Source of the DNA: Bacteroides cellulosilyticus
Lineage (GTDB): Bacteria > Bacteroidota > Bacteroidia > Bacteroidales > Bacteroidaceae
Direction of reading: 5' to 3'
Assembly (NCBI RefSeq): GCF_020091405.1
Contig: NZ_CP081903.1
Span: 5,704,501-5,768,500, forward strand
DNA length: 64,000 bases
In this document: positions 1 through 64,000 of the stretch, piece by piece
Position numbering within the stretch: the stretch's first letter is position 1
How the letters are laid out: each line of letters starts with the position of its first letter
Made by a program: the position numbers and the translations under genes
The notes under the pieces: generated by a model
Seen by the model: only the letters and a program-made list of their open reading frames with translations
Told to the model about the DNA's origin: nothing
Databases searched by the model: none

Positions 1-272
1 CTACAGATGTCATAAGCCGAGGTTATCACACTGCCGTATTTAGATTTCCAACGCATCGGGTCCTTACCTACCTCTCCGTTGCGCTCCATACCTCGCGGGA
101 AAATCCAGATATTACTACGGGTATCTTCTTTCCAATCCATAGTACGACCGGTTATTATCATATTATTATCACCATGATAGACTACACGGGTACAAGCATT
201 TGCACGATTATGAGGTATTATCGACAGGATAACCAGGAGTGCTGTGATGAGAAACATATTGATCTTACACAT
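1..272 (-). CDS. Bile-salt hydrolase / penicillin acylase family protein, N-terminal part
   Basis: This is the first ~90 codons of a gene that runs off the left edge. It is too near the edge to be complete, but the frame is open to base 1. The start at 272 gives a hydrophobic signal peptide ending ...NRANA, directly followed by CTRVVYHGDNN. In the choloylglycine hydrolase (Ntn hydrolase) family the cysteine freed by signal cleavage is the catalytic nucleophile, and the downstream ITGRTMDWKED and IWIFPRGMERNG segments match the family N-terminus closely. Members deconjugate bile salts or cleave linear amides such as penicillin V, in the periplasm in Bacteroides. Which substrate applies cannot be told from this fragment. 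Confidence 0.85.
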   Translation of the reverse strand, partial: MCKINMFLITALLVILSIIPHNRANACTRVVYHGDNNMIITGRTMDWKEDTRSNIWIFPRGMERNGEVGKDPMRWKSKYGSVITSAYDIC

Positions 273-441
273 AATTTATTTGACGTTAAGTTGTTAGTAA
301 GTATAAATACAAACAAATGAATATCTTGCAAAGTTCTTGGAAAGTACAGGAGAATATCATACGGAAATAAATAAATATTAAAACCGAAAACAAACCATAA
401 GGAATACTGTTGGAAGGGGAAACTTAAAAACGATAACAGTT
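273..441. other. Divergent intergenic region
   Basis: 169 bp between the divergent bile-salt-hydrolase-like gene and the YhiM-like gene. AT-rich. It must hold promoters for both directions, but I see no clear TTTG/TAnnTTTG pair, repeat or RNA in it. Confidence 0.4.
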
Positions 442-1485
442 ATGAATTACGGTATTAGTATCCTTTTCAGGGCTATCCCATTGCTGATGGCCCTTTTTTG
501 TTTCGGCTACGGAGCCTTTGTGCTCGACATGGGGACGGACACGAACCGATTCGTTGCGGGACCCGTGGTCTTCTCTTTAGGAATGATATGTATCGCGCTG
601 TTCGCTACGGCAGGTACCATCATCCGGCAGATTATCCACACGTATAGTACGGCGGCAAAATATGCCCTGCCCATCATCGGCTATCTGGCTGCCGTGGTGT
701 GTTTCATCGGTGGAATGACATACATTAATGACGGCAGTACGGTGGCCCATTTCGTTGCGGGACATGTCATCTGCGGGGTAGCTTTCATTACTGCATGTGT
801 AGCCACCACTGCCACCTCTTCCACCCGCTTCACCTTCATCACGCAAAATTCCAAAAAGACGGACCATGCCGTACCTGCCAAGTCATTCTCTTCGGCACAG
901 GCGGACATACTCATCATTCTGGCTGTTGTTTTCGCCGTCATCACATGGGTTTGGGCATTCTGGTTATTGGGACAAAGCGATATCCACACCGCTTACTATG
1001 TGGCCGGACACGTAATGGCCGGACTGGCATGTATCTGTACGAGCCTGGTTGCACTGGTTGCTACCATTGTCCGGCAGATACGTAACTCTTATAGTGGTGC
1101 CGAACGGAAATGGTGGCCCGCCCTCGTATTGGTGATGGGTACACTGAGTATCCTGTGGGGACTTTGGGTGCTGACGAATGCCGACCCGGGCAAGTCTTCC
1201 ACCGGATACATTATGATAGGTCTGGGTTTAGTTTGTTACAGTATATCCAGCAAAGTAATTCTGCTGGCTGTTATTTGGCGGAACGTCTTTAAGCTGGCAA
1301 ACCGAATTCCGCTCATTCCGGTGCTCACCGCGCTTACTTGTCTTTTCCTCTCTGCTTTTCTGTTTGAAATGACAACGCTGAATGATGTCTACTTTGTTCC
1401 CGCACGCGTATTGGCAGGATTAGGCGGCATCTGTTTCACGCTGTTCTCCATCGTCAGCATTCTGGAAAGCGGAACGTCCAATTGA
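442..1485 (+). CDS. YhiM-like inner membrane protein (DUF2776)
   Basis: 347 residues, nearly all hydrophobic, with about ten predicted membrane helices arranged as repeated units: FVAGPV, FVAGHV, YVAGHV and FVPARV recur at roughly 80-100 residue spacing, each followed by a helix and an IxRQI-like cytoplasmic stretch. The overall sequence, including NRIPLIPVLT and the C-terminal GGICFTLFSIVSILE, matches the DUF2776 family whose E. coli member YhiM (about 350 residues) is linked to acid survival. The biochemical function is not known. It is a single gene, divergent from the bile-salt-hydrolase-like gene and convergent with pgl; the two stops are only 20 bp apart. Confidence 0.85.
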   Translation: MNYGISILFRAIPLLMALFCFGYGAFVLDMGTDTNRFVAGPVVFSLGMICIALFATAGTIIRQIIHTYSTAAKYALPIIGYLAAVVCFIGGMTYINDGSTVAHFVAGHVICGVAFITACVATTATSSTRFTFITQNSKKTDHAVPAKSFSSAQADILIILAVVFAVITWVWAFWLLGQSDIHTAYYVAGHVMAGLACICTSLVALVATIVRQIRNSYSGAERKWWPALVLVMGTLSILWGLWVLTNADPGKSSTGYIMIGLGLVCYSISSKVILLAVIWRNVFKLANRIPLIPVLTALTCLFLSAFLFEMTTLNDVYFVPARVLAGLGGICFTLFSIVSILESGTSN

Positions 1486-1505
1486 CGATAAATCACTCTC
1501 TTTTT

Positions 1506-2231
1506 TTATAAATCACTCTCATGGATGGGTTGGGGTTTCGCCAGCTCATCCATAAACACTTCCACATTCCAGGCATGGTGCGCCACATAGGCAGCCGGAC
1601 CGGTATCCCCCGAATCCAGAATATCGCGCACAACGTTGGACTTGTTTCTGCCTGTCACAAAGAAAATCAGCTGCTTGGCATTAAAAAGCAGACAGCCGGT
1701 CATGGCTATGCGCTTCTGCCCATTGTAGGGATTAACACTTACCTCATAAGGATGGAAAGAAGAAAGCAAATACTCCTGACCGGGGAAAATGGACGAGGTA
1801 TGTCCGTCTTCTCCCGCCCCCAGCAGAACAATATCAAGAGCCGGAAAGCCATGCCAGAGTGGCGCATTGCAACGCACTATGCGAGAATAGCTATTCGCCT
1901 CATCATCGGGATCGTTGCTGCCATCAATAGGAAAAATATATTCCTCAGGCATTCCCACTTCATCCAGCAACAACCGGCGCATATTACCATAATTACTCTC
2001 CGAGTCTTCGGCAGGTACACACCGTTCGTCCACCCAATAAATACGCATACGACTCCACGGAGTGACATCCTTGAATTCTTCTGCCCACAAATCGAACATG
2101 AGCGAGGGCGTGCTGCCTCCACTGAATGCTATGTGAAAAATCTTCTGCGGCTCTTCCTCCATCAAACTAATAAGATGCTTGATGAGAGCTCGTGCCGTTT
2201 CAGCAGCTGTACTATAGATATAAGTTTTCAT
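1506..2231 (-). CDS. pgl: 6-phosphogluconolactonase
   Basis: 241 residues, normal length for the Pgl/DevB family. It hydrolyses 6-phosphogluconolactone to 6-phosphogluconate, the second step of the oxidative pentose phosphate pathway, in the cytosol. Family motifs visible: FSGGSTPSLMF near residue 38 and GAGEDGHTSSIFPG near residue 137, which form the phosphosugar site. Its start overlaps the end of zwf by 4 bp (ATGA), indicating translational coupling, and gnd lies upstream, so the whole oxidative branch is co-oriented. Confidence 0.95.
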   Translation of the reverse strand: MKTYIYSTAAETARALIKHLISLMEEEPQKIFHIAFSGGSTPSLMFDLWAEEFKDVTPWSRMRIYWVDERCVPAEDSESNYGNMRRLLLDEVGMPEEYIFPIDGSNDPDDEANSYSRIVRCNAPLWHGFPALDIVLLGAGEDGHTSSIFPGQEYLLSSFHPYEVSVNPYNGQKRIAMTGCLLFNAKQLIFFVTGRNKSNVVRDILDSGDTGPAAYVAHHAWNVEVFMDELAKPQPIHESDL

Positions 2232-3715
2232 AACTCACAATATTGATCAGTGTTCGTAAGGTTCTTACACGGATTGGTCCAGTCGGCACCATGTTCGTGC
2301 ATCATAGCTTCACTTTCCAGCGGGCCCCAGGTTCCGACAGGATAACCGTAGAGAGGCGCGTCAGGATATTCATTCCAATAGCGCAGCACAGGATCAAAGA
2401 AACGCCAGGAGGCTTCGACAGCATCACTGCGGGTAAAGAGTGTCGGGTCGCCCTGAATGCAGTCTTCAATCAGACGGGCATAAGCATCGCCCGTAGCGTG
2501 TCCGCCCAGTTGGTCGTAACTGAAGTCCATCATCACTTGCTTTACATCGAAGCCCGGTCCGGGAACTTTCATGCCGAATTTCAGCACAATACCTTCGTTG
2601 GGTTGCAGGCGGAGGATTAGTTTGTTAGCCCGCGGACAGTGTCCGCCATGGCAATGAAACATCTGATGGGGCGTTTCACGGAAGTGCACTACGATTTCCG
2701 TTACCTTGGTAGGCATCTGCTTTCCTGTGCGGATGTAGAAAGGTACGCCGCTCCAACGCCAGTTATCAATACCGATCTTCATGGCGATGTAAGTTTCAGT
2801 GCGCGAGTCGGCGGGGACGTTCTTCTCTTCACGGTAGCCCTTTTTAGAACCGGAAGCGGTATATTGTCCGCGGACTATATGTTCATTCAAATCTTCATCC
2901 GTCAGAGGTTTCAGTGACTCGTAGACTTTTACCACTTCGTTACGGAAATTATCGGCGGTGAAGACAGCGGGAGGCTCCATGGCAGTGAGGGCCACCAGTT
3001 GGATAAGGTGGTTCTGCACCATGTCGCGCAAAGCGCCTGTACCGTCATAGAAGCCGCCACGCTGTTCGATACCGAGATTCTCGACAGCGGTAACTTCTAC
3101 ATAATCGATGTAATTACGATTCCATAACGGCTCGAAGATGCCATTGGCAAAACGGAAAGCAAGGATATTTTGTGCCGTCTCCTTGCCGAGAAAGTGGTCG
3201 ATACGATAAATCTGAGACTCTTCGAAAACGGAAGCATAGATATGGTTTAATTCTTGTGCCGACTTCAGGTCGTAGCCGAAAGGCTTTTCGACGATGATGC
3301 GGGTATGTTTACGATTCAATCCGGCTGTTTTCAGGTGTAGAGGGATGACGCCATAAAGTGAGGGGGGCGTAGCGAGATAGAACAGTAAATTGTCCGGTTT
3401 CTTTTCACCGGTGATTTCCTGCAAACGGCTGTCCAGGGTTCCGTAACCTTCTTCTATGGCAGGGTCCATACTAAGGTAGTGCAAATGAGTGCAGAACTCT
3501 TTCATTCCCACTTCGGCCGGTGTGACAAAATGCTCCAGCTCATTCAGGATATAGTCGCGATAAGTTTCATCCGCGTAGTCGGTACGGCCGATACCGAGAA
3601 TGGCAAATCCTTCGGGCAAACGATTATCCTTGTAGAGCGAGTAGAGTGCCGGCATCAGTTTGCGTTTCGTCAAGTCGCCCGAAGCACCGAATATGATCAT
3701 TACAAATTTACTCAT
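2228..3715 (-). CDS. zwf: Glucose-6-phosphate 1-dehydrogenase
   Basis: 495 residues, the usual length. Oxidises glucose 6-phosphate to 6-phosphogluconolactone with NAD(P)+. The N-terminal Rossmann motif IFGASGDLTKRKL (residues 8-20), EKPFG (about 143-147) and the substrate/active-site motif RIDHFLGKE (about 172-180) are all intact. It sits between gnd (93 bp upstream) and pgl (4-bp overlap downstream), so the three enzymes probably share one transcript and supply NADPH and ribulose 5-phosphate. Confidence 0.97.
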   Translation of the reverse strand: MSKFVMIIFGASGDLTKRKLMPALYSLYKDNRLPEGFAILGIGRTDYADETYRDYILNELEHFVTPAEVGMKEFCTHLHYLSMDPAIEEGYGTLDSRLQEITGEKKPDNLLFYLATPPSLYGVIPLHLKTAGLNRKHTRIIVEKPFGYDLKSAQELNHIYASVFEESQIYRIDHFLGKETAQNILAFRFANGIFEPLWNRNYIDYVEVTAVENLGIEQRGGFYDGTGALRDMVQNHLIQLVALTAMEPPAVFTADNFRNEVVKVYESLKPLTDEDLNEHIVRGQYTASGSKKGYREEKNVPADSRTETYIAMKIGIDNWRWSGVPFYIRTGKQMPTKVTEIVVHFRETPHQMFHCHGGHCPRANKLILRLQPNEGIVLKFGMKVPGPGFDVKQVMMDFSYDQLGGHATGDAYARLIEDCIQGDPTLFTRSDAVEASWRFFDPVLRYWNEYPDAPLYGYPVGTWGPLESEAMMHEHGADWTNPCKNLTNTDQYCEL

Positions 3716-3808
3716 AGAATCTTGTTTTTTTTGATTAGCTTCTGCAAATTAGCCCTTGTAATAAAGTCATTAGCTCTTGCTTCATAATTTTATTACCAGG
3801 GCTTCATT

Positions 3809-5296
3809 TTATACATTATAGGTACCTGATTTTGTATCTCCGCCATGTCCGGTCCAGTTTTCATGGAAGAACTGTCCGCGGAGTTCATCGGTACGCTCAA
3901 AGGTATGTGCGCCGAAATAGTCACGCTGAGCTTGAATCATATTAGCGGGGAGCTTCGCAGATACCAGCGAATAGAAATAGTTCAATGCGGAAGAGAAAGC
4001 CGGAACAGGCAGTTCCTCTTTCATCGCATGGGCTACGAGGTGTTTCCAGCCGGAGAGCAACTCTTTGATTTCTTCCCGGAAATAAGGAGCGAGCAGCAAA
4101 TGCTTCGGCTTCTGCTGTGCCTCAAAAGCAGCAGCTATATCATTCAGGAATATACTGCGGATGATACAACCTCCGCGCCACATACGGGCAATGGATGCCA
4201 GATCGAGATCCCAGCCGAAAGATTCGGACGCCTTTTGCAACACGGCGAAACCTTGTGCATAAGATACCAGTTTGGAAGCATACAAAGCGGAATAAATATC
4301 TTTCACCAGTTCCGGTTTATTATAGACCACTTGTGAGCGCTGACAAATGAATTGTTTGGAAGCTGCCTCACGCAGATTTTTCTGCGCTGAAAGACTACGC
4401 TCAAAAACAGCCGTTGCAATCAGTCCCAGGGGCATACCCAATTCCATTGCATTGATAACGGACCATTTACCGGTGCCTTTCTGCCCGGCGGTGTCCAGTA
4501 TCTTGTCAATCAGGTAACCGCCCGCCTTATCCTTATGCCGAAGAATATTGGCTGTGATTTCTATCAGATAGCTACGCAACTTACCCTCATTCCAGTGGGC
4601 AAAGACGGAAGCCATGTCTTCATTATTCAGTTGCAGAAGATTCTTCATCACCCAGTAGGCTTCGGCTATCAACTGCATATCACCGTATTCGATACCATTA
4701 TGTATCATTTTAACGAAATGTCCCGAACCGGCCGGACCAATCCAGTCACAGCAAGGAGTACCATCGGCAGCACGTGCAGCAATACTTTGCAGGATGGGCT
4801 TTACTTCATCCCAGGCAGTAACGGAACCACCCGGCATAATAGAAGCACCGTTCAACGCTCCTTCTTCACCGCCCGAAACACCGGCACCGACAAAACGGAA
4901 ACCTTTCGATTCGGCCAATGCCACACGGCGGTTGGTATCTTCATAGTTTGAGTTGCCTCCATCTATCAAGATATCTCCCGGAGAAAGATGCGGAAAGAGT
5001 TGTTCCATCAGTTCATCTACGGCACTGCCGGCACGCACCATCATCATGATTTTGCGCGGGGTGGAAATGGACTCTACAAAGTCAGGAATTTCAGTGTATC
5101 CTTCAATACTTTTCCCTTTGGCACGACCGTTGATAAAGCGTTCTACCACACCTTCTTCCACTCCCGGAACAGTGCGGTTAAACACGGACACATGCCATCC
5201 CTTGTCCGCCATATTCAAAGCTAAATTCTCCCCCATCACGGCAAGTCCGATTAAGCCGATGTTTGTCTTTTGTCCTTTTTCTGTCATAACTTGCAT
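3809..5296 (-). CDS. gnd: 6-phosphogluconate dehydrogenase (decarboxylating)
   Basis: 495 residues, complete. Converts 6-phosphogluconate to ribulose 5-phosphate and CO2, forming NAD(P)H. The nucleotide-binding motif GLIGLAVMGENLALN begins at residue 13, and KMIHNGIEYGDM near residue 190 carries the catalytic lysine. The C-terminal all-helical domain ends in GGDTKSGTYNV, typical of the long homodimeric 6PGDH class. First gene of gnd-zwf-pgl. An in-frame ATG three codons downstream (5287) is an equally plausible start, since neither has a strong ribosome site. Confidence 0.97.
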   Translation of the reverse strand: MQVMTEKGQKTNIGLIGLAVMGENLALNMADKGWHVSVFNRTVPGVEEGVVERFINGRAKGKSIEGYTEIPDFVESISTPRKIMMMVRAGSAVDELMEQLFPHLSPGDILIDGGNSNYEDTNRRVALAESKGFRFVGAGVSGGEEGALNGASIMPGGSVTAWDEVKPILQSIAARAADGTPCCDWIGPAGSGHFVKMIHNGIEYGDMQLIAEAYWVMKNLLQLNNEDMASVFAHWNEGKLRSYLIEITANILRHKDKAGGYLIDKILDTAGQKGTGKWSVINAMELGMPLGLIATAVFERSLSAQKNLREAASKQFICQRSQVVYNKPELVKDIYSALYASKLVSYAQGFAVLQKASESFGWDLDLASIARMWRGGCIIRSIFLNDIAAAFEAQQKPKHLLLAPYFREEIKELLSGWKHLVAHAMKEELPVPAFSSALNYFYSLVSAKLPANMIQAQRDYFGAHTFERTDELRGQFFHENWTGHGGDTKSGTYNV

Positions 5297-5399
5297 TTTT
5301 TTGTTATTGTTTCATTGAAATGGAAACAATATGTCAAGGGCATTTGTTCGTATGAATTTCGAATAAAAATCGTACTTTTGCAAACATAACTCTATTTCA

Positions 5400-6578
5400 A
5401 TGGAGAAACTTAAATTCAGTTTTATGAAAAAACTACATATCGGCTTACTGCCGCGTATCCTTATAGCCATCGCATTAGGTATTCTTTTTGGTAATTTTCT
5501 TCCCGGAGAATTGGTACGCCTGTTCGTTACATTCAACGGCATCTTCAGCGAATTTCTGAATTTCTCCATACCGCTGATTATTGTGGGATTGGTTACCGTA
5601 GCTATCGCCGACATCGGTAAAGGTGCCGGGCGACTGCTGTTGATTACCGCACTGATAGCTTACGGGGCAACCCTATTTTCCGGTTTCCTCTCTTACTTTA
5701 CAGGAGTAACGATATTTCCTCATCTGATAGAGTCCGGTGCCCCGTTGGAAGAGGTCAGCGAGGCGCAAGGGATATTGCCGTTTTTCTCAGTCGCCATTCC
5801 ACCACTCATGAATGTAATGACGGCACTGATACTGGCTTTCACTTTAGGGTTGGGACTTGCACAACTAAAAAACGATACACTGAAGAATGCAGCACGTGAT
5901 TTTCAGGATATCATTGTCCGTATGATCAGTGCAGTGATCCTGCCGTTGCTTCCTATTTATATATTCGGTATATTCCTTAATATGACACATTCGGGACAGG
6001 TATTCTCTATCTTAATGGTATTTATAAAGATTATCGGCGTAATCTTCCTGCTGCACATCTTCCTGCTGGTATTTCAATATTGTATCGCTGCGCTGTTTGT
6101 CCGCAAAAATCCCTTTAAGCTGTTGGGGCGGATGCTGCCCGCTTATTTCACGGCTTTAGGAACACAGTCATCCGCTGCCACTATTCCTGTTACTCTGGAA
6201 CAGACAAAGAAAAACGGCGTATCCTCTGATATTGCCGGTTTTGTTATCCCTCTTTGTGCCACGATACATTTATCCGGCAGCACGCTGAAGATCGTAGCAT
6301 GCGCCCTTGCTCTGATGATGATGCAAGGCATACCTTTTGATTTCTCTTTATTTGCCGGTTTCATTTTCATGCTGGGAATCACGATGGTAGCCGCTCCGGG
6401 AGTTCCCGGTGGTGCCATCATGGCATCTCTGGGTATCCTGCAATCCATGCTCGGTTTCGATGAATCGGCACAGGCACTGATGATTGCACTCTACATTGCA
6501 ATGGATAGCTTCGGCACTGCCTGCAATGTAACGGGAGATGGAGCCATTGCGCTGATAGTAGATAAAATATATAAGTAA
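5400..6578 (+). CDS. Dicarboxylate/amino acid:cation symporter (DAACS family)
   Basis: 392 residues with eight or so membrane helices and hairpin loops of the glutamate-transporter fold. The serine-rich re-entrant motif appears as TQSSAATIPVTLEQ, and the transport-domain motif as DSFGTACNVTGDGA near the C-terminus, both typical of Na+/H+-coupled glutamate, aspartate, serine or C4-dicarboxylate carriers. Substrate cannot be chosen between these. It is divergent from gnd; a TACTTTTG -7 type box lies at 5373-5380, about 20 bp before the start. A long hairpin repeat begins at its stop codon. Confidence 0.88.
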   Translation: MEKLKFSFMKKLHIGLLPRILIAIALGILFGNFLPGELVRLFVTFNGIFSEFLNFSIPLIIVGLVTVAIADIGKGAGRLLLITALIAYGATLFSGFLSYFTGVTIFPHLIESGAPLEEVSEAQGILPFFSVAIPPLMNVMTALILAFTLGLGLAQLKNDTLKNAARDFQDIIVRMISAVILPLLPIYIFGIFLNMTHSGQVFSILMVFIKIIGVIFLLHIFLLVFQYCIAALFVRKNPFKLLGRMLPAYFTALGTQSSAATIPVTLEQTKKNGVSSDIAGFVIPLCATIHLSGSTLKIVACALALMMMQGIPFDFSLFAGFIFMLGITMVAAPGVPGGAIMASLGILQSMLGFDESAQALMIALYIAMDSFGTACNVTGDGAIALIVDKIYK

Positions 6579-6658
6579 CAAGCTACAAGCTACGAGCTAC
6601 AAGTTGTTTGTAACCCATAGCGCAGCTACTTGTCACTCGTAGCTCGTAGCTTGTAGCC
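6579..6658. repeat. Heptad-unit hairpin repeat, copy 1 (family A)
   Basis: Perfect 19-bp inverted arms (6582-6600 and 6639-6657) built of 7-nt units of the GCTACAA / GCTACGA type. The region between the arms contains ATAGCGCAGCTACT, shared with three other copies in this window. Immediately follows the symporter stop and precedes gmd. A transcription-terminator or mRNA-stabilising role is inferred from position. Confidence 0.85.
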
Positions 6659-6731
6659 AATAAGTTTTGTATTCTCGTAAAAAATAACGAATTTTGCCCT
6701 CGAAAAAATAATCAATAAAGAAGCCTACAAT

Positions 6732-7808
6732 ATGAAAACAGCTTTAATCTCCGGAATAACAGGTCAGGACGGTTCGTTTCTCGCCGAATTCTTATTACAG
6801 AAAGGATATGAGGTACACGGTATCCTCCGCCGTTCTTCTTCATTCAATACAGGGCGCATCGAACATCTGTACTTCGACGAATGGGTACGCGATATGAAGC
6901 AAAAGCGCACCATTAACCTGCATTACGGTGACATGACGGACAGCAGCTCGCTGATCCGCATCATCCAACAGGTACAGCCGGACGAAATATATAACCTCGC
7001 TGCGCAAAGCCATGTAAAAGTATCTTTCGACGTACCGGAATACACCGCAGAGGCAGATGCCATCGGCACGCTGCGTATGCTGGAAGCTGTCCGCATCCTC
7101 GGAATGGAGAAAAAAACTAAGATTTACCAGGCCTCCACTTCGGAGCTTTACGGTAAAGTACAGGAAGTTCCCCAATCAGAAACAACTCCTTTCTATCCCC
7201 GCAGCCCATACGGAGTAGCCAAACAATACGGCTTCTGGATTACAAAGAACTACCGCGAAAGCTATGGTATGTTTGCCGTAAACGGTATCCTCTTCAATCA
7301 CGAAAGCGAACGCAGAGGGGAAACATTCGTAACCCGTAAGATTACGTTGGCCGCCGCCCGCATAGCCCAAGGTTTCCAGGACAAACTGTATCTGGGTAAT
7401 CTGGATGCACGCCGCGACTGGGGATATGCAAAAGATTATGTAGAATGTATGTGGCTGATTCTTCAGCACGATACACCGGAAGACTTCGTGATCGCCACAG
7501 GCGAAATGCATACCGTCCGCGAATTTGCTACGCTTGCCTTCAAGGAAGTAGGCATCGAACTGCGCTGGGAAGGTGAAGGCGTAGAAGAAAAAGGTATCGA
7601 TGTGCAAACGGGAAAAACGCTTGTAGAAATAGATCCTAAATATTTCCGCCCTGCCGAAGTGGAACAGCTGTTAGGTAATCCGACAAAGGCCAAAACCCTT
7701 TTAGGCTGGAACCCGAGACAAACCAGTTTTGAAGAATTGGTAAAAATCATGGCAGCACACGATATGAAGTTTGTGAAGAAGCTATATCTGAGATCACTTG
7801 ACAAATAA
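6732..7808 (+). CDS. gmd: GDP-mannose 4,6-dehydratase
   Basis: 358 residues, extended SDR fold. Converts GDP-D-mannose to GDP-4-keto-6-deoxy-D-mannose. Visible: NADP-binding [12 protein letters not shown] (residues 8-19), the catalytic triad region with STSELYG (about 134-140) and [10 protein letters not shown] (about 156-165, Tyr and Lys), and [12 protein letters not shown], a hallmark of GMD. It is followed after 21 bp by fcl, so the pair makes GDP-L-fucose, which Bacteroides uses to fucosylate capsule and surface glycoproteins. Confidence 0.97.
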
Positions 7809-7829
7809 TATATAAAAATCAGAACTATA

Positions 7830-8906
7830 ATGTTAGACAAGAACGCCAAAATCTACGTAGCCGGACACCGTGGTCTGGTAGGCTCCGCCATCTGGAAAAA
7901 CCTGCAAGATAAAGGATATACCAATCTCATTGGCAAAACCCACAAAGAACTCGATTTGCTGGATGCCGTTTCCGTACGTAAATTCTTTGATGAAGAGCAA
8001 CCGGAATATGTATTCCTTGCCGCTGCTTTCGTTGGCGGCATCATGGCAAACAGCATTTACCGTGCCGACTTCATCTACAAAAACCTGCAAATACAGCAAA
8101 ACGTCATCGGTGAAAGTTTTCGCCACAATGTGAAGAAACTCCTCTTCCTGGGAAGCACATGCATCTATCCGCGTGATGCCGAACAACCCATGAAAGAAGA
8201 AGTGCTCCTCACCTCTCCGCTGGAATATACCAACGAACCGTACGCCATCGCCAAGATTGCCGGACTGAAAATGTGCGAGAGCTTCAACCTGCAATATGGC
8301 ACGAATTACATCGCCGTAATGCCCACCAACCTCTATGGTCCGAATGACAACTTCGATCTGGAACGCAGCCATGTGCTCCCTGCCATGATTCGCAAGATAC
8401 ATCTGGCTCATTGCCTGAAGCAAGGCGACTGGGATGCAATATGCAAAGACCTGAACCAGCGTCCGGTAGAAGGGATCGACGGCAGCAGCAGTAAGGAAGA
8501 TATCCTTGCCATCCTTGCCAAATACGGTATCGGCAACAGCGAAGTGAAATTATGGGGTACAGGCACACCTCTTCGCGAATTCCTCTGGAGCGAAGAAATG
8601 GCAGATGCCAGCGTCTTCGTCATGGAGCATGTAGACTTCAAAGACACCTACAAACAAGGTGATAAAGATATTCGTAACTGCCATATTAATATAGGTACAG
8701 GCAAGGAAATCTCTATCCGCGAACTGGCCGAACTGATAGTTTCCACCGTGGGTTACCAAGGTCAGCTGACTTTCGACAGCACCAAACCGGACGGAACCAT
8801 GCGCAAACTGACTGATCCCTCGAAACTGCACGCTCTGGGCTGGCAACACAAAGTGGAGATCGAAGAAGGCGTACAACGCATGTACAACTGGTACTTAGGG
8901 CGGTAA
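7830..8906 (+). CDS. fcl: GDP-L-fucose synthase
   Basis: 358 residues. Epimerises and reduces GDP-4-keto-6-deoxymannose to GDP-L-fucose. The NADP motif AGHRGLVGSAIW lies at residues 10-21, followed by GSTCIYP (catalytic Ser/Cys region) and the YAIAKIAGLK active-site Tyr-Lys pair. About 40 residues longer than the E. coli enzyme because of an insertion around residues 190-230 (CLKQGDWDAICKDLNQ to SSKEDILAILAKYG), a form I know from Bacteroidetes. Second gene of gmd-fcl. Confidence 0.96.
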   Translation: MLDKNAKIYVAGHRGLVGSAIWKNLQDKGYTNLIGKTHKELDLLDAVSVRKFFDEEQPEYVFLAAAFVGGIMANSIYRADFIYKNLQIQQNVIGESFRHNVKKLLFLGSTCIYPRDAEQPMKEEVLLTSPLEYTNEPYAIAKIAGLKMCESFNLQYGTNYIAVMPTNLYGPNDNFDLERSHVLPAMIRKIHLAHCLKQGDWDAICKDLNQRPVEGIDGSSSKEDILAILAKYGIGNSEVKLWGTGTPLREFLWSEEMADASVFVMEHVDFKDTYKQGDKDIRNCHINIGTGKEISIRELAELIVSTVGYQGQLTFDSTKPDGTMRKLTDPSKLHALGWQHKVEIEEGVQRMYNWYLGR

Positions 8907-8917
8907 TGCATTAAATT

Positions 8918-9007
8918 CACCACAGAGTAACACAGGGTTCCACAGAGTTTAATCAATTTGAACTCAAGGAAAATAAACTCTGTGGAACTCTGTGTTACTC
9001 TGTGGTG
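8918..9007. repeat. Heptad-unit hairpin repeat, CACAGAG type
   Basis: Inverted arms of 33 nt (8918-8950 and 8975-9007) agree at 32 of 33 positions. They are made of CACAGAG / TAACACAG-like 7-nt units, a different sequence from the GCTACAA family but the same design. It lies right after the fcl stop and before the promoter of the acyl-CoA ligase. Confidence 0.85.
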
Positions 9008-9062
9008 AGCTTCATCCGCCCAAGCTAAATTGTACATATCCCCCGCTTTTTTCAGTTAAAAA

Positions 9063-9093
9063 TTTGCATTCTTTCTATAAAGCCTTATATTTG
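9063..9093 (+). promoter_or_regulatory. Bacteroides-type promoter of the acyl-CoA ligase
   Basis: TTTG at 9063-9066, a 19-bp spacer, and TATATTTG at 9086-9093 match the Bacteroides housekeeping promoter (-33 TTTG, -7 TAnnTTTG). Start codon is at 9129, giving a leader of about 30 nt. Confidence 0.75.
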
Positions 9094-9128
9094 CACAATT
9101 TTCAACTAAATGTGCAATATATAATATC

Positions 9129-10787
9129 ATGGAACAAAGTTTTATCGCCTATATTGAGAACAGCATTAAACAGAATTGGGACCTGGATGCCCTGACCGAT
9201 TATAATGGGGCTACCCTGCAATACAAAGACGTAGCCCGCAAAATAGAGAAAGTACATTTAATCTTCGAAGCAAGCGGCATCAAGAAAGGAGATAAAATTG
9301 CCATCTGCGGACGTAACAGTTCACACTGGGGAGTTACTTTCCTCGCTACACTGACCTACGGAGCCGTTGCAGTTCCCATCCTGCACGAATTTAAAGCGGA
9401 TAATATACATAACATCGTAAACCATTCCGAAGCCAAATTACTATTTGTGGGCGACCAGGTATGGGAGAATCTGAACGAAGCCGCCATGACCATTCTGGAA
9501 GGCATCATCCTGATGACGGATTTCTCTATCCTGATATCCCGTACGGAAAAGTTGGATTATGCCCGCGAGCACCTGAATGAGTTGTTCGGCAAGAAATATC
9601 CCAAGAATTTCCGCAAGGAACACATCGAATATCACAAGGACCAGCCTGAAGAACTGGCAGTAATCAACTATACTTCCGGTACGACGAGTTATTCCAAAGG
9701 CGTAATGCTACCCTATCGCAGTCTATGGTCGAATACAGCATTTGCATTTGAGGTATTGCCACTGAAGGCCGGGGATAAGATTATCTCCATGCTGCCGATG
9801 GCGCACATGTATGGGCTGGCATTCGAATTCCTGTACGAATTCGCCGCAGGATGTCAGATATACTTCCTCACCCGTATGCCAAGTCCGAAGATTATCTTCC
9901 AGGCATTCTCGGAAGTGAAGCCGCACCTGGTGGTAGCCGTACCGCTTATTATAGAGAAGATTATCAAGAAAAACGTGCTTCCGAAACTGGAAACACCAAC
10001 CATGAAACTATTGCTTAAAGTCCCCATCATCAACGACAAGATCAAGACAACCGTACGCGAAGGAGTAGTCAGTGCCTTCGGTGGACGTTTTGCGGAAGTC
10101 ATTGTAGGGGGTGCCGCTTTCAACCAGGAAGTAGAACAGTTCCTACGCATGATAGAATTCCCCTACACGGTAGGTTACGGAATGACAGAATGCGGGCCGA
10201 TCATCTGTTACGAAGACTGGTCACGCTTCAAACCGGGTTCCTGCGGTAAGGCCGTCCCCCGTATGGAAGTGAAAATCCTTTCTCCTGATCCGGAAAACAT
10301 AGCGGGAGAAATCGTATGCCGCGGACCTAACGTCATGCTGGGATACTATAAAAATGAAGAAGCCACCCGTGAGGCTATTGATGCCGACGGTTGGTTGCAC
10401 ACCGGTGACCTTGCGTTGATGGATGCCGAGGGCAATGTAACCATCAAGGGACGCAGCAAGAACATGCTGCTCGGTGCCAGCGGACAGAATATCTACCCCG
10501 AAGAAATAGAAGACAAGTTGAACAACCTGCCGTATGTTGCCGAAAGCATTATCGTACAGCAAAATGAAAAGCTTGTCGGACTGGTATATCCTGACTTTGA
10601 CGATGCTTTTGCACATGGTCTGACCACTACGGACATCGAACGTGTCATGGAAGAAAACCGCGTTGCGTTAAACGCAGAGCTTCCGGCGTACAGCCAGATA
10701 CTCAAAATGAAAATCTATCCCGAAGAATTTGAGAAAACGCCCAAACGCTCCATCAAACGGTTCTTGTACCAAGAGGCGAAGGGATAA
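9129..10787 (+). CDS. AMP-dependent acyl-CoA synthetase (long-chain fatty acid ligase type)
   Basis: 552 residues, an ANL-superfamily adenylating enzyme. It should activate a carboxylic acid, probably a fatty acid, to the acyl-AMP and then acyl-CoA. Visible: phosphate loop NYTSGTTSYSKGVM (about 179-192), GYGMTECGP (A5 motif), GWLHTGDLALMD (A7) and KGRSKNMLLGASGQNIYPEEIED (A8, split here by the hinge), and a C-terminal K in TPKRSIKRFLYQ. The chain is shorter than eukaryote-like FadD but complete. It has its own promoter; the sulfatase gene follows after 36 bp on the same strand. Substrate not deducible. Confidence 0.9.
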   Translation: MEQSFIAYIENSIKQNWDLDALTDYNGATLQYKDVARKIEKVHLIFEASGIKKGDKIAICGRNSSHWGVTFLATLTYGAVAVPILHEFKADNIHNIVNHSEAKLLFVGDQVWENLNEAAMTILEGIILMTDFSILISRTEKLDYAREHLNELFGKKYPKNFRKEHIEYHKDQPEELAVINYTSGTTSYSKGVMLPYRSLWSNTAFAFEVLPLKAGDKIISMLPMAHMYGLAFEFLYEFAAGCQIYFLTRMPSPKIIFQAFSEVKPHLVVAVPLIIEKIIKKNVLPKLETPTMKLLLKVPIINDKIKTTVREGVVSAFGGRFAEVIVGGAAFNQEVEQFLRMIEFPYTVGYGMTECGPIICYEDWSRFKPGSCGKAVPRMEVKILSPDPENIAGEIVCRGPNVMLGYYKNEEATREAIDADGWLHTGDLALMDAEGNVTIKGRSKNMLLGASGQNIYPEEIEDKLNNLPYVAESIIVQQNEKLVGLVYPDFDDAFAHGLTTTDIERVMEENRVALNAELPAYSQILKMKIYPEEFEKTPKRSIKRFLYQEAKG

Positions 10788-10823
10788 GATAAAGAAACTA
10801 ACCTTTATAAAGTATCATCTCAA

Positions 10824-12380
10824 ATGAAAAACGAATTATTACTGTCTGCTGCCATATTGCCCATGTGTGGTATGGCAGGAGAAGCGATTGCGGCATCTCC
10901 GGCAAAGGGAGCGCCGAAAGAAAAGCAACGTCCGAACATAGTTCTGTTTTTGGTTGACGACATGGGATGGCAGGATACTTCGCTGCCTTTCTGGACTCAA
11001 CGAACGCATTACAACGACACTTATCACACGCCGAACATGGAACGTCTGGCGGCACAAGGGAAGATGTTCACACAAGCATACGCTTGTAGTATCAGCTCCC
11101 CCACCCGGGTCAGTCTTTTTACAGGGATGAATGCCGCGCGGCATCGTGTGACAAGTTGGACATTACGCAAAAATACAACGCATGAACAACCGGACTCTGT
11201 GATGATCTATCCGGAATGGAATGTGAATGGTATTTGTCAGGAACCGGGAATCGAACGCACTACACAAGTCACTACGCTTGCACAAGTGCTTAAAGAGAAC
11301 GGATATCAGACCATTCATTGCGGTAAAGCCCACTTTGGAGCAAATGATACTCCTGGAGCTGATCCGCTGACGATGGGCTTTGAAGTGAACATAGCCGGAC
11401 ACGCTGCCGGTTCACCGGCCAGTTACTACGGCAAGAATAATTTCGGTAATAAGCCGGACGGGAAAAGTCCGTTGGCAGCAGTTCCGGGATTGGAAAAATA
11501 TCATGGTACGGATACCTTCCTCAGCGAAGCACTTACACTGGAAGCAATGAAGGCTTTGGATAGTGCACAGCAAAAGGATGAACCATTCTTCTTATATATG
11601 GCTCATTATGCCATTCATACGCCTATACAACCGGACTATCGCTTCTATCAGAAATATCTGGATAAAGGACTTCCACCCGTAGAGGCCGCCTATGCCACCC
11701 TCATTGAAGGGATGGATAAAAGTCTGGGAGATCTGATGGACTATCTGGAACGCAACCATCTGACAGAAAATACAGTCATTCTTTTCATGTCCGATAATGG
11801 CGGACTGGCTGCACATACCCGTGCCGGAGAACTGCATACACAGAATTACCCGCTCAACAGCGGAAAAGGTTCCGCTTACGAGGGCGGTGTACGCGAACCG
11901 ATGATCGTGAGCTGGCCCGGTGTAGTAGCTCCGGATACGAAATGTGGAGATTATCTGATGATTGAAGATTTCTATCCGACTATTCTTGAGATAGCAGGTG
12001 TCCAGAAGTACACTACCGTGCAACAACGGGATGGTATCAGTTTTATGCCGTTGTTGACAGGAAAGGGCAAAATCAAGGATCGCGATATCTATTGGCACTA
12101 TCCCCATAGTTGGGGACCTTCGGGCCCGGGTATTGGGGCCACCTGCTCCATCCGTTCCGGTGACTGGAAACTTGTATATTACTTTGCGGACGGTAAACGT
12201 GAACTGTTTAATATTCCGGAAGATATCAGCGAGAAAGACGACGTGGCTATAAAGAATCCACGTATCGTAAAGAAATTAGCACAGAAATTAAGTAACTATC
12301 TCCGGTCGGTAGATGCGCAGCGTCCTACGCTTCGTGCCACCGGCAAATTGGCCCCCTGGCCGGACGAAATTAAAGATTGA
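10824..12380 (+). CDS. Sulfatase, serine type (family S1)
   Basis: 518 residues with an N-terminal signal sequence (about 1-24). Formylglycine-dependent sulfatases carry C/S-x-P-x-R; here it is S91-S-P-T-R95 in ACSISSPTRVSLFTG, the serine form that in Bacteroides is matured by the radical-SAM enzyme anSME. Metal ligands are seen in LVDDMGWQD (43-51) and MSDNGGL. The protein would act in the periplasm or outer membrane on sulfated glycans or other sulfate esters. No polysaccharide-utilisation genes adjoin it, so the substrate is open. It overlaps or abuts the next gene. Confidence 0.93.
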   Translation: MKNELLLSAAILPMCGMAGEAIAASPAKGAPKEKQRPNIVLFLVDDMGWQDTSLPFWTQRTHYNDTYHTPNMERLAAQGKMFTQAYACSISSPTRVSLFTGMNAARHRVTSWTLRKNTTHEQPDSVMIYPEWNVNGICQEPGIERTTQVTTLAQVLKENGYQTIHCGKAHFGANDTPGADPLTMGFEVNIAGHAAGSPASYYGKNNFGNKPDGKSPLAAVPGLEKYHGTDTFLSEALTLEAMKALDSAQQKDEPFFLYMAHYAIHTPIQPDYRFYQKYLDKGLPPVEAAYATLIEGMDKSLGDLMDYLERNHLTENTVILFMSDNGGLAAHTRAGELHTQNYPLNSGKGSAYEGGVREPMIVSWPGVVAPDTKCGDYLMIEDFYPTILEIAGVQKYTTVQQRDGISFMPLLTGKGKIKDRDIYWHYPHSWGPSGPGIGATCSIRSGDWKLVYYFADGKRELFNIPEDISEKDDVAIKNPRIVKKLAQKLSNYLRSVDAQRPTLRATGKLAPWPDEIKD

Positions 12381-12385
12381 AACCA

Positions 12386-13618
12386 ATGAGACGATTATTT
12401 CCATCCATTATTGCATTACTGATGGTTGCGGGTACACTCCCTGCACAAACCACTGACAGTCCGTCAACAACAAAGAAAGACAGAGAGCCTGTCGGCATCA
12501 ACCTATCCTTGTGGAAGAACATGTCTACGCAGCCGACTGACACTGTCGGCAGTACCTGCCTAAACCTCGGTCTTTTTTCCTCCATGAACCGCCTGAACGG
12601 TGTGGGTATCAATCTACTGGGCGGAGTGGTGCTGCGTGACATGAACGGTGTACAAATCACAGGACTTGCCAACTTAGTAGGAGGCAGTATGCGAGGCGTC
12701 CAGATTGCCGGTATCAGTAACGTGAATGGGAATAATCTCAGTGGCGTATCCATATCCGGTTTAGTCGGTATCACAGGAAATCATGCACAAGGTGTCATTT
12801 TTTCGGGGCTCACCAATATAACAGGAGACAACACCAGTGGTGTTATCATAGGTGGTCTGCTGAACATTAGCGGTGAGAACTCTTCGGGTGTGCACTTGGC
12901 AGGATTAGCCAATATTGCGGGTGAGAGCTTCAATGGCATCACCACTTCCGGGCTTCTGAATATTGTAGGCCAAAGTCTGCGAGGCATACAAATCAGCGGC
13001 TTGGGCAACATCACAGGAGAAAACATGCACGGTATGCAAATATCCGGACTCGGCAACGTGGTAGGCGGAAGTTTTACCGGTGCACAACTTGCCCCCATGA
13101 ACATGGCAAAAAGCGGAAAAGGATTACAAATCGGATTATTCAATTACTATAAGGAGAACTTCGATGGCTTCCAGTTAGGTCTGGTAAATGCCAATCCGGA
13201 TACGAAAGTACAGCTAATGCTTTTCGGAGGAAACACTACAAAGCTGAATGTAGGTGCCCGTTTCAAGAACAAGTTGTTCTATACCATCTTAGGCGGTGGT
13301 ACGCACTATCTGGATTTCAGCGATAAGTTTTCCGCCTCCCTCTTCTATCGTGCCGGCCTCGAATTACCCTTGTACAAGCAGTTGTTCATCAGCGGTGACC
13401 TGGGCTTCCAGCACATCGAAAACTTCAAGAATAAAGATTACGGTTTCCCTGCACGCCTCTATGCCCTCCAGGCACGTGTCAATCTGGAATATCGCTTAAC
13501 AGACCGCCTCGGTATATTTGTCACCGGTGGTTACGGTGGCAGCCGCTACTACAACAAGGGAGTTACTTACGATAAAGGAGTGATCCTGGAAGGAGGAGTG
13601 GTGGTGTTTAAATACTAA
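12386..13618 (+). CDS. Secreted protein with ten or so 16-residue repeats and a C-terminal barrel-like domain
   Basis: 410 residues from ATG 12386; a TTG at 12377 in frame would overlap the sulfatase stop but is a poorer start. Signal peptide MRRLFPSIIALLMVAG. Residues about 65-230 are near-regular 16-residue repeats of the form GVxISGLxNIxGxNxx (for example GVIFSGLTNITGDNTS, GVIIGGLLNISGENSS). This resembles the 'surface repeat' of the LA_2272 type, which should form a beta-solenoid-like stack. The C-terminal 150 residues have alternating polar/apolar strands and end in an aromatic-rich GGVVVFKY, as outer-membrane barrels do. Tightly linked to the sulfatase, so probably co-transcribed. Function unknown. 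Confidence 0.8.
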   Translation: MRRLFPSIIALLMVAGTLPAQTTDSPSTTKKDREPVGINLSLWKNMSTQPTDTVGSTCLNLGLFSSMNRLNGVGINLLGGVVLRDMNGVQITGLANLVGGSMRGVQIAGISNVNGNNLSGVSISGLVGITGNHAQGVIFSGLTNITGDNTSGVIIGGLLNISGENSSGVHLAGLANIAGESFNGITTSGLLNIVGQSLRGIQISGLGNITGENMHGMQISGLGNVVGGSFTGAQLAPMNMAKSGKGLQIGLFNYYKENFDGFQLGLVNANPDTKVQLMLFGGNTTKLNVGARFKNKLFYTILGGGTHYLDFSDKFSASLFYRAGLELPLYKQLFISGDLGFQHIENFKNKDYGFPARLYALQARVNLEYRLTDRLGIFVTGGYGGSRYYNKGVTYDKGVILEGGVVVFKY

Positions 13619-13748
13619 GTATTAGGTATTAGGTATTAGGTATTAAGTATTAAGTATTAAGTATTAAGTATTAAGTATTGGCTGCTACACGTAATGCACT
13701 GGCAAATGTTTGAACGCTTAATACTTAATACCTAATACTTAATACCTC
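13616..13748. repeat. Heptad-unit hairpin repeat, TATTAAG/TATTAGG type
   Basis: About nine tandem 7-nt units (AAGTATT or AGGTATT) at 13616-13679 are followed by a ~37-nt spacer and a shorter reverse-complement array at 13717-13748. It fills the space between the convergent stops of the repeat protein and fbp, so a bidirectional terminator role is plausible. Confidence 0.8.
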
Positions 13749-13759
13749 ATATTTAGTCT

Positions 13760-15745
13760 TCAGTTCTTTTCCTTTATAAACCCCGTCCTATACGCTACCA
13801 GCAACTTCTTCAGGTCCTGTATCTGCGTTACTAGTACTTTTCCCTTATCGGTATCTTTCACCATCATGCGTTGTGAATTGAACTCGACGACGAAAGTATT
13901 GGATTTGATATCCTGTCCCTCTTCTATTGCTTTCTGACGGCTTTGGAACGGTTCATGTTGCACTAGCTGTAAGCCATGCGAATGATATACCAGCGTATAT
14001 CCGGCAATTCCGGTTTCCGGCTGATATGCTTTGGAGAATCCACCGTCAATCACCAGCAGTTTACCGTCTGCTTTTATCGGCTTCTCACCTTTGATAATCT
14101 TCACAGGCACATGCCCGTTAATGATGTGTGAATGAGGACCTGTAACCTCAAATTCCGCAAGAATACGCTCGCAAATATCCGCACGGTTGCGCAAAGTATA
14201 ATAATATCCTTTGGTTTCTTTAGATAATTCTTTATCTCCTATAAAATAGCGTTCAAACGTTGCCATCTTATCCTTGTCAAACGATGGAGCATTTGGGCCA
14301 CACCACATATACCACACATAATCCAGCGCAAAACTCTTCTCCTCCGTACCGTCTTCGTCAAAATAAGCTGTACGTATCAGTTGATCCGTTTTACACAATA
14401 ATTTCTTGCCCCAATATTCTTTCTTTCCGATGCGGACACGCTTGAAACTGCCATCTTCATTCAGAGGCATCGAAGCATGATACAACAGGTTACTATTACA
14501 AATCAGATACATACCACCATACGTAAACAAACAACGCATGTGCTTCTTCAGTTTTTCACTGTTCATGAACGAAGCATGAATCTTATCAATCAACTCCCGT
14601 TCTTCATCTGACAGGCGATACGGATCAGCCGGATCAATCGTCGGGAAGTTGGTGTCGCGAAGCGGATATTCCTTTCCTTCGTACACAAAGACGCCTTTCT
14701 CGAAATCAATCTTTTCCAGCAACTTTCGGTTCTGCATGCCAAACTCAGGACGACGATCTATAATCTCCGCTTCCAGTTTGAACTGTATCACCGTAATGGC
14801 TTTATGCATTTGGGTAATCAACCGTAAAGTCTTCTCGTTATAGTTACCATCTGCGAAGTTCATCTTCGGTGCAAAAATTGTACAGGGATCATCCGCATAG
14901 GTATCCATGGCAAACGTGGCAAGCGGCAGCAAGTTGATGCCATACCCGTCTTCCAATGTCGCCAGATTAGCGTAACGCATCGACATACGGATCACATTGG
15001 CAATACAGGCGTCATTACCCGACGCTGCTCCCATCCAAAGAATGTCATGGTTTCCCCACTGGATATCGAAATTATGATAATCGCAGAGTGTATCCATAAT
15101 GATATGCGCTCCCGGACCACGGTCGTAGATATCTCCTACGATGTGCAGGGAATCAATCGTCAGCCGCTGGATAAGATTACACATCGCGATGATGAAATCA
15201 TCTGAACGCTTGGTAGAGATGATAGTGCTGATAATCACATTGATATAGGCATGCTTATTAGGCTCTACACTCGACTCATGCAGCAATTCCTGAATGATAT
15301 ACGAAAATTCTGCCGGAAGTGCCTTGCGTACCTTTGAGCGTGTATATTTGGAAGATACATTCTGGCAAACTTTCACCAGTTGGTTCAATGTTATCAGATA
15401 CCAGTCGTCCAGGTCAGCCTCCTGTTCTTTAATCAGTTGCAGCTTCTCTTCGGGATAGTAAATCAGCGTACATATCTCTTTCTTCTCACTTTCACGCAGG
15501 GTATGCCCGAAGATTTCATTCACTTTTCGCTTCACGGCTCCCGAAGCGTTCTTCAACACATGCTGAAAGGCTTCGTATTCACCATGAATATCGGTCAGGA
15601 AGTGTTCTGTCCCCTTCGGGAGATTCAAAATAGCTTCCAAATTAATAATTTCTGTACTGGCATCCGCAATTGTAGGGAAACTGCGTGACAGCAACTGCAA
15701 ATAACGCAAGTCGCTCATGATGCTTTCAGGGGTAATATTACTCAT
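13760..15745 (-). CDS. fbp: Fructose-1,6-bisphosphatase class III
   Basis: 661 residues, the length of the large class III FBPase found in Firmicutes and Bacteroides. Dephosphorylates fructose 1,6-bisphosphate in gluconeogenesis. It carries metallophosphoesterase signatures: TDIHGEYEAF (about 52-61), GDIYDRGPGAHI (about 198-209), WGNHDILWMGAASGN (about 225-239) and the late INGHVPVK. Downstream of the AspT-like gene on the same strand but separated by about 150 bp of 21-nt repeats. Stop is convergent with the repeat-protein gene. Confidence 0.96.
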   Translation of the reverse strand: MSNITPESIMSDLRYLQLLSRSFPTIADASTEIINLEAILNLPKGTEHFLTDIHGEYEAFQHVLKNASGAVKRKVNEIFGHTLRESEKKEICTLIYYPEEKLQLIKEQEADLDDWYLITLNQLVKVCQNVSSKYTRSKVRKALPAEFSYIIQELLHESSVEPNKHAYINVIISTIISTKRSDDFIIAMCNLIQRLTIDSLHIVGDIYDRGPGAHIIMDTLCDYHNFDIQWGNHDILWMGAASGNDACIANVIRMSMRYANLATLEDGYGINLLPLATFAMDTYADDPCTIFAPKMNFADGNYNEKTLRLITQMHKAITVIQFKLEAEIIDRRPEFGMQNRKLLEKIDFEKGVFVYEGKEYPLRDTNFPTIDPADPYRLSDEERELIDKIHASFMNSEKLKKHMRCLFTYGGMYLICNSNLLYHASMPLNEDGSFKRVRIGKKEYWGKKLLCKTDQLIRTAYFDEDGTEEKSFALDYVWYMWCGPNAPSFDKDKMATFERYFIGDKELSKETKGYYYTLRNRADICERILAEFEVTGPHSHIINGHVPVKIIKGEKPIKADGKLLVIDGGFSKAYQPETGIAGYTLVYHSHGLQLVQHEPFQSRQKAIEEGQDIKSNTFVVEFNSQRMMVKDTDKGKVLVTQIQDLKKLLVAYRTGFIKEKN

Positions 15746-15805
15746 GATATCTAATTACAAATTACAATTTACAAATTACATATGGGCTTGTGTCTTCATT
15801 CCAAA

Positions 15806-15889
15806 CCTCAACTCTACGTTTCTAATCCTCAACTTTGCATTCCCAAACCTCAACTCTACGTTCCTAATCCTCAACTCTACATTCCCAAC
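15806..15889. repeat. Four tandem 21-nt repeats
   Basis: Four contiguous imperfect units at 15806, 15827, 15848 and 15869, each starting CCTCAACTCTACGTTCC or a close variant, each 21 nt (three heptads). A further AATTACA-type short repeat lies at 15757-15780. It lies between the AspT-like gene and fbp. No spacer structure, so not a CRISPR. Confidence 0.85.
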
Positions 15890-15898
15890 TCTTCACTA

Positions 15899-17563
15899 TC
15901 AACTTAAAAAGAACATCAACAGCACTTGGGCGATAATCACACGCAGAAACATGCACAAGGGATAAACCGTAGCATAAGAAACTGAAGGATTATCACCGGG
16001 AATGGTATCATTCACATAATTCAATGCCATCGGATTCGCCATACTACCGCACAGCATCCCTGCCACCGAACCGAAATCTATCTTCATCCAACGGAAAGCA
16101 ATGATTCCCATTATCAGTACAGGAAGCACAGTCAGCGCACAGCCGATAGCTATCCACAACAAACCTTCCGGACGGAACACCGTATCGAAGAAATGGGCAC
16201 CCGCATCCAATCCCAGACAAGCCAGATAGAGCGACAAGCCCAAGGCACGAAGCATCAGATTGGCACTGCGGGTTGTGTAGGTCACCATGTGCATTCTGGG
16301 GCCGAAAGTACCGATAAGAATGCCTACTATAATCGGGCCTCCTGCAAGTCCCAACTTCACGGGAGTGCTGACACCGGGGATAGCGATAGGTATTGCTCCC
16401 AATGCAAGGCCGAGGACAATGCCCACGAATACAGCAACCAGATTAGGTTCTTTCAGGCTCTTGACAGCATTGCCCAATACTTTTTCCACATTTTGTACGG
16501 CAGCCGCCTCACCTATTACCGTCAGTCGGTCGCCCAACTGCAAAGTCAGTTCCGCCGTAGCCAGCAACTGCACGCCACTGCGATATACGCGACTGATATT
16601 GATGCCGTAATGATTGCGCAGATGCAGCGAACCCAGTTTCTTTCCGTTCAGTTCGGGACGTGTCACCACGATACGTTGCGAAACCAACTGGCTGTCAATG
16701 GCATTCCAGTCGATATCCTCCTTGTTCCAGTCCGTATTTTCCTGTTCGCCGAACAGCACCGTCAGTGCAGGCGCACTCTTTTCGGAAGTGATGACCAGCA
16801 GACGGTCACCTTCTTTAATCACCTTCTCGGAAGTGGGGATACTCACATTCCCGTCCCGCCACAAACGGGATATCACGAATTTAGGATAGCTCAATTGCGC
16901 TATATCCTTTATGCTCATATTAAAGATTGCCGGATTGTGCACCTGGAATGCAACGATATATGGTTTGTTCACATCGTCTTTCTCTTTGACTTCCAAATCT
17001 TCCTTACGCACCAGCATTTTGCGTATCAGCAGGATACCGAGAATCACTCCCACTACGCCCAACGGATATGCCACCGCACATCCCAAAGCCGGAGTATTCG
17101 CCTCAATGCCCATCTGTTTCAAGGTTTGCTGTGCGGCACCCAGCGCAGGGGTATTGGTCGTGGCACCACAGAGGATACCCACCATGTCCGGCAGGGAAAC
17201 TCCCAGTCCATAGCTGCCCAACACCGTCATCACCGTACCGATCAGCACCACGCCCACTGCCAGCATATTCAGTTGCACACCACCCGTCCTGAACGAACTG
17301 AAAAAGCCCGGACCGACCTGCAATCCCAGTGCATACACGAATATCACTAAACCGAAACTCTCAGCATAGTTCAGCATCTGCGGGTCAATGGACAGCCCGA
17401 AATGTCCGGCAATGATACCTGCAAAAAACACGAAGGTCACTCCCAACGATATACCGCAGATATGTATCTTTCCCAGCCCCAAACCAATAGCGGAGATCAA
17501 CGAGAGTACCACAACCGCCTGCAGAGCGGAATGTTCAACGAATAAACTGTATAACCAATCCAA
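15899..17563 (-). CDS. AspT/YidE-type transporter with two RCK_C domains
   Basis: 554 residues. N-terminal membrane half (about 1-185) with GxxxG-rich helices and CGATTNTPALGAAQQTL, then two TrkA-C/RCK_C soluble domains (about 195-285 and 290-372), then a second membrane half whose CGSMANPMALNYVNDT mirrors the first-half motif. This is the aspartate:alanine exchanger family (AAEx), of which AspT swaps aspartate for alanine; the true substrate here is not known. A TATCTTTG -7 box on the minus strand (17595-17602) precedes the start. Confidence 0.88.
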   Translation of the reverse strand: MDWLYSLFVEHSALQAVVVLSLISAIGLGLGKIHICGISLGVTFVFFAGIIAGHFGLSIDPQMLNYAESFGLVIFVYALGLQVGPGFFSSFRTGGVQLNMLAVGVVLIGTVMTVLGSYGLGVSLPDMVGILCGATTNTPALGAAQQTLKQMGIEANTPALGCAVAYPLGVVGVILGILLIRKMLVRKEDLEVKEKDDVNKPYIVAFQVHNPAIFNMSIKDIAQLSYPKFVISRLWRDGNVSIPTSEKVIKEGDRLLVITSEKSAPALTVLFGEQENTDWNKEDIDWNAIDSQLVSQRIVVTRPELNGKKLGSLHLRNHYGINISRVYRSGVQLLATAELTLQLGDRLTVIGEAAAVQNVEKVLGNAVKSLKEPNLVAVFVGIVLGLALGAIPIAIPGVSTPVKLGLAGGPIIVGILIGTFGPRMHMVTYTTRSANLMLRALGLSLYLACLGLDAGAHFFDTVFRPEGLLWIAIGCALTVLPVLIMGIIAFRWMKIDFGSVAGMLCGSMANPMALNYVNDTIPGDNPSVSYATVYPLCMFLRVIIAQVLLMFFLS

Positions 17564-17636
17564 TGTGTTTACGCTTTTAATTGATTTCGGAGTGCAAAGA
17601 TAGGAAGTATTCCCAGAGAATGAGAATTAATTGCAT

Positions 17637-17668
17637 AAAAAAAGCGGTCATCATTATTTGATAACCGC
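17637..17668 (-). terminator. Terminator of the tRNA operon
   Basis: On the minus strand a 10-bp stem (GCGGTTATCA / TGATGACCGC with one G-U pair) with a 5-nt loop is followed by seven T. It lies 12 bp beyond the tRNA-Lys 3' end. Confidence 0.85.
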
Positions 17669-17679
17669 CTTATACCTTG

Positions 17680-17752
17680 TACACCCTCAGGGACTCGAAC
17701 CCTGGACCCATTGATTAAGAGTCAATTGCTCTACCAGCTGAGCTAAGAGTGC
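17680..17752 (-). tRNA. tRNA-Lys (CTT)
   Basis: Folds into a standard cloverleaf: acceptor GCACTCT / AGGGTGT, D arm AGCTCAGCTGGTAGAGC, anticodon loop CTCTTAA (anticodon CTT), T arm CAGGGTTCGAGTCCCTG, discriminator A. CCA not encoded. Last of three tRNAs in one transcript. Confidence 0.95.
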
Positions 17753-17769
17753 ATTATGCTTTTTTACCG

Positions 17770-17841
17770 TAGTGGATACGAGAATCGAACTCGTATTACA
17801 TGCGTGAGAGGCATGTGTCCTAACCGTTAGACGAATCCACC
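17770..17841 (-). tRNA. tRNA-Glu (CTC)
   Basis: Acceptor GGTGGAT / ATCCACT, anticodon loop CTCTCAC within CATGC/GCATG (anticodon CTC, glutamate), T arm ACGAGTTCGATTCTCGT, discriminator A. Lies 17 bp upstream of tRNA-Lys. CCA not encoded. Confidence 0.94.
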
Positions 17842-17850
17842 GGCTGTTTG

Positions 17851-17937
17851 CGGAAGCGGGGGGATTCGAACCCCCGGTACAGTTACCCGTACGTCAGTTT
17901 AGCAAACTGGTGGTTTCAGCCACTCACCCACACTTCC
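17851..17937 (-). tRNA. tRNA-Ser (GCT)
   Basis: 87 nt with the long variable arm of class II tRNAs. Acceptor GGAAGTG / CGCTTCC, anticodon loop TTGCTAA (anticodon GCT, serine AGC/AGU), T arm with GGGTTCGAATCCC, discriminator G. First of the three tRNAs. Confidence 0.94.
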
Positions 17938-17967
17938 TTAAACCTGCATTGTTTCTCAAATGCGGTG

Positions 17968-17999
17968 CAAATGTATGGGAAACTTTTGGACTATGCAAA
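17968..17999 (-). promoter_or_regulatory. Promoter of the tRNA operon
   Basis: On the minus strand TTTG (17996-17999), 20-bp spacer, TACATTTG (17968-17975): a consensus Bacteroides promoter about 25 bp upstream of the expected 5' region of tRNA-Ser. Confidence 0.75.
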
Positions 18000-18097
18000 T
18001 CTTTCCATCATATTTTTTTCTGACTTTTTTCACAAAAAGATGTAATCTGTTAAAAGTCAAAAGCAAAGGGAGAAAAAAAAGATTTAAGAAAAGCATC

Positions 18098-18128
18098 AGG
18101 GATTAAGTTTGAATCCCTTTTTCTTTAT
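18098..18128 (+). terminator. Plus-strand terminator-like hairpin before the MATE gene
   Basis: AGGGATT / AATCCCT stem with 7-nt loop followed by TTTTTCTTTATTT. No plus-strand gene is visible upstream of it, since 17.6-17.9 kb is minus-strand tRNA. Confidence 0.6.
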
Positions 18129-18164
18129 TTGACTCACATCAATCTCTCTTTTCACCTCTTTGCG

Positions 18165-18172
18165 TATCTTTG
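18165..18172 (+). promoter_or_regulatory. -7 box of the MATE gene
   Basis: TATCTTTG, matching TAnnTTTG. It sits 38 bp upstream of ATG 18210 and inside the longer reading frame from 18129, which supports the later start. Confidence 0.55.
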
Positions 18173-18209
18173 CGCGATTTTTCATCACCGTGTCTCAAAC
18201 ACATACGAA

Positions 18210-19550
18210 ATGGTACATCAGGAAAGCTTGAAAAAGCGGCTTGCAAAGCTTGCTGCCCCCATCTTTATAGAAACCCTGCTCATCATGATGCTGGGCGCCG
18301 TGGATACTATTATGCTGAGTCGCCACTCCGACAGCAGTGTGGCTGCCGTCGGAGTAGTCAACCAAATTATTATGCTTACCTTTCTTGTGTTCGAGGTCAT
18401 TAATCTCGGTACATCCGTTCTTTGCTCCCAATATCTTGGCGCCCGCCTGCAAAAGAAAGTGGTACAAGTGGTCGGTGTTTCAATCCTTGTGAACATAGTG
18501 GTAGGCGTATCCGTCAGCCTGCTCCTTTTCTTTGGTGCCGGGCCTATCCTGCGCCTAATGGGACTGACTTCCGAACTGATGACTGACGGCATGGACTATA
18601 TGCGTATTGTAGGCGCTTTCGCCTTCTTCCAAGCCATCTCACTAACACTTTCCGCCTCCCTGCGCAGTGCCAATAAAGCCATTTACCCGATGCTGGTAAC
18701 CGTTGTTGTCAACATTCTCAATATTATAGGTAACTATTCCCTCATCTTCGGGCAGTTCGGTTTTCCCGAACTGGGTGTGGAAGGTGCTGCCATTTCCACC
18801 GCTTTCAGCCGTGGCGTGTCTATGGTTCTCCTGTTCATCATCCTGTTCCGCAAGCATATCCACCGCTTCCCCATTGCCTATTTCCGTCCGTTCCCGTGGA
18901 TAGAACTGAAAAATCTGATGAAGGTGGGACTCCCTTCTGCCGGCGAACAACTTTCTTACAGTTCTTCGCAAGTAGTGATTACCTTCTTCATCAATATGCT
19001 GGGCGTCGAAGCTCTTGCCACACGCACCTATTGTGTCAATATCATCATGTTTGCCTATCTGTTCAGCATCTCCATGGCGCAGGGTGGTGCCATTTGCATC
19101 GGGCATCTCATCGGAGAAAAGAAACCTCATGCCGCTTTCCTCATGGGTAAATATGTTATGAAGAAATCCGTCATGATCACCGTTATACTCTCCACCATCC
19201 TTGCTATATTCGGAAACACGATCTTCCATTGGCTTACTACCAATGAAGAAATCATCCGGCTCGGAACCACCATCCTCATCATCGACGTCATTCTCGAAAT
19301 CGGACGTCCCATCAATATCTTTGCAACCAACGCCTTGCGTGCTGCCGGAGATGTTACCTATCCTTTCTATGTCGGCCTGGTAGTTCAGTGGAGCGTTGCC
19401 GTCGGCTTGGGCTACATCATCGGTATCCCTCTGGAGTGGGGCATCTGCGGTATGTGGGTCGCCTTCTTGCTGGACGAGAACATCCGTGGAGCCATCTTCG
19501 TAAAACGCTGGTACAGTATGAAGTGGACGACAAAAGGGTTTGTTAAGTGA
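18210..19550 (+). CDS. MATE family efflux transporter
   Basis: 446 residues from ATG 18210 (MVHQESLKKRLAKLAAP). The reading frame is open to 18129, but the -7 box at 18165 makes the upstream ATG unlikely to be transcribed. Twelve membrane helices in two homologous halves; the DinF/NorM-type motifs IFIETLLIMMLGAVDTIML near the N-terminus and LMKVGLPSAGEQLSYS at the start of the second half are typical. Such pumps export drugs or cationic compounds with Na+ or H+ antiport. It stands alone and ends in an 11-bp hairpin. Confidence 0.92.
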   Translation: MVHQESLKKRLAKLAAPIFIETLLIMMLGAVDTIMLSRHSDSSVAAVGVVNQIIMLTFLVFEVINLGTSVLCSQYLGARLQKKVVQVVGVSILVNIVVGVSVSLLLFFGAGPILRLMGLTSELMTDGMDYMRIVGAFAFFQAISLTLSASLRSANKAIYPMLVTVVVNILNIIGNYSLIFGQFGFPELGVEGAAISTAFSRGVSMVLLFIILFRKHIHRFPIAYFRPFPWIELKNLMKVGLPSAGEQLSYSSSQVVITFFINMLGVEALATRTYCVNIIMFAYLFSISMAQGGAICIGHLIGEKKPHAAFLMGKYVMKKSVMITVILSTILAIFGNTIFHWLTTNEEIIRLGTTILIIDVILEIGRPINIFATNALRAAGDVTYPFYVGLVVQWSVAVGLGYIIGIPLEWGICGMWVAFLLDENIRGAIFVKRWYSMKWTTKGFVK

Positions 19551-19572
19551 TTACTAACCGCTAATCACTTAA
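19543..19572 (+). terminator. Hairpin overlapping the MATE stop codon
   Basis: Perfect 11-bp stem (TTAAGTGATTA at 19543-19553, TAATCACTTAA at 19562-19572) with an 8-nt loop, overlapping the stop at 19548-19550. There is no long T run, so terminator function is only inferred. Confidence 0.55.
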
Positions 19573-19578
19573 TAAGAT

Positions 19579-19608
19579 TTGATATAAATCAAATCTTTTA
19601 TACCTTTG
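19579..19608 (+). promoter_or_regulatory. FNR-type box and promoter of the Crp/Fnr gene
   Basis: TTGATATAAATCAA at 19579-19592 is a perfect match to the FNR consensus TTGAT-N4-ATCAA. A TACCTTTG -7 box follows at 19601-19608. If transcription begins about 5 nt after the -7 box, the operator centre is near -27, over the -33 region, as expected for repression. Autorepression is an inference. Confidence 0.65.
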
Positions 19609-19643
19609 TCCCCGGAAACAGTTACAGAAACCAGCGAACAATT

Positions 19644-20228
19644 ATGGATACACTATTAAAAGAGACAGTTAATGCCACTGTGAATTCCCGTTATCCGGGC
19701 ATGGCACCTGAAGGTAGAAAACTGATAGAAGATATTCTGATCCGCAAAGAGCTGGAAAAGGGTGAACTCTTATTCAAGGAGGGACAAGTCTGCCACCACA
19801 TGGTATTTGTTGGAAAAGGCATGATGCGCCAATTCTATTACAAAAACGGTAAGGACGTCACCGAACACTTTTCCTACGAGGGTTGTGTCATCATCTGCAT
19901 CGAAAGCACCCTGAAACAAGAACCGACCCGCCTGATGGCAGAGGCCCTGGAGCCTTGTACAGTCTACCTTCTCCCCTACGACAAATTCATGAGATTGACT
20001 GAAATCTCCTGGGAAATCAATATGTTCTATCGCAAGATACTGGAATATTCACTCATAGTATCCCAGGTGAAAGCTGACTCCTGGCGGTTCGAAACAGCAC
20101 GCGAGCGCTACAATATGCTGATGCACACCCACCCGGAAGTCATCAAACGGGCACCATTATCACATATCGCATCTTATTTGCTGATGACGCCCGAAACTCT
20201 CAGCCGTGTTCGCGCAGGGATATTGTAA
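19644..20228 (+). CDS. Crp/Fnr-family transcription regulator
   Basis: 194 residues. Cyclic-nucleotide-binding-like beta roll at about 20-115 (ELEKGELLFKEGQVCHHMVFVGKGM...), a dimer helix (about 120-150), and a short C-terminal winged HTH with the recognition helix TPETLSRVRAGIL ending the protein, as is common in Bacteroidetes members. There is no N-terminal cysteine cluster, so it is not a classical iron-sulfur FNR; the ligand is unknown. Inverted copies of one FNR-type box lie upstream (19579) and downstream (20254), which suggests the protein or a paralogue acts at both. Confidence 0.88.
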   Translation: MDTLLKETVNATVNSRYPGMAPEGRKLIEDILIRKELEKGELLFKEGQVCHHMVFVGKGMMRQFYYKNGKDVTEHFSYEGCVIICIESTLKQEPTRLMAEALEPCTVYLLPYDKFMRLTEISWEINMFYRKILEYSLIVSQVKADSWRFETARERYNMLMHTHPEVIKRAPLSHIASYLLMTPETLSRVRAGIL

Positions 20229-20253
20229 GAAATACGATAAGAATATTCAGTTT

Positions 20254-20297
20254 TTGATTTATATCAAATCATTTTTCCCTGAAACTCTCTACCTTTG
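20254..20297 (+). promoter_or_regulatory. FNR-type box and promoter of a putative small RNA
   Basis: TTGATTTATATCAA at 20254-20267 is the exact reverse complement of the box upstream of the Crp/Fnr gene. TACCTTTG follows at 20290-20297. With a start about 5 nt beyond the -7 box the operator centre is near -41, the classic position for activation. No TTTG is found at -33, in keeping with activator dependence. Confidence 0.6.
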
Positions 20298-20301
20298 CGC
20301 C

Positions 20302-20407
20302 ATCAGAAAAGAAATAGAATTAGTTTTTATAGGTAAAAGAGATTAGTTTTTAGGGTATAAATTAAAAAAGAGGTAACAACTGAGTAAGGTTGTTGCCTCT
20401 TTTTTCG
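20302..20407 (+). ncRNA. Putative ~105-nt small RNA
   Basis: Bounded by a promoter (-7 box at 20290) and a strong intrinsic terminator (20364-20405). The interval has no ATG and no reading frame. It holds two direct copies of ATTAGTTTTTA (20319-20329 and 20342-20352), 23 nt apart, before the terminator stem. The 5' end is inferred from the promoter and may be off by several bases. An alternative is a long attenuated leader of the lipoprotein gene at 20472, but that gene has its own -7 box. Confidence 0.45.
20364..20405 (+). terminator. Intrinsic terminator of the putative small RNA
   Basis: 17-bp stem with one G-U pair (arm GAGGTAACAAC opposite GTTGTTGCCTC, extended by A6/T6), 8-nt loop, then T6. 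One of the strongest terminators in the window. Confidence 0.9.
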
Positions 20408-20471
20408 TTTACACTACAAAAATCATTTAAAAAACATGTAATGATGCAAATTAATTTATATATTTGTACGG

Positions 20472-21104
20472 ATGGAAATGAAGACACACGTATCACTGCT
20501 GAAAACAATATTGTTTCTTACCCTTGTACTGGTCGGATGCCAGGGAAGTTCAGATAAAGAGACACCTCCGGTAGAGCTACCACAAGAACTATTCCGGGAT
20601 GGAGATATCGCTTTCAGAAGAGGAACAGGGATTACCAGTAGAGTGGTGTTGGCTGCAGACCGGGAAGGTGCTTATTCGCATACCGGCATCCTGAAAAAGA
20701 AAGCCGGACAATGGTATGTGATACATGCCGTGCCTGGTGAACCGGATTTTAAGGACGACCCTGACCGTGTAAAAATGGAAACCGTAGAAGTATTCTTTGA
20801 GAAAAGAAAAGCTGTTAACGGAGCTATCATGCGTGTATCAGGGGATTCGGTAGCCAGATACCGGGCAGCAACTCACGCGGAACAGCTTTATGCGAGCCAT
20901 GTGTTATTCGATCATGATTATGATTTGGCAGACACCACCAAGATGTATTGCACGGAGTTGATAGACTTTGTATACAGAAAAGAGGGAATAGATTTACCTG
21001 AAGGGCGTGTCAGCCACGTAAATATTCCCGGATTCAGAGGAGATTATCTCCTGCCCAACGATATTGCGCAGAGCAAGCGTCTCTGTTTGATATACTATTT
21101 TTAA
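20472..21104 (+). CDS. Lipoprotein, YiiX/NlpC-P60-like permuted papain-fold hydrolase
   Basis: 210 residues. Lipoprotein signal with LVLVGC lipobox (Cys about 23). The GDIAFRRG-TSRVV start, then AYSHTGIL (candidate catalytic His) and MYCTELIDFVYRKEG (candidate Cys) are in the order H then C of the circularly permuted YiiX/YebB-like NlpC/P60 group, thought to hydrolyse amide bonds of peptidoglycan or lipids. A TATATTTG -7 box at 20459-20466 lies so close that transcription would begin at or beside ATG 20472; the second ATG at 20478 may be the real start or the mRNA may be leaderless. Confidence 0.8.
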   Translation: MEMKTHVSLLKTILFLTLVLVGCQGSSDKETPPVELPQELFRDGDIAFRRGTGITSRVVLAADREGAYSHTGILKKKAGQWYVIHAVPGEPDFKDDPDRVKMETVEVFFEKRKAVNGAIMRVSGDSVARYRAATHAEQLYASHVLFDHDYDLADTTKMYCTELIDFVYRKEGIDLPEGRVSHVNIPGFRGDYLLPNDIAQSKRLCLIYYF

Positions 21105-21134
21105 ATACATATTAATCACTTTAAAAAAAAGCGT

Positions 21135-21539
21135 ATGAAAAAGGTATTTTATTTTAGTCTGATGGTTATGACTATGTTTTTAATGACAGCTTGCTCTTCA
21201 AGTGGCCCGGGAGATGCTATGAAAAAGTATGGTAATTATCTCATCAAAGGTGACTATGAAAAGTTTGTAGACGGACTTGCATTCGATGAGAGCGTAGGTG
21301 CGGAGAAAATGAAAGAGCAAAAGGACGGGCTTGTGTCCATGCTGAAAGAGAAAGTTTCCAAAGAATATGAAAAAAAGGACGGACTGAAAAGTATAGAGAT
21401 CATATCAGAAGAAATATCGGAAGATGGAAACAGCGCAACAGTAAAGATTAAGCAAACCTACGGAAACGGAGAAACGCAGGATGGTACGCAATCAATGGTA
21501 AAAAGAGATGGCAAATGGCTAATGTCAGTAGATAAGTAA
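21135..21539 (+). CDS. Small lipoprotein, DUF4878-like
   Basis: 134 residues. Signal peptide with lipobox LMTAC (Cys about 20). The mature part GPGDAMKKYGNYLIKGDYEKFVDGL followed by a beta-rich C-terminal half (SATVKIKQTYGNGETQDGTQSMVKRDGKWLMSVDK) fits the NTF2-like DUF4878 fold. It follows the YiiX-like lipoprotein by 30 bp and may be co-transcribed. Function unknown. Confidence 0.8.
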   Translation: MKKVFYFSLMVMTMFLMTACSSSGPGDAMKKYGNYLIKGDYEKFVDGLAFDESVGAEKMKEQKDGLVSMLKEKVSKEYEKKDGLKSIEIISEEISEDGNSATVKIKQTYGNGETQDGTQSMVKRDGKWLMSVDK

Positions 21540-21553
21540 GCTTTTCACTTTGC

Positions 21554-22315
21554 TTAGTAGAGCTCACCTTGCCCAACTTCCGTAAAGAGTTGGGCGAGCT
21601 TTTCTATTACTGGTTTTACATAATGTGCTCCTTTTTCTGCTGAAGCTTTCCTGGGATTCCCTACCCCACTATCTATCGTAGCTTTATCCCAATGACGAGG
21701 TGCCCAGCCCACCTTCTCATTCAGCGAAGGAATGGCAAACGGCTTGGATTCTCCATCGCCTGCTTCATCCATATTCACTAATTCCGGATGGTAATGCATC
21801 ATCACAGAAGTTTCCGATTCACCGGCATGATCGTCTATTTCAGCTTCAAAGTAGCCTTTAGGAGAAACAATACTGAACCAGTCAGTGGCTATAATCAGGA
21901 AATCCGGATAGACAAAAGCAAGGTCACGTATCATGCCTTTGAAGTTATTGCCTCCATGCCCGCTGATAATAATCAATTTACGCATCCCCTGAGCATACAG
22001 GGAAGCTACAATATCTTCCAGAATGGCCTGCTGGGTAGAGTAGCGGGTGTGTATGCAGAAAGGAAGTTCACGCTGTCCGGGATTATGAGCACCAAAAGGT
22101 ACGGGAGGCATCACCATACAGCGCACACCTGAATGCTCCAGTGCCAAAGTAGCGGCATCTACGGCTATATCATGGGGCAGAATACAATCAGTAAGATACG
22201 GAAGATGCAGATTATGGGGTTCCGTAGCGCCCCAGGGAAGTATAACAACATCATACTCCACATCCTTTACTTTTCCATAGCAGGATACAGTAAGATCAAT
22301 TTCTCTTTTTTCCAT
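21554..22315 (-). CDS. Creatininase-family amidohydrolase
   Basis: 253 residues. Metal-ligand and active-site motifs of the creatininase fold: PWGATEPHNLHLPYLTD (Glu, His, Asp), GAHNPGQRELPFCIHTR, and SGHGGNN, plus a late GDGESKPFA segment. Members act on creatinine or on formamide and lactam intermediates such as those of riboflavin/F420 or mycofactocin pathways. The assigned substrate is unknown. It lies 62 bp downstream of the AraC regulator on the same strand, so the regulator may control it. Confidence 0.85.
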   Translation of the reverse strand: MEKREIDLTVSCYGKVKDVEYDVVILPWGATEPHNLHLPYLTDCILPHDIAVDAATLALEHSGVRCMVMPPVPFGAHNPGQRELPFCIHTRYSTQQAILEDIVASLYAQGMRKLIIISGHGGNNFKGMIRDLAFVYPDFLIIATDWFSIVSPKGYFEAEIDDHAGESETSVMMHYHPELVNMDEAGDGESKPFAIPSLNEKVGWAPRHWDKATIDSGVGNPRKASAEKGAHYVKPVIEKLAQLFTEVGQGELY

Positions 22316-22377
22316 GCTTTCTTATTTTTGAGGGTATTTAATACCTGCAAAAATAAAGAATATTCCGATACTGTGCA

Positions 22378-23250
22378 CTATTGCTTACGATATTCTTTCG
22401 GAGACATACCTGTGTGATGCTTGAAGTATTTGCCAAAGAAAGACTGATTGGCAAAATGAAGCTCGTCTGAGATCTCCTGAATACTCATTTCAGAAGATTT
22501 CAACAGAGCTTTGGCTTCCAGAATAACGAGACTGTCAATCCATTCACCGGCTGTCTTTCCGCTCACCTCCTTTACAGCCGTAGAAAGATGCTTGGCTGTG
22601 AGGAACATCTTGTCGGCATAGTAAGCCACACTTCGTTCCACTTTGTATGATTCGGAAATCGAACGGATAAAACGTTCAAAGAGATCTTCTTTCCGGGTTT
22701 TCGTCTTTCTGACCGCAGGTTCATTGCCCTGATAGATACTGTATATCTCATAGAACAAAGAAAGAATCAGTCCTTGTGTAATCTCTTTACGGAAAGGATT
22801 GTCTTTCAGTTTTACTTTCTTCTGAAGGAAAGAATAATATTCCTGAATGGCATCCATCTCTTCCGGTTTAAGGTGTACACAGGGCTGTTCCTTAATCATG
22901 AAAAACAAAGGAAACAACTGCTGTACCGTAGGAAGCACATCATCAATGAACTGTCCGGACACTACAATGAAAACTCCGGTAAAATCATCCGAGCGCTCCA
23001 CTTGCTGCAATATCTGCTCGGGCAGTGTGACCACCAGGACACCTGCGGTTAGCTCATGCTCTTTCAGATTGATGCGTATCCGGCAATGCCCTTTCAGGCA
23101 AAGTGTCAGGCAAGACGCATTCAGACGCGTAGGGTAACCAAACAAGGGAATATCTCCTATATTGTCGAATATGGCAAAATCATTCCCGATAAAATCCATT
23201 GCCGGAAAACGGCGAATAGTTGCTATGTCTACGTTCTTTATATTTTTCAT
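22378..23250 (-). CDS. AraC-family transcription regulator
   Basis: 290 residues. N-terminal cupin-like sensing region (about 30-150, containing CLKGHCRIRINLKEHELTAG) and a C-terminal pair of HTH motifs ending in FFGKYFKHHTGMSPKEYRKQ, the AraC signature. A minus-strand TATGTTTG -7 box lies at 23272-23279. It is flanked by a TonB receptor upstream and a creatininase-like gene downstream, both in the same direction; either could be a target. Confidence 0.92.
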   Translation of the reverse strand: MKNIKNVDIATIRRFPAMDFIGNDFAIFDNIGDIPLFGYPTRLNASCLTLCLKGHCRIRINLKEHELTAGVLVVTLPEQILQQVERSDDFTGVFIVVSGQFIDDVLPTVQQLFPLFFMIKEQPCVHLKPEEMDAIQEYYSFLQKKVKLKDNPFRKEITQGLILSLFYEIYSIYQGNEPAVRKTKTRKEDLFERFIRSISESYKVERSVAYYADKMFLTAKHLSTAVKEVSGKTAGEWIDSLVILEAKALLKSSEMSIQEISDELHFANQSFFGKYFKHHTGMSPKEYRKQ

Positions 23251-23436
23251 CTCCCTTTCTTAATTACGTGGCAAACATAAGCAATATTTCGCTGAAAACC
23301 GTCCGAAATCTCCTAAAAAAAAGAAAAAAGGAACATTTGTATAAGAAAGGGCCTCTGAAATTATGCTCTTACAACAAATTCATAAGCCCTTGCAATAATT
23401 TCGGAAGCCCCCGCAATATTAAATTTAGACCTTAAT

Positions 23437-25758
23437 CTAATTCATAATCTTAAAACCGATAAAGAACGTTCGCGGCTGTGTAGGTCCGTAGAAGTAACCG
23501 GAGTCACGGAACTCCCCTTTATCCAGGTCTTTTTGGAAACTATTAAAGATATTTTGTACACCGGCATTGAGTTGCAACTTGATATGGTCACGCAAGACAA
23601 AAGTGTAATTCAACTTCAGATTGAGATCGAAGAAATCGGGAGTGTTCTCCATACGGTCTTTCTCGATATTGCAGAAAGCTCCTTCAGGAGCATCTACCGG
23701 TGCATAGTGAGGAACGATCATCTTACCGGTGTAGATACCGGACAAAGAGAAATCAAAGTTCTTCAACGGCGCAGAAGAGAAAGTAAAATAACCGTAGTAA
23801 TCCGGTGTACGCATCATACGTTTGGTGGTCAACTCTTCATCATCTACTTCGGTCCAAACTTCAGCTTTCGTATAGCGGCTACGCTGTGCCGTGAAACCTA
23901 ACTGGAACTGCGCCTCTTTGCCATGAGCCAGCTTTGCATCCAGATTGACACCGTATACATGTGCGCCACTACCATTGCGACGTTCTTTTATCTTGTCACC
24001 GTTCTCATCTTTACCGATATCTTCCAACACGAATACATGGCGCAGATCTGTGTAGAAACCTTCCAACAGAACGTTTGCCTGCCAGTGTCCGAGGTATGTA
24101 CTCCAATCTATAGAACCGCTGTAACTATTAGAGCGCTCTTCACGCAGATTGTCAGCCAGCTTAATCTGAACGCCCTCACCGCCTACAGCGGTCACGTGCA
24201 AGTCTTCATCATAAGCCTGTGGTGCACGGAAACCGGTAGAATACGTCAGACGAGCCTGAAAATCTTCAGTCGGCTTATAGAGGAAATTGACGCGCGGACT
24301 GAAAATTAGTTTGTCTATCAGATTATGCTTGTCGAGGCGGGCACCTACCAGCATGGTAAGTTGACTCATCTTCCATTCATTCTGGACAAAAGCACTGGCA
24401 ATGCGTACATCCTGCTTCATATCACGGTGATAACCGGTCATGACATCATGCAGGGAGTTATTCTGATATTCCAATCCACCGGTAAAAGTAGCCGGAGCAA
24501 AGAAACAGTTATTCATATTACCAACATACATACCACCGGCAACCCAAGTCAGATCATCAGTTTTACCATAAGCATTCAAGTCTTGCTGAGCCCCATAGTA
24601 ACTGTTTCTGTCTGTATGCTGCACAGAGCCGTAAAGAGATATTTTATGCTTATATTCACGCCAGAACAGGTCGTAGCTGGCACCTCCACTATTGATGATG
24701 TGCTTGGTCTGTTCTGTGATGTCGGACTCATGGGGCTGCAAATCAAACTTATTGCCACCGCGTCGGAACTCGTTGGTTGTATGATATTCCAAATTGATGC
24801 GACTGAAGTGTGTAGGACGATAGTAGGCACGGAAACCAAAGGTATTCATGTTCAGCTTACCAAGTTCGGAGAAGCCGTCATCGTCACGGTCATAGGGGTT
24901 ACGGTTGCGATAGCTTTCATACAAGGCAATACCATAGGAATTATCTTTAGCAACCAGGGAGACGTTACCGCCCATATATTGTTCCCACGACTGTCCGTCC
25001 ATGCACGAAAACATACTGGAAACTTGGAAGGAATTACTGATAGGATCTTTGGTGATAATGTTGATAGTACCTCCCACTGCATTCGCTCCGAACAGGGCAG
25101 ACCCACCACCACGTACAACTTCTACCCGCTCTATCATATTTACAGGAATTTGCTCCAGTCCATACACGCCGCTAAGGGCACTAATGATCGGACGACTATT
25201 AATCAGAATCTGAGAATACGGACCTTCCAGACCATTGATACGCACCTGGGGAAAACCGCAATTCTGACAATTGTTCTCTACACGCAAGCCGGACTGGTAA
25301 TTCAGAGTCTTTGCCAAGTCGGTGGAGTTCACCATCTCAAAAAGTTTGGCACTCATCACATTCACCACAACCGGGGCATTCTTCCGGCTCACTTCATTGC
25401 GATTGGCAGATACAACCACTTCATCAGTCATGAAGCTTTCCTCCGCCATCGGGAAGTGCACAACTGCGGTAAAATCCTTACTGACAGTTACTTCTTTTTC
25501 CTGCGTCTTATAACCTACAACTGATACCCGAAGCGTATATTTTCCGGCAGGAAGCTTGCGAAATTCGAACTGGCCTTCTTCATTTGAGACTGTTCCCTGG
25601 CCGTTTTCTTTAATCAATATAGTTGCATAAGGTATATTTTCTTCTGTTCCTTTCACAATCACGTGACCGGAAATCATGTTGCCTTCCTTTATAGGATTTA
25701 CAGCATAGAGGCTGATGCAAACCACCGTAAGCACCAGCGCAAGTATATGTTTTTTCAT
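23437..25758 (-). CDS. TonB-dependent outer membrane receptor, metal-type candidate
   Basis: 773 residues. Signal peptide (about 1-20), carboxypeptidase-like regulatory domain (about 28-112), plug domain starting at DEVVVSANRNEVSRKNAP, then a 22-strand barrel ending in RTFFIGFKIMN with the terminal aromatic pattern of outer-membrane proteins. The plug has an unusual CQNCGFPQVRINGLEGP with two cysteines two residues apart. It is preceded by a His-rich small protein in what looks like one operon, which argues for a metal or metallophore substrate rather than a glycan. There is no SusD partner. Confidence 0.9.
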   Translation of the reverse strand: MKKHILALVLTVVCISLYAVNPIKEGNMISGHVIVKGTEENIPYATILIKENGQGTVSNEEGQFEFRKLPAGKYTLRVSVVGYKTQEKEVTVSKDFTAVVHFPMAEESFMTDEVVVSANRNEVSRKNAPVVVNVMSAKLFEMVNSTDLAKTLNYQSGLRVENNCQNCGFPQVRINGLEGPYSQILINSRPIISALSGVYGLEQIPVNMIERVEVVRGGGSALFGANAVGGTINIITKDPISNSFQVSSMFSCMDGQSWEQYMGGNVSLVAKDNSYGIALYESYRNRNPYDRDDDGFSELGKLNMNTFGFRAYYRPTHFSRINLEYHTTNEFRRGGNKFDLQPHESDITEQTKHIINSGGASYDLFWREYKHKISLYGSVQHTDRNSYYGAQQDLNAYGKTDDLTWVAGGMYVGNMNNCFFAPATFTGGLEYQNNSLHDVMTGYHRDMKQDVRIASAFVQNEWKMSQLTMLVGARLDKHNLIDKLIFSPRVNFLYKPTEDFQARLTYSTGFRAPQAYDEDLHVTAVGGEGVQIKLADNLREERSNSYSGSIDWSTYLGHWQANVLLEGFYTDLRHVFVLEDIGKDENGDKIKERRNGSGAHVYGVNLDAKLAHGKEAQFQLGFTAQRSRYTKAEVWTEVDDEELTTKRMMRTPDYYGYFTFSSAPLKNFDFSLSGIYTGKMIVPHYAPVDAPEGAFCNIEKDRMENTPDFFDLNLKLNYTFVLRDHIKLQLNAGVQNIFNSFQKDLDKGEFRDSGYFYGPTQPRTFFIGFKIMN

Positions 25759-25835
25759 TAATTTGCGCTCAAAAAATGTATGTATTGATAAAATTAAAAG
25801 AGGAAAGAGAAATGATAATTTAAATGAATTCCCAT

Positions 25836-26165
25836 TTATGCCGCGAGCGCCGGCGGAGCACGAAGAGAAATTGTCTGCTCTCCCCCTCCTTTTACCAAAG
25901 GCGACACCTGTTCAGCTTCCAGCACTGCCAGAAGTATTCGCATGGGGTGCAGATCTTCATATACATCAACCTCCGGGGCCTGGAAAGTTGACAAACGACC
26001 AATAACGAGAAGTTCGGATTTGGAGTGTGTATGTTTACCGTGAAACGGATGGGAGTGCGTAATGATCACTCCATTGACATAGTGAACATGAGTAAAAGCT
26101 GTAATACTTGTCTGATATGCCACAAACAGCACCAACAAGCATACAGCTCCTATAATTCTTTTCAT
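25836..26165 (-). CDS. Small His-rich exported protein
   Basis: 109 residues from ATG 26165 (MKRIIGAVCLLVLFVAY); a GTG at 26177 would add four residues. One N-terminal membrane or signal segment is followed by a histidine cluster, HVHYVNGVIITHSHPFHGKH and HTH, eight His within 27 residues, then a Pro-rich tail ending RAPPALAA. The His cluster suggests binding of zinc, copper or nickel in the periplasm. 77 bp upstream of the TonB receptor and sharing a promoter with it. I do not recognise a named family. Confidence 0.65.
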   Translation of the reverse strand: MKRIIGAVCLLVLFVAYQTSITAFTHVHYVNGVIITHSHPFHGKHTHSKSELLVIGRLSTFQAPEVDVYEDLHPMRILLAVLEAEQVSPLVKGGGEQTISLRAPPALAA

Positions 26166-26208
26166 CTCTTTGTTCACGTTCCTACCACCCTTTTAAAATT
26201 TGCGACTG

Positions 26209-26216
26209 CAAAGATA
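26209..26216 (-). promoter_or_regulatory. -7 box of the His-rich protein / TonB receptor operon
   Basis: TATCTTTG on the minus strand, 43 bp before ATG 26165 and just beyond the stop of the 5'-nucleotidase gene (26221). It separates the two transcription units. No clear -33 element and no recognisable Fur or Zur box by eye. Confidence 0.5.
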
Positions 26217-26220
26217 GCGA

Positions 26221-27966
26221 TTATTTCTCCACTTTTCCAAACAAGTATTCATAATCCCTTTTGGCGGCAGGCTCTACCCATTCTTCGGGAATAAATTTCC
26301 ACTGCCCTAATGCATGTGGCTCAATCACTCCCTTTTTCTCTATATACTGCATCAAGTAATAACGCAGATCTTTATCTGTAGAGAACAAGATACGCCCTTT
26401 CAATTCATCTTGAGGAATCCCGGCTCCCTTAGTCAACAATTCTCCACCACCATTACCACGGTATGAATTCAGTGCTACTTTATACATCTTGTCCATAGAA
26501 AAAGGGGTACCATCAGCCATACTGATAATAGTAACCTTCTCCCCTTTCGGCTTTGTTACATCTACCGTATATATGATGCCGGCTGCCGAATCGAAGTTAA
26601 AACTAAAGTTCTGGAAAGAAGCACGATCCGTTGCACCTTCACGACGTTGCTTGCGGAACAATAACAGATGGTCATCAGGAGATTTCATCTGATTCGTCCA
26701 TATATCATATGACATTTCCAGAGCATCCTTCACTTCCTTACCGGACAGTTTCATGGTATAGAGCATATTCTCATACTTATATAAGTTGAACATATCGCTC
26801 ACAAACACATCTCCCTTACTAATTTCCGTATCATACGACAGGGGCGCAGCAAGCGATATATCAGCATTGGTTATTTCAAGCTGCAACAAATGAATCAGGT
26901 CAATAAAGGCAGAAGAGCCGAAATAGGCAGGACGCGTGGAAATGGTCTCTGTGAAACTGCCTATTTTCTTGGATACAAACCCCTGAACCGTATTGAGCTG
27001 GGGAGCAAAATGCTTCATGAAATCCTCACTTGCAGCATAATCTTTCATATCTGTCAAAGCGCCGTCAATATGCTTCTCTATGACTTTTCCTTTTCGAAGT
27101 TTCAAAGTAACATCTGCGTTTGCCACAACAATTCCCTTGCTTGCGGGATCCATAATCAAGACAGAATCTCCAGCTATATTTTTAATCTTCTTCAATTCAC
27201 GGGCATGATCGTGTCCCATCAGGACGATATCGAATCCGGGAACGTTACGAGCTACTTCTACAGAAGCATTTTCACGATACTTACCGCCCATCAGCAATGC
27301 ATCCTGTCCGGCATGGAAAATACCGATCACCAGATCAGGCTTCTCTTTTTCCCGGATAATCTTCATCCATTTGCGAGCCGTTTCTTCCATATCATCAAAG
27401 CGCAGTCCTTTCCATAAGTTCTCCGACAACCATACAGGAATAGCAGGAGTAATCATACCCAACACTACGATCTTCACGCCATCTCGCTCCAAAACTTCAT
27501 AAGGTTTGAAATGAGTCTTTCCCGTAGCCGTATCAATAATATTAGCACCTAAAATGGGAAACTTGCAGTCTCCTGCCCAACGGTCGAACACGGCACGCCC
27601 GGTCTCCACATCATGATTACCCATATTGCCGGTATCATACTGCATATAGTTCAACACTTCAGCTGCCAGATGCGGAGAAATAGTGTCAATATAATTGTAA
27701 TAATAGGCACAAGGCTGGCCTTGCAGAATATCCCCGTTATCTAATAGAAGCAGATTATCTTTATAGACTTCACGCTCTTTCTGCACAAAAGCATGTATGC
27801 GCGCCAAACTTCCTCCAGCCTCATGGCGGAGTATGAAATCATAAGGATAATAGTTCCCATGTATATCACTGGTCTCTATTATTTTCAGCTTTACGATCTT
27901 ATCCTGGGCTGATACAGCTACTATCAGGAGGAATATCCACCCTAAAAAAAAGGAAACTCTTTTCAT
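26221..27966 (-). CDS. 5'-nucleotidase / UDP-sugar hydrolase family protein
   Basis: 581 residues. Signal peptide, metallophosphoesterase domain with TSDIHGNYYP, NGDILQGQP, MGNHDVETG, GIFHAGQD and GHDHA (metal ligands all present), then the 5'-nucleotidase C-terminal domain that binds the nucleoside. It would release phosphate from nucleotides in the periplasm. Starts 9 bp after the sensor-kinase stop, so the two are almost certainly one operon. Confidence 0.92.
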   Translation of the reverse strand: MKRVSFFLGWIFLLIVAVSAQDKIVKLKIIETSDIHGNYYPYDFILRHEAGGSLARIHAFVQKEREVYKDNLLLLDNGDILQGQPCAYYYNYIDTISPHLAAEVLNYMQYDTGNMGNHDVETGRAVFDRWAGDCKFPILGANIIDTATGKTHFKPYEVLERDGVKIVVLGMITPAIPVWLSENLWKGLRFDDMEETARKWMKIIREKEKPDLVIGIFHAGQDALLMGGKYRENASVEVARNVPGFDIVLMGHDHARELKKIKNIAGDSVLIMDPASKGIVVANADVTLKLRKGKVIEKHIDGALTDMKDYAASEDFMKHFAPQLNTVQGFVSKKIGSFTETISTRPAYFGSSAFIDLIHLLQLEITNADISLAAPLSYDTEISKGDVFVSDMFNLYKYENMLYTMKLSGKEVKDALEMSYDIWTNQMKSPDDHLLLFRKQRREGATDRASFQNFSFNFDSAAGIIYTVDVTKPKGEKVTIISMADGTPFSMDKMYKVALNSYRGNGGGELLTKGAGIPQDELKGRILFSTDKDLRYYLMQYIEKKGVIEPHALGQWKFIPEEWVEPAAKRDYEYLFGKVEK

Positions 27967-27975
27967 AGTTATTAG

Positions 27976-29910
27976 TTATTTCTTTGGTTGTTCGATGTCT
28001 AATGGATGTGTAAATACAAATCTTGCCCCATCCGTATATCCCGGATCCACCCAGATCTTTCCTCCCCACTTCTCTACGGTCAACTTACAGATGGAAAGTC
28101 CCAATCCTGTGCCCTGTACGTACTCGTTCAGTTTTTCAAATCGCTCAAATACAAGCTTCTGTTTTTCCAAAGGAATACCTGTACCCGTATCCGAGACAGA
28201 AAACAGGACTTCTCTCTGCTTCTCATCCACTTTCAGTCCCAAAGTAATCTTACCGTTCCGGGTAAACTTATCGGCATTGGAAAGCAGATTTATGATAACC
28301 TGTTGCAGGCGCTGAGTGTCAGTGCGCATATCCATGCTTTCACGGTCGCACTCAAAGATAAACTCATTTTCCGACTTGCGAGCCTGACTGACAGAAGCCA
28401 AAACGCGTTGGCACAACGGCACTACATCACATTCCTCAAATGTAAACGTAACCCGGTCCGCCTCCAGACGGGAAACATCCAGAATATCATTTATCAGGCG
28501 AAGCAGCAAATCAGAATTGGTTTTAATGATATCAACATACCCCTGCTGTTCATCTTCCGAACTTCCCCCGGAAGCCAACACATCCGAGAATCCCACAATT
28601 GCATTCAGCGGAGTACGGATTTCATGACTCATATTTGCGAGGAAGGCACTTTTCAGACGGCTGGACTCTTCTGCACGGTCTTTCGCATCTCTCAAAGCAC
28701 TCTCCGACTCTTGCAGTTCATCTTTCAGCTTTTTGGTATGGTAATAGAAGTACAATGAAACAAACAACCCCGCAGATAACACGACTAAAATGGTTGCAAC
28801 AGTCCAGATATGATATTTATATTGTTCATAGAACGATGGATTCTCATTCACCATTTCTATCGGCTGATGAATAAAAGACAGATCCAGACGCTTTTCCTTC
28901 ACAATCTTACTATCCATCATCACTTTATTAGGGATGACTTCTACTTCTATACGATCACTGTCAGCTCCTTGCAGCAGACGGACTGCCTGATACGCCATAT
29001 CCTTGCCTAATGGCCGATAAGAGGGTGTCACTCCACCTATAGCCCAATAACCAATACCGACAGAGCTAATGGAAAATGTAGGCACATCACCCGCAGCTTC
29101 CATCATGGTATAAGTTGCATTACGCATAAAATATCCGTCGTACATATCCACACGCCAGGTACCCATCAACAAAGCTGTATTCGGGGGCAATTCATGAAGT
29201 TTATCACTGATGGTATAAATCGTATTGGTACGTCCATCCAGTAGAATCAGATTTAACTCCGGATGTTTCTTCATCTCCTCTACTACATGGGCTTGCAAGG
29301 AAACGCCTCCATAGCTGTTATCAGAAACAAAAGCTATATTTTTAGTATTCGGATATAAGTGTTTTATCAGATTGATATTGGCTTCCACATCATATTCGTA
29401 AACAAAACCGGCTTTGACTGAAGAATCAGTAAAGTCATTAAAGAAATCCACTGCACCAGGCATCCATGTTTTCAGATTTACAGAATCATCCGGAAGAATA
29501 ATGGCATTGCGGCTTGCCAATGAAGTCAATACCGGAAACCTTCCGCGTATAGAGTCTTCTTGCGATAGATAGGCAGCCCAAGCCTCCTGACCAATTAAAA
29601 CAAGTAATACAGGCGCACGCTTTCCCTCATACTTATCCAGTATCTCCGTCATTTTCGATTTCCACTGTGGCGACTCGGAGAAGCTTTTGCAGTTCATGTT
29701 TTCCAAAGCTATCGGAGCTTTTCCACCCAGACGCTCAAACTCTTCCATGAAATCGTATATATTTCCGGAAGTCTGACGAGCATCCGGATTATACGAACTG
29801 ATAATCAGTACCGGGTGTTCCCCAGTCACTGCAAAAACTGATGAAAGCCCCAAAATGGATACCAGTAAGAAAAGAAAAAAACTATATATTATTTTCCTAA
29901 ATAAGCCCAT
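27976..29910 (-). CDS. Sensor histidine kinase with ABC-substrate-binding-like sensor domain
   Basis: 644 residues. Signal/first membrane helix (about 7-27), a periplasmic domain (about 30-360) related to ABC_sub_bind/type-1 periplasmic-binding folds (PVLIISSYNPDARQT, GGVTPSYRPLGKDMA), a second helix (367-390), a coiled coil, then HisKA with H429 in FLANMSHEIRTPLN and HATPase_c with NLLSNADKF, DTGTGIP and GTGLGLS. It has no receiver domain. It should phosphorylate a separate response regulator not seen nearby. Operon with the 5'-nucleotidase. Confidence 0.9.
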   Translation of the reverse strand: MGLFRKIIYSFFLFLLVSILGLSSVFAVTGEHPVLIISSYNPDARQTSGNIYDFMEEFERLGGKAPIALENMNCKSFSESPQWKSKMTEILDKYEGKRAPVLLVLIGQEAWAAYLSQEDSIRGRFPVLTSLASRNAIILPDDSVNLKTWMPGAVDFFNDFTDSSVKAGFVYEYDVEANINLIKHLYPNTKNIAFVSDNSYGGVSLQAHVVEEMKKHPELNLILLDGRTNTIYTISDKLHELPPNTALLMGTWRVDMYDGYFMRNATYTMMEAAGDVPTFSISSVGIGYWAIGGVTPSYRPLGKDMAYQAVRLLQGADSDRIEVEVIPNKVMMDSKIVKEKRLDLSFIHQPIEMVNENPSFYEQYKYHIWTVATILVVLSAGLFVSLYFYYHTKKLKDELQESESALRDAKDRAEESSRLKSAFLANMSHEIRTPLNAIVGFSDVLASGGSSEDEQQGYVDIIKTNSDLLLRLINDILDVSRLEADRVTFTFEECDVVPLCQRVLASVSQARKSENEFIFECDRESMDMRTDTQRLQQVIINLLSNADKFTRNGKITLGLKVDEKQREVLFSVSDTGTGIPLEKQKLVFERFEKLNEYVQGTGLGLSICKLTVEKWGGKIWVDPGYTDGARFVFTHPLDIEQPKK

Positions 29911-29990
29911 TCAGTGAATATAGAATTGTTTTGGCAAATATACAATAAAGTTATAAGGATAGAAATAAAGTTGTAGAATTTTAAACTATA

Positions 29991-30042
29991 AAAAAAGAAA
30001 CAGGCGGTAAGAGATAGTTCATCAAACTACCGCCTTACCGCC
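29991..30042 (-). terminator. Terminator at the end of the capsule operon
   Basis: On the minus strand a 9-bp stem GGCGGTAAG / CTTACCGCC (30034-30042 and 30003-30011) is followed by TTTCTTTTTTT. It lies 73 bp beyond the stop of the last capsule gene. An alternative pairing with a second TACCGCC copy is possible. Confidence 0.75.
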
Positions 30043-30114
30043 CGTTATTATTTAAAAAAAGAATGTTTTTATCAGATATTCATCGCATTGCTTCCTAAAG
30101 CCGAAGACTCATTT

Positions 30115-31071
30115 TTATTTTCTCTTTTGAATATGCAAATGAAAATACCTTCTCATAAACAACACATAAATGCCACTCAATAATACAATTATCCCCAACA
30201 AATACCAATAACCATATCCCACGAAACAGAAATAACCCAATATGACCAAAGCCTGTGCCGCCATATAAATTAATGATACCCCCACATGAGGTATTTTCAA
30301 CTCGTTTGCCATCAATTGATACATGTGTTTCCGGTGGGGCAAACCGATGTTCTCATGAAGCATCAGGCGATGAATAATAGTCAGGACACTATCGACACCA
30401 TAAACGGATAACAGGATTATCCAACTGAAATCTTCTGTTTTAATTATAAGTCTCCCTATCAGAAAAAGGAGAATAAAAGCGATACTCACAGAACCGACAT
30501 CACCCGCAAAACACTTCGCCTTCTTACGGAAATTGAAGAAACAAAAGACCAGGACTGAACAAAGAACGGTATTAATCAAAGCCGGTTCAACAAACGTAGT
30601 GATCTCAGAATTGATATAAGCTAATGCACCAAGGATAACCAATGAATAACCACCTGTGATGCCATTGATGCCATCCATAAAGTTATAAGCATTAATGATA
30701 CCCGTACAGATAATCAAAGCTATGATAATCCACCACCAGGAAAGTGAGAATAAGCCCCATTGGTAAAACATTAGAGCCATAGCAGTAAAGTGAAACACCA
30801 ACCTCAGACCTTGGGAAGTAGAACGGATATCATCTACAAAACTGATAAAAGTGATCAGAGTCAATGCCAACATAAACCATGGATACTCCCAATGATTACT
30901 CAGGAAATAGGCTAAAGCTCCAAAATAGAAGATTATACCGCCACCACGCAAAGTTATCCGTGAATGAGAACTACGTTCATTGGGCTTATCAATGATATTA
31001 AACTTATCAGCCACTCTAAAATAAAAAAGTTCTGCTACAAAGAGCAGAACTAATATAATGATATAATACAC
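30115..31071 (-). CDS. WecA/MraY-like undecaprenyl-phosphate sugar-1-phosphate transferase
   Basis: 318 residues with about ten membrane helices. Motifs of the polyprenyl-phosphate N-acetylhexosamine-1-phosphate transferase family: NERSSHSR (substrate loop), VDDIRSTSQGLR (Mg-binding DD), NAYNFMDGINGITGG, and PHRKHMYQ (the HxxH-like loop). It should start the repeat unit on undecaprenyl phosphate at the inner membrane. It is the last gene of the capsule operon, where Bacteroides CPS loci often carry the initiating transferase next to an epimerase. Confidence 0.9.
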   Translation of the reverse strand: MYYIIILVLLFVAELFYFRVADKFNIIDKPNERSSHSRITLRGGGIIFYFGALAYFLSNHWEYPWFMLALTLITFISFVDDIRSTSQGLRLVFHFTAMALMFYQWGLFSLSWWWIIIALIICTGIINAYNFMDGINGITGGYSLVILGALAYINSEITTFVEPALINTVLCSVLVFCFFNFRKKAKCFAGDVGSVSIAFILLFLIGRLIIKTEDFSWIILLSVYGVDSVLTIIHRLMLHENIGLPHRKHMYQLMANELKIPHVGVSLIYMAAQALVILGYFCFVGYGYWYLLGIIVLLSGIYVLFMRRYFHLHIQKRK

Positions 31072-31092
31072 GATTTACAATTTATAAATAGG

Positions 31093-32067
31093 TTAGAAAC
31101 TCCGTATTGTTTTCATTATTCCATCCGCCGCACGGACAGGCATCCGGTCAATGCCAAGAGCAGATTTTATCTTCTCATTACTTACCACGTAATTCTCAGT
31201 CAGTTTTCTCAGCCGTTCTGTATTCAAAGGCAGATGAAGCAGCGTACCCAGTCCTGCGCAACCTTCCATCATTTTCCTGTTCATTTTCCAGATGTGAGGC
31301 TCCTTACCCATAGCTTCACACATAAGGGCTATCAGTTCATTCGTAGACAAGGCTTCATCATCACCCATGTGATAAATACCGCTCGCTACGTCTTTTGTCA
31401 ACAAACCTTCCACTACATAGCAAAGATTATCTATAGAAGTAAAAGAACGCTTGTTCTCAAAATCACCTAAAGGCCAGGGGATACCTTTCTTTACCACATT
31501 ATAAAGCAAGTTCAAATTACCTTTATTACCAGGACCGTGGATCATACAAGGACGAAGTATATACACCTGTTTATCGCGCTGCATAGCAACTTTCAATTCC
31601 CCATGCTCACTTCTCAACTTACTAAGAATATATTCTTCAGCTGCAATCTTACTTTCTCCATAAGGACCAACCGGAGTAGGTATCACATCTTCTGTCAGCA
31701 TATCCCCCACTACACTGTCTGCAGCAGCTTTCACAGAACTGAAAAAGATAAATTTCTTCGCAGAAGATTCTAAAAAGAAATCAAATATCTTCTGCGTCAG
31801 CCCTGTATTGATATCAAAATATACCTGAGAAGCAGACTGATTCTTTGTATCATGCGCTTTGCCTGCCAAATGGATGATAGCATCAAACTTGGGTAAAAAC
31901 TGCATCGGAAAAGAAGTTGTTTCAATATCTTTCCAAGCAAAAGTCTTTACCACTCCCTCCTTTTCAGGGGCGACAATATCAAGGCCATAAAGGGAATGAT
32001 GTCCTTTTAAGGCAACAACAAGATTGGAGCCCACAAAGCCGTGAACTCCGGTAATAAGTATATTCAT
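31093..32067 (-). CDS. NAD-dependent epimerase/dehydratase
   Basis: 324 residues. Rossmann motif ITGVHGFVGSNL (residues 4-15), HLAGKAHDT, and catalytic Ser/Tyr/Lys in FFSSVKAAAD and GPYGESKIAAE. It resembles the WcaG / UDP-GlcNAc 4-epimerase-reductase group that pairs with the initiating WecA-like transferase in Bacteroides capsule loci. It may make the first nucleotide sugar (for example a UDP-4-keto or QuiNAc/FucNAc type), but the exact reaction is not deducible. 21 bp upstream of the transferase gene. Confidence 0.85.
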   Translation of the reverse strand: MNILITGVHGFVGSNLVVALKGHHSLYGLDIVAPEKEGVVKTFAWKDIETTSFPMQFLPKFDAIIHLAGKAHDTKNQSASQVYFDINTGLTQKIFDFFLESSAKKFIFFSSVKAAADSVVGDMLTEDVIPTPVGPYGESKIAAEEYILSKLRSEHGELKVAMQRDKQVYILRPCMIHGPGNKGNLNLLYNVVKKGIPWPLGDFENKRSFTSIDNLCYVVEGLLTKDVASGIYHMGDDEALSTNELIALMCEAMGKEPHIWKMNRKMMEGCAGLGTLLHLPLNTERLRKLTENYVVSNEKIKSALGIDRMPVRAADGIMKTIRSF

Positions 32068-32122
32068 GGAGATAAAATAATATTCAGATATTAACGCAAC
32101 TTAAAATGCTTTCATTTGCAGT

Positions 32123-33439
32123 TCAGAGTTTTCCAATACATCTATACTCAACCCCTATTTCCTGTAACTCATTCTTATCATAAATATTACGACCATCAAT
32201 CACTAATGGTTGCTTCATTGTTTTTTTCAACACTCCCCAACTTGGCATCCTGAACTCTTTCCATTCGGTCACCACCAGCAAAGCATCAGCATCCAATACA
32301 GCATCGTACATATCCGTAGCATAAATAACCTTATCACCTACTCTACGTTTGCATTCCTTCATGGCAATAGGGTCATACACTTTCACTGTCACACTGGATT
32401 CTACTAATTTATCTATCAGTACCAAAGCCGGAGCCTCACGCATATCGTCCGTTTCCGGCTTGAATGCCAATCCCCACATAGCCACCTGCTTACCTTTTAT
32501 ATCACCATTGAAATGCTTCAACAACTTTTCGAAAAGAATACTCTTTTGTTTTTCATTTACCTCTTCCACTGCTTCAAGCACCCGCATCGGATAACCATTC
32601 TTTTCCGCTGTTTTTATTAACGCTTTTACATCTTTCGGAAAACAGGATCCACCGTAACCACAACCTGGATAAAGGAACTTGCTTCCAATACGACTATCTG
32701 CACCAATGCCCTTGCGTACCATATTTACATCTGCACCTACCAGTTCACACAAGTTCGCAATATCATTCATGAAGCTGATACGAGTAGCCAACATCGAATT
32801 GGCTGCATACTTTATCATTTCAGCACTCGGAATATCTGTAAATATCAAACGATAATTATTCATCATGAAAGGTTTATAAAGACGCTCCATAATGTCCTTT
32901 GCTTTTTCAGATTCAACACCGACCACTACACGATCCGGTTTCATAAAATCATCCACTGCATCCCCCTCCTTCAGGAATTCAGGATTGGACGCCACATCAA
33001 ACTCAATCTCCTCATGTCGCTTATCAAGTTCTTCCTGAATAGCAGCTTTTACTTTCTGTGCAGTGCCTACAGGAACTGTACTCTTAGTAACTACCAGTAC
33101 ATACTTTTTCATGTTACGCCCAATGGTACGGGCTACTTCAAGCACATACCTCAAGTCTGCACTTCCATCTTCATCGGGAGGCGTCCCTACAGCGCTAAAC
33201 ACCACCTCCACATCATCCAGACAATCTGATAAACAGGTCGTAAAGTTCAATCGCCCTGCATTATAGTTGCGATGTACCATATCCTCCAATCCCGGTTCAT
33301 AAATGGGGATAATTCCTTTCTTCAAATTCTCAATTTTACTTTCTTGTACATCTACACAAGTAACATCTATCCCCATTTCCGAGAAACAAGTTCCAGTTAC
33401 CAAACCGACATAACCAGTTCCGACAATTGCTATTTTCAT
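32123..33439 (-). CDS. ugd: UDP-glucose 6-dehydrogenase
   Basis: 438 residues. Makes UDP-glucuronate from UDP-glucose with 2 NAD+. The N-terminal NAD motif IVGTGYVGLVTG (residues 5-16) and the catalytic loop GYGGSCFPKD with Cys266 are intact, as are SNPEFLKEG (150-159) and the C-terminal domain. It is immediately downstream of a UDP-glucuronate 4-epimerase, so the capsule is expected to contain glucuronic and/or galacturonic acid. Confidence 0.96.
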   Translation of the reverse strand: MKIAIVGTGYVGLVTGTCFSEMGIDVTCVDVQESKIENLKKGIIPIYEPGLEDMVHRNYNAGRLNFTTCLSDCLDDVEVVFSAVGTPPDEDGSADLRYVLEVARTIGRNMKKYVLVVTKSTVPVGTAQKVKAAIQEELDKRHEEIEFDVASNPEFLKEGDAVDDFMKPDRVVVGVESEKAKDIMERLYKPFMMNNYRLIFTDIPSAEMIKYAANSMLATRISFMNDIANLCELVGADVNMVRKGIGADSRIGSKFLYPGCGYGGSCFPKDVKALIKTAEKNGYPMRVLEAVEEVNEKQKSILFEKLLKHFNGDIKGKQVAMWGLAFKPETDDMREAPALVLIDKLVESSVTVKVYDPIAMKECKRRVGDKVIYATDMYDAVLDADALLVVTEWKEFRMPSWGVLKKTMKQPLVIDGRNIYDKNELQEIGVEYRCIGKL

Positions 33440-33457
33440 AATTTCTTGATTTACTCT

Positions 33458-34510
33458 TTATAATTGATAAAAAGAACGATACCACTCTATTGTATCTTTC
33501 ACTCCTTCTCCAATAGATTTATTAGGTTTAAATCCCAATTCATTCTGCAATGCTGTAGTATCTGCATTTGTCTGATAAACATCACCGGGTTGCATCGGAA
33601 GAAATACCTTCTCTGCCGGATGCCCAATCGCTTCTTCTATGGCCTGTATAAAATCCATCAACTTCACAGGATGCGAATTACCAATGTTATAAATCTTGTA
33701 AGGTGCAGTGGAGGTACTGGGATCCGGTGTTTCCGCTTGCCAGTCAAAATCAGGAGATGGAGTATGATCTATCACTCGCAAAACACCCTCTACAATATCG
33801 TCAATATAGGTAAAGTCACGAAGCATATCACCGTTATTGAATACCTTTATAGGACGATGGTGTAACATGGCATCTGCAAACAAGAAAGGAGACATGTCAG
33901 GGCGTCCCCAAGGACCATATACCGTAAAAAAACGGAGTCCTGTTGAAGGAATGCCATAGAGATGACTGTATGTGTGAGCCATCAATTCATTAGACTTCTT
34001 CGTAGCAGCATATAAACTCACCGGATGAGCTATACTATCCCTTTCTGAAAAGGGAACTTTACCATTCAAACCATATACACTACTGGAACTGGCATATATC
34101 AAATGTTTTACTTTGTAATGACGACATCCTTCTAAAATATTTAGAAATCCATCCACATTACTTTCTACGTAAGCATAAGGATTTTCAATAGAATATCTTA
34201 CTCCCGCCTGAGCTGCAAGATTCACTACCTTATCAAAATGCTCATTGGCAAACAGCATCCGCATAGCTTGTTTGTCCTCAAGATTCATACGAACAAAACG
34301 GAAAGAAGAATATTCTGAACTTCCTACAAACTTATACCAGTCTATATCATCCTTAGAGATACCCAGTGTACCCAAACGACCATATTTCAGGTTCACGTCA
34401 TAGTAGTCATTCAAATTATCCAGCCCAAGAACCTCATCACCACGACCCAATAGATGCCTACACACATAAGAGCCTATAAAACCGGCTGCACCGGTAACTA
34501 AAATTTTCAT
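33458..34510 (-). CDS. UDP-glucuronate 4-epimerase (GAE/WbnF-like)
   Basis: 350 residues, extended SDR. GAAGFIGSYV (7-16), ASSSSVYG (140-147), and the Tyr167/Lys171 pair in SLYAATKKSNE. The LYGIPSTGLRFFTVYGPWGRPDMSPFLF stretch (only its parts cited) is typical of UDP-glucuronate epimerases making UDP-galacturonate. It overlaps the upstream glycosyltransferase gene by 4 bp and precedes ugd by 18 bp, which fits a shared pathway. Confidence 0.92.
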   Translation of the reverse strand: MKILVTGAAGFIGSYVCRHLLGRGDEVLGLDNLNDYYDVNLKYGRLGTLGISKDDIDWYKFVGSSEYSSFRFVRMNLEDKQAMRMLFANEHFDKVVNLAAQAGVRYSIENPYAYVESNVDGFLNILEGCRHYKVKHLIYASSSSVYGLNGKVPFSERDSIAHPVSLYAATKKSNELMAHTYSHLYGIPSTGLRFFTVYGPWGRPDMSPFLFADAMLHHRPIKVFNNGDMLRDFTYIDDIVEGVLRVIDHTPSPDFDWQAETPDPSTSTAPYKIYNIGNSHPVKLMDFIQAIEEAIGHPAEKVFLPMQPGDVYQTNADTTALQNELGFKPNKSIGEGVKDTIEWYRSFYQL

Positions 34511-35631
34511 GCTTTACTCAACTGACTATATATTTCAAGATGTCTATGTATTACATTCTCTATTGAAAAATCTTTTTCAGCCAAAATACGCGAGTTGCGC
34601 CCCATATTTTGTCTCAAATTCTCATCTTCAAAAAGAAGGTTCAATTTCTCCGCTAAAGTATCACTGTCTTTTACAGGAATTAGATAACCATTATAGCCAT
34701 CCACCACTGTTTCTTTACATCCAATGGAATTCGTAGTCACTATAGGACGACCAACAGCAGCAGCTTCAATTAATGACTTTGGAAGACCCTCTTTATAATA
34801 GGAAGGGAATGCTACTATATGGCAAGATTTCAATAACTCCAACACATCCGTACGATATCCTAGCCACTGAATATATCCACCATCACATACAGATTTAAGT
34901 TCCTCCTCTTTTATTGCTTTTGGGTTATCATCCAATCCACCACAAAGCAGAAACTCTACTTTATCTCTATATTTTTCTTTAAGTTTCAACGCAGCATCTA
35001 CTAACACAAATACCCCTTTTTCTACAATCATACGGGCAGTAAGCAAAACTTTGATTTTTTGACTTTCCAGTTCAGGAGTATAACAATATTGGTTCAAATC
35101 TACTCCTGACCCTTTTATCATGAAAGCCTGTTCTTCTTTTATAATCCTGTTTTTTAAGAATAAACCTTTATCTTCTTCATTCTGAAAAATTACTGCAAGA
35201 TTTTTACGATGGTGAGAAAAGTGAAGTACCCTAGGGAGAAGTTTTGAAACTAATGATGTATTTTCCTCTGAGAAAAAGATTCCCAATCCACTAACAGCAT
35301 TAACTACTCCATGTACTTTTGCCAGTTTTGCAGCTAAAGTCCCCCAAAGTATAGTCTTTAAGCCTACATGATGAACAATATCCGGTTTTTCACGTCGATA
35401 GAGACGATACAAAAACCAACATGTATACAACTCCTCTATAATGTTTTGCCCGGAACGGTTCATAGGCAAATCAATCACCTTCAATCCCAAAGCTTCGATA
35501 GTCGATTTTTTACCGGTATCTTTCGTCACAACAGTAACTTCATAACCTTTTTTTTGAGCACTTAAAGCAATGTCTTTACGATGAGAGAGAAAAAACCAAT
35601 CGACATTGACAACAATAAAAAGTTTAGCCAT
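34507..35631 (-). CDS. Glycosyltransferase family 4
   Basis: 374 residues, GT-B fold. The N-terminal WFFLSHRKDIAL and VVNAVSGLGIFF segments and the C-terminal EGLPKSLIEAAAVGRPIV with the E-x7-E pair match GT4 enzymes that add a sugar to lipid-linked intermediates in capsule synthesis. Cytosolic face of the inner membrane. Donor and acceptor unknown. Overlaps the epimerase gene by 4 bp. Confidence 0.9.
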   Translation of the reverse strand: MAKLFIVVNVDWFFLSHRKDIALSAQKKGYEVTVVTKDTGKKSTIEALGLKVIDLPMNRSGQNIIEELYTCWFLYRLYRREKPDIVHHVGLKTILWGTLAAKLAKVHGVVNAVSGLGIFFSEENTSLVSKLLPRVLHFSHHRKNLAVIFQNEEDKGLFLKNRIIKEEQAFMIKGSGVDLNQYCYTPELESQKIKVLLTARMIVEKGVFVLVDAALKLKEKYRDKVEFLLCGGLDDNPKAIKEEELKSVCDGGYIQWLGYRTDVLELLKSCHIVAFPSYYKEGLPKSLIEAAAVGRPIVTTNSIGCKETVVDGYNGYLIPVKDSDTLAEKLNLLFEDENLRQNMGRNSRILAEKDFSIENVIHRHLEIYSQLSKA

Positions 35632-35634
35632 TAC

Positions 35635-36543
35635 TTAGAAAGGTAAAAAAGAAGAAATATCAAACTGTTTTCCTAATATAAAATCAAATTCATCTGGATT
35701 AAATTGTACATAGCCACTCCAAGGATAAAAAGTTAATTCTCCAAAATACACCTTATTTCGAATATAATACAAATCAACGCGCACAAAAGGGAAATCTGCA
35801 GATAATACTTCTGCTACCATTAACATATCATCCAAGCCTTTAGGCTTCTGTCCAGAATCAAAAAATGAAGGACAATCACTAGAAACATTCAAACAGCACC
35901 ATTTAGTATCATAAAAATTACGTTTATGACCAATGTATCGATCTATATCATATACAATACAATAAGGTTTCCCGTTAAAACAAAATATTTTATAATCAGA
36001 TATTCCAGCATCAGGATTATCTTCATTTACAAGTAATTCCTCAATTATATATTGAGATTTTGTAATCCCAGTATATGCCCATTCGCGTCCTGCATTTATA
36101 TCCTTCTTATTTTTCCAAGCAACTAGATGGCTTTTCACAGACTCTATATCCAGGTCTGATTTATTCTTACATATAAAAACATTTTCCCCTCCACCACCAT
36201 CTGTCGTTTTGATAACAAAACTATCTGGTAACACTTTCCAATCTATATCTTTACAATCTTCATACACTCCATATAAAGTATTTAATATGGAAGTTAATCC
36301 CTTAGTAGCTACATATTCTCTAACTCGGTATTTATCAACGCATTGAAACAGAATTGGGTTACGATAATACATTTTATATAACTGCAACTTCTCCGTATAG
36401 CGTTGAGGACTATTTAAATCAAGTTTGCGTCCCATTTTTATACGATACTGCCATTTCAGCATAATAGTATCTGGAACAAAAGCTAAAAATTTCAGAATTA
36501 GGAAACGCAGTTTTTGGCTTTGGATAATTCTTTTATAATTCAT
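35635..36543 (-). CDS. TupA-like ATP-grasp protein
   Basis: 302 residues. LNSPQRYTEKLQLYKMYYRN, DKYRVREYV, FVIKTTDGGGGENVFIC (glycine-rich ATP loop) and VDLYYIRNKVYFGELTFYPWSG (cited in part) are those of the ATPgrasp_TupA family, named for teichuronopeptide synthesis, where the enzyme is thought to ligate amino acid to a uronic acid carboxyl. In this locus UDP-glucuronate and UDP-galacturonate are made by neighbours, so amidation of a uronate is a reasonable guess. Often annotated simply as a glycosyltransferase. AT-rich. Confidence 0.8.
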   Translation of the reverse strand: MNYKRIIQSQKLRFLILKFLAFVPDTIMLKWQYRIKMGRKLDLNSPQRYTEKLQLYKMYYRNPILFQCVDKYRVREYVATKGLTSILNTLYGVYEDCKDIDWKVLPDSFVIKTTDGGGGENVFICKNKSDLDIESVKSHLVAWKNKKDINAGREWAYTGITKSQYIIEELLVNEDNPDAGISDYKIFCFNGKPYCIVYDIDRYIGHKRNFYDTKWCCLNVSSDCPSFFDSGQKPKGLDDMLMVAEVLSADFPFVRVDLYYIRNKVYFGELTFYPWSGYVQFNPDEFDFILGKQFDISSFLPF

Positions 36544-36553
36544 TGCATAAACA

Positions 36554-37657
36554 TTATAAAAAATTCTCTAAATAAAAATTTTGCAACCAAGAAGCTGTTT
36601 CTTTTACATCATACCCCGATTGAGAAGCTACATTCTCTTTGCCTCTCTCATATTCAAGTAAATATTCCACTTCAGAAACCCATTTTTCAACATCTAGAGG
36701 TAATTGATGAAATAATGAAGATATATTTGCTTCTACCGGAATATTATTAGAGACAATTGTAAGCATCCCCGATGTTTGTGCTTCAACCGCAACAATTCCC
36801 AACCCCTCAAATATGGAAGGAAATAAAAGACAATCAGCAGCCATCATAAATTGATTAACATTCTCCCTCACCCCTAAAAGCTCAACACTATCAATTATTC
36901 CTAATTTCATAATTTTATGTTCTACTTCTTTCTTCAACGGTCCTTCTCCAATCAACCAAAGTTTGGAATTTGGATATTTTTGATGAAATCGAACAAAAAA
37001 ATTCAATAAGAATATATGATTTTTCTGTTTTACAAATCGCCCTACATGAAGAAATACAAACTCTTTCTCAATATTAAATGTATTGCGAATTTCTATTCGA
37101 ATCTTTTCATCAAATAAATATTTTGTAGAATAAATCGCATTTCTAACCAAATAAAAATTTGGAGATGATGTGTTTTTTTTACCAAACAGCCATTTCCCAG
37201 CCATTATAGAGCATGCAAAATTGTGAGTGGAATATCGTCGTAACAACAATTTTGTATATATTCGAAAAGGAGTCTTTATGCTCAAAGAAGGATTTGCAAT
37301 GTGACTATGAGCAATTCTGACAGGAATTCCAGCTTCCTTAGCCGCTCTAAGTACATACATACTAAAAGTATTTATATGAGAATGAACTATTTTATATTCT
37401 GGATGAGAAGCAAAAAAACAGTTCAAAGAATCTATATATTTACTATGATGAAAAGGATGCAAAGAAGGAACAGAATAAATCCTTCCCCCCATTTTAAGAA
37501 TTTCATTATCATAGAAACCTTCAGAATTCCGATGAACTAAAAAATCAAACTGTACTTTACTTCGATCCATTTGCCTATAAAATGTCATAAGTAAAGTTTC
37601 TATGCCTGCTGCATCCATCTTAGTAACAACATGCAAAACACGGATCAAATTTGTCAT
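36554..37657 (-). CDS. Glycosyltransferase family 4
   Basis: 367 residues. N-terminal IRVLHVVTKMDAAGIETLLM is the typical opening of GT4/CapM-like transferases; FVFLHVGRFVKQKNH marks the C-terminal Rossmann domain, and LFPSIFEGLGIVAVEAQ holds the E-x7-E active-site pair. Adds one sugar of the repeat unit. Spaced 10 bp from the TupA-like gene and 39 bp from the GT32 gene, all co-oriented. Confidence 0.9.
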   Translation of the reverse strand: MTNLIRVLHVVTKMDAAGIETLLMTFYRQMDRSKVQFDFLVHRNSEGFYDNEILKMGGRIYSVPSLHPFHHSKYIDSLNCFFASHPEYKIVHSHINTFSMYVLRAAKEAGIPVRIAHSHIANPSLSIKTPFRIYTKLLLRRYSTHNFACSIMAGKWLFGKKNTSSPNFYLVRNAIYSTKYLFDEKIRIEIRNTFNIEKEFVFLHVGRFVKQKNHIFLLNFFVRFHQKYPNSKLWLIGEGPLKKEVEHKIMKLGIIDSVELLGVRENVNQFMMAADCLLFPSIFEGLGIVAVEAQTSGMLTIVSNNIPVEANISSLFHQLPLDVEKWVSEVEYLLEYERGKENVASQSGYDVKETASWLQNFYLENFL

Positions 37658-37696
37658 TATATATATATCTTATTGCTCAATGTTTGTAATAATACA

Positions 37697-38446
37697 CTAA
37701 TACAACCTATGCCTTATATATTCTATAAACTTTCTAAACCATGTTTTTTTTCTCCATGTGCCTGTACAACAATGAATAGCATAAGATTTAGAAGTTACTA
37801 ATTTAGGATGAGGAGCAAACACCTCTGATGCATAAAGTTTAATATCAAGTAACTTTTGTTCTCTATTAATATATTTAAAACCAAAATTTCTTGCATAAAA
37901 AGCCATAATATCTGGAAGTATTATTTTATTATTAAAAAGTCCATCAGCAAGAATAAAATTCTTACCTATATAATAATCCAAACAACTCTTTATATAACTA
38001 TTTCCCTTTTCTGCACCTATCACGGCGGCTTGCACTTGAAGCCCTAAACCTATTTGTATTGAATCATATAATAAGTTTCCTTCGTCATCAAAAAAACCAT
38101 TTTGCAAAGCAATAGGATATATTTTAGGATTAAATTCTATAGCAGAAAATGCAGGATCGCTTAAAAAAATATCAAAACTTTTAAGCACCCGCACATCAGA
38201 ATCTAAATAAATACCACCTTCTGTGTATAAGGCATGTAAACGAATATAATCTGCTGCAAAAGCCCATTTTTTACATTCATATGCCTCTTTGACAAAAGGA
38301 ACAGAAGTTACATCAAAATTAGTTGTATCCCATTTTTTTATTGTATAATCAGGCAGTTTCTCCTTCCATGATTCAATACATTTCTTTATCAAATCGGGAT
38401 ATGGTTCATTACTTAGCCAACAAAAGTGAATCACTTTAGGTATCAT
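37697..38446 (-). CDS. Glycosyltransferase family 32 (DXD sugar-binding)
   Basis: 249 residues. Opens with IPKVIHFCWLSNEPYP, then WKEKLPDYTIKKWD, AFAADYIRLHALYTEGGIY and LDSDVRVLKSFD, the DxD metal/nucleotide-sugar motif of the Gly_transf_sug (GT32) family related to OCH1 and capsule transferases. Cytosolic. Donor unknown. Confidence 0.9.
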   Translation of the reverse strand: MIPKVIHFCWLSNEPYPDLIKKCIESWKEKLPDYTIKKWDTTNFDVTSVPFVKEAYECKKWAFAADYIRLHALYTEGGIYLDSDVRVLKSFDIFLSDPAFSAIEFNPKIYPIALQNGFFDDEGNLLYDSIQIGLGLQVQAAVIGAEKGNSYIKSCLDYYIGKNFILADGLFNNKIILPDIMAFYARNFGFKYINREQKLLDIKLYASEVFAPHPKLVTSKSYAIHCCTGTWRKKTWFRKFIEYIRHRLY

Positions 38447-39127
38447 AATAAGTATATTTTACTTTTAATTTCTAATATAAAATTTATCTGTAAATACTCA
38501 TCGTATAGCTCTATAAGGCCTTTTACCAGCATCACAGTCTACTTTGAGTTACATTTTATTAACAATTAAGTTATTTTACAATATTCATCGTCAAAAGCTT
38601 CATATAATCCATTGTCTCTGAAACGAAATCTCTTAAAATCTTCGTAATATATTTAACTGGACGCAACCTATTTATCTATGATTGAATAAATCAAAGAAGT
38701 GTTTTAGCTGTCTATTTCGAGCCACAGAATAAATAATTTTTCTGACCTAAACAAATCAATTTTATCAGAGTCTTACCGATAAATTTATTGAAGACCTTGA
38801 CCAATTCTATAATTTTATCATAAAATTGGAAACTACCATTATTCAGGAGAACATTATGCAAATACGGTAATAACATCTTACTCCTATATACTTTTCAAGA
38901 TATTAAATAAACTTGAAACGCATAAATCTTAATAAAAAAAATGATACACAAATAATTAAAACCTCACAAGCTAATATTTTAATTCATTACAAAGGTAAAA
39001 ATACAGAGAACACCAGTAAATGTTATACACAATGTGAATTTACAATTATTACAGATATATCAAATTAAATAAATCCTTTAAACCTATGTCTTATTTTTCT
39101 CTGAAAGACATCACCGAGTCCTTCACA
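38447..39127. other. 681-bp gap inside the capsule operon
   Basis: No intact gene. Very AT-rich. Part (38600-38876) looks like an IS66 transposase remnant. The rest shows no coding signal, terminator or promoter that I can support. Confidence 0.5.
38600..38876 (-). pseudogene. Degenerate IS66-family transposase fragment
   Basis: On the minus strand a short frame from ATG 38876 reads LICLGQKNYLFCGSK before a stop at 38712; IS66 TnpC proteins have LGRKNYLF-G-S at the equivalent place. Beyond that stop and two more, NRLRPVKYITKILRD resembles the family's N-x-L-x-P-x-x-Y-[LI]-T-x-[VI]-L. No terminal repeats are visible. It lies in the 681-bp gap between the polymerase and GT32 genes, in strongly AT-rich sequence. 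A distant chance match cannot be fully excluded. Confidence 0.5.
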
Positions 39128-40297
39128 TTAATATAGATTTATATTATATAAATATTCCCGATCCGGGTTCTTTTGTTTTGTTAGATAAGACGAATAAGGG
39201 ATATAACGACAATCATACCCTATATTACCTCTTGTTTCTAACGAAGATGGTAAATAAAAAGCACGAATTCCTACATATAATGAATAGATGAAACAGCAGC
39301 GAATATACAACATTCTATAAGTATTTTTATGCATAAAGAAGGAGTTAACTACCATTACTATCAACAACAAGTCCCAATAGTTCACAATACGGGATAAAAT
39401 TAACAACTTTAGTCTAAGAACAATAAAGAACATGTACAAAACCAGCAGTTTACATTTTTCCTCATTGGTTTCTTTCAAAGAAACTATCAAATAAGGATAC
39501 AATACCTGCGTAAGCAATATAAATATTATCCCAACAATAGTTATATTAATAAAACCATAGTCGTCACTTGCCAAATAAAAGACAGAACGTTCAGTCATAT
39601 TATCTGGTAGAAAAAGATCTAAAAATAAAAAGTATTCAAAAAGTCCATTAGCATCAAAAAGGAATAAGGATAAAAGAGCCACAACAGTACAAAATACGAT
39701 CAAACGCTTTAATGATATAAAATGTACAACAACAGTCAGTATTATAACTATAAAAGAGAACCAATGAATAAATAAAATTGGAATAGAAAACAACAAAAAC
39801 TTATAAATATTTTTATGAGTAAAATAAGCGAGTAAAATATTCAAATAAATTGCAACACACAAAGACTCTCTCATTATCTCAAAATTAAAGTTCCACCACA
39901 TTATACAATAATATGCTAGTATCACAAGAAAGTATTTAGTAGTAGTTTTATAAATAAAACGAAAAACTAAAATATTAACAGCAAATGCTTGAACAAGTTG
40001 TACTAGTACGAAATCATTATAAATACTTTTACAAACAATATTTATCAACAACCATAATGGCTGATTTGCAATACTGAAATCAACACTCAACCAATCAGAT
40101 AGTTTTGGAAGTTTTTCAAATACTTCCATATATCTCATAGAATCAACACCTATACGATATCTTAATCCAGCAACGAGACTGAGAATAACACAACACAAAA
40201 TGAAAAAATTCTTTTTATTTTTATTTTGTGTTGAAGAAAAATCATATATTAATGACAAAATCACAAAAAACAAAAAAAGAGAGATATATACTAGCAT
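39128..40297 (-). CDS. EpsG/Wzy-type polysaccharide polymerase
   Basis: 389 residues with about ten to eleven membrane helices. The segment LRYRIGVDSMRYMEVFE after the second helix matches the R-x-x-x-G-x-D-x-x-x-Y motif of EpsG-family proteins, which take the place of Wzy in capsule loci and join lipid-linked repeat units in the periplasm. It is the only polymerase candidate in the operon and is paired with one flippase, giving a complete Wzx/Wzy-type pathway. Confidence 0.8.
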   Translation of the reverse strand: MLVYISLFLFFVILSLIYDFSSTQNKNKKNFFILCCVILSLVAGLRYRIGVDSMRYMEVFEKLPKLSDWLSVDFSIANQPLWLLINIVCKSIYNDFVLVQLVQAFAVNILVFRFIYKTTTKYFLVILAYYCIMWWNFNFEIMRESLCVAIYLNILLAYFTHKNIYKFLLFSIPILFIHWFSFIVIILTVVVHFISLKRLIVFCTVVALLSLFLFDANGLFEYFLFLDLFLPDNMTERSVFYLASDDYGFINITIVGIIFILLTQVLYPYLIVSLKETNEEKCKLLVLYMFFIVLRLKLLILSRIVNYWDLLLIVMVVNSFFMHKNTYRMLYIRCCFIYSLYVGIRAFYLPSSLETRGNIGYDCRYIPYSSYLTKQKNPDREYLYNINLY

Positions 40298-40307
40298 AAG
40301 CGAACGA

Positions 40308-41537
40308 CTAATTACATATCAAAGAAAGTTTCTTATAAAAAGCACTTCCTCCAATAGCTATTAGTACTTTTTTACAAAACAAAGAAAAAGAATAATGTAG
40401 TTTAGAAAAAGAATAGTACACTTTCTCTTGACATGTTTCTTCCAAGAAAGAAAAATGTATTGCAAAATCTTTCTTACTCTTTTCCTCTTTTACGCATGTT
40501 GAAATATACAATTCTTTATGCACTAAAACATCATTTAATACATTGTGCATTTCAATTTTAACTTCATCATCATTTCTATATAAAGTGTTTTGAGTTGTCA
40601 CCCCAAGCACTCCTATTGGTTTAAAATCATTACTATCAATTGTTATGACTGGAACACCCACATCACGTACAGCACGTGCTGTACCTGAATTTGAGATACA
40701 AACATCCATTTGGTCAATCAACCTCAGTGGCATAGGAAAAAGAAAACCAGTCATAACCAAACGCACATTATCAAACATTTGATATTGCTTAACGATCTCT
40801 TTCATTATATCTTCACCACCATTAGCATTTCCACCTATATATATAATTACAAATGTATTTTTTCTATTATTCTTCTGCAAAAACGTAATTATATCAGAAA
40901 CCGTCATAATTACAAAAGGTTTATCCAAGCGTCCTATAATCCCAATGACATAATCTGCTGCAAAATTTCTAACAGTATCTATTAATGAAGAATCAATATC
41001 CATAATAGAAGGCAAAGTGTAATAAGCAGGAAGATGATAGCATTGACATTGAGGTATGTTCTCATTAGAAAAAAAAGACTTCATTGTTTTTTCATGAATA
41101 AAAACCAATTCCTTACGATCAAATTTAAACTTCATAAAAGAAGATAATACCGGAGGGCATTTGGGAGTTTCAGTTATATCAAAAATTAAATGTTTGACAC
41201 GTGTTTGCTCAGCCAATAATTCCCCCCAAGTAGAAAGCGATGAAGAATGACTCTCAATTACGCATTGCTTATATGAACAAATATCACAACACCTCAACAT
41301 TCTTTTTAGAAGCTGTTTTCTTTTGAACAAAGTATAATAATAGGCTGGTAACAATAACTCTTTCATAACTCCACTTTCATATTGAGAGAAATCGTCTATC
41401 AGAAAATTTCCAGCCGTAGTTGAATATACAAAAATATCCCAACCTTTACTCTTCAAGTATTCAGCCTTACTTTTAATATACATCTGCCCACCACCTACAT
41501 CCGCCACACTATAAGTTATAAATACATATAAATTCAT
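40308..41537 (-). CDS. Probable glycosyltransferase (GT-B like)
   Basis: 409 residues from ATG 41537; a GTG two codons upstream (41543) is the alternative. N-terminal VFITYSVADVGGGQMYIKSK (cited in part) resembles glycan-binding GT-B openings, VIGIIGRLDKPFVIM marks the second Rossmann domain, and DVCISNSGTARAVRDVGVPV occupies the donor-site region but lacks the usual E-x7-E pair. It is likely a capsule glycosyltransferase of an uncommon group. Ends 10 bp before the polymerase gene. Confidence 0.7.
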   Translation of the reverse strand: MNLYVFITYSVADVGGGQMYIKSKAEYLKSKGWDIFVYSTTAGNFLIDDFSQYESGVMKELLLPAYYYTLFKRKQLLKRMLRCCDICSYKQCVIESHSSSLSTWGELLAEQTRVKHLIFDITETPKCPPVLSSFMKFKFDRKELVFIHEKTMKSFFSNENIPQCQCYHLPAYYTLPSIMDIDSSLIDTVRNFAADYVIGIIGRLDKPFVIMTVSDIITFLQKNNRKNTFVIIYIGGNANGGEDIMKEIVKQYQMFDNVRLVMTGFLFPMPLRLIDQMDVCISNSGTARAVRDVGVPVITIDSNDFKPIGVLGVTTQNTLYRNDDEVKIEMHNVLNDVLVHKELYISTCVKEEKSKKDFAIHFSFLEETCQEKVYYSFSKLHYSFSLFCKKVLIAIGGSAFYKKLSLICN

Positions 41538-41648
41538 CGTCACTAATTAGATAACATAAAGTAATACTAATCTTTATTTATAAAGAAAATCTAATCAGAC
41601 ATTAATGACAAAATTCTCTTCTTCTAAGTTCGCACATACATTTCATTT

Positions 41649-42641
41649 TTACGCATTCCCCCATAACTTATTAAAACGATTCATTTCCATTTCATCTTTC
41701 ATATCCCTCAGATATTCAAGATATCCATATTTAGGAGTATATCCTAAATCTATTTGGGTCTTAGTAATATCTAATACAAATTGAGGAGATGAGGGCTTTG
41801 AAGGACAATATATTTTAGGACTCGGATTATTTTTAGAGGAAAAGACTTCTATAATTCCATCTATCTGTTCTTCTAAAGACACTCCTACCCCCGTTCCTAC
41901 ATTATAAATTCCACCTTGAACAGTCGTTTCCAAACACCCTCTTATTATTTGAAGTAAATCCTTTATATAAGTAATTTCTTTTTTCTGTGCAGGATTTCCC
42001 CAAACCTCAATAGGCTCACCTCGCATAGCTTTTTCTATCAACAAACGATAAGCTAAATATTTTCTTTCACCATTAACATAATAATAAGGCGAACCATGAT
42101 ATGCATAAATTGTAGGAAGACGAAGAATGAAATACTTAAAGTTATAAGTTATCGCATAATGCTCTATAAAGTTAACAGCAGCATTTTTACATATAGAATA
42201 CACAGAATGATCACCTGTTACAGGAAAACGTCGCTCTACATCTGCTGAAATTTTATTTTCAGATCCAAATAAATACAATATATCTGAAATTGATTGAGAG
42301 AAAACAAATCTATTACAATTAATTCTTTTCGCATATTCTAATACATTCAATGTCCCCATAACAATCGTATTGACATACTCATAAGGATTATATCCCTCCA
42401 TCTTTGCAGGCATAGCACCTGCAAAATTCAATACAGCCTCTATATTCTTGTGAGGTAATACCTCAAAGCTTTCACTATCAGAAATATCAATCGAATAGTA
42501 CGATATTTGATGATCCGAAAAAAAATTATTATCAGATTTTCTCCTACCAACAGCTATAACATCATATCCTAAATCTTTCAGAAAAAGGGAAGTATATGCA
42601 CCAACTGTGCCTGTAGCTCCAAAAATTATTACTTTTTTCAT
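41649..42641 (-). CDS. NAD-dependent epimerase/dehydratase
   Basis: 330 residues, extended SDR: FGATGTVGAYTS (8-19), NFAGAMPAK, SQSISDILYLFG and HSVYSICKNAAVNF (Tyr and Lys), GGIYNVGTGVG. It overlaps the ATP-grasp gene by 4 bp (ATGA), so it and the ATP-grasp and DegT enzymes probably build one modified amino sugar. The exact reaction cannot be read from sequence. Confidence 0.85.
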   Translation of the reverse strand: MKKVIIFGATGTVGAYTSLFLKDLGYDVIAVGRRKSDNNFFSDHQISYYSIDISDSESFEVLPHKNIEAVLNFAGAMPAKMEGYNPYEYVNTIVMGTLNVLEYAKRINCNRFVFSQSISDILYLFGSENKISADVERRFPVTGDHSVYSICKNAAVNFIEHYAITYNFKYFILRLPTIYAYHGSPYYYVNGERKYLAYRLLIEKAMRGEPIEVWGNPAQKKEITYIKDLLQIIRGCLETTVQGGIYNVGTGVGVSLEEQIDGIIEVFSSKNNPSPKIYCPSKPSSPQFVLDITKTQIDLGYTPKYGYLEYLRDMKDEMEMNRFNKLWGNA

Positions 42642-43822
42642 ATAACATTTACTTTTATAAAATTACAAGGATTGTCAAAAAATAAATCCATATCTAATCG
42701 AGTTTCAAACTCTAACAAAAGAATACCAATAGTCTGATTAGAACCTAAAAAAACGCCTACTTCAGTTCCTTCTTCTATAAAGATATAAGCCCCATTTAAT
42801 TTCCCACTAAAATCTGTAGTAATCTGATATCCTCTATAAATACCAGAGACAGAACTATGAAGCGCATAATAGGCAAAATTGTGATCATTCTTACTGATAT
42901 GAATAGGCAAAGTATTCCCCAAAGCCGCTTCTACAGCTAAAGCAACCATATTTACACCCGTATAATTTTGAATAACTTCCGGTATACAGTTTCCACCATT
43001 GCGAGGTCCCAATTCCATTATATAAATACACCCAGATTTATCTACCATGACTTCTAAATTAAAAGATAGATTTCTCAACCCAGATAGAGAAATAACATGC
43101 TCTATTTCTTTTGTTATACGTTCCTTAAGAGAGGAAGGTAATTGAGCGGGAAACTTCATTCCACATGGCACATATCCTGTAATATTATTATCAACAACCT
43201 GTTCACCATAACACACGAATTCCAAATGATCCATCCCATAAAATCCATCACCACCAATTTGAGGTCCAACTTTTTCTATATATTCCTCTATTATTATGAT
43301 CTTCTTACGAGAAAAAGATAAAGCATATTCAAAAGCTGCAGAGATATCTTGCTTATTACAAACCTTAGTTATCCCTTTACTACCAGAAGAATCTACAGGC
43401 TTCACCATTACAGGATAATTCCATTCATCCAAAGAAATATCAGAATAACATATGTATGATTTAGATTTCGGAACATGAAATCCATTTGATTCTAAGAATT
43501 GACGCCAAAGATGTTTTTCACCCAAAAGACAAACTTTATCATAGGGATTACCTGGCAATCCTAACTGTTCTGAAACATAAGCCGCAATAGGTGCTGCAGG
43601 ATCTGAAGCAAAACACAGAATACCGTCCACTCTTAAAGTCTTTGCTAAGAATAATACAGCTTCTTTATCAGTAGTACTCACATTATGATACTCATCCGCA
43701 TATCTATGCCCTGGATTGCTCGGTAGATAATCACATGTTATGACATAATATCCTTCAGATTTCGCATATTGAATAGCTGGAAGCTGAAACCAGGTTCCAC
43801 CTAAAATCAAAATTTTCTTCAT
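42638..43822 (-). CDS. ATP-grasp ligase (carbamoyl-phosphate-synthase-like)
   Basis: 394 residues. N-terminal pre-grasp Rossmann domain (KKILILGGTWFQLPAI), central ATP-grasp with PVMVKPVDSSGSKGITKV and NLEVMVD...YIMELGPRNGGN (Mg-binding Glu and Asn), C-terminal cap. Such enzymes couple a carboxylate to an amine by an acyl phosphate. Next to an aminotransferase and an epimerase, it may attach an amino acid or carboxylate to an amino sugar. This is the second ATP-grasp protein in the operon. Confidence 0.82.
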   Translation of the reverse strand: MKKILILGGTWFQLPAIQYAKSEGYYVITCDYLPSNPGHRYADEYHNVSTTDKEAVLFLAKTLRVDGILCFASDPAAPIAAYVSEQLGLPGNPYDKVCLLGEKHLWRQFLESNGFHVPKSKSYICYSDISLDEWNYPVMVKPVDSSGSKGITKVCNKQDISAAFEYALSFSRKKIIIIEEYIEKVGPQIGGDGFYGMDHLEFVCYGEQVVDNNITGYVPCGMKFPAQLPSSLKERITKEIEHVISLSGLRNLSFNLEVMVDKSGCIYIMELGPRNGGNCIPEVIQNYTGVNMVALAVEAALGNTLPIHISKNDHNFAYYALHSSVSGIYRGYQITTDFSGKLNGAYIFIEEGTEVGVFLGSNQTIGILLLEFETRLDMDLFFDNPCNFIKVNVI

Positions 43823-43921
43823 TTATTCCTTAACATTATATTCAACTTCGCAGCTACAATTCAACAAAATTCACTTATAGAAAAGCCAATATTAAACTCA
43901 ACATTCAAAACCAGAATTATA

Positions 43922-45028
43922 TTACACAATTAATTCTAAAATGCGAGCTATATCTTCATCAGTAAGATCATGATACATTGGTAAACAAATAACTTCATTT
44001 GCCTTTTTAATAGAATTTTGCAACCCTTCAGGTTTGGCAGATTCTAATCCACGATAAGTAGAAAATTCACTTATCAAAGGATAAAAATACCGCCTACCTA
44101 AAACATTATGTTGTTTCATTTTAAAGTAAAGTTCATCACGGCTCATTCCATATTTTTCAGCATCTACAAAAATAGGAAAATAAGAATAGTTATGACGGAC
44201 ATTAGGCATATCTTCCATAAAATGAATACCGGGCACTCCTCGTAATGAATCACGGTATTTCATTGCAACTTTACATCTTGCATCTATCGCGGAATCAACT
44301 TGTTTCAAATTTAATAATCCATAAGCAGAACGTATCTCATCCATCTTACCATTAATACCAGGAGCTACAATTTCAGTTTCTCCTGCAAATCCAAAATTCT
44401 TCAAATAATCGATACGTTTTTTTGTCTTCTCATCATGGCAAATTAAAGCTCCACCTTCAACTGTATTGTAAACTTTCGTAGCATGAAAGCTTAAAGTAGA
44501 CAAATCACCCGCTTCTAAAATCGATCTTCCATCCACTTCAACACCAAATGCATGTGCTGCATCATAAATAACTTTTAGACCATATTTGTCTGCAATCTCC
44601 TGAATACGATTAATATCACAAGGCTTCCCATACACATGAACAGGCATAATAGCAGTTGTTTTAGGAGTTATTGCCGCCTCAATCTTATTTGGGTCTATAT
44701 TACAAGTCTCCGGATCTATATCTACAAATACAGGTTTAATGCCATTCCACCACAAAGAATGAGTAGTAGCTATAAAACTATAAGGAGTAGTTATTACCTC
44801 ACCTGTTATACGAAGAGCCTGCAAAGCACACATTAAAGGCAATGTTCCATTTGTAAATAGACTAATAAAAGGAACTTTTAAATACTCACATAAAGCTCTC
44901 TCCAATTCCTGGTGATAGTATCCATTATTAGTCAACCATTTTCGATTCCAGATATCTTGCAAATAAGGAAAAAGGTCATCAAGTGAAGGAAGTAATGGAG
45001 AAGTAACTGTAATTAATTTATTTTCCAT
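43922..45028 (-). CDS. DegT/DnrJ/EryC1/StrS sugar aminotransferase
   Basis: 368 residues, PLP-dependent. Lys185 in SFHATKVYNTVEGG forms the internal aldimine, Asp156 in VIYDAAHAFG binds the pyridine nitrogen, and SLFTNGTLPLMCALQ is the cofactor phosphate region. It transfers an amino group to a 4- or 3-keto nucleotide sugar, giving a dideoxy amino sugar. Neighbouring ATP-grasp and epimerase genes probably modify the product. 12 bp downstream of the flippase. Confidence 0.93.
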   Translation of the reverse strand: MENKLITVTSPLLPSLDDLFPYLQDIWNRKWLTNNGYYHQELERALCEYLKVPFISLFTNGTLPLMCALQALRITGEVITTPYSFIATTHSLWWNGIKPVFVDIDPETCNIDPNKIEAAITPKTTAIMPVHVYGKPCDINRIQEIADKYGLKVIYDAAHAFGVEVDGRSILEAGDLSTLSFHATKVYNTVEGGALICHDEKTKKRIDYLKNFGFAGETEIVAPGINGKMDEIRSAYGLLNLKQVDSAIDARCKVAMKYRDSLRGVPGIHFMEDMPNVRHNYSYFPIFVDAEKYGMSRDELYFKMKQHNVLGRRYFYPLISEFSTYRGLESAKPEGLQNSIKKANEVICLPMYHDLTDEDIARILELIV

Positions 45029-45040
45029 CTTTAATATTAT

Positions 45041-46486
45041 TTATTTTCGCTTTATTATTCCAATCATCAACCGCTTTATTTCAAGATACTCTGACAAATG
45101 CATTTTTTCATAAATTAAAAAAATGAGAATTACCCCCAATAATAATTGACAGGGGAAAATTATATAAGCAGAGAGATTTAAAAGAGAAAGACTCCACATA
45201 GCTGCCGATGTAAAGAGAGATACTAAGAATGTAGGTAATATATCAGTTATCTGTTTTTTAGTTGAATAATTAATTAAATCAGCTGAATAGTAACTATTCA
45301 AGAAATAAGCAATAAAAGACGTGCATACACTTCCATAAAGCATATATTCAATACCATAAAAGATTCCAATAATAATAGGAGCAATTGCTATAACTTTTTT
45401 CAGAATTTCTAATTTCAAGAACAAATCTGAACGTCCTTTTACCTGAAGTATATTCAGATTTATAGCATGAAGAGGATACAACATGCCTGAAAAACAAATA
45501 ATCTGTAAAAAGTGAACAGCAGGTAACCATTTCTCACCTATCAAAATTAGCAATAGTGACTTGGAGACAGCAGCGAGTCCCAACATACAAGCAAATGTTA
45601 CTAACATTGTAGTTTTAATAACCTTTCTATATGCTTCGCGTAAACGTTCTGGCTCTTCTTGGATAGAACTAAGTACTGGATAACTAACACGTTGAACGAC
45701 GGTTGTCAAATTACTGGAAAAGATTGTTTTAAACTGTTCCGCACGCGTAAATTGCCCCAATTGACTAGAAGTATAAAAACGCCCAATAACTATATAATAA
45801 ATATTTTTATATATTGTATCAAGTAATCCAGATAGCAATAATTTAGAACCAAAACCAAATAACTCCCTAAAACTTTTTATTGAAAACTCCCAAACAGGCC
45901 TCCATCTACAGAAAATCCACAAAAATAAAGTATTCAAAAGCTGACGAGATATTTGCTGCCCAACTAAGCTCCACACTCCCATATTACATAATGCCATTCC
46001 AATACCAATTATGCCACTAGAAACAGAAGAGATTAAAGATATTTTAGTCTGAGTTTTAAAATTAATATTTCTAACAAATATCGTACGAGGAATAATCGCT
46101 AATGCATTAATAATAACCACCCATCCAATTATCCTTGTAACATTTATCAAAATAGGCTCCTTAAAAAAAGAGCTAATAGCTGGAGAAGCCAAAAATAAAA
46201 GAAGATATATAACAATACTAACCAACAGGTTAAAATAAAAGACTGTATTATAATCAATCCGATCTATATGGATTTTTCGAATCAGAGCATTAGAAAAGCC
46301 ACTATCAGTAATAGAGTTTGATATAGCAATAAATATAGCAATCATCGCCATTATACCATACTCTGCTGGTGTAAGCAAACGAGCTAAAACTAATCCAACC
46401 AAAAAGGTAACACCAGAACTAGCTATATTATCAATAAAACTCCAACCGACTCCCTTAACGGTTTTATCTGTCAAAGACTTATACAC
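45041..46486 (-). CDS. wzx: Polysaccharide repeat-unit flippase (Wzx-like)
   Basis: 481 residues, 12-14 membrane helices of the MOP superfamily. The opening LTDKTVKGVGWSFIDNIASSG and RLLTPAEYGIMAMIAIF match WzxC/RfbX-like O-antigen and capsule flippases, which move undecaprenyl-PP-linked repeat units across the inner membrane. First biosynthetic gene after upxZ; a 382-bp untranslated gap precedes it. Confidence 0.92.
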   Translation of the reverse strand: MYKSLTDKTVKGVGWSFIDNIASSGVTFLVGLVLARLLTPAEYGIMAMIAIFIAISNSITDSGFSNALIRKIHIDRIDYNTVFYFNLLVSIVIYLLLFLASPAISSFFKEPILINVTRIIGWVVIINALAIIPRTIFVRNINFKTQTKISLISSVSSGIIGIGMALCNMGVWSLVGQQISRQLLNTLFLWIFCRWRPVWEFSIKSFRELFGFGSKLLLSGLLDTIYKNIYYIVIGRFYTSSQLGQFTRAEQFKTIFSSNLTTVVQRVSYPVLSSIQEEPERLREAYRKVIKTTMLVTFACMLGLAAVSKSLLLILIGEKWLPAVHFLQIICFSGMLYPLHAINLNILQVKGRSDLFLKLEILKKVIAIAPIIIGIFYGIEYMLYGSVCTSFIAYFLNSYYSADLINYSTKKQITDILPTFLVSLFTSAAMWSLSLLNLSAYIIFPCQLLLGVILIFLIYEKMHLSEYLEIKRLMIGIIKRK

Positions 46487-46868
46487 AAAATAAATATTCT
46501 TTTAAATAAATATATAGAAGTTATAGCCCCCCCTTCATATCTCATAAATTAAGCACATTATTTATTACCGCTTAACCGGATATTAATTCTCGTAAAACAT
46601 TCACAATCATTTTACTGAATAAAGTCTATTTCATCTTGCATTTTTTACAATACATTAGAATTCAATTTATTCAATAAAGTTCTGAAATTCAGTAAAACAA
46701 CTTTAATTGAACAAGTATTCTGCTTAAAGTATTCACAAGCCTACGCAGCACATCGTCACATAACTGTAGCGGATATTTCTTTTCAAGTCATAAGCATAAA
46801 TAAGATGCAACGAGATCATATCAAGATTCGTAAAATATCACAATAGCATCATTATAGTTCATCTGAAA
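46487..46868. other. 382-bp untranslated gap between upxZ and the flippase gene
   Basis: AT-rich, no gene. A 10-bp inverted repeat TTTACTGAAT (46611-46620) / ATTCAGTAAA (46687-46696) is the only structure noticed. No promoter or terminator that I can support. Confidence 0.4.
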
Positions 46869-47345
46869 TTATTCTTCTACCTCCTCAAACGGATACTGAT
46901 TCTCCTCAAACTCCTTCAACTCCTCTGCAATCTCCGCCTGCTCCGGGCTCAACCCTGCCTTATCCCAAGTATTGATAATTTCATGAGCCTCCTTTGCTAA
47001 ACTCTCATCATAGAACTCACCATAACAATAAGTTAACAAACGTACCTTCAGCAATGACGCAGAAAGCTTCGGAAGCACCTCCCAGCTACGATCCAGGACA
47101 CTCTGAATATATTCCTGCTTGCAGCCATTATCATAAATCGTTGCAGCGAAAGCCACTAACAAACCAAGGCAAAGTTCAGCCTCCTCTTCGGCCGTAGCTC
47201 CATGAATGTTGTAAAGTTCGATAGCCCGTTCGTAAACATCACGGTTCAAACGTGTAAATTGGTCCGCATAAATGGGACTTCCATCAAGCCCGTAGGTTAG
47301 AAGATCATGGGCTAAGGAAAATAATGATGAAGAATTAGAATTCAT
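46869..47345 (-). CDS. upxZ: UpxZ-type capsule-locus regulator
   Basis: 158 residues, mostly helical and acidic at the C-terminus (EELKEFEENQYPFEEVEE). Position right after upxY and length match UpxZ proteins, which in B. fragilis inhibit the UpxY antiterminators of other capsule loci so that one polysaccharide dominates per cell. The ALxLCLGLLVAF-like core AEEAELCLGLLVAFAATIYDN is the family's best conserved part as far as I can recall. Confidence 0.88.
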   Translation of the reverse strand: MNSNSSSLFSLAHDLLTYGLDGSPIYADQFTRLNRDVYERAIELYNIHGATAEEEAELCLGLLVAFAATIYDNGCKQEYIQSVLDRSWEVLPKLSASLLKVRLLTYCYGEFYDESLAKEAHEIINTWDKAGLSPEQAEIAEELKEFEENQYPFEEVEE

Positions 47346-47459
47346 ATTATTAAATGTTTTATTTCAAAAAGAGAAGATGCTTCGAAAGATTTAAGAGAAC
47401 ACAATACTATGCATCAACTAATAATTATTGTCAACAGCAATGCCAATCAATGATTAATG

Positions 47460-48032
47460 TCAATCAACAGTTAACGGCTCAACAAGCGAAGGCGGGATAA
47501 AAGTAGTAGCTACAGCCATGACACCTTCAATATTGACTACCACACGGCGATCATGGCGAATACGGACAAACTCACCGATTACACCTTTGAAAACACCATC
47601 AGTGATACGAACCTTCTGACCTTTTACCAAATTCAGTTCGGCTGCTTCCATATAAAGAATTGGCTCATCATGACTACCCGCTACCAGAATAAAACTGCGC
47701 ATCTGCGCATCAGGAATAACTACCGGACGGCAATGTTCACGATTCATAATGAAACGTATAGGCATCGTTCCCTCAAGTTCGTCCTTCAAAGCATCAATAC
47801 GCTTGCGCGTAGAATGAACGAAGACAAGATTATGTATGGCGGGCACCAATCTACGGACACGCTTACCACCTTTCATCACCATTCCATAGCACATAGGAAT
47901 AAAGCTCTCTATGTTCTCCTTATCAAGAATAGACTTAAGAGTCAGTTCACGACTATAAGAGACACGAATAGCAAACCAATGGAGATTTTGAGAGTTGAAA
48001 GTTGAAAGCTGAGAGTGAGTACTTTCAGTCAT
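47460..48032 (-). CDS. upxY: UpxY NusG-like capsule transcription antiterminator
   Basis: 190 residues from ATG 48032 (MTESTHSQLSTF); a TTG at 48050 opens the same frame but is a weaker start. NusG N-terminal domain (HWFAIRVSYSRELTLKSIL...) and a C-terminal KOW domain (LVKGQKVRITDGVFKGVIGEFVRI). In B. fragilis UpxY proteins act on the leader of their own locus to prevent premature termination of the long capsule transcript. The first codons lie in a heptad-like AGTTGAA repeat. Leader of about 240 nt from the invertible promoter. Confidence 0.94.
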   Translation of the reverse strand: MTESTHSQLSTFNSQNLHWFAIRVSYSRELTLKSILDKENIESFIPMCYGMVMKGGKRVRRLVPAIHNLVFVHSTRKRIDALKDELEGTMPIRFIMNREHCRPVVIPDAQMRSFILVAGSHDEPILYMEAAELNLVKGQKVRITDGVFKGVIGEFVRIRHDRRVVVNIEGVMAVATTFIPPSLVEPLTVD

Positions 48033-48263
48033 GATATTTTCGCAAAGCAACTTCGCGTAAGGATATTTTTTAGGGACACCGGAGTAGTGAAATACCTACC
48101 GATCAAGTTATGTAATGCGATTATTTTAAATAACTTATGCTGCATTCATTTCATTTCAGAACTTCCTACCATCGCGGAAAAAGAAGCTGTGAAACATCTA
48201 TGTGGAGCTTCTGGAGTCAAAAGCTATAAACGGGTGATTAAGGAAGATTAGTTGTCTTTTAAT
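48033..48263 (-). other. upxY leader region
   Basis: About 230 nt of untranslated leader between the invertible segment and upxY. In Bacteroides this leader is where UpxY is thought to load on the RNA polymerase. No intrinsic terminator with a T tract is obvious by eye. Confidence 0.5.
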
Positions 48264-48469
48264 CGTTCGTTTAATGGGCGCAAAGATAAAAGGTATTTTT
48301 TGAATGACCAAAATGTTTGATAAAAATATTTTCTCAGACCCTCTTTTTGCATGTAAGTATCTCATGTGTAAGGTTTTATATTCTGAAAAAATATCATTAA
48401 TATCTATTCAACTTGATGTTTTAATAAGAGATATTTTCTTTACAAATATTGGTGTCCATTAAACGAACG
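48264..48469. other. Invertible promoter segment of the capsule locus
   Basis: A perfect 14-bp inverted repeat, CGTTCGTTTAATGG at 48264-48277 and CCATTAAACGAACG at 48456-48469, encloses 206 bp. The promoter inside points at upxY in this assembly. This matches the phase-variable promoters of Bacteroides capsule loci, which are inverted by a site-specific serine recombinase (Mpi in B. fragilis). No recombinase gene is present in this window. Confidence 0.85.
48281..48312 (-). promoter_or_regulatory. Capsule operon promoter (ON orientation)
   Basis: On the minus strand TTTG at 48309-48312, 20-bp spacer, TATCTTTG at 48281-48288: full Bacteroides consensus. Transcription would start in or beside the left inverted repeat and run through upxY. 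Confidence 0.85.
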
Positions 48470-49074
48470 TTTTTTGAACACCTATCCATTTTTACTCCAA
48501 TAAATTATATATCAGCCAATTAATCGTCGTAAATCAGTATATATAATCAATATTATTCTAAGATTCTTACTTACTCTTTCTTTTTTACACTAAACTTCGT
48601 AGCTTGAAACATATTTTTCCATCACTAATTCAGACATTAAAAATCATAGAAGTATGGTAAAGAACAAATTTAATAGAGCTATACACAACGAACCTCCTGT
48701 GTACATATGGAAAAATAGATTGACTGTAATTACACATTTCTTGTGCAAAAAAGGAATATCTATAAACAATAATAATAAACATAAAGCTATTAATATAGAC
48801 ATTAATAGATATTACCGAAGAATACAATTACTAAAATTGAAGAAGTAAGAAAGGTCTATTTAAAAAAATGCGTAGTTAAATCATTATTTACCTCAATAGC
48901 CTTATAAACGTTTACCTGCTGAAATACACAGCTACAATAGTCTGTTGGTGAATGCTTTGTACCTACTTCCTTATGAATTACATGCCCTTTTACTTGTTAT
49001 TACATAGCTTTTTCTTTGGATTCAGATCCTTTCTCCTTTGTTTTAGAATGTTGCATTTGGATGTGTGTACAGTT
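48470..49074. other. Intergenic stretch between invertible segment and first IS
   Basis: About 600 bp, AT-rich. No gene I can support; a 64-codon plus-strand frame at 48654-48848 lacks any recognisable feature. Confidence 0.4.
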
Positions 49075-50396
49075 CAGGGCTGACGCATTAAAAATATTTC
49101 ATGGATAAAAGTTCACAAAGTAGTTCATTATCCCATCCTGCTGCCTTTCTTTTCCCTTTTACGCTTCCTTTTCTTTCATTTTTCTTAATAACCATCAGTG
49201 CTATTTTATTCATAAGTGAAACGTTTTGTGCCGCATTTCCGGTTTTTCTGCCTGCATCTTCATTAAAAGAGACATCCAACTGCCAATGCAAATTGTTTTC
49301 AATAGCCCAATGTGCCCGTATAGACTCTGCTATTTTTTGAGGTTCCAGCCCTAAAGAGGTGATATAAAACCTATGGCTTACAGAGGTTTCGCCTGTTGTT
49401 TTGATTGTTCTTTGTGAAGATATTCTCACAACCGCCTTCAATCCCTTCCATTCTTTGAACATTCCGGTTAAAGCCTGGCAACTGTACACAAAACATTCAC
49501 GGCGTTCGTGTCTGCCATGAGACTCTTCCTCTGTTATATATTTGCCGTATCTGGTGGCATAATGTGCTTTGTTCACATCGATATTTTTATCATCCAAATC
49601 ATCAAACCAACTTTTGACGGTATTATAAAGATTCTTATGGTTTTCTTTCAGAGCTAAGACATAATCTGCTCCACCCTCTATTATTTTTTTAGCAATATCC
49701 GTTTGACACCCCATTGCATCAATGGTTACAATGCACTTGACTAAATCCAAGGCTTCTAACAACAACGGGATAGCCACGATCTCGTTATGTTTTTCATTAA
49801 CTTTCAGCTGTCCAAGACTGATGCCATTAGCTGTAGCCCAAGCACTAACCATATGAAGTTTAAAATTTCGATTACCAGTGGGGTGAGATGAGCTACATTT
49901 ACTGGCACCACGAATGGTTTTGCCGTCAATAGCTACAACACCCTCATATTTCTCGCAGATTTCAAACATCCAATGCCGAAAAATACGTTCGAAATACTCA
50001 GGATTCAGAGCACTGAAAAAACGATTGAAGGTATCGTGACTGGGGATAGATTCCAATCCGGGCAGCCGTTCGCGGAAAAAGTCAATCTTGGCATTGCCGA
50101 AATCTTCTACTTCATACCAGGATTCTGCACCACATATTACAGCAGCCATTGAAATATAAACGATAGCATCGGCAGAATGTACACGTTTTCTGTCAATACG
50201 AGGATCATTGATTTGTTTACAAATACTAAATATTGCCATTATTTTAGTCAATTTATGTTTCTTAATTGCTTATAAAGATAAGAATTTAAGATGACATATA
50301 AAAATAGTTTATACATTAATTGTCAATTATATATAGTGCGATTTTAATAAATTGAATATAAGTATTTATGGTAAAAACTATAATGCGTCAGCCCTG
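49075..50396 (-). mobile_element. ISAs1-family insertion sequence, copy 1
   Basis: 1,322 bp. Terminal inverted repeats share 16 bp, CAGGGCTGACGCATTA. One transposase gene reading on the minus strand. Preceded by GTGTACAGTT and followed by GTGTACAGTT, a 10-bp target duplication. Identical in length and, as far as I can compare, in sequence to the copy at 50408. Confidence 0.93.
49088..50251 (-). CDS. ISAs1-family transposase (copy 1)
   Basis: 387 residues, intact. N-terminal DDE_Tnp_1-associated domain (DPRIDRKRVHSADAIVYISMAA..., cited in part), catalytic core with AIDGKTIRGA, VTIDAMGCQTDIAKKI and RAHWAIENNLHWQLDVSFNED (Asp, Asp, Glu). Cut-and-paste DNA transposition. The protein is identical to the copy at 50421-51584. 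Confidence 0.95.
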   Translation of the reverse strand: MTKIMAIFSICKQINDPRIDRKRVHSADAIVYISMAAVICGAESWYEVEDFGNAKIDFFRERLPGLESIPSHDTFNRFFSALNPEYFERIFRHWMFEICEKYEGVVAIDGKTIRGASKCSSSHPTGNRNFKLHMVSAWATANGISLGQLKVNEKHNEIVAIPLLLEALDLVKCIVTIDAMGCQTDIAKKIIEGGADYVLALKENHKNLYNTVKSWFDDLDDKNIDVNKAHYATRYGKYITEEESHGRHERRECFVYSCQALTGMFKEWKGLKAVVRISSQRTIKTTGETSVSHRFYITSLGLEPQKIAESIRAHWAIENNLHWQLDVSFNEDAGRKTGNAAQNVSLMNKIALMVIKKNERKGSVKGKRKAAGWDNELLCELLSMKYF

Positions 50397-50407
50397 GTGT
50401 ACAGTTG
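50397..50407. other. Eleven bases between the two IS copies
   Basis: GTGTACAGTTG. The first ten bases equal the sequence left of copy 1; the last ten equal the sequence right of copy 2. This is consistent with two insertions one base apart, each making a 10-bp target duplication. Confidence 0.8.
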
Positions 50408-51729
50408 CAGGGCTGACGCATTAAAAATATTTCATGGATAAAAGTTCACAAAGTAGTTCATTATCCCATCCTGCTGCCTTTCTTTTCCCTTTTACGCTTC
50501 CTTTTCTTTCATTTTTCTTAATAACCATCAGTGCTATTTTATTCATAAGTGAAACGTTTTGTGCCGCATTTCCGGTTTTTCTGCCTGCATCTTCATTAAA
50601 AGAGACATCCAACTGCCAATGCAAATTGTTTTCAATAGCCCAATGTGCCCGTATAGACTCTGCTATTTTTTGAGGTTCCAGCCCTAAAGAGGTGATATAA
50701 AACCTATGGCTTACAGAGGTTTCGCCTGTTGTTTTGATTGTTCTTTGTGAAGATATTCTCACAACCGCCTTCAATCCCTTCCATTCTTTGAACATTCCGG
50801 TTAAAGCCTGGCAACTGTACACAAAACATTCACGGCGTTCGTGTCTGCCATGAGACTCTTCCTCTGTTATATATTTGCCGTATCTGGTGGCATAATGTGC
50901 TTTGTTCACATCGATATTTTTATCATCCAAATCATCAAACCAACTTTTGACGGTATTATAAAGATTCTTATGGTTTTCTTTCAGAGCTAAGACATAATCT
51001 GCTCCACCCTCTATTATTTTTTTAGCAATATCCGTTTGACACCCCATTGCATCAATGGTTACAATGCACTTGACTAAATCCAAGGCTTCTAACAACAACG
51101 GGATAGCCACGATCTCGTTATGTTTTTCATTAACTTTCAGCTGTCCAAGACTGATGCCATTAGCTGTAGCCCAAGCACTAACCATATGAAGTTTAAAATT
51201 TCGATTACCAGTGGGGTGAGATGAGCTACATTTACTGGCACCACGAATGGTTTTGCCGTCAATAGCTACAACACCCTCATATTTCTCGCAGATTTCAAAC
51301 ATCCAATGCCGAAAAATACGTTCGAAATACTCAGGATTCAGAGCACTGAAAAAACGATTGAAGGTATCGTGACTGGGGATAGATTCCAATCCGGGCAGCC
51401 GTTCGCGGAAAAAGTCAATCTTGGCATTGCCGAAATCTTCTACTTCATACCAGGATTCTGCACCACATATTACAGCAGCCATTGAAATATAAACGATAGC
51501 ATCGGCAGAATGTACACGTTTTCTGTCAATACGAGGATCATTGATTTGTTTACAAATACTAAATATTGCCATTATTTTAGTCAATTTATGTTTCTTAATT
51601 GCTTATAAAGATAAGAATTTAAGATGACATATAAAAATAGTTTATACATTAATTGTCAATTATATATAGTGCGATTTTAATAAATTGAATATAAGTATTT
51701 ATGGTAAAAACTATAATGCGTCAGCCCTG
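50408..51729 (-). mobile_element. ISAs1-family insertion sequence, copy 2
   Basis: 1,322 bp with the same 16-bp terminal inverted repeats as copy 1. Left and right neighbours both read TGTACAGTTG, a 10-bp target duplication one base shifted from that of copy 1. Same orientation as copy 1. Confidence 0.93.
50421..51584 (-). CDS. ISAs1-family transposase (copy 2)
   Basis: 387 residues, same protein as the copy at 49088-50251, with all three acidic catalytic residues. Intact, so both elements could still move. Confidence 0.95.
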   Translation of the reverse strand: MTKIMAIFSICKQINDPRIDRKRVHSADAIVYISMAAVICGAESWYEVEDFGNAKIDFFRERLPGLESIPSHDTFNRFFSALNPEYFERIFRHWMFEICEKYEGVVAIDGKTIRGASKCSSSHPTGNRNFKLHMVSAWATANGISLGQLKVNEKHNEIVAIPLLLEALDLVKCIVTIDAMGCQTDIAKKIIEGGADYVLALKENHKNLYNTVKSWFDDLDDKNIDVNKAHYATRYGKYITEEESHGRHERRECFVYSCQALTGMFKEWKGLKAVVRISSQRTIKTTGETSVSHRFYITSLGLEPQKIAESIRAHWAIENNLHWQLDVSFNEDAGRKTGNAAQNVSLMNKIALMVIKKNERKGSVKGKRKAAGWDNELLCELLSMKYF

Positions 51730-52196
51730 TGTACAGTTGTAGTGCACGTGCTTCACTGTTGTAAAGCACGTGTATCACTACTGTGAGTCACGATGTTCAC
51801 AATCGTGGTCATATCTAAAACACTCTATGTCAACAGAGTATACATGCGTAGTTTGCGCAATGGACATAAGGGATTGACACTTACAATCCATGCTTTGGAT
51901 GGACAAAAGTAGGTGGAAAAACGCCTGAAATGAAAGGGTGTAAAAACGAATAGTGTAGGCAAAAAAGAGAGATAACAAAAAGATAATCAAAGATATATCT
52001 CTGACATAGGTAGAGTGTAGGTAAATTTGCCTACACTCTACCTACACTTACCTACACTCCACTCTATTACCGATGAACAGGACGATGCAGAAGGTGAGTG
52101 TAAGCGTGTAGGTAAAATAGTGCATAAACTCAATGTATAGGTTGAAGCCCAATAATATGTTTTTCGGCTACAGAGATATCTTTTATTCTTTTTTCG
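51730..52196. other. Structured intergenic region upstream of tex
   Basis: No gene. Contains inverted repeats near 51743-51775 (CACGTGCTT / AAGCACGTG) and 51788-51806 (CACGAT / ATCGTG), and a perfect 14-bp stem AGGTAGAGTGTAGG (52008-52021) / CCTACACTCTACCT (52030-52043). AGTGTAGG or its complement recurs several times between 51952 and 52112. Confidence 0.6.
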
Positions 52197-52204
52197 TATC
52201 TTTG
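52197..52204 (+). promoter_or_regulatory. -7 box of tex
   Basis: TATCTTTG, 28 bp before ATG 52232. It supports that start over the upstream in-frame ATG at 52133. Confidence 0.55.
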
Positions 52205-52231
52205 ACCCTCATTATTCAAAAACAACTCAAC

Positions 52232-54358
52232 ATGATACAGTTATTCCATCGCATGATTTCCGCCGCCCTCGGCATTTCCGAGAAGCAAATCGGCCATACA
52301 CTCGATTTATTGGAAGACGGAGCTACCATTCCCTTCATCAGTCGCTACCGCAAAGAAGCTACCGGCGGACTGGATGAAGTGCAAATTGAAGCCATCAAAA
52401 CACACTATGAGAAGCTGAACGAAACAGCCAAACGGAAAGAGACCATCATCAACACCATCAACGAGCAGGGGAAAATGACTCCCGAACTGCAAAAACGTAT
52501 TGATGAAACATGGGACAGCACCGTTCTTGAAGACATCTACCTACCTTATAAACCCAAACGCCGCACACGTGCGGAAGTAGCCCGCCAGAAAGGACTGGAA
52601 CCACTGGCGACATTGCTGATGCTGCAACGGGAACCCAACCCCGAGAAACGTGCGGAAGCATACGTCAAAGGAGAAGTGAAAGATGCCGAAGACGCACTGA
52701 AAGGGGCACGGGACATCATTGCCGAACAGGTCAGTGAAGACGAACAGGCACGCAACACCGTGCGTTTTGCCTTCTCCCGGCAAGCCGTCATCACCGCCAA
52801 AGTAGTGAAAGGAAAAGAAACTGAAGCAGATAAATACCGGGATTATTTCGAATTCAGTAAACCACTGAAAAAATGTACCTCGCACCAGTTGCTCGCCATC
52901 CGTCGTGCCGAAGCCGAAGGTCTGCTGAAAGTCAGCATAAGTCCTGATGACGAGGAATGTGTAGAGCGTCTGGAACGCCGCTTTGTCCGTAGCAACAACG
53001 CTTGCGGAGAACAAGTGGCGGAGGCCGTACAGGATGCCTACAAACGCCTGTTGAAATCGTCCATCGAAACTGAGTTTGCCGCACAAAGTAAGGAGCAGGC
53101 CGATGAAGAAGCCATCCGGGTATTCGTCCAGAACCTGCGCCAGCTATTGCTCGCCTCCCCACTGGGGCAAAAACGGGTAATGGGCATTGATCCGGGCTTC
53201 CGTACAGGCTGCAAGGTAATATGCCTGGACGCACAAGGCAATCTGCTCCACAATGAGAACATCTATCCGCATGCTCCGGTGCACAAAACCGCAGAGGCTG
53301 TATCCAAAATACAAAAGATGGTGGAAGCTTATCAGATAGAAGCCATCGCCGTAGGCAACGGAACCGCAAGCCGTGAAACCGAAGAATTTCTGAAACACCA
53401 AACTTTCAGACAGGATATTCAGGTATTTGTGGTGAGCGAACAGGGTGCTTCGATTTATTCCGCATCCAAAATCGCCCGGGATGAGTTTCCCGAATACGAT
53501 GTCACGGTACGTGGAGCCGTATCTATCGCCCGCCGCCTGATGGACCCATTGGCGGAATTAGTGAAAATAGATCCGAAGTCCATTGGCGTGGGACAATACC
53601 AGCATGATGTGGATCAGACGAAATTAAAAAAATCACTGGATCTGACCGTAGAAAGCTGCGTAAATCTGGTTGGTGTAAATCTGAATACGGCAAGTAGCCA
53701 CCTGCTGACGTATATTTCCGGTCTAGGCCCTCAGCTGGCACAAAACATCGTGAACTATCGTGCGGAAAACGGTGCATTTACCTCCCGCAAGCAACTGATG
53801 AAAGTACCGCGTATGGGAGCCAAAGCATTTGAACAATGCGCCGGTTTCCTTCGTATTCCACAGGCTGAAAACCCCTTGGATAATACGGCCGTACACCCTG
53901 AGAGTTATTGCATCGTAGAGCAGATGGCAAAAGACCTGGGATGCAGCGTAGCAGAACTTATCGCCAGCAAGGAGCTCCGCCTGAAAATAAAGCCGGAGAA
54001 ATACCTCACTCCTACCGTGGGTATGCCGACATTAAAAGATATTCTGCAAGAATTGGAAAAACCCGGACGCGACCCGAGAGGTCCGATAAAGATTTTCGAG
54101 TTCGACAAGAATGTACGCACCATCAACGACCTGCGCGAAGGCATGGAACTCCCCGGTATCGTAGGCAATATCACCAACTTTGGCGCATTTGTCGACATAG
54201 GTATCAAAGAGAATGGTCTGATCCATCTTTCGCAGCTGGCCGACCGTTTCGTTTCAGACCCGAATGAGATTGTCTCTATTCACCAGCATGTCCGGGTCAA
54301 GGTGCTGAGTGTGGATATGGACCGCAAGCGGATTGCCTTGAAGCTGATTTCAGAATAA
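52232..54358 (+). CDS. tex: Tex-family RNA-binding protein
   Basis: 708 residues from ATG 52232 (MIQLFHRMISAAL). N-terminal Tex helical domain (GATIPFISRYRKEATGGLDE), YqgF-like RNase H domain with VMGIDPGFRTGCKV, helix-hairpin-helix region (NTASSHLLTYISGLGPQLAQ), and a C-terminal S1 RNA-binding domain (MELPGIVGNITNFGAFVDIG). Tex binds nucleic acid and associates with transcription; its exact role is debated. The last 62 bp overlap the convergent CPBP gene. Confidence 0.95.
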   Translation: MIQLFHRMISAALGISEKQIGHTLDLLEDGATIPFISRYRKEATGGLDEVQIEAIKTHYEKLNETAKRKETIINTINEQGKMTPELQKRIDETWDSTVLEDIYLPYKPKRRTRAEVARQKGLEPLATLLMLQREPNPEKRAEAYVKGEVKDAEDALKGARDIIAEQVSEDEQARNTVRFAFSRQAVITAKVVKGKETEADKYRDYFEFSKPLKKCTSHQLLAIRRAEAEGLLKVSISPDDEECVERLERRFVRSNNACGEQVAEAVQDAYKRLLKSSIETEFAAQSKEQADEEAIRVFVQNLRQLLLASPLGQKRVMGIDPGFRTGCKVICLDAQGNLLHNENIYPHAPVHKTAEAVSKIQKMVEAYQIEAIAVGNGTASRETEEFLKHQTFRQDIQVFVVSEQGASIYSASKIARDEFPEYDVTVRGAVSIARRLMDPLAELVKIDPKSIGVGQYQHDVDQTKLKKSLDLTVESCVNLVGVNLNTASSHLLTYISGLGPQLAQNIVNYRAENGAFTSRKQLMKVPRMGAKAFEQCAGFLRIPQAENPLDNTAVHPESYCIVEQMAKDLGCSVAELIASKELRLKIKPEKYLTPTVGMPTLKDILQELEKPGRDPRGPIKIFEFDKNVRTINDLREGMELPGIVGNITNFGAFVDIGIKENGLIHLSQLADRFVSDPNEIVSIHQHVRVKVLSVDMDRKRIALKLISE

Positions 54359-55199
54359 TCGCAATAGCAATAATCATCAACGCGGTGCACAGGACAGAAC
54401 CTTCGAAACCGAATGCACCGCCGTTGATGATATTCTCTTCCGGTAATTCTAAAGACAATAAAGTACCGCCTAATCGTCCTCCGCTTACTTCGAAACCAAG
54501 AATCGGACCTTGCAGCCAATTCCAGAAAAGATGAAGAGCGATAGGAAACCACAAATTACGCGTATATATGTAGGTAGAACCTATCATAATCCCCGCCAAC
54601 AATATATTCAGAAAAGCGATCAGAGAAAAGTTGGGATTAAAAATATGCATCAGGGAAAACAATGCGGATGAAAGAAACAATGCCACAAAACGATTGACAC
54701 CTGCGGTCAGCAAATGCCCCAGGACAAAACCGCGAAAGGCAATCTCTTCTGCAAGAGCAACCAGCAACATTAATATCCAAGACAGCAGAAAATCGTATGC
54801 GCTAAAGCGTACGGCAGCAATTTCAACCTCTCCCAACCCATATAATATTCCAAATCCGACAGCATAGATAGCCAAGGCAACGAATGTACCCCAAAAGATG
54901 TCTTTAGCCCGCCCTTTCAAGGATAAGCCCAAGTCTGTAATCGGAAGGTGGTCCCAATTCTTCAGCAGAACCCAGGCCGCCAGGAAAGTTCCCGCCAGAA
55001 AACTACTTTGCATGACAACTTCTTTCAAAATTCCATCTATCTTAAAAAAAGAGACCGCTTTGATGCAAACAGCTCCCAATACTCCGGCAAATCCCAGCAT
55101 CAAAAGTATATAAACGATAACTTTTGCCGCAACAACCAGATAAATGACAAGTTTCGACTCTTGCGGGGCAATATTTATATCTTCGTTCATTGATTCCAT
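54297..55199 (-). CDS. CPBP-family intramembrane metalloprotease
   Basis: 300 residues, seven or eight membrane helices. The Abi/CPBP motifs are complete: E151-E152-x3-R156 in LAEEIAFRGFVLG, FSLMHIFNP, and ALHLFWNWLQG (His and Asn). Such proteases are related to CaaX prenyl proteases; bacterial roles are mostly unknown, some giving bacteriocin immunity. Its stop lies 62 bp inside the 3' end of tex; a start at 55187 (MNED) is possible. Confidence 0.88.
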   Translation of the reverse strand: MESMNEDINIAPQESKLVIYLVVAAKVIVYILLMLGFAGVLGAVCIKAVSFFKIDGILKEVVMQSSFLAGTFLAAWVLLKNWDHLPITDLGLSLKGRAKDIFWGTFVALAIYAVGFGILYGLGEVEIAAVRFSAYDFLLSWILMLLVALAEEIAFRGFVLGHLLTAGVNRFVALFLSSALFSLMHIFNPNFSLIAFLNILLAGIMIGSTYIYTRNLWFPIALHLFWNWLQGPILGFEVSGGRLGGTLLSLELPEENIINGGAFGFEGSVLCTALMIIAIAIILKSASRQSACGPYPHSAP

Positions 55200-55309
55200 A
55201 TCCTTAGTTTCTATATGTTAATACCCCGGCAAAAATACCTATAAAATTAAAAATAGAAAGCAAATTCCTACAAAAAGCGTATATTTGTCTAAACATATCT
55301 ATTACTGTC

Positions 55310-56374
55310 ATGAAACTAAAACGAACATTAGCCACTATAATGCTGACTGCATGTACTTACGCAGCAATTGCCCAAAATGCAGGCACACCAGCTAATAATA
55401 AAACTTTTTTTGTAGCCAAGCCCGGCACTCTGGTATCCATGCTCACTGAGGATGAAGCCAACAGCGTCACCCATCTTACATTGACCGGAAAACTAAATGC
55501 CATTGACTTCAAACATCTGCGCGATGAATTCAAGAATCTGAAAGTGCTGGATATCTCCAACGCATCCATCAGTACATACGCAGGCAAAAGCGGCACTTAC
55601 CCCGACCGTTTCTATATTTATCCGCCCAACTGTGTACCGGCTTATGCATTCTGCCAGCAGACCAGCGACAGTACTTTCACCGGAAAAGCAACTCTCCAGA
55701 AAATTATTCTTTCAGAGAAAATCAAGAACATAGAAGACGCGGCCTTCAAGGGTTGCGAAAATCTGAAAATATGCCAGTTGAGAAAGAAGACTGCTCCCAA
55801 CCTATTACCGGCCGCCTTGGCAGATAGCATAACGGCCATTTTCGTTCCGTTGGGTAGCAGCGACTCCTACCGTGGCAAGAAGCATTGGGAAACCTTTGCC
55901 GTGATAGAGGGAGAACCTGTAGAGGCTTTCGTACAAGTAGGCTTAATGGGAAGTCTTGCCAGTGAATTAGTGGCTGCGGGCTTGCAACCGAAAGATGTGA
56001 ATTTCCTGACCGTAGAAGGAAAACTGGACGAAGCTGACTTCACCGTAATACGTGATTATATGCCCAATCTTGTGGCTGTTGATCTGAGCAAAAGTAACAC
56101 TACGGTTATTCCCGAATATACTTTTACCCAGAAAAAAGATCTGTTGCGCATCCAGCTTCCCAAAGGTTTGAAAAGTATCGGACAACGTGCATTCAGTGGA
56201 TGCGGTCGCTTGTGCGGTACGCTTGAATTGCCAGCCGGAGTGACTGCCATCGAATATGGTGCATTTATGGGATGTGACAACCTGCGTTATGTAGTAGCTA
56301 CAGGAAACAAGATTACGACTTTGGGGGATAGCCTGTTCGGAGAGGACGGGAGGAATAAGCTGATTTATAAGTGA
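55310..56374 (+). CDS. BspA-type leucine-rich repeat protein
   Basis: 354 residues with a signal peptide (cleavage near AIAQN). Two halves each begin with a leucine-rich segment (VTHLTLTGKLNAIDFKHL and FLTVEGKLDEADFTVIRD) followed by LRR_5/BspA-type repeats such as ALKSIGQRAFSGCGRL and AIEYGAFMGCDNL. Similar surface LRR proteins in Bacteroides mediate binding to host or other bacteria. A TATATTTG -7 box is at 55280-55287. Ends in a convergent hairpin with the ABC-F gene. Confidence 0.82.
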   Translation: MKLKRTLATIMLTACTYAAIAQNAGTPANNKTFFVAKPGTLVSMLTEDEANSVTHLTLTGKLNAIDFKHLRDEFKNLKVLDISNASISTYAGKSGTYPDRFYIYPPNCVPAYAFCQQTSDSTFTGKATLQKIILSEKIKNIEDAAFKGCENLKICQLRKKTAPNLLPAALADSITAIFVPLGSSDSYRGKKHWETFAVIEGEPVEAFVQVGLMGSLASELVAAGLQPKDVNFLTVEGKLDEADFTVIRDYMPNLVAVDLSKSNTTVIPEYTFTQKKDLLRIQLPKGLKSIGQRAFSGCGRLCGTLELPAGVTAIEYGAFMGCDNLRYVVATGNKITTLGDSLFGEDGRNKLIYK

Positions 56375-56454
56375 CAAGCGATAAGCTACGAGCTACAAGT
56401 ACCTTTCGGCATAATAGCGCAGCAACTCGTAGCTTGTAGCTCGTCACTCGTAGC

Positions 56455-56456
<2 letters not shown>
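56371..56456. repeat. Heptad-unit hairpin repeat, copy 2 (family A)
   Basis: Arms of GCTACGA/GCTACAA units (left 56371-56399, right 56427-56456, slightly offset) enclose ACCTTTCGGCATAATAGCGC. It lies exactly between the convergent stops of the LRR gene (56374) and the ABC-F gene (56455), overlapping both, so it probably serves as a terminator for both. Confidence 0.8.
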
Positions 56457-58083
<1,627 letters not shown>

Positions 58084-58199
58084 TTATCGATTTACAATTT
58101 ATACGAATGAGTCGCTTTTTTATTCACCACAGGGTGCAAAGATAGGCATTTTTCCATGAATACTCGTAGAAATGCGCTGTCAATCTGACATAAAAGTAT

Positions 58200-58207
58200 T
58201 ACCTTTG
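58200..58207 (+). promoter_or_regulatory. -7 box of grpE-dnaJ
   Basis: TACCTTTG, about 120 bp before the preferred grpE start. No clear -33 TTTG and no CIRCE-type inverted repeat seen. Confidence 0.45.
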
Positions 58208-58328
58208 CGGCGTTTTAGACAAATGCTGCCTATTTGGCAAAGTTTTTGTTAGTAGAGCGATATACTAACTTAAACCCTTGACAGCAATGAAAACAAATCC
58301 TTTTTACAAGTATAATAAGAATAGAAAT

Positions 58329-58919
58329 ATGGACCCGAAAGAAAAAGAAAACATCAACGAAGAAGAGTTAATGTCCGAAGCTACGCAGGATGAAGCCACG
58401 GAAAATGAAGAAATTCAAGAGGAGGACGCACAGGACAGTGCAGCTCCGGCAGAAGAGGAAAAGCTTGCCCAGGAACTAGAAGAAGCAAACAAAGTGATAG
58501 AAGAGCAGAAAGATAAATATCTGCGCCTCTCCGCCGAGTTTGACAACTACCGCAAACGTACCATGAAGGAAAAGGCCGAGCTGATTCTGAACGGTGCCGA
58601 AAAAACCATCAGCAGCATTCTTCCTATTGTAGACGACTTCGAACGCGCTCTGAAAAACATGGAAACTGCCACAGACGTAGCAGCCGTGAAAGAAGGAGTG
58701 GAATTGATTTATAATAAGTTCATGTCTGTATTGGGACAGGACGGTGTGAAGGTGATTGAGACCAAAGACAAACCTCTTGACACCGATTTTCACGAAGCAA
58801 TTGCCGTTATCCCTGCACCGGACAAATCCTTGAAGGGAAAAATTCTGGATTGCGTACAGACCGGCTACACGCTAAACGACAAAGTAATCCGCCATGCCAA
58901 AGTGGTGGTAGGAGAATAA
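58329..58919 (+). CDS. grpE: GrpE nucleotide exchange factor
   Basis: 196 residues from ATG 58329 ([13 protein letters not shown]), the start that aligns with B. thetaiotaomicron GrpE; the frame is open to 58278. Acidic N-terminal tail, long coiled coil ([27 protein letters not shown], cited in part), and a beta-domain ending [18 protein letters not shown]. It releases ADP from DnaK. 10 bp upstream of dnaJ, same operon; dnaK is not in the window. Confidence 0.96.
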
Positions 58920-58929
58920 CATAATATAT

Positions 58930-60111
58930 ATGGAAAAAAGAGATTACTACGAAGTACTGGAAGTCGAAAAGACAGCATCGGTAGAAGAAATTAAGAAAGC
59001 CTACCGCAAAAAAGCCATTCAATATCATCCTGACAAGAACCCGGGTGACAAAGTGGCGGAAGAAAAATTCAAAGAAGCGGCAGAAGCCTACGATGTACTA
59101 AGCAATGCGGACAAGCGTGCCCGTTATGACCAGTTCGGTCATGCCGGAATGAGTGGCGCTGCCGGAAACGGTGGACCGTTCGGCGGTTTCAGCGAGGGCA
59201 TGTCTATGGATGATATCTTCTCTATGTTCGGAGATATTTTCGGTGGACGTGGCGGTGGCTTCGGAGGCGGATTCAGTGGTTTCGGAGGCGGATTCGGAAG
59301 CGGAAGTTCACAACGCCCGCGTTTCCGTGGTTCGGATTTGCGCGTAAAAGTAAAACTGAATCTGAAAGAGATTTCTACCGGAGTAGAAAAGAAATTCAAA
59401 CTGAAAAAGTACGTTGCATGTGATCACTGTCACGGTTCAGGGGCTGAGGGTAACGGTGGTTCGGAAACCTGCTCGACCTGTAAAGGTAGCGGTACGGTAA
59501 TCCGTAACCAACAGACAATTCTTGGCACGATGCAGACACGTGCCACCTGTCCGACTTGTGGCGGTGAAGGTAAAATCATCAAGAATAAGTGTAAGGTATG
59601 TGCCGGAGAAGGTATCGTTTACGGCGAAGAAGTGGTAAGCGTAAATATTCCTAAAGGCGTAATGGAAGGCATGCAGCTTTCTATGGGCGGCAAAGGAAAT
59701 GCCGGAAAACACAACGGCGTTCCGGGCGACTTGCTGATTCTTGTAGAAGAGGAACAAGACAAAGAACTGATTCGCGACGAAAATGACTTGATTTACAACC
59801 TGCTTCTCAGCTTCCCGACAGCCGCTTTAGGTGGTGCGGTAGAAATACCAACCATTGACGGAAAGGTGAAAGTAAAGATCGAATCGGGTACACAGCCGGG
59901 CAAAGTGCTCCGCCTACGCGGAAAAGGTCTGCCAAGTGTAAACGGATACGGTACGGGAGATTTATTGGTAAATGTCAGCGTATATGTACCGGAAACGCTT
60001 AACAAAGACGAGAAAAAAGCACTTGAAGAAATGGAAAGCTCGGATAACTTCAAGCCCAATACTTCGATTAAGGAAAAGATTTTCAAGAAGTTCAAGAGTT
60101 TGTTTGACTAA
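58930..60111 (+). CDS. dnaJ: Chaperone DnaJ
   Basis: 393 residues, full type I DnaJ. J domain with HPD (about 33-35), Gly/Phe-rich region (about 75-125), four CxxCxGxG zinc motifs ([32 protein letters not shown]), and the C-terminal substrate domain. Stimulates DnaK ATPase and delivers clients. Operon with grpE. Confidence 0.98.
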
Positions 60112-60122
60112 ACTGACGAATC

Positions 60123-60207
60123 AGTTACGAGCTACGGGCTACAAGCTACAAGTGCCTTTCGGAACATAGCGCAGCTACTTGTAGCTTGTAGCCCGTAGCT
60201 CGTAACT
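60123..60207. repeat. Heptad-unit hairpin repeat, copy 3 (family A)
   Basis: The most perfect copy: 31-bp inverted arms without mismatch (60123-60153 and 60177-60207) and a 23-nt loop containing CCTTTCGGAACATAGCGCAG. Starts 12 bp after the dnaJ stop. Confidence 0.9.
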
Positions 60208-60315
60208 AATACGCTTTAACTGATACTGTTTTTTTATAATTGAAAGATTCTTTGCGTTATAAAAGAAAAAACGTCAAAACTAACCCCATTCATCTGGTAG
60301 CATAGATAGTTTTAC

Positions 60316-60323
60316 TATCTTTG
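60316..60323 (+). promoter_or_regulatory. -7 box of the zinc metalloprotease gene
   Basis: TATCTTTG, 55 bp before ATG 60379. No TTTG at a suitable -33 spacing. Confidence 0.45.
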
Positions 60324-60378
60324 CCGATACTTAATTCTATGAGTAGAATAGGTAACCTGATGATAATTGATATAACTG

Positions 60379-63006
60379 ATGAGACTAAAAACAATTCTGC
60401 TAACTACAGTGGCTACAGGCGCCTTGATGTGTGAACCTGTGATGGCGTATGCTGTAGATTCTACACCCGATTCTATGGGATGGTTCCGAAAGAAAAAGAA
60501 GAGTGAACCAAACGACAGTGTTAAATCCAAAAACGAGTACGAGAAACTGACCGGAGACGGTAGCATCATTCACCGTGGTATGTTCAATGTGTACCAGAAA
60601 AAGAACGACTATTATTTTGAGGTACCGGCGAACTTACTGGGCAGGGATATGTTGGTAGTGAACAAGCTCCAACGCGTTCCTTCCGAACTAAACGAGGCCG
60701 GAGTGAACCGTGGTACGAATTATGAAAACCAAATGGTACGCTTCGAACAGGATAAGGCTACGAATAAGTTGCTTATCCGTCAAAGCCGCCCTCTCCCCCT
60801 CGCTCCTGCCGGAGACGCAATCAGCCAGTCAGTACGTGACAACTACATCTCGCCATTGATAGCCGGCTTCAAGATTGAGGCATTCAATAATGACTCTACG
60901 ACGATGGTTATCAAGGTGAATGATATTTATGATGGAACGGAGACGAGTATCAACAACGTATTTACCAATATTAATCTGGGAACGTCTTCCATCAAAAATC
61001 TTTCGCGTATTCTTTCCATCAAAGCATTCGAGAATAATGTAGTGGCCACGTCCGAGCTGACAACGAAAGTGACCGAAGGAACAACTTCCGTCTACGTAAC
61101 CGTTGAAGTTAGTTCTTCACTGATGCTACTGCCGGAAACACCTATGACCGGTAGACTGGATAATGCCCGTGTAGGCTATTTTACCAATCCTTTGCTCAGC
61201 TATAGCGACGGACAACAACGGGTCAGCAAGCAACAGTTCATTACCCGCTGGCGTCTGGAGCCTAAATCGGAAGACCGCGAACGTTATCTGCGTGGCGAAT
61301 TGGTAGAACCGGCTAAACCGATTGTATTTTATATAGAAAACTCTACTCCGTATCGTTGGCGTAAGTATATCAAACAAGGTATTGAAGACTGGCAAGTGGC
61401 ATTTGAACGTGCCGGATTCAAAAATGCCATTATCGCTAAAGAGATCACCGACAGCATGACGGTAGATATGGATGATGTGAATTACTCCGTACTGACCTAT
61501 GCAGCCTCCACCAAAGCAAACGCTATGGGACCGTCTATTCTGGACCCCCGATCAGGGGAAATCCTGGAAGCGGATATCATGTGGTGGCACAATGTACTGA
61601 ATATGCTTCAGGAATGGATTACCGTACAAACAGGTACTGTACGCCCGGAAGCCCGCGGCATCAAGTTATCCGATGAACTGATGGGAGACGCCATGCGTTT
61701 TGTAGCCTGCCACGAAGTAGGTCACTCTTTAGGGTTACGCCACAATATGATGGGATCATGGGCATTCCCCACCGATTCCTTACGCTCCAAGTCATTCACC
61801 GACCGGATGAATTCGACCTCTTCTTCCATCATGGATTATGCCCGTTTCAACTACGTGGCACAACCCGGTGACGGAATAACCGCTCTTTCACCGCATATCG
61901 GTCCTTACGATATCTTTGCCATCGAATACGGTTACCGTTGGTATGGAAAAGAAAATCCGGAAGAAGAAAAGGATTTACTTTATGATTTCCTGAGCCGCCA
62001 TACCGACCGTCTGTATAAATACAGCGAAGCGCAGGATGTGCGTGATGCCGTAGATCCCCGTGCACAGAACGAAGATCTGGGTGATGATGCTGTACGTTCT
62101 TCCCAATATGGTATTGCAAACCTGAAGCGGATCGTTCCCGAAATTATAAAATGGACGACGACCGGAGAAAAAGGACAGACTTATGAAGAAGCTTCCCGCT
62201 TATACTATGCCGTAATCAATCAATGGAATAACTATCTGTATCATGTACTCGCCAACATCGGTGGTATCTATATAGAAAATACAATTGTGGGTGACGGACA
62301 GAAGACTTATACTTTTGTAGAAAAAGAAAAGCAACAAGCTGCCCTGAAGTTTTTGCTGGATGAAGTGCTGACTTATCCGAAGTGGTTATTCGACACAGAA
62401 GTAGGTGAATATACCTATCTGCTTCGTAACACTCCGCTGGGTGTTGTAGAAAATGCACCGACGCAGATATTGAAGAATGCCCAGTCCTATATTCTGTGGG
62501 ATCTTTTATCCAACAACCGCCTGGTACGTATGCTTGAAAACGAAGCGGTAAATGGTAAAAAGGCTTTTACTGCCGTAGAACTGATGGATGGTTTACATCG
62601 CAGCATTTTTGCCACAACGGAACGGGGAGCATTGCCTGACGTCATGACACGCACCTTGCAGAAAAACTTCCTGGATGCCTTGATTACAGCCGCTGCCGAA
62701 AGCGAAGGAGTAAAAATCAACAAGAAGTTAATGGACAATCATTTCCTGCTGGATAACCAGTTACCGCTTTGCAGTTGTGATGAACATGCTCATCGCTCGT
62801 TGGATGCAGACCGGATGGGTGCCCGTCGCGAATTGAACTTCTACGGCTCTCAACTGAACCGCATCTCAGATGCCATTTCCGTGAAGCGAGGTGAACTGTT
62901 GCGGATCAAGGATCTGCTTCAAAGTCGCCTGGGAACATCAGATGTGGCAACCAAATATCATTATAAAGACATGATTCTCCGTATTAACACGGCATTAGGA
63001 CTTTAA
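60379..63006 (+). CDS. Large secreted zinc metalloprotease (DUF5117/DUF4953 type)
   Basis: 875 residues with a signal peptide (about 1-25). Zinc site H445-E-V-G-H449-S-L-G-L-R-H455, the metzincin-like HExxHxxGxxH pattern, with a Met-turn-like SSSIMDYARFNY downstream. The N-terminal DUF5118/DUF5117 and C-terminal DUF4953 arrangement is typical of Bacteroidetes proteins. Its target is unknown. It lies upstream of a SusC-type gene in the same direction, an arrangement seen in several Bacteroides loci. Confidence 0.88.
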   Translation: MRLKTILLTTVATGALMCEPVMAYAVDSTPDSMGWFRKKKKSEPNDSVKSKNEYEKLTGDGSIIHRGMFNVYQKKNDYYFEVPANLLGRDMLVVNKLQRVPSELNEAGVNRGTNYENQMVRFEQDKATNKLLIRQSRPLPLAPAGDAISQSVRDNYISPLIAGFKIEAFNNDSTTMVIKVNDIYDGTETSINNVFTNINLGTSSIKNLSRILSIKAFENNVVATSELTTKVTEGTTSVYVTVEVSSSLMLLPETPMTGRLDNARVGYFTNPLLSYSDGQQRVSKQQFITRWRLEPKSEDRERYLRGELVEPAKPIVFYIENSTPYRWRKYIKQGIEDWQVAFERAGFKNAIIAKEITDSMTVDMDDVNYSVLTYAASTKANAMGPSILDPRSGEILEADIMWWHNVLNMLQEWITVQTGTVRPEARGIKLSDELMGDAMRFVACHEVGHSLGLRHNMMGSWAFPTDSLRSKSFTDRMNSTSSSIMDYARFNYVAQPGDGITALSPHIGPYDIFAIEYGYRWYGKENPEEEKDLLYDFLSRHTDRLYKYSEAQDVRDAVDPRAQNEDLGDDAVRSSQYGIANLKRIVPEIIKWTTTGEKGQTYEEASRLYYAVINQWNNYLYHVLANIGGIYIENTIVGDGQKTYTFVEKEKQQAALKFLLDEVLTYPKWLFDTEVGEYTYLLRNTPLGVVENAPTQILKNAQSYILWDLLSNNRLVRMLENEAVNGKKAFTAVELMDGLHRSIFATTERGALPDVMTRTLQKNFLDALITAAAESEGVKINKKLMDNHFLLDNQLPLCSCDEHAHRSLDADRMGARRELNFYGSQLNRISDAISVKRGELLRIKDLLQSRLGTSDVATKYHYKDMILRINTALGL

Positions 63007-63030
63007 ATTTAGCGCTATGCGCTAAATTTA
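63004..63030 (+). repeat. Perfect palindromic hairpin at the protease stop
   Basis: TAAATTTAGCGC TAT GCGCTAAATTTA: 12-bp perfect stem, 3-nt loop, overlapping the stop codon TAA at 63004-63006. No following T run. Confidence 0.8.
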
Positions 63031-63109
63031 GTTACGAGCTACAAGCTACAGGCTACAAGTACCTTTCGGCATGATAGCGTAGCAACTCGTAGCTTATAGC
63101 TTGTAGCTA
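63031..63109. repeat. Heptad-unit hairpin repeat, copy 4 (family A)
   Basis: Arms of GCTACAA/GCTACGA units with a few mismatches enclose ACCTTTCGGCATGATAGCG, nearly identical to the loop of copy 2. Lies between the zinc metalloprotease and the SusC-type gene. Confidence 0.82.
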
Positions 63110-63153
63110 AAAACCAGTTTTCAATTTAAGTATTAATTTTATTATTTTAACGG

Positions 63154-64000
63154 ATGAAAAGACGCTTATCTGTCGCATTCCTATTACTAATAGGAACGTT
63201 CACGTACGCCCTTGCCGCAAACCGGCAGGTAGAGGGTGTAGTCATCTCTTCTGAGGATAATCTGCCTCTCATCGGCGCTTCTGTCTATGTGACAGCCGAT
63301 GATTTGAAGAAAGTTGGGAATAATCAGTCCACCATTGGTGTCATTACTAATATTGACGGTCAATTCTCCATCTCCATTCCGGAGGGAGTTACCCGTTTTT
63401 ATTGTAGTTATGTCGGCTATGATGTACTGGAAGTAAAGCTCATACCGGGCAAGAATAAATATGATATCACTCTCCAACCTTCCGCCCACATGCTCGATGC
63501 GGTAGTTGTGACGGGATATCAAACTGTGGAACGCCGTAAGTTGACGGCCGCCGTATCAAAGATCGATATCTCGGACCAGATGATGGGTGCAACCAAGAGT
63601 ATAGACCAAGCATTGGCCGGACAGATTGCCGGACTTTCCGTAAGCAACATTTCCGGTACTCCGGGTGCTCCTGCCAAAATCCGTATTCGCGGTACATCCT
63701 CTCTGAATGGTACGCAGGACCCTTTGTGGGTGCTGGACGGTATTCCATTGGAAGGAACGAACATTCCCAATATGGAAGTATTGAAAGACATCGATAACAT
63801 AGGTCAAACCGCTATTGCCGGTCTGAATCCTGCCGACATCGATAATATCACCGTTCTGAAAGACGCTGCCGCAACTGCCATTTACGGTGCCCGTGCCGCC
63901 AATGGTGTAATCGTGATTACTACCAAGAAAGGTAAAGTGGGCAAACCGGTTATTAACTTCTCCACTAAACTGACCTATTCTCCAAAGTTGAATATAGACC
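63154..64000 (+). CDS. SusC/RagA-type TonB-linked outer membrane protein, N-terminal part
   Basis: 282 residues before the right edge cuts it. Signal peptide MKRRLSVAFLLLIGTFTYALA, carboxypeptidase-like regulatory domain (about 24-110, VEGVVISSEDNLPLIGASV), then the SusC plug: AVVVTGYQTVERRKLTAAV, IRIRGTSSLNGTQDPLWVLDG and ITVLKDAAATAIYGARAANG are signature segments. It imports glycans or peptides with a SusD partner that would lie beyond the window. Confidence 0.95.
   Translation, partial: MKRRLSVAFLLLIGTFTYALAANRQVEGVVISSEDNLPLIGASVYVTADDLKKVGNNQSTIGVITNIDGQFSISIPEGVTRFYCSYVGYDVLEVKLIPGKNKYDITLQPSAHMLDAVVVTGYQTVERRKLTAAVSKIDISDQMMGATKSIDQALAGQIAGLSVSNISGTPGAPAKIRIRGTSSLNGTQDPLWVLDGIPLEGTNIPNMEVLKDIDNIGQTAIAGLNPADIDNITVLKDAAATAIYGARAANGVIVITTKKGKVGKPVINFSTKLTYSPKLNID

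Follow-up and report, generated by a model that had tools for sequence, protein, structure and literature searches.

A conserved small RNA beside a Crp/Fnr-type regulator gene of Bacteroides shares one type of FNR-like box, at one spacing, with MATE efflux genes

Cur is a Crp-like protein, and HcpR is a member of the Crp/Fnr superfamily. In Escherichia coli, an FNR-type protein acting from a TTGAT-N4-ATCAA site switches on the small RNA (sRNA) FnrS, whose gene is not adjacent to fnr. Three further systems come from Bacteroides. MasB of B. thetaiotaomicron is an sRNA of approximately 100 nt that is activated by Cur and linked to antibiotic susceptibility; its conservation is narrow, it is part of the Cur regulon (with its peak in starvation), and it represses BT_1675 (PMC10994844). 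SnoA, also of B. thetaiotaomicron, is encoded antisense within the hcp promoter, and its abundance is independent of HcpR (PMC13370916). GibS and FopS act near the start codons of their targets, and FopS is a 14-member paralogous family with canonical promoters (PMC11697453). An sRNA driven by an activator, or a noncoding RNA at the side of a regulator gene, is therefore of a kind already known.

The window analyzed here is a stretch of 64,000 nucleotides (positions 5,704,501–5,768,500 of a single-contig genome of 6.94 Mb). On its plus strand a MATE transporter gene is followed by a Crp/Fnr regulator gene, a small RNA and the gene of a YiiX-like lipoprotein (Table 1). The likeness to MasB is that of a Bacteroides sRNA of approximately 100 nt under a transcription factor (PMC10994844); compared by description, the present RNA differs in that it usually lies beside its presumed regulator and has its box geometry in common with efflux genes. 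The likeness to SnoA–HcpR is that a noncoding RNA adjoins a transcription-factor gene in Bacteroides (PMC13370916). Unlike SnoA as described there, the present RNA is on the strand of the regulator, it is not antisense to any promoter seen here, and an FNR-type box occupies an activator position. Unlike FopS, again by description, it has a single clear copy in the genome together with an activator box. The comparison with FnrS is with that RNA as generally described; the phylum is different, and the regulator in the window is without the FNR cysteine cluster.

No description of the RNA or of its link to MATE genes was found in the searched literature on Bacteroides Crp/Fnr proteins, MATE transporters and sRNAs, for the most part non-subscription papers, and the accessible portions of PMC10434189 and PMC12596196 yielded nothing on the RNA. 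It represents a conserved sRNA family outside Rfam, present in several Bacteroides lineages and previously uncatalogued. An sRNA is here tied to MATE efflux genes by one type of site at one spacing. The regulon would give a ready test of efflux control and sensing in gut commensals, and the 36-bp rule a simple route to further targets and to a function for an unstudied Crp/Fnr group.

Boxes on either side of the regulator gene

Two boxes that are exact reverse complements of one another stand on either side of the Crp/Fnr gene, at the places where a first-pass annotation of the window had reported TTGATATAAATCAA and its reverse complement. Box 1 starts 22 bp before the TACCTTTG of the regulator promoter and thus covers approximately −33 to −20. 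Box 2 starts 36 bp before the TACCTTTG of the RNA promoter, and its center falls near −40/−41 if the −7 element is centered at −7, in keeping with the position near −41 given to it in the annotation.

Table 1. Positions of the features of the locus, numbered within the window
Feature	Position	Strand	Remark
MATE-promoter FNR-type box TTGACTCACATCAA	18129..18142	+	Starts 36 bp before TATCTTTG
MATE-promoter −7 element TATCTTTG	18165..18172	+	Genome pattern match; position by arithmetic from the match
MATE family efflux transporter, 446 aa from ATG 18210	18210..19550	+	MatE, TIGR00797 above cut-off
Box 1 TTGATATAAATCAA, proposed self-repression site covering −33 of the regulator promoter	19579..19592	+	
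−7 element of the regulator gene, TACCTTTG	19601..19608	+	
Crp/Fnr-type regulator, 194 aa	19644..20228	+	PF00027; PDB 3dn7 relative
Box 2 TTGATTTATATCAA, class II activator position of the sRNA promoter	20254..20267	+	Putative site
−7 element of the sRNA promoter, TACCTTTG	20290..20297	+	36 bp from the start of box 2, spacing conserved
Noncoding small RNA, ~104 nt	20302..20405	+	5′ end placed from the −7 element; model R1
First ATTAGTTTTTA repeat	20319..20329	+	
Second ATTAGTTTTTA repeat, context AGAGATTAGTTTTTAGGGTA	20342..20352	+	One of the best-conserved segments of the RNA
Intrinsic terminator, 18-bp stem and U-run	20364..20405	+	Stem covaries across species
TATATTTG, separate promoter element of the lipoprotein gene	20459..20466	+	In 11/11 loci with this gene downstream
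YiiX-like (C92 family) lipoprotein gene, neighbor outside the sRNA unit	20472..21104	+	Domain matches below curated cut-offs

Within the window the number of near-matches to the box is unremarkable (seven with at most one mismatch, against a mean of 5.6 in shuffled sequence; 36 of 100 shuffles gave seven or more). Across the 6.94-Mb genome, TTGATNNANATCAA occurs at only 11 places, and its reversed control at two. Since two of these rare sites flank the Crp/Fnr gene within 700 bp, chance is not the expected explanation, and the conservation of the 36-bp spacing in relatives removes most doubt on box 2. The reported arrangement of boxes, promoter elements, ATG-free stretch and terminator is present in the sequence and is regarded as confirmed.

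We fetched 78 named orthologue loci, with a Bacteroides group of 54 sequences that includes the window; L052, whose frame is broken, was excluded from both the 54-sequence and the 78-protein counts, yet is among the 14 MATE loci considered below. A box–promoter pair follows the regulator gene in 13 of the 54 sequences (at 36 bp in 12 and at 37 bp in one) and in none of the 24 more distant orthologues, where L079 has a box without TAnnTTTG. Ahead of the regulator's own −7 element, a box is present in 26 of the 54, at 22–25 bp, with perfect half-sites in 23 cases and one mismatch in three. By pattern, none was found there in the other 28, which include L015, L027, L041 and L050, where the sRNA box is kept. 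Box 2 keeps to 36 or 37 bp, a rigid geometry for activation; box 1, at 22–25 bp and often absent, gives a looser one for self-repression. The repressing role that the annotation had assigned to the first box agrees with its position over the −33 region, but fewer than half of the orthologues have such a box.

The sensor domain of the regulator, of the cyclic-nucleotide-binding type (PF00027), scores 44.4 bits against a cut-off of 27.5; no Pfam helix-turn-helix model matches the protein at E ≤ 0.01. The recognition helix E184-x-x-S187-R188 is invariant in 78 of the 78 aligned sequences, and in FNR the E-x-x-S-R triad reads TTGAT. At E ≤ 0.001 the only solved relative by sequence is PDB 3dn7, a cyclic nucleotide binding regulatory protein of the same length (194 residues), which aligns over residues 34–191, up to the recognition helix. 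The cysteine cluster of FNR is an N-terminal pattern; it is absent here, as had been noted from the sequence at the outset, with no cysteine before residue 50 in the window protein. C85 is kept in all 54 members of the Bacteroides group and in 23 of the 24 others, and is the only cysteine that nearly all retain; C81 is kept in 46 of the 54. The regulator is 99% identical to the protein of Bacteroides cellulosilyticus DSM 14838.

The small RNA and its family

A covariance model, R1, was built from positions 20298–20405 and 19 relatives (20 aligned RNA bodies), with the promoter left out. R1 matches 30 of 149 Bacteroides genomes at E ≤ 1e-4, a count of related genomes in which some RNAs are the same or nearly so and which are not independent events. 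A box with perfect half-sites precedes TAnnTTTG in 29 of the 30 (at 36 bp in 28, at 37 bp in one); for ambiguous placements, better half-sites were preferred, then closeness to 36. The remaining match, in G111 (E 9.8e-5), has no box, comes from a genome that is not among the 104 bearing the regulator, and is probably false. The comparison, with 29 of 30 matches, supports the separate small RNA that had been proposed, with a promoter of its own and a box at activator position. Loss of the boxes or the terminator in orthologous loci was looked for: box and spacing are present in those 29, and the terminator stem is kept throughout the alignment of 20 sequences.

In 22 of the 29 genomes, RNA and regulator gene are no more than 1 kb from each other. 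In the other seven the RNA lies apart with box and spacing kept, approximately 45 kb away in G031, 36 kb in G078, 41 kb in G018, 30 kb in G119 and 9 kb in G141, and on other contigs in G083 and G074. At E ≤ 1e-4 and with the stricter filters it was not found in 75 of the 104 regulator-bearing genomes, and the sRNA is therefore not essential to the regulator.

A family-wide search with R1 matched 54 of 399 genomes at E ≤ 0.01. Among the promoters of 29 loci listed from this search, a box is present in the ten with E ≤ 7e-6 and in the weaker L135. Eighteen weaker matches, 17 of them outside the genus, have no box by the promoter pattern and were rejected as chance. The RNA is present in B. fragilis (L020, L078) and in Mediterranea and Caecibacteroides (L041, L050). 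Downstream of the regulator in B. faecis, B. xylanisolvens and B. finegoldii (L023, L028, L030) no copy was found; these species are closely related to the model strain B. thetaiotaomicron, and studies of that strain may therefore overlook the RNA. In L006, a metagenome-assembled genome, the sRNA stretch is absent, and the TATATTTG element and the start of the lipoprotein gene directly follow the regulator.

There is no ATG in 20298–20405. The predicted body of about 105 nt without ATG and with two direct repeats was recovered (approximately 104 nt, ATTAGTTTTTA twice); the terminator stem, given as 17 bp in the annotation, measures 18 bp, with a fold z of −8.0. This stem is paired in 91.7% of alignment cells, against only 47–62% for slid versions. 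Cells changed on both sides number 37, against a shuffled mean of 11.2 (no shuffle in 500 reached it). Nine pairs show a change on each side, a number reached by five of 500 shuffles, and the count of additional pair types is unexceptional (reached by 109 of 500); these two of the five covariation measures are weaker, and the structure was predicted from the same alignment that was used for testing. The ATTAGTTTTTA repeats are unpaired in the consensus fold and pair with each other in the minimum-energy folds of the window RNA and of that of L041.

None of the 26 distinct sRNA promoters has TTTG at −33. Judged by position (box near −41, spacing of 36 or 37 bp, no −33 element), these would be class II promoters. 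Rfam 15 at gathering score found only tRNAs in the window, and a permissive search over the sRNA gave matches far below gathering. In its own genome the RNA has no convincing second copy; the next match (E 0.001) is to the opposite strand and overlaps the terminator.

Shared boxes at efflux genes and the proposed circuit

The listed open reading frame of the adjacent MATE gene (473 aa) begins at the TTG that opens the box at 18129, and the ATG at 18210 was taken as the start. Among 14 loci with an adjacent MATE gene, the window included (the MATE matches of L012, L043 and L052 are partial), the box starts at 36 bp in ten and at 37 bp in one (L040); it was not found within the scanned stretch in L012, L015 and L017. 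In G095, where the MATE protein shows an identity equal to that in L017, the box is at 36 bp and the start codon farther downstream. Divergent MATE and regulator genes share one box in L009, L013 and L040, at 36–37 bp on the MATE side and 23–25 bp on the regulator side.

A search of the genome for TTGAYNNNNRTCAA, 20–26 bases and TANNTTTG returned four matches and its reversed control none. The matches fall at this RNA, at the adjacent MATE gene (MATE1), at a second MATE gene and at a fourth place (L110), where no adjoining open reading frame was found. The second MATE gene (MATE2; L111, G000:C1:3747705) encodes 449 aa, is 24% identical to MATE1 and has its box at 36 bp, and its homologue is boxed in five further genomes, at 36 bp and, in L220, 37 bp. 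Since MATE1 and MATE2 carry the same type of box at the same spacing, the sites point to an efflux regulon and not only to a regulator–sRNA pair. The pattern with 21–23 bases gave 46 matches against no reversed match in 17 hand-chosen genomes, 13 of which are sRNA carriers. The 30 loci listed from these matches comprise seven MATE1 genes, five MATE2 genes, eight sRNAs, two HAD phosphatases, two short-chain dehydrogenase-like genes (assigned by eye) and six other or unassigned loci. In the HAD-family phosphatase gene the box lies 37 bp before the −7 element (L231, L239), and in the short-chain dehydrogenase-like gene at 36 bp (L215, L222). At L115 (G000:C1:3042063), an intergenic box TTGATGTAGATCAA was seen beside two TGTTATAAAACAT sites, with very short open reading frames that have a TTTTTAGGTATTAG stretch.

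Sequence comparison establishes the boxes, their spacing, a conserved noncoding RNA, its terminator, its independence of the neighboring genes and the geometry shared with the MATE genes; from this pattern we infer which protein binds and whether it activates or represses. We consider it likely that the regulator switches on MATE pumps and an sRNA from class II sites and frequently represses itself. When its signal is present, the Crp/Fnr factor would bind the palindrome TTGAYNNNNRTCAA centered near −41 of sigma-ABfr promoters and serve as a class II activator, at the sRNA on promoters without the TTTG −33 element. Its targets would be the adjacent MATE pump, the second MATE pump elsewhere and the separate RNA of approximately 104 nt. 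Here and in about half of the relatives, the factor may also occupy its own −33 to −20 box and limit its own synthesis. The first-pass picture of a self-limiting regulator that switches on a small RNA agrees with the geometry by comparison; but the self-box is found in only 26 of 54 orthologues, and the link to MATE genes had been missed.

FNR-type half-sites are generic, and the RNA and MATE promoters might be under another Crp/Fnr paralogue whose recognition helix is similar, with the adjacent regulator a bystander or a co-regulator. Twelve first-look candidates for the regulator were counted in its own genome, other Crp/Fnr proteins could share the box, and a box-bearing gene for a 117-aa protein (144298, L113) has a different geometry. 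We nevertheless hold control by a paralogue to be unlikely: the boxes stand on both sides of this gene and reach into its promoter region, one box serves both it and the divergent MATE gene in L009, L013 and L040, and all 29 box-bearing RNA matches are in genomes with this orthologue (E ≤ 1e-50; 104 of the 149 genomes).

How the RNA works, on which targets, and the nature of the signal are points that we infer. Most likely its two U-rich repeats would let the sRNA work in trans at translation-start regions, and action in trans would couple efflux induction to post-transcriptional change elsewhere. The exact complement CCTAAAAACTAA of the conserved core has 33 matches in 12 genomes. The 30 listed loci, which were read, are the sRNA itself in nine cases, the leader of the 117-aa gene (on the other strand) in eight, a conserved intergenic stretch in three and others in ten. 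Complement sites fall shortly before start codons in L250 (28 nt), L251 (12 nt) and L257 (6 nt), and no gene recurs as a pairing target among the genomes read in this 12-genome search. A 16-base core form, ATTNGTTTTTAGGKWA, occurs in four of ten genomes, only within the sRNA. The conserved intergenic stretch (L247, L271, L272) carries CCTAAAAACTAATCGTCCGACAACTGTTG and further repeats, and in L247 and L272 it lies between divergent open reading frames.

Duplex energies were computed for nine sRNA–gene pairs: in the genome of the window with crp, MATE1, MATE2, the lipoprotein gene, the 117-aa gene and one gene picked by complementarity, and in G138 with crp, MATE1 and the lipoprotein gene. Six of the nine are no better than shuffled. 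In the window's genome, four of 200 shuffles were as low as the lipoprotein duplex and 13 of 200 as low as that of MATE2; the lipoprotein duplex of G138 is not better than shuffled (67 of 200 as low). The gene picked by complementarity (one of 200 as low) provides no independent evidence, because of how it was picked.

The 117-aa gene suggests another mode. It encodes an apparently exported protein, for which Pfam gives no match to the L113 copy, and an FNR-type box lies exactly 75 bp before the −7 element in nine of nine loci (L113, in the G000:C1:144298 region, L244, L246, L253, L254, L255, L258, L260 and L261). The region has a TGTT-N4-AACA repeat and a leader with a ATTAGTTTTTAGG-like element that is also in the sRNA. 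In B. fragilis (L020) the sRNA reads GATTAGTTTTTAGGTAACAATTAAAAA, resembling, in the same sense, the GATTAGTTTTTAGGTATAACAATTAAAAA of 117-aa gene leaders in other genomes. The sRNA might accordingly be a decoy and not antisense, sharing a sense-strand element with the leader and competing for a leader-binding factor. The efflux regulon would still run on one palindrome at a fixed distance, and the decoy would titrate an RNA-binding protein or another sRNA away from the 117-aa leader; if true, efflux would be coupled to envelope change. However, eight of the nine leaders were found through the core motif itself, the leader in the window's own genome differs (AATTGTTTTTAGG), and the binding factor is hypothetical. 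We regard the decoy, also as part of such a regulon, as unlikely, and prefer an sRNA that acts in trans on translation-start regions.

The RNA and its neighboring genes

The RNA might also be nothing but the 3′ UTR of the regulator mRNA with its terminator, the promoter-like part being incidental. From box to terminator, the stretch occupies approximately 25–180 bp past the stop codon on the strand of the regulator gene, from which the terminator would stop readthrough. This is very unlikely, as the RNA keeps box and spacing in the seven of 29 genomes where it lies away from the regulator, and in G078 a capsule locus intervenes. The eight proteins of that stretch that were tested include an integrase, a NusG-like protein, polysaccharide export and chain-length proteins, a UDP-sugar dehydrogenase, a GDP-mannose dehydratase and a glycosyltransferase. 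In G031 the stretch after the regulator gene holds homologues of five of the G078 capsule-stretch proteins.

On the downstream side, the gene that comes next is either convergent or preceded by a promoter element of its own in 23 of 25 RNA loci. In 11 of the 25 it is the lipoprotein gene, in the same orientation as the RNA, an order that would suit a leader or attenuator of that gene. Such a role is highly improbable: TATATTTG lies between terminator and gene in all 11, and in 12 of the other 14 loci a convergent open reading frame of at least 250 aa comes first (six are homologues of an AraC-type gene); in the remaining two, no open reading frame was found in the downstream stretch examined. 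That the RNA encodes a small protein, bacterial small RNAs being in some cases small mRNAs, is just as hard to credit: an ATG is present in 11 of the 26 distinct sequences, but the window RNA has none, and the longest open reading frames, of 0–31 codons, have no peptide in common.

The survey of downstream genes, the lack of a shared open reading frame and the occurrence of the RNA apart from the regulator together speak against reading it as leader, attenuator or plain 3′ UTR. That the RNA is a noncoding transcription unit of its own follows from the box and its spacing, the seven of 29 cases of separation, terminator covariation, the lack of a shared open reading frame and the promoters that the neighbors have of their own.

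An integrase directly follows the regulator gene in six named loci (the match in L014 is partial). The site after the regulator often holds an integrase and then, where read, capsule genes (L007, L008, L011, L013, L014, L043, L210 and L211), and L003 has an integrase-like start there, seen by eye only. Such a stretch splits the regulator from the sRNA in G078 and, within the part read, also in G031.
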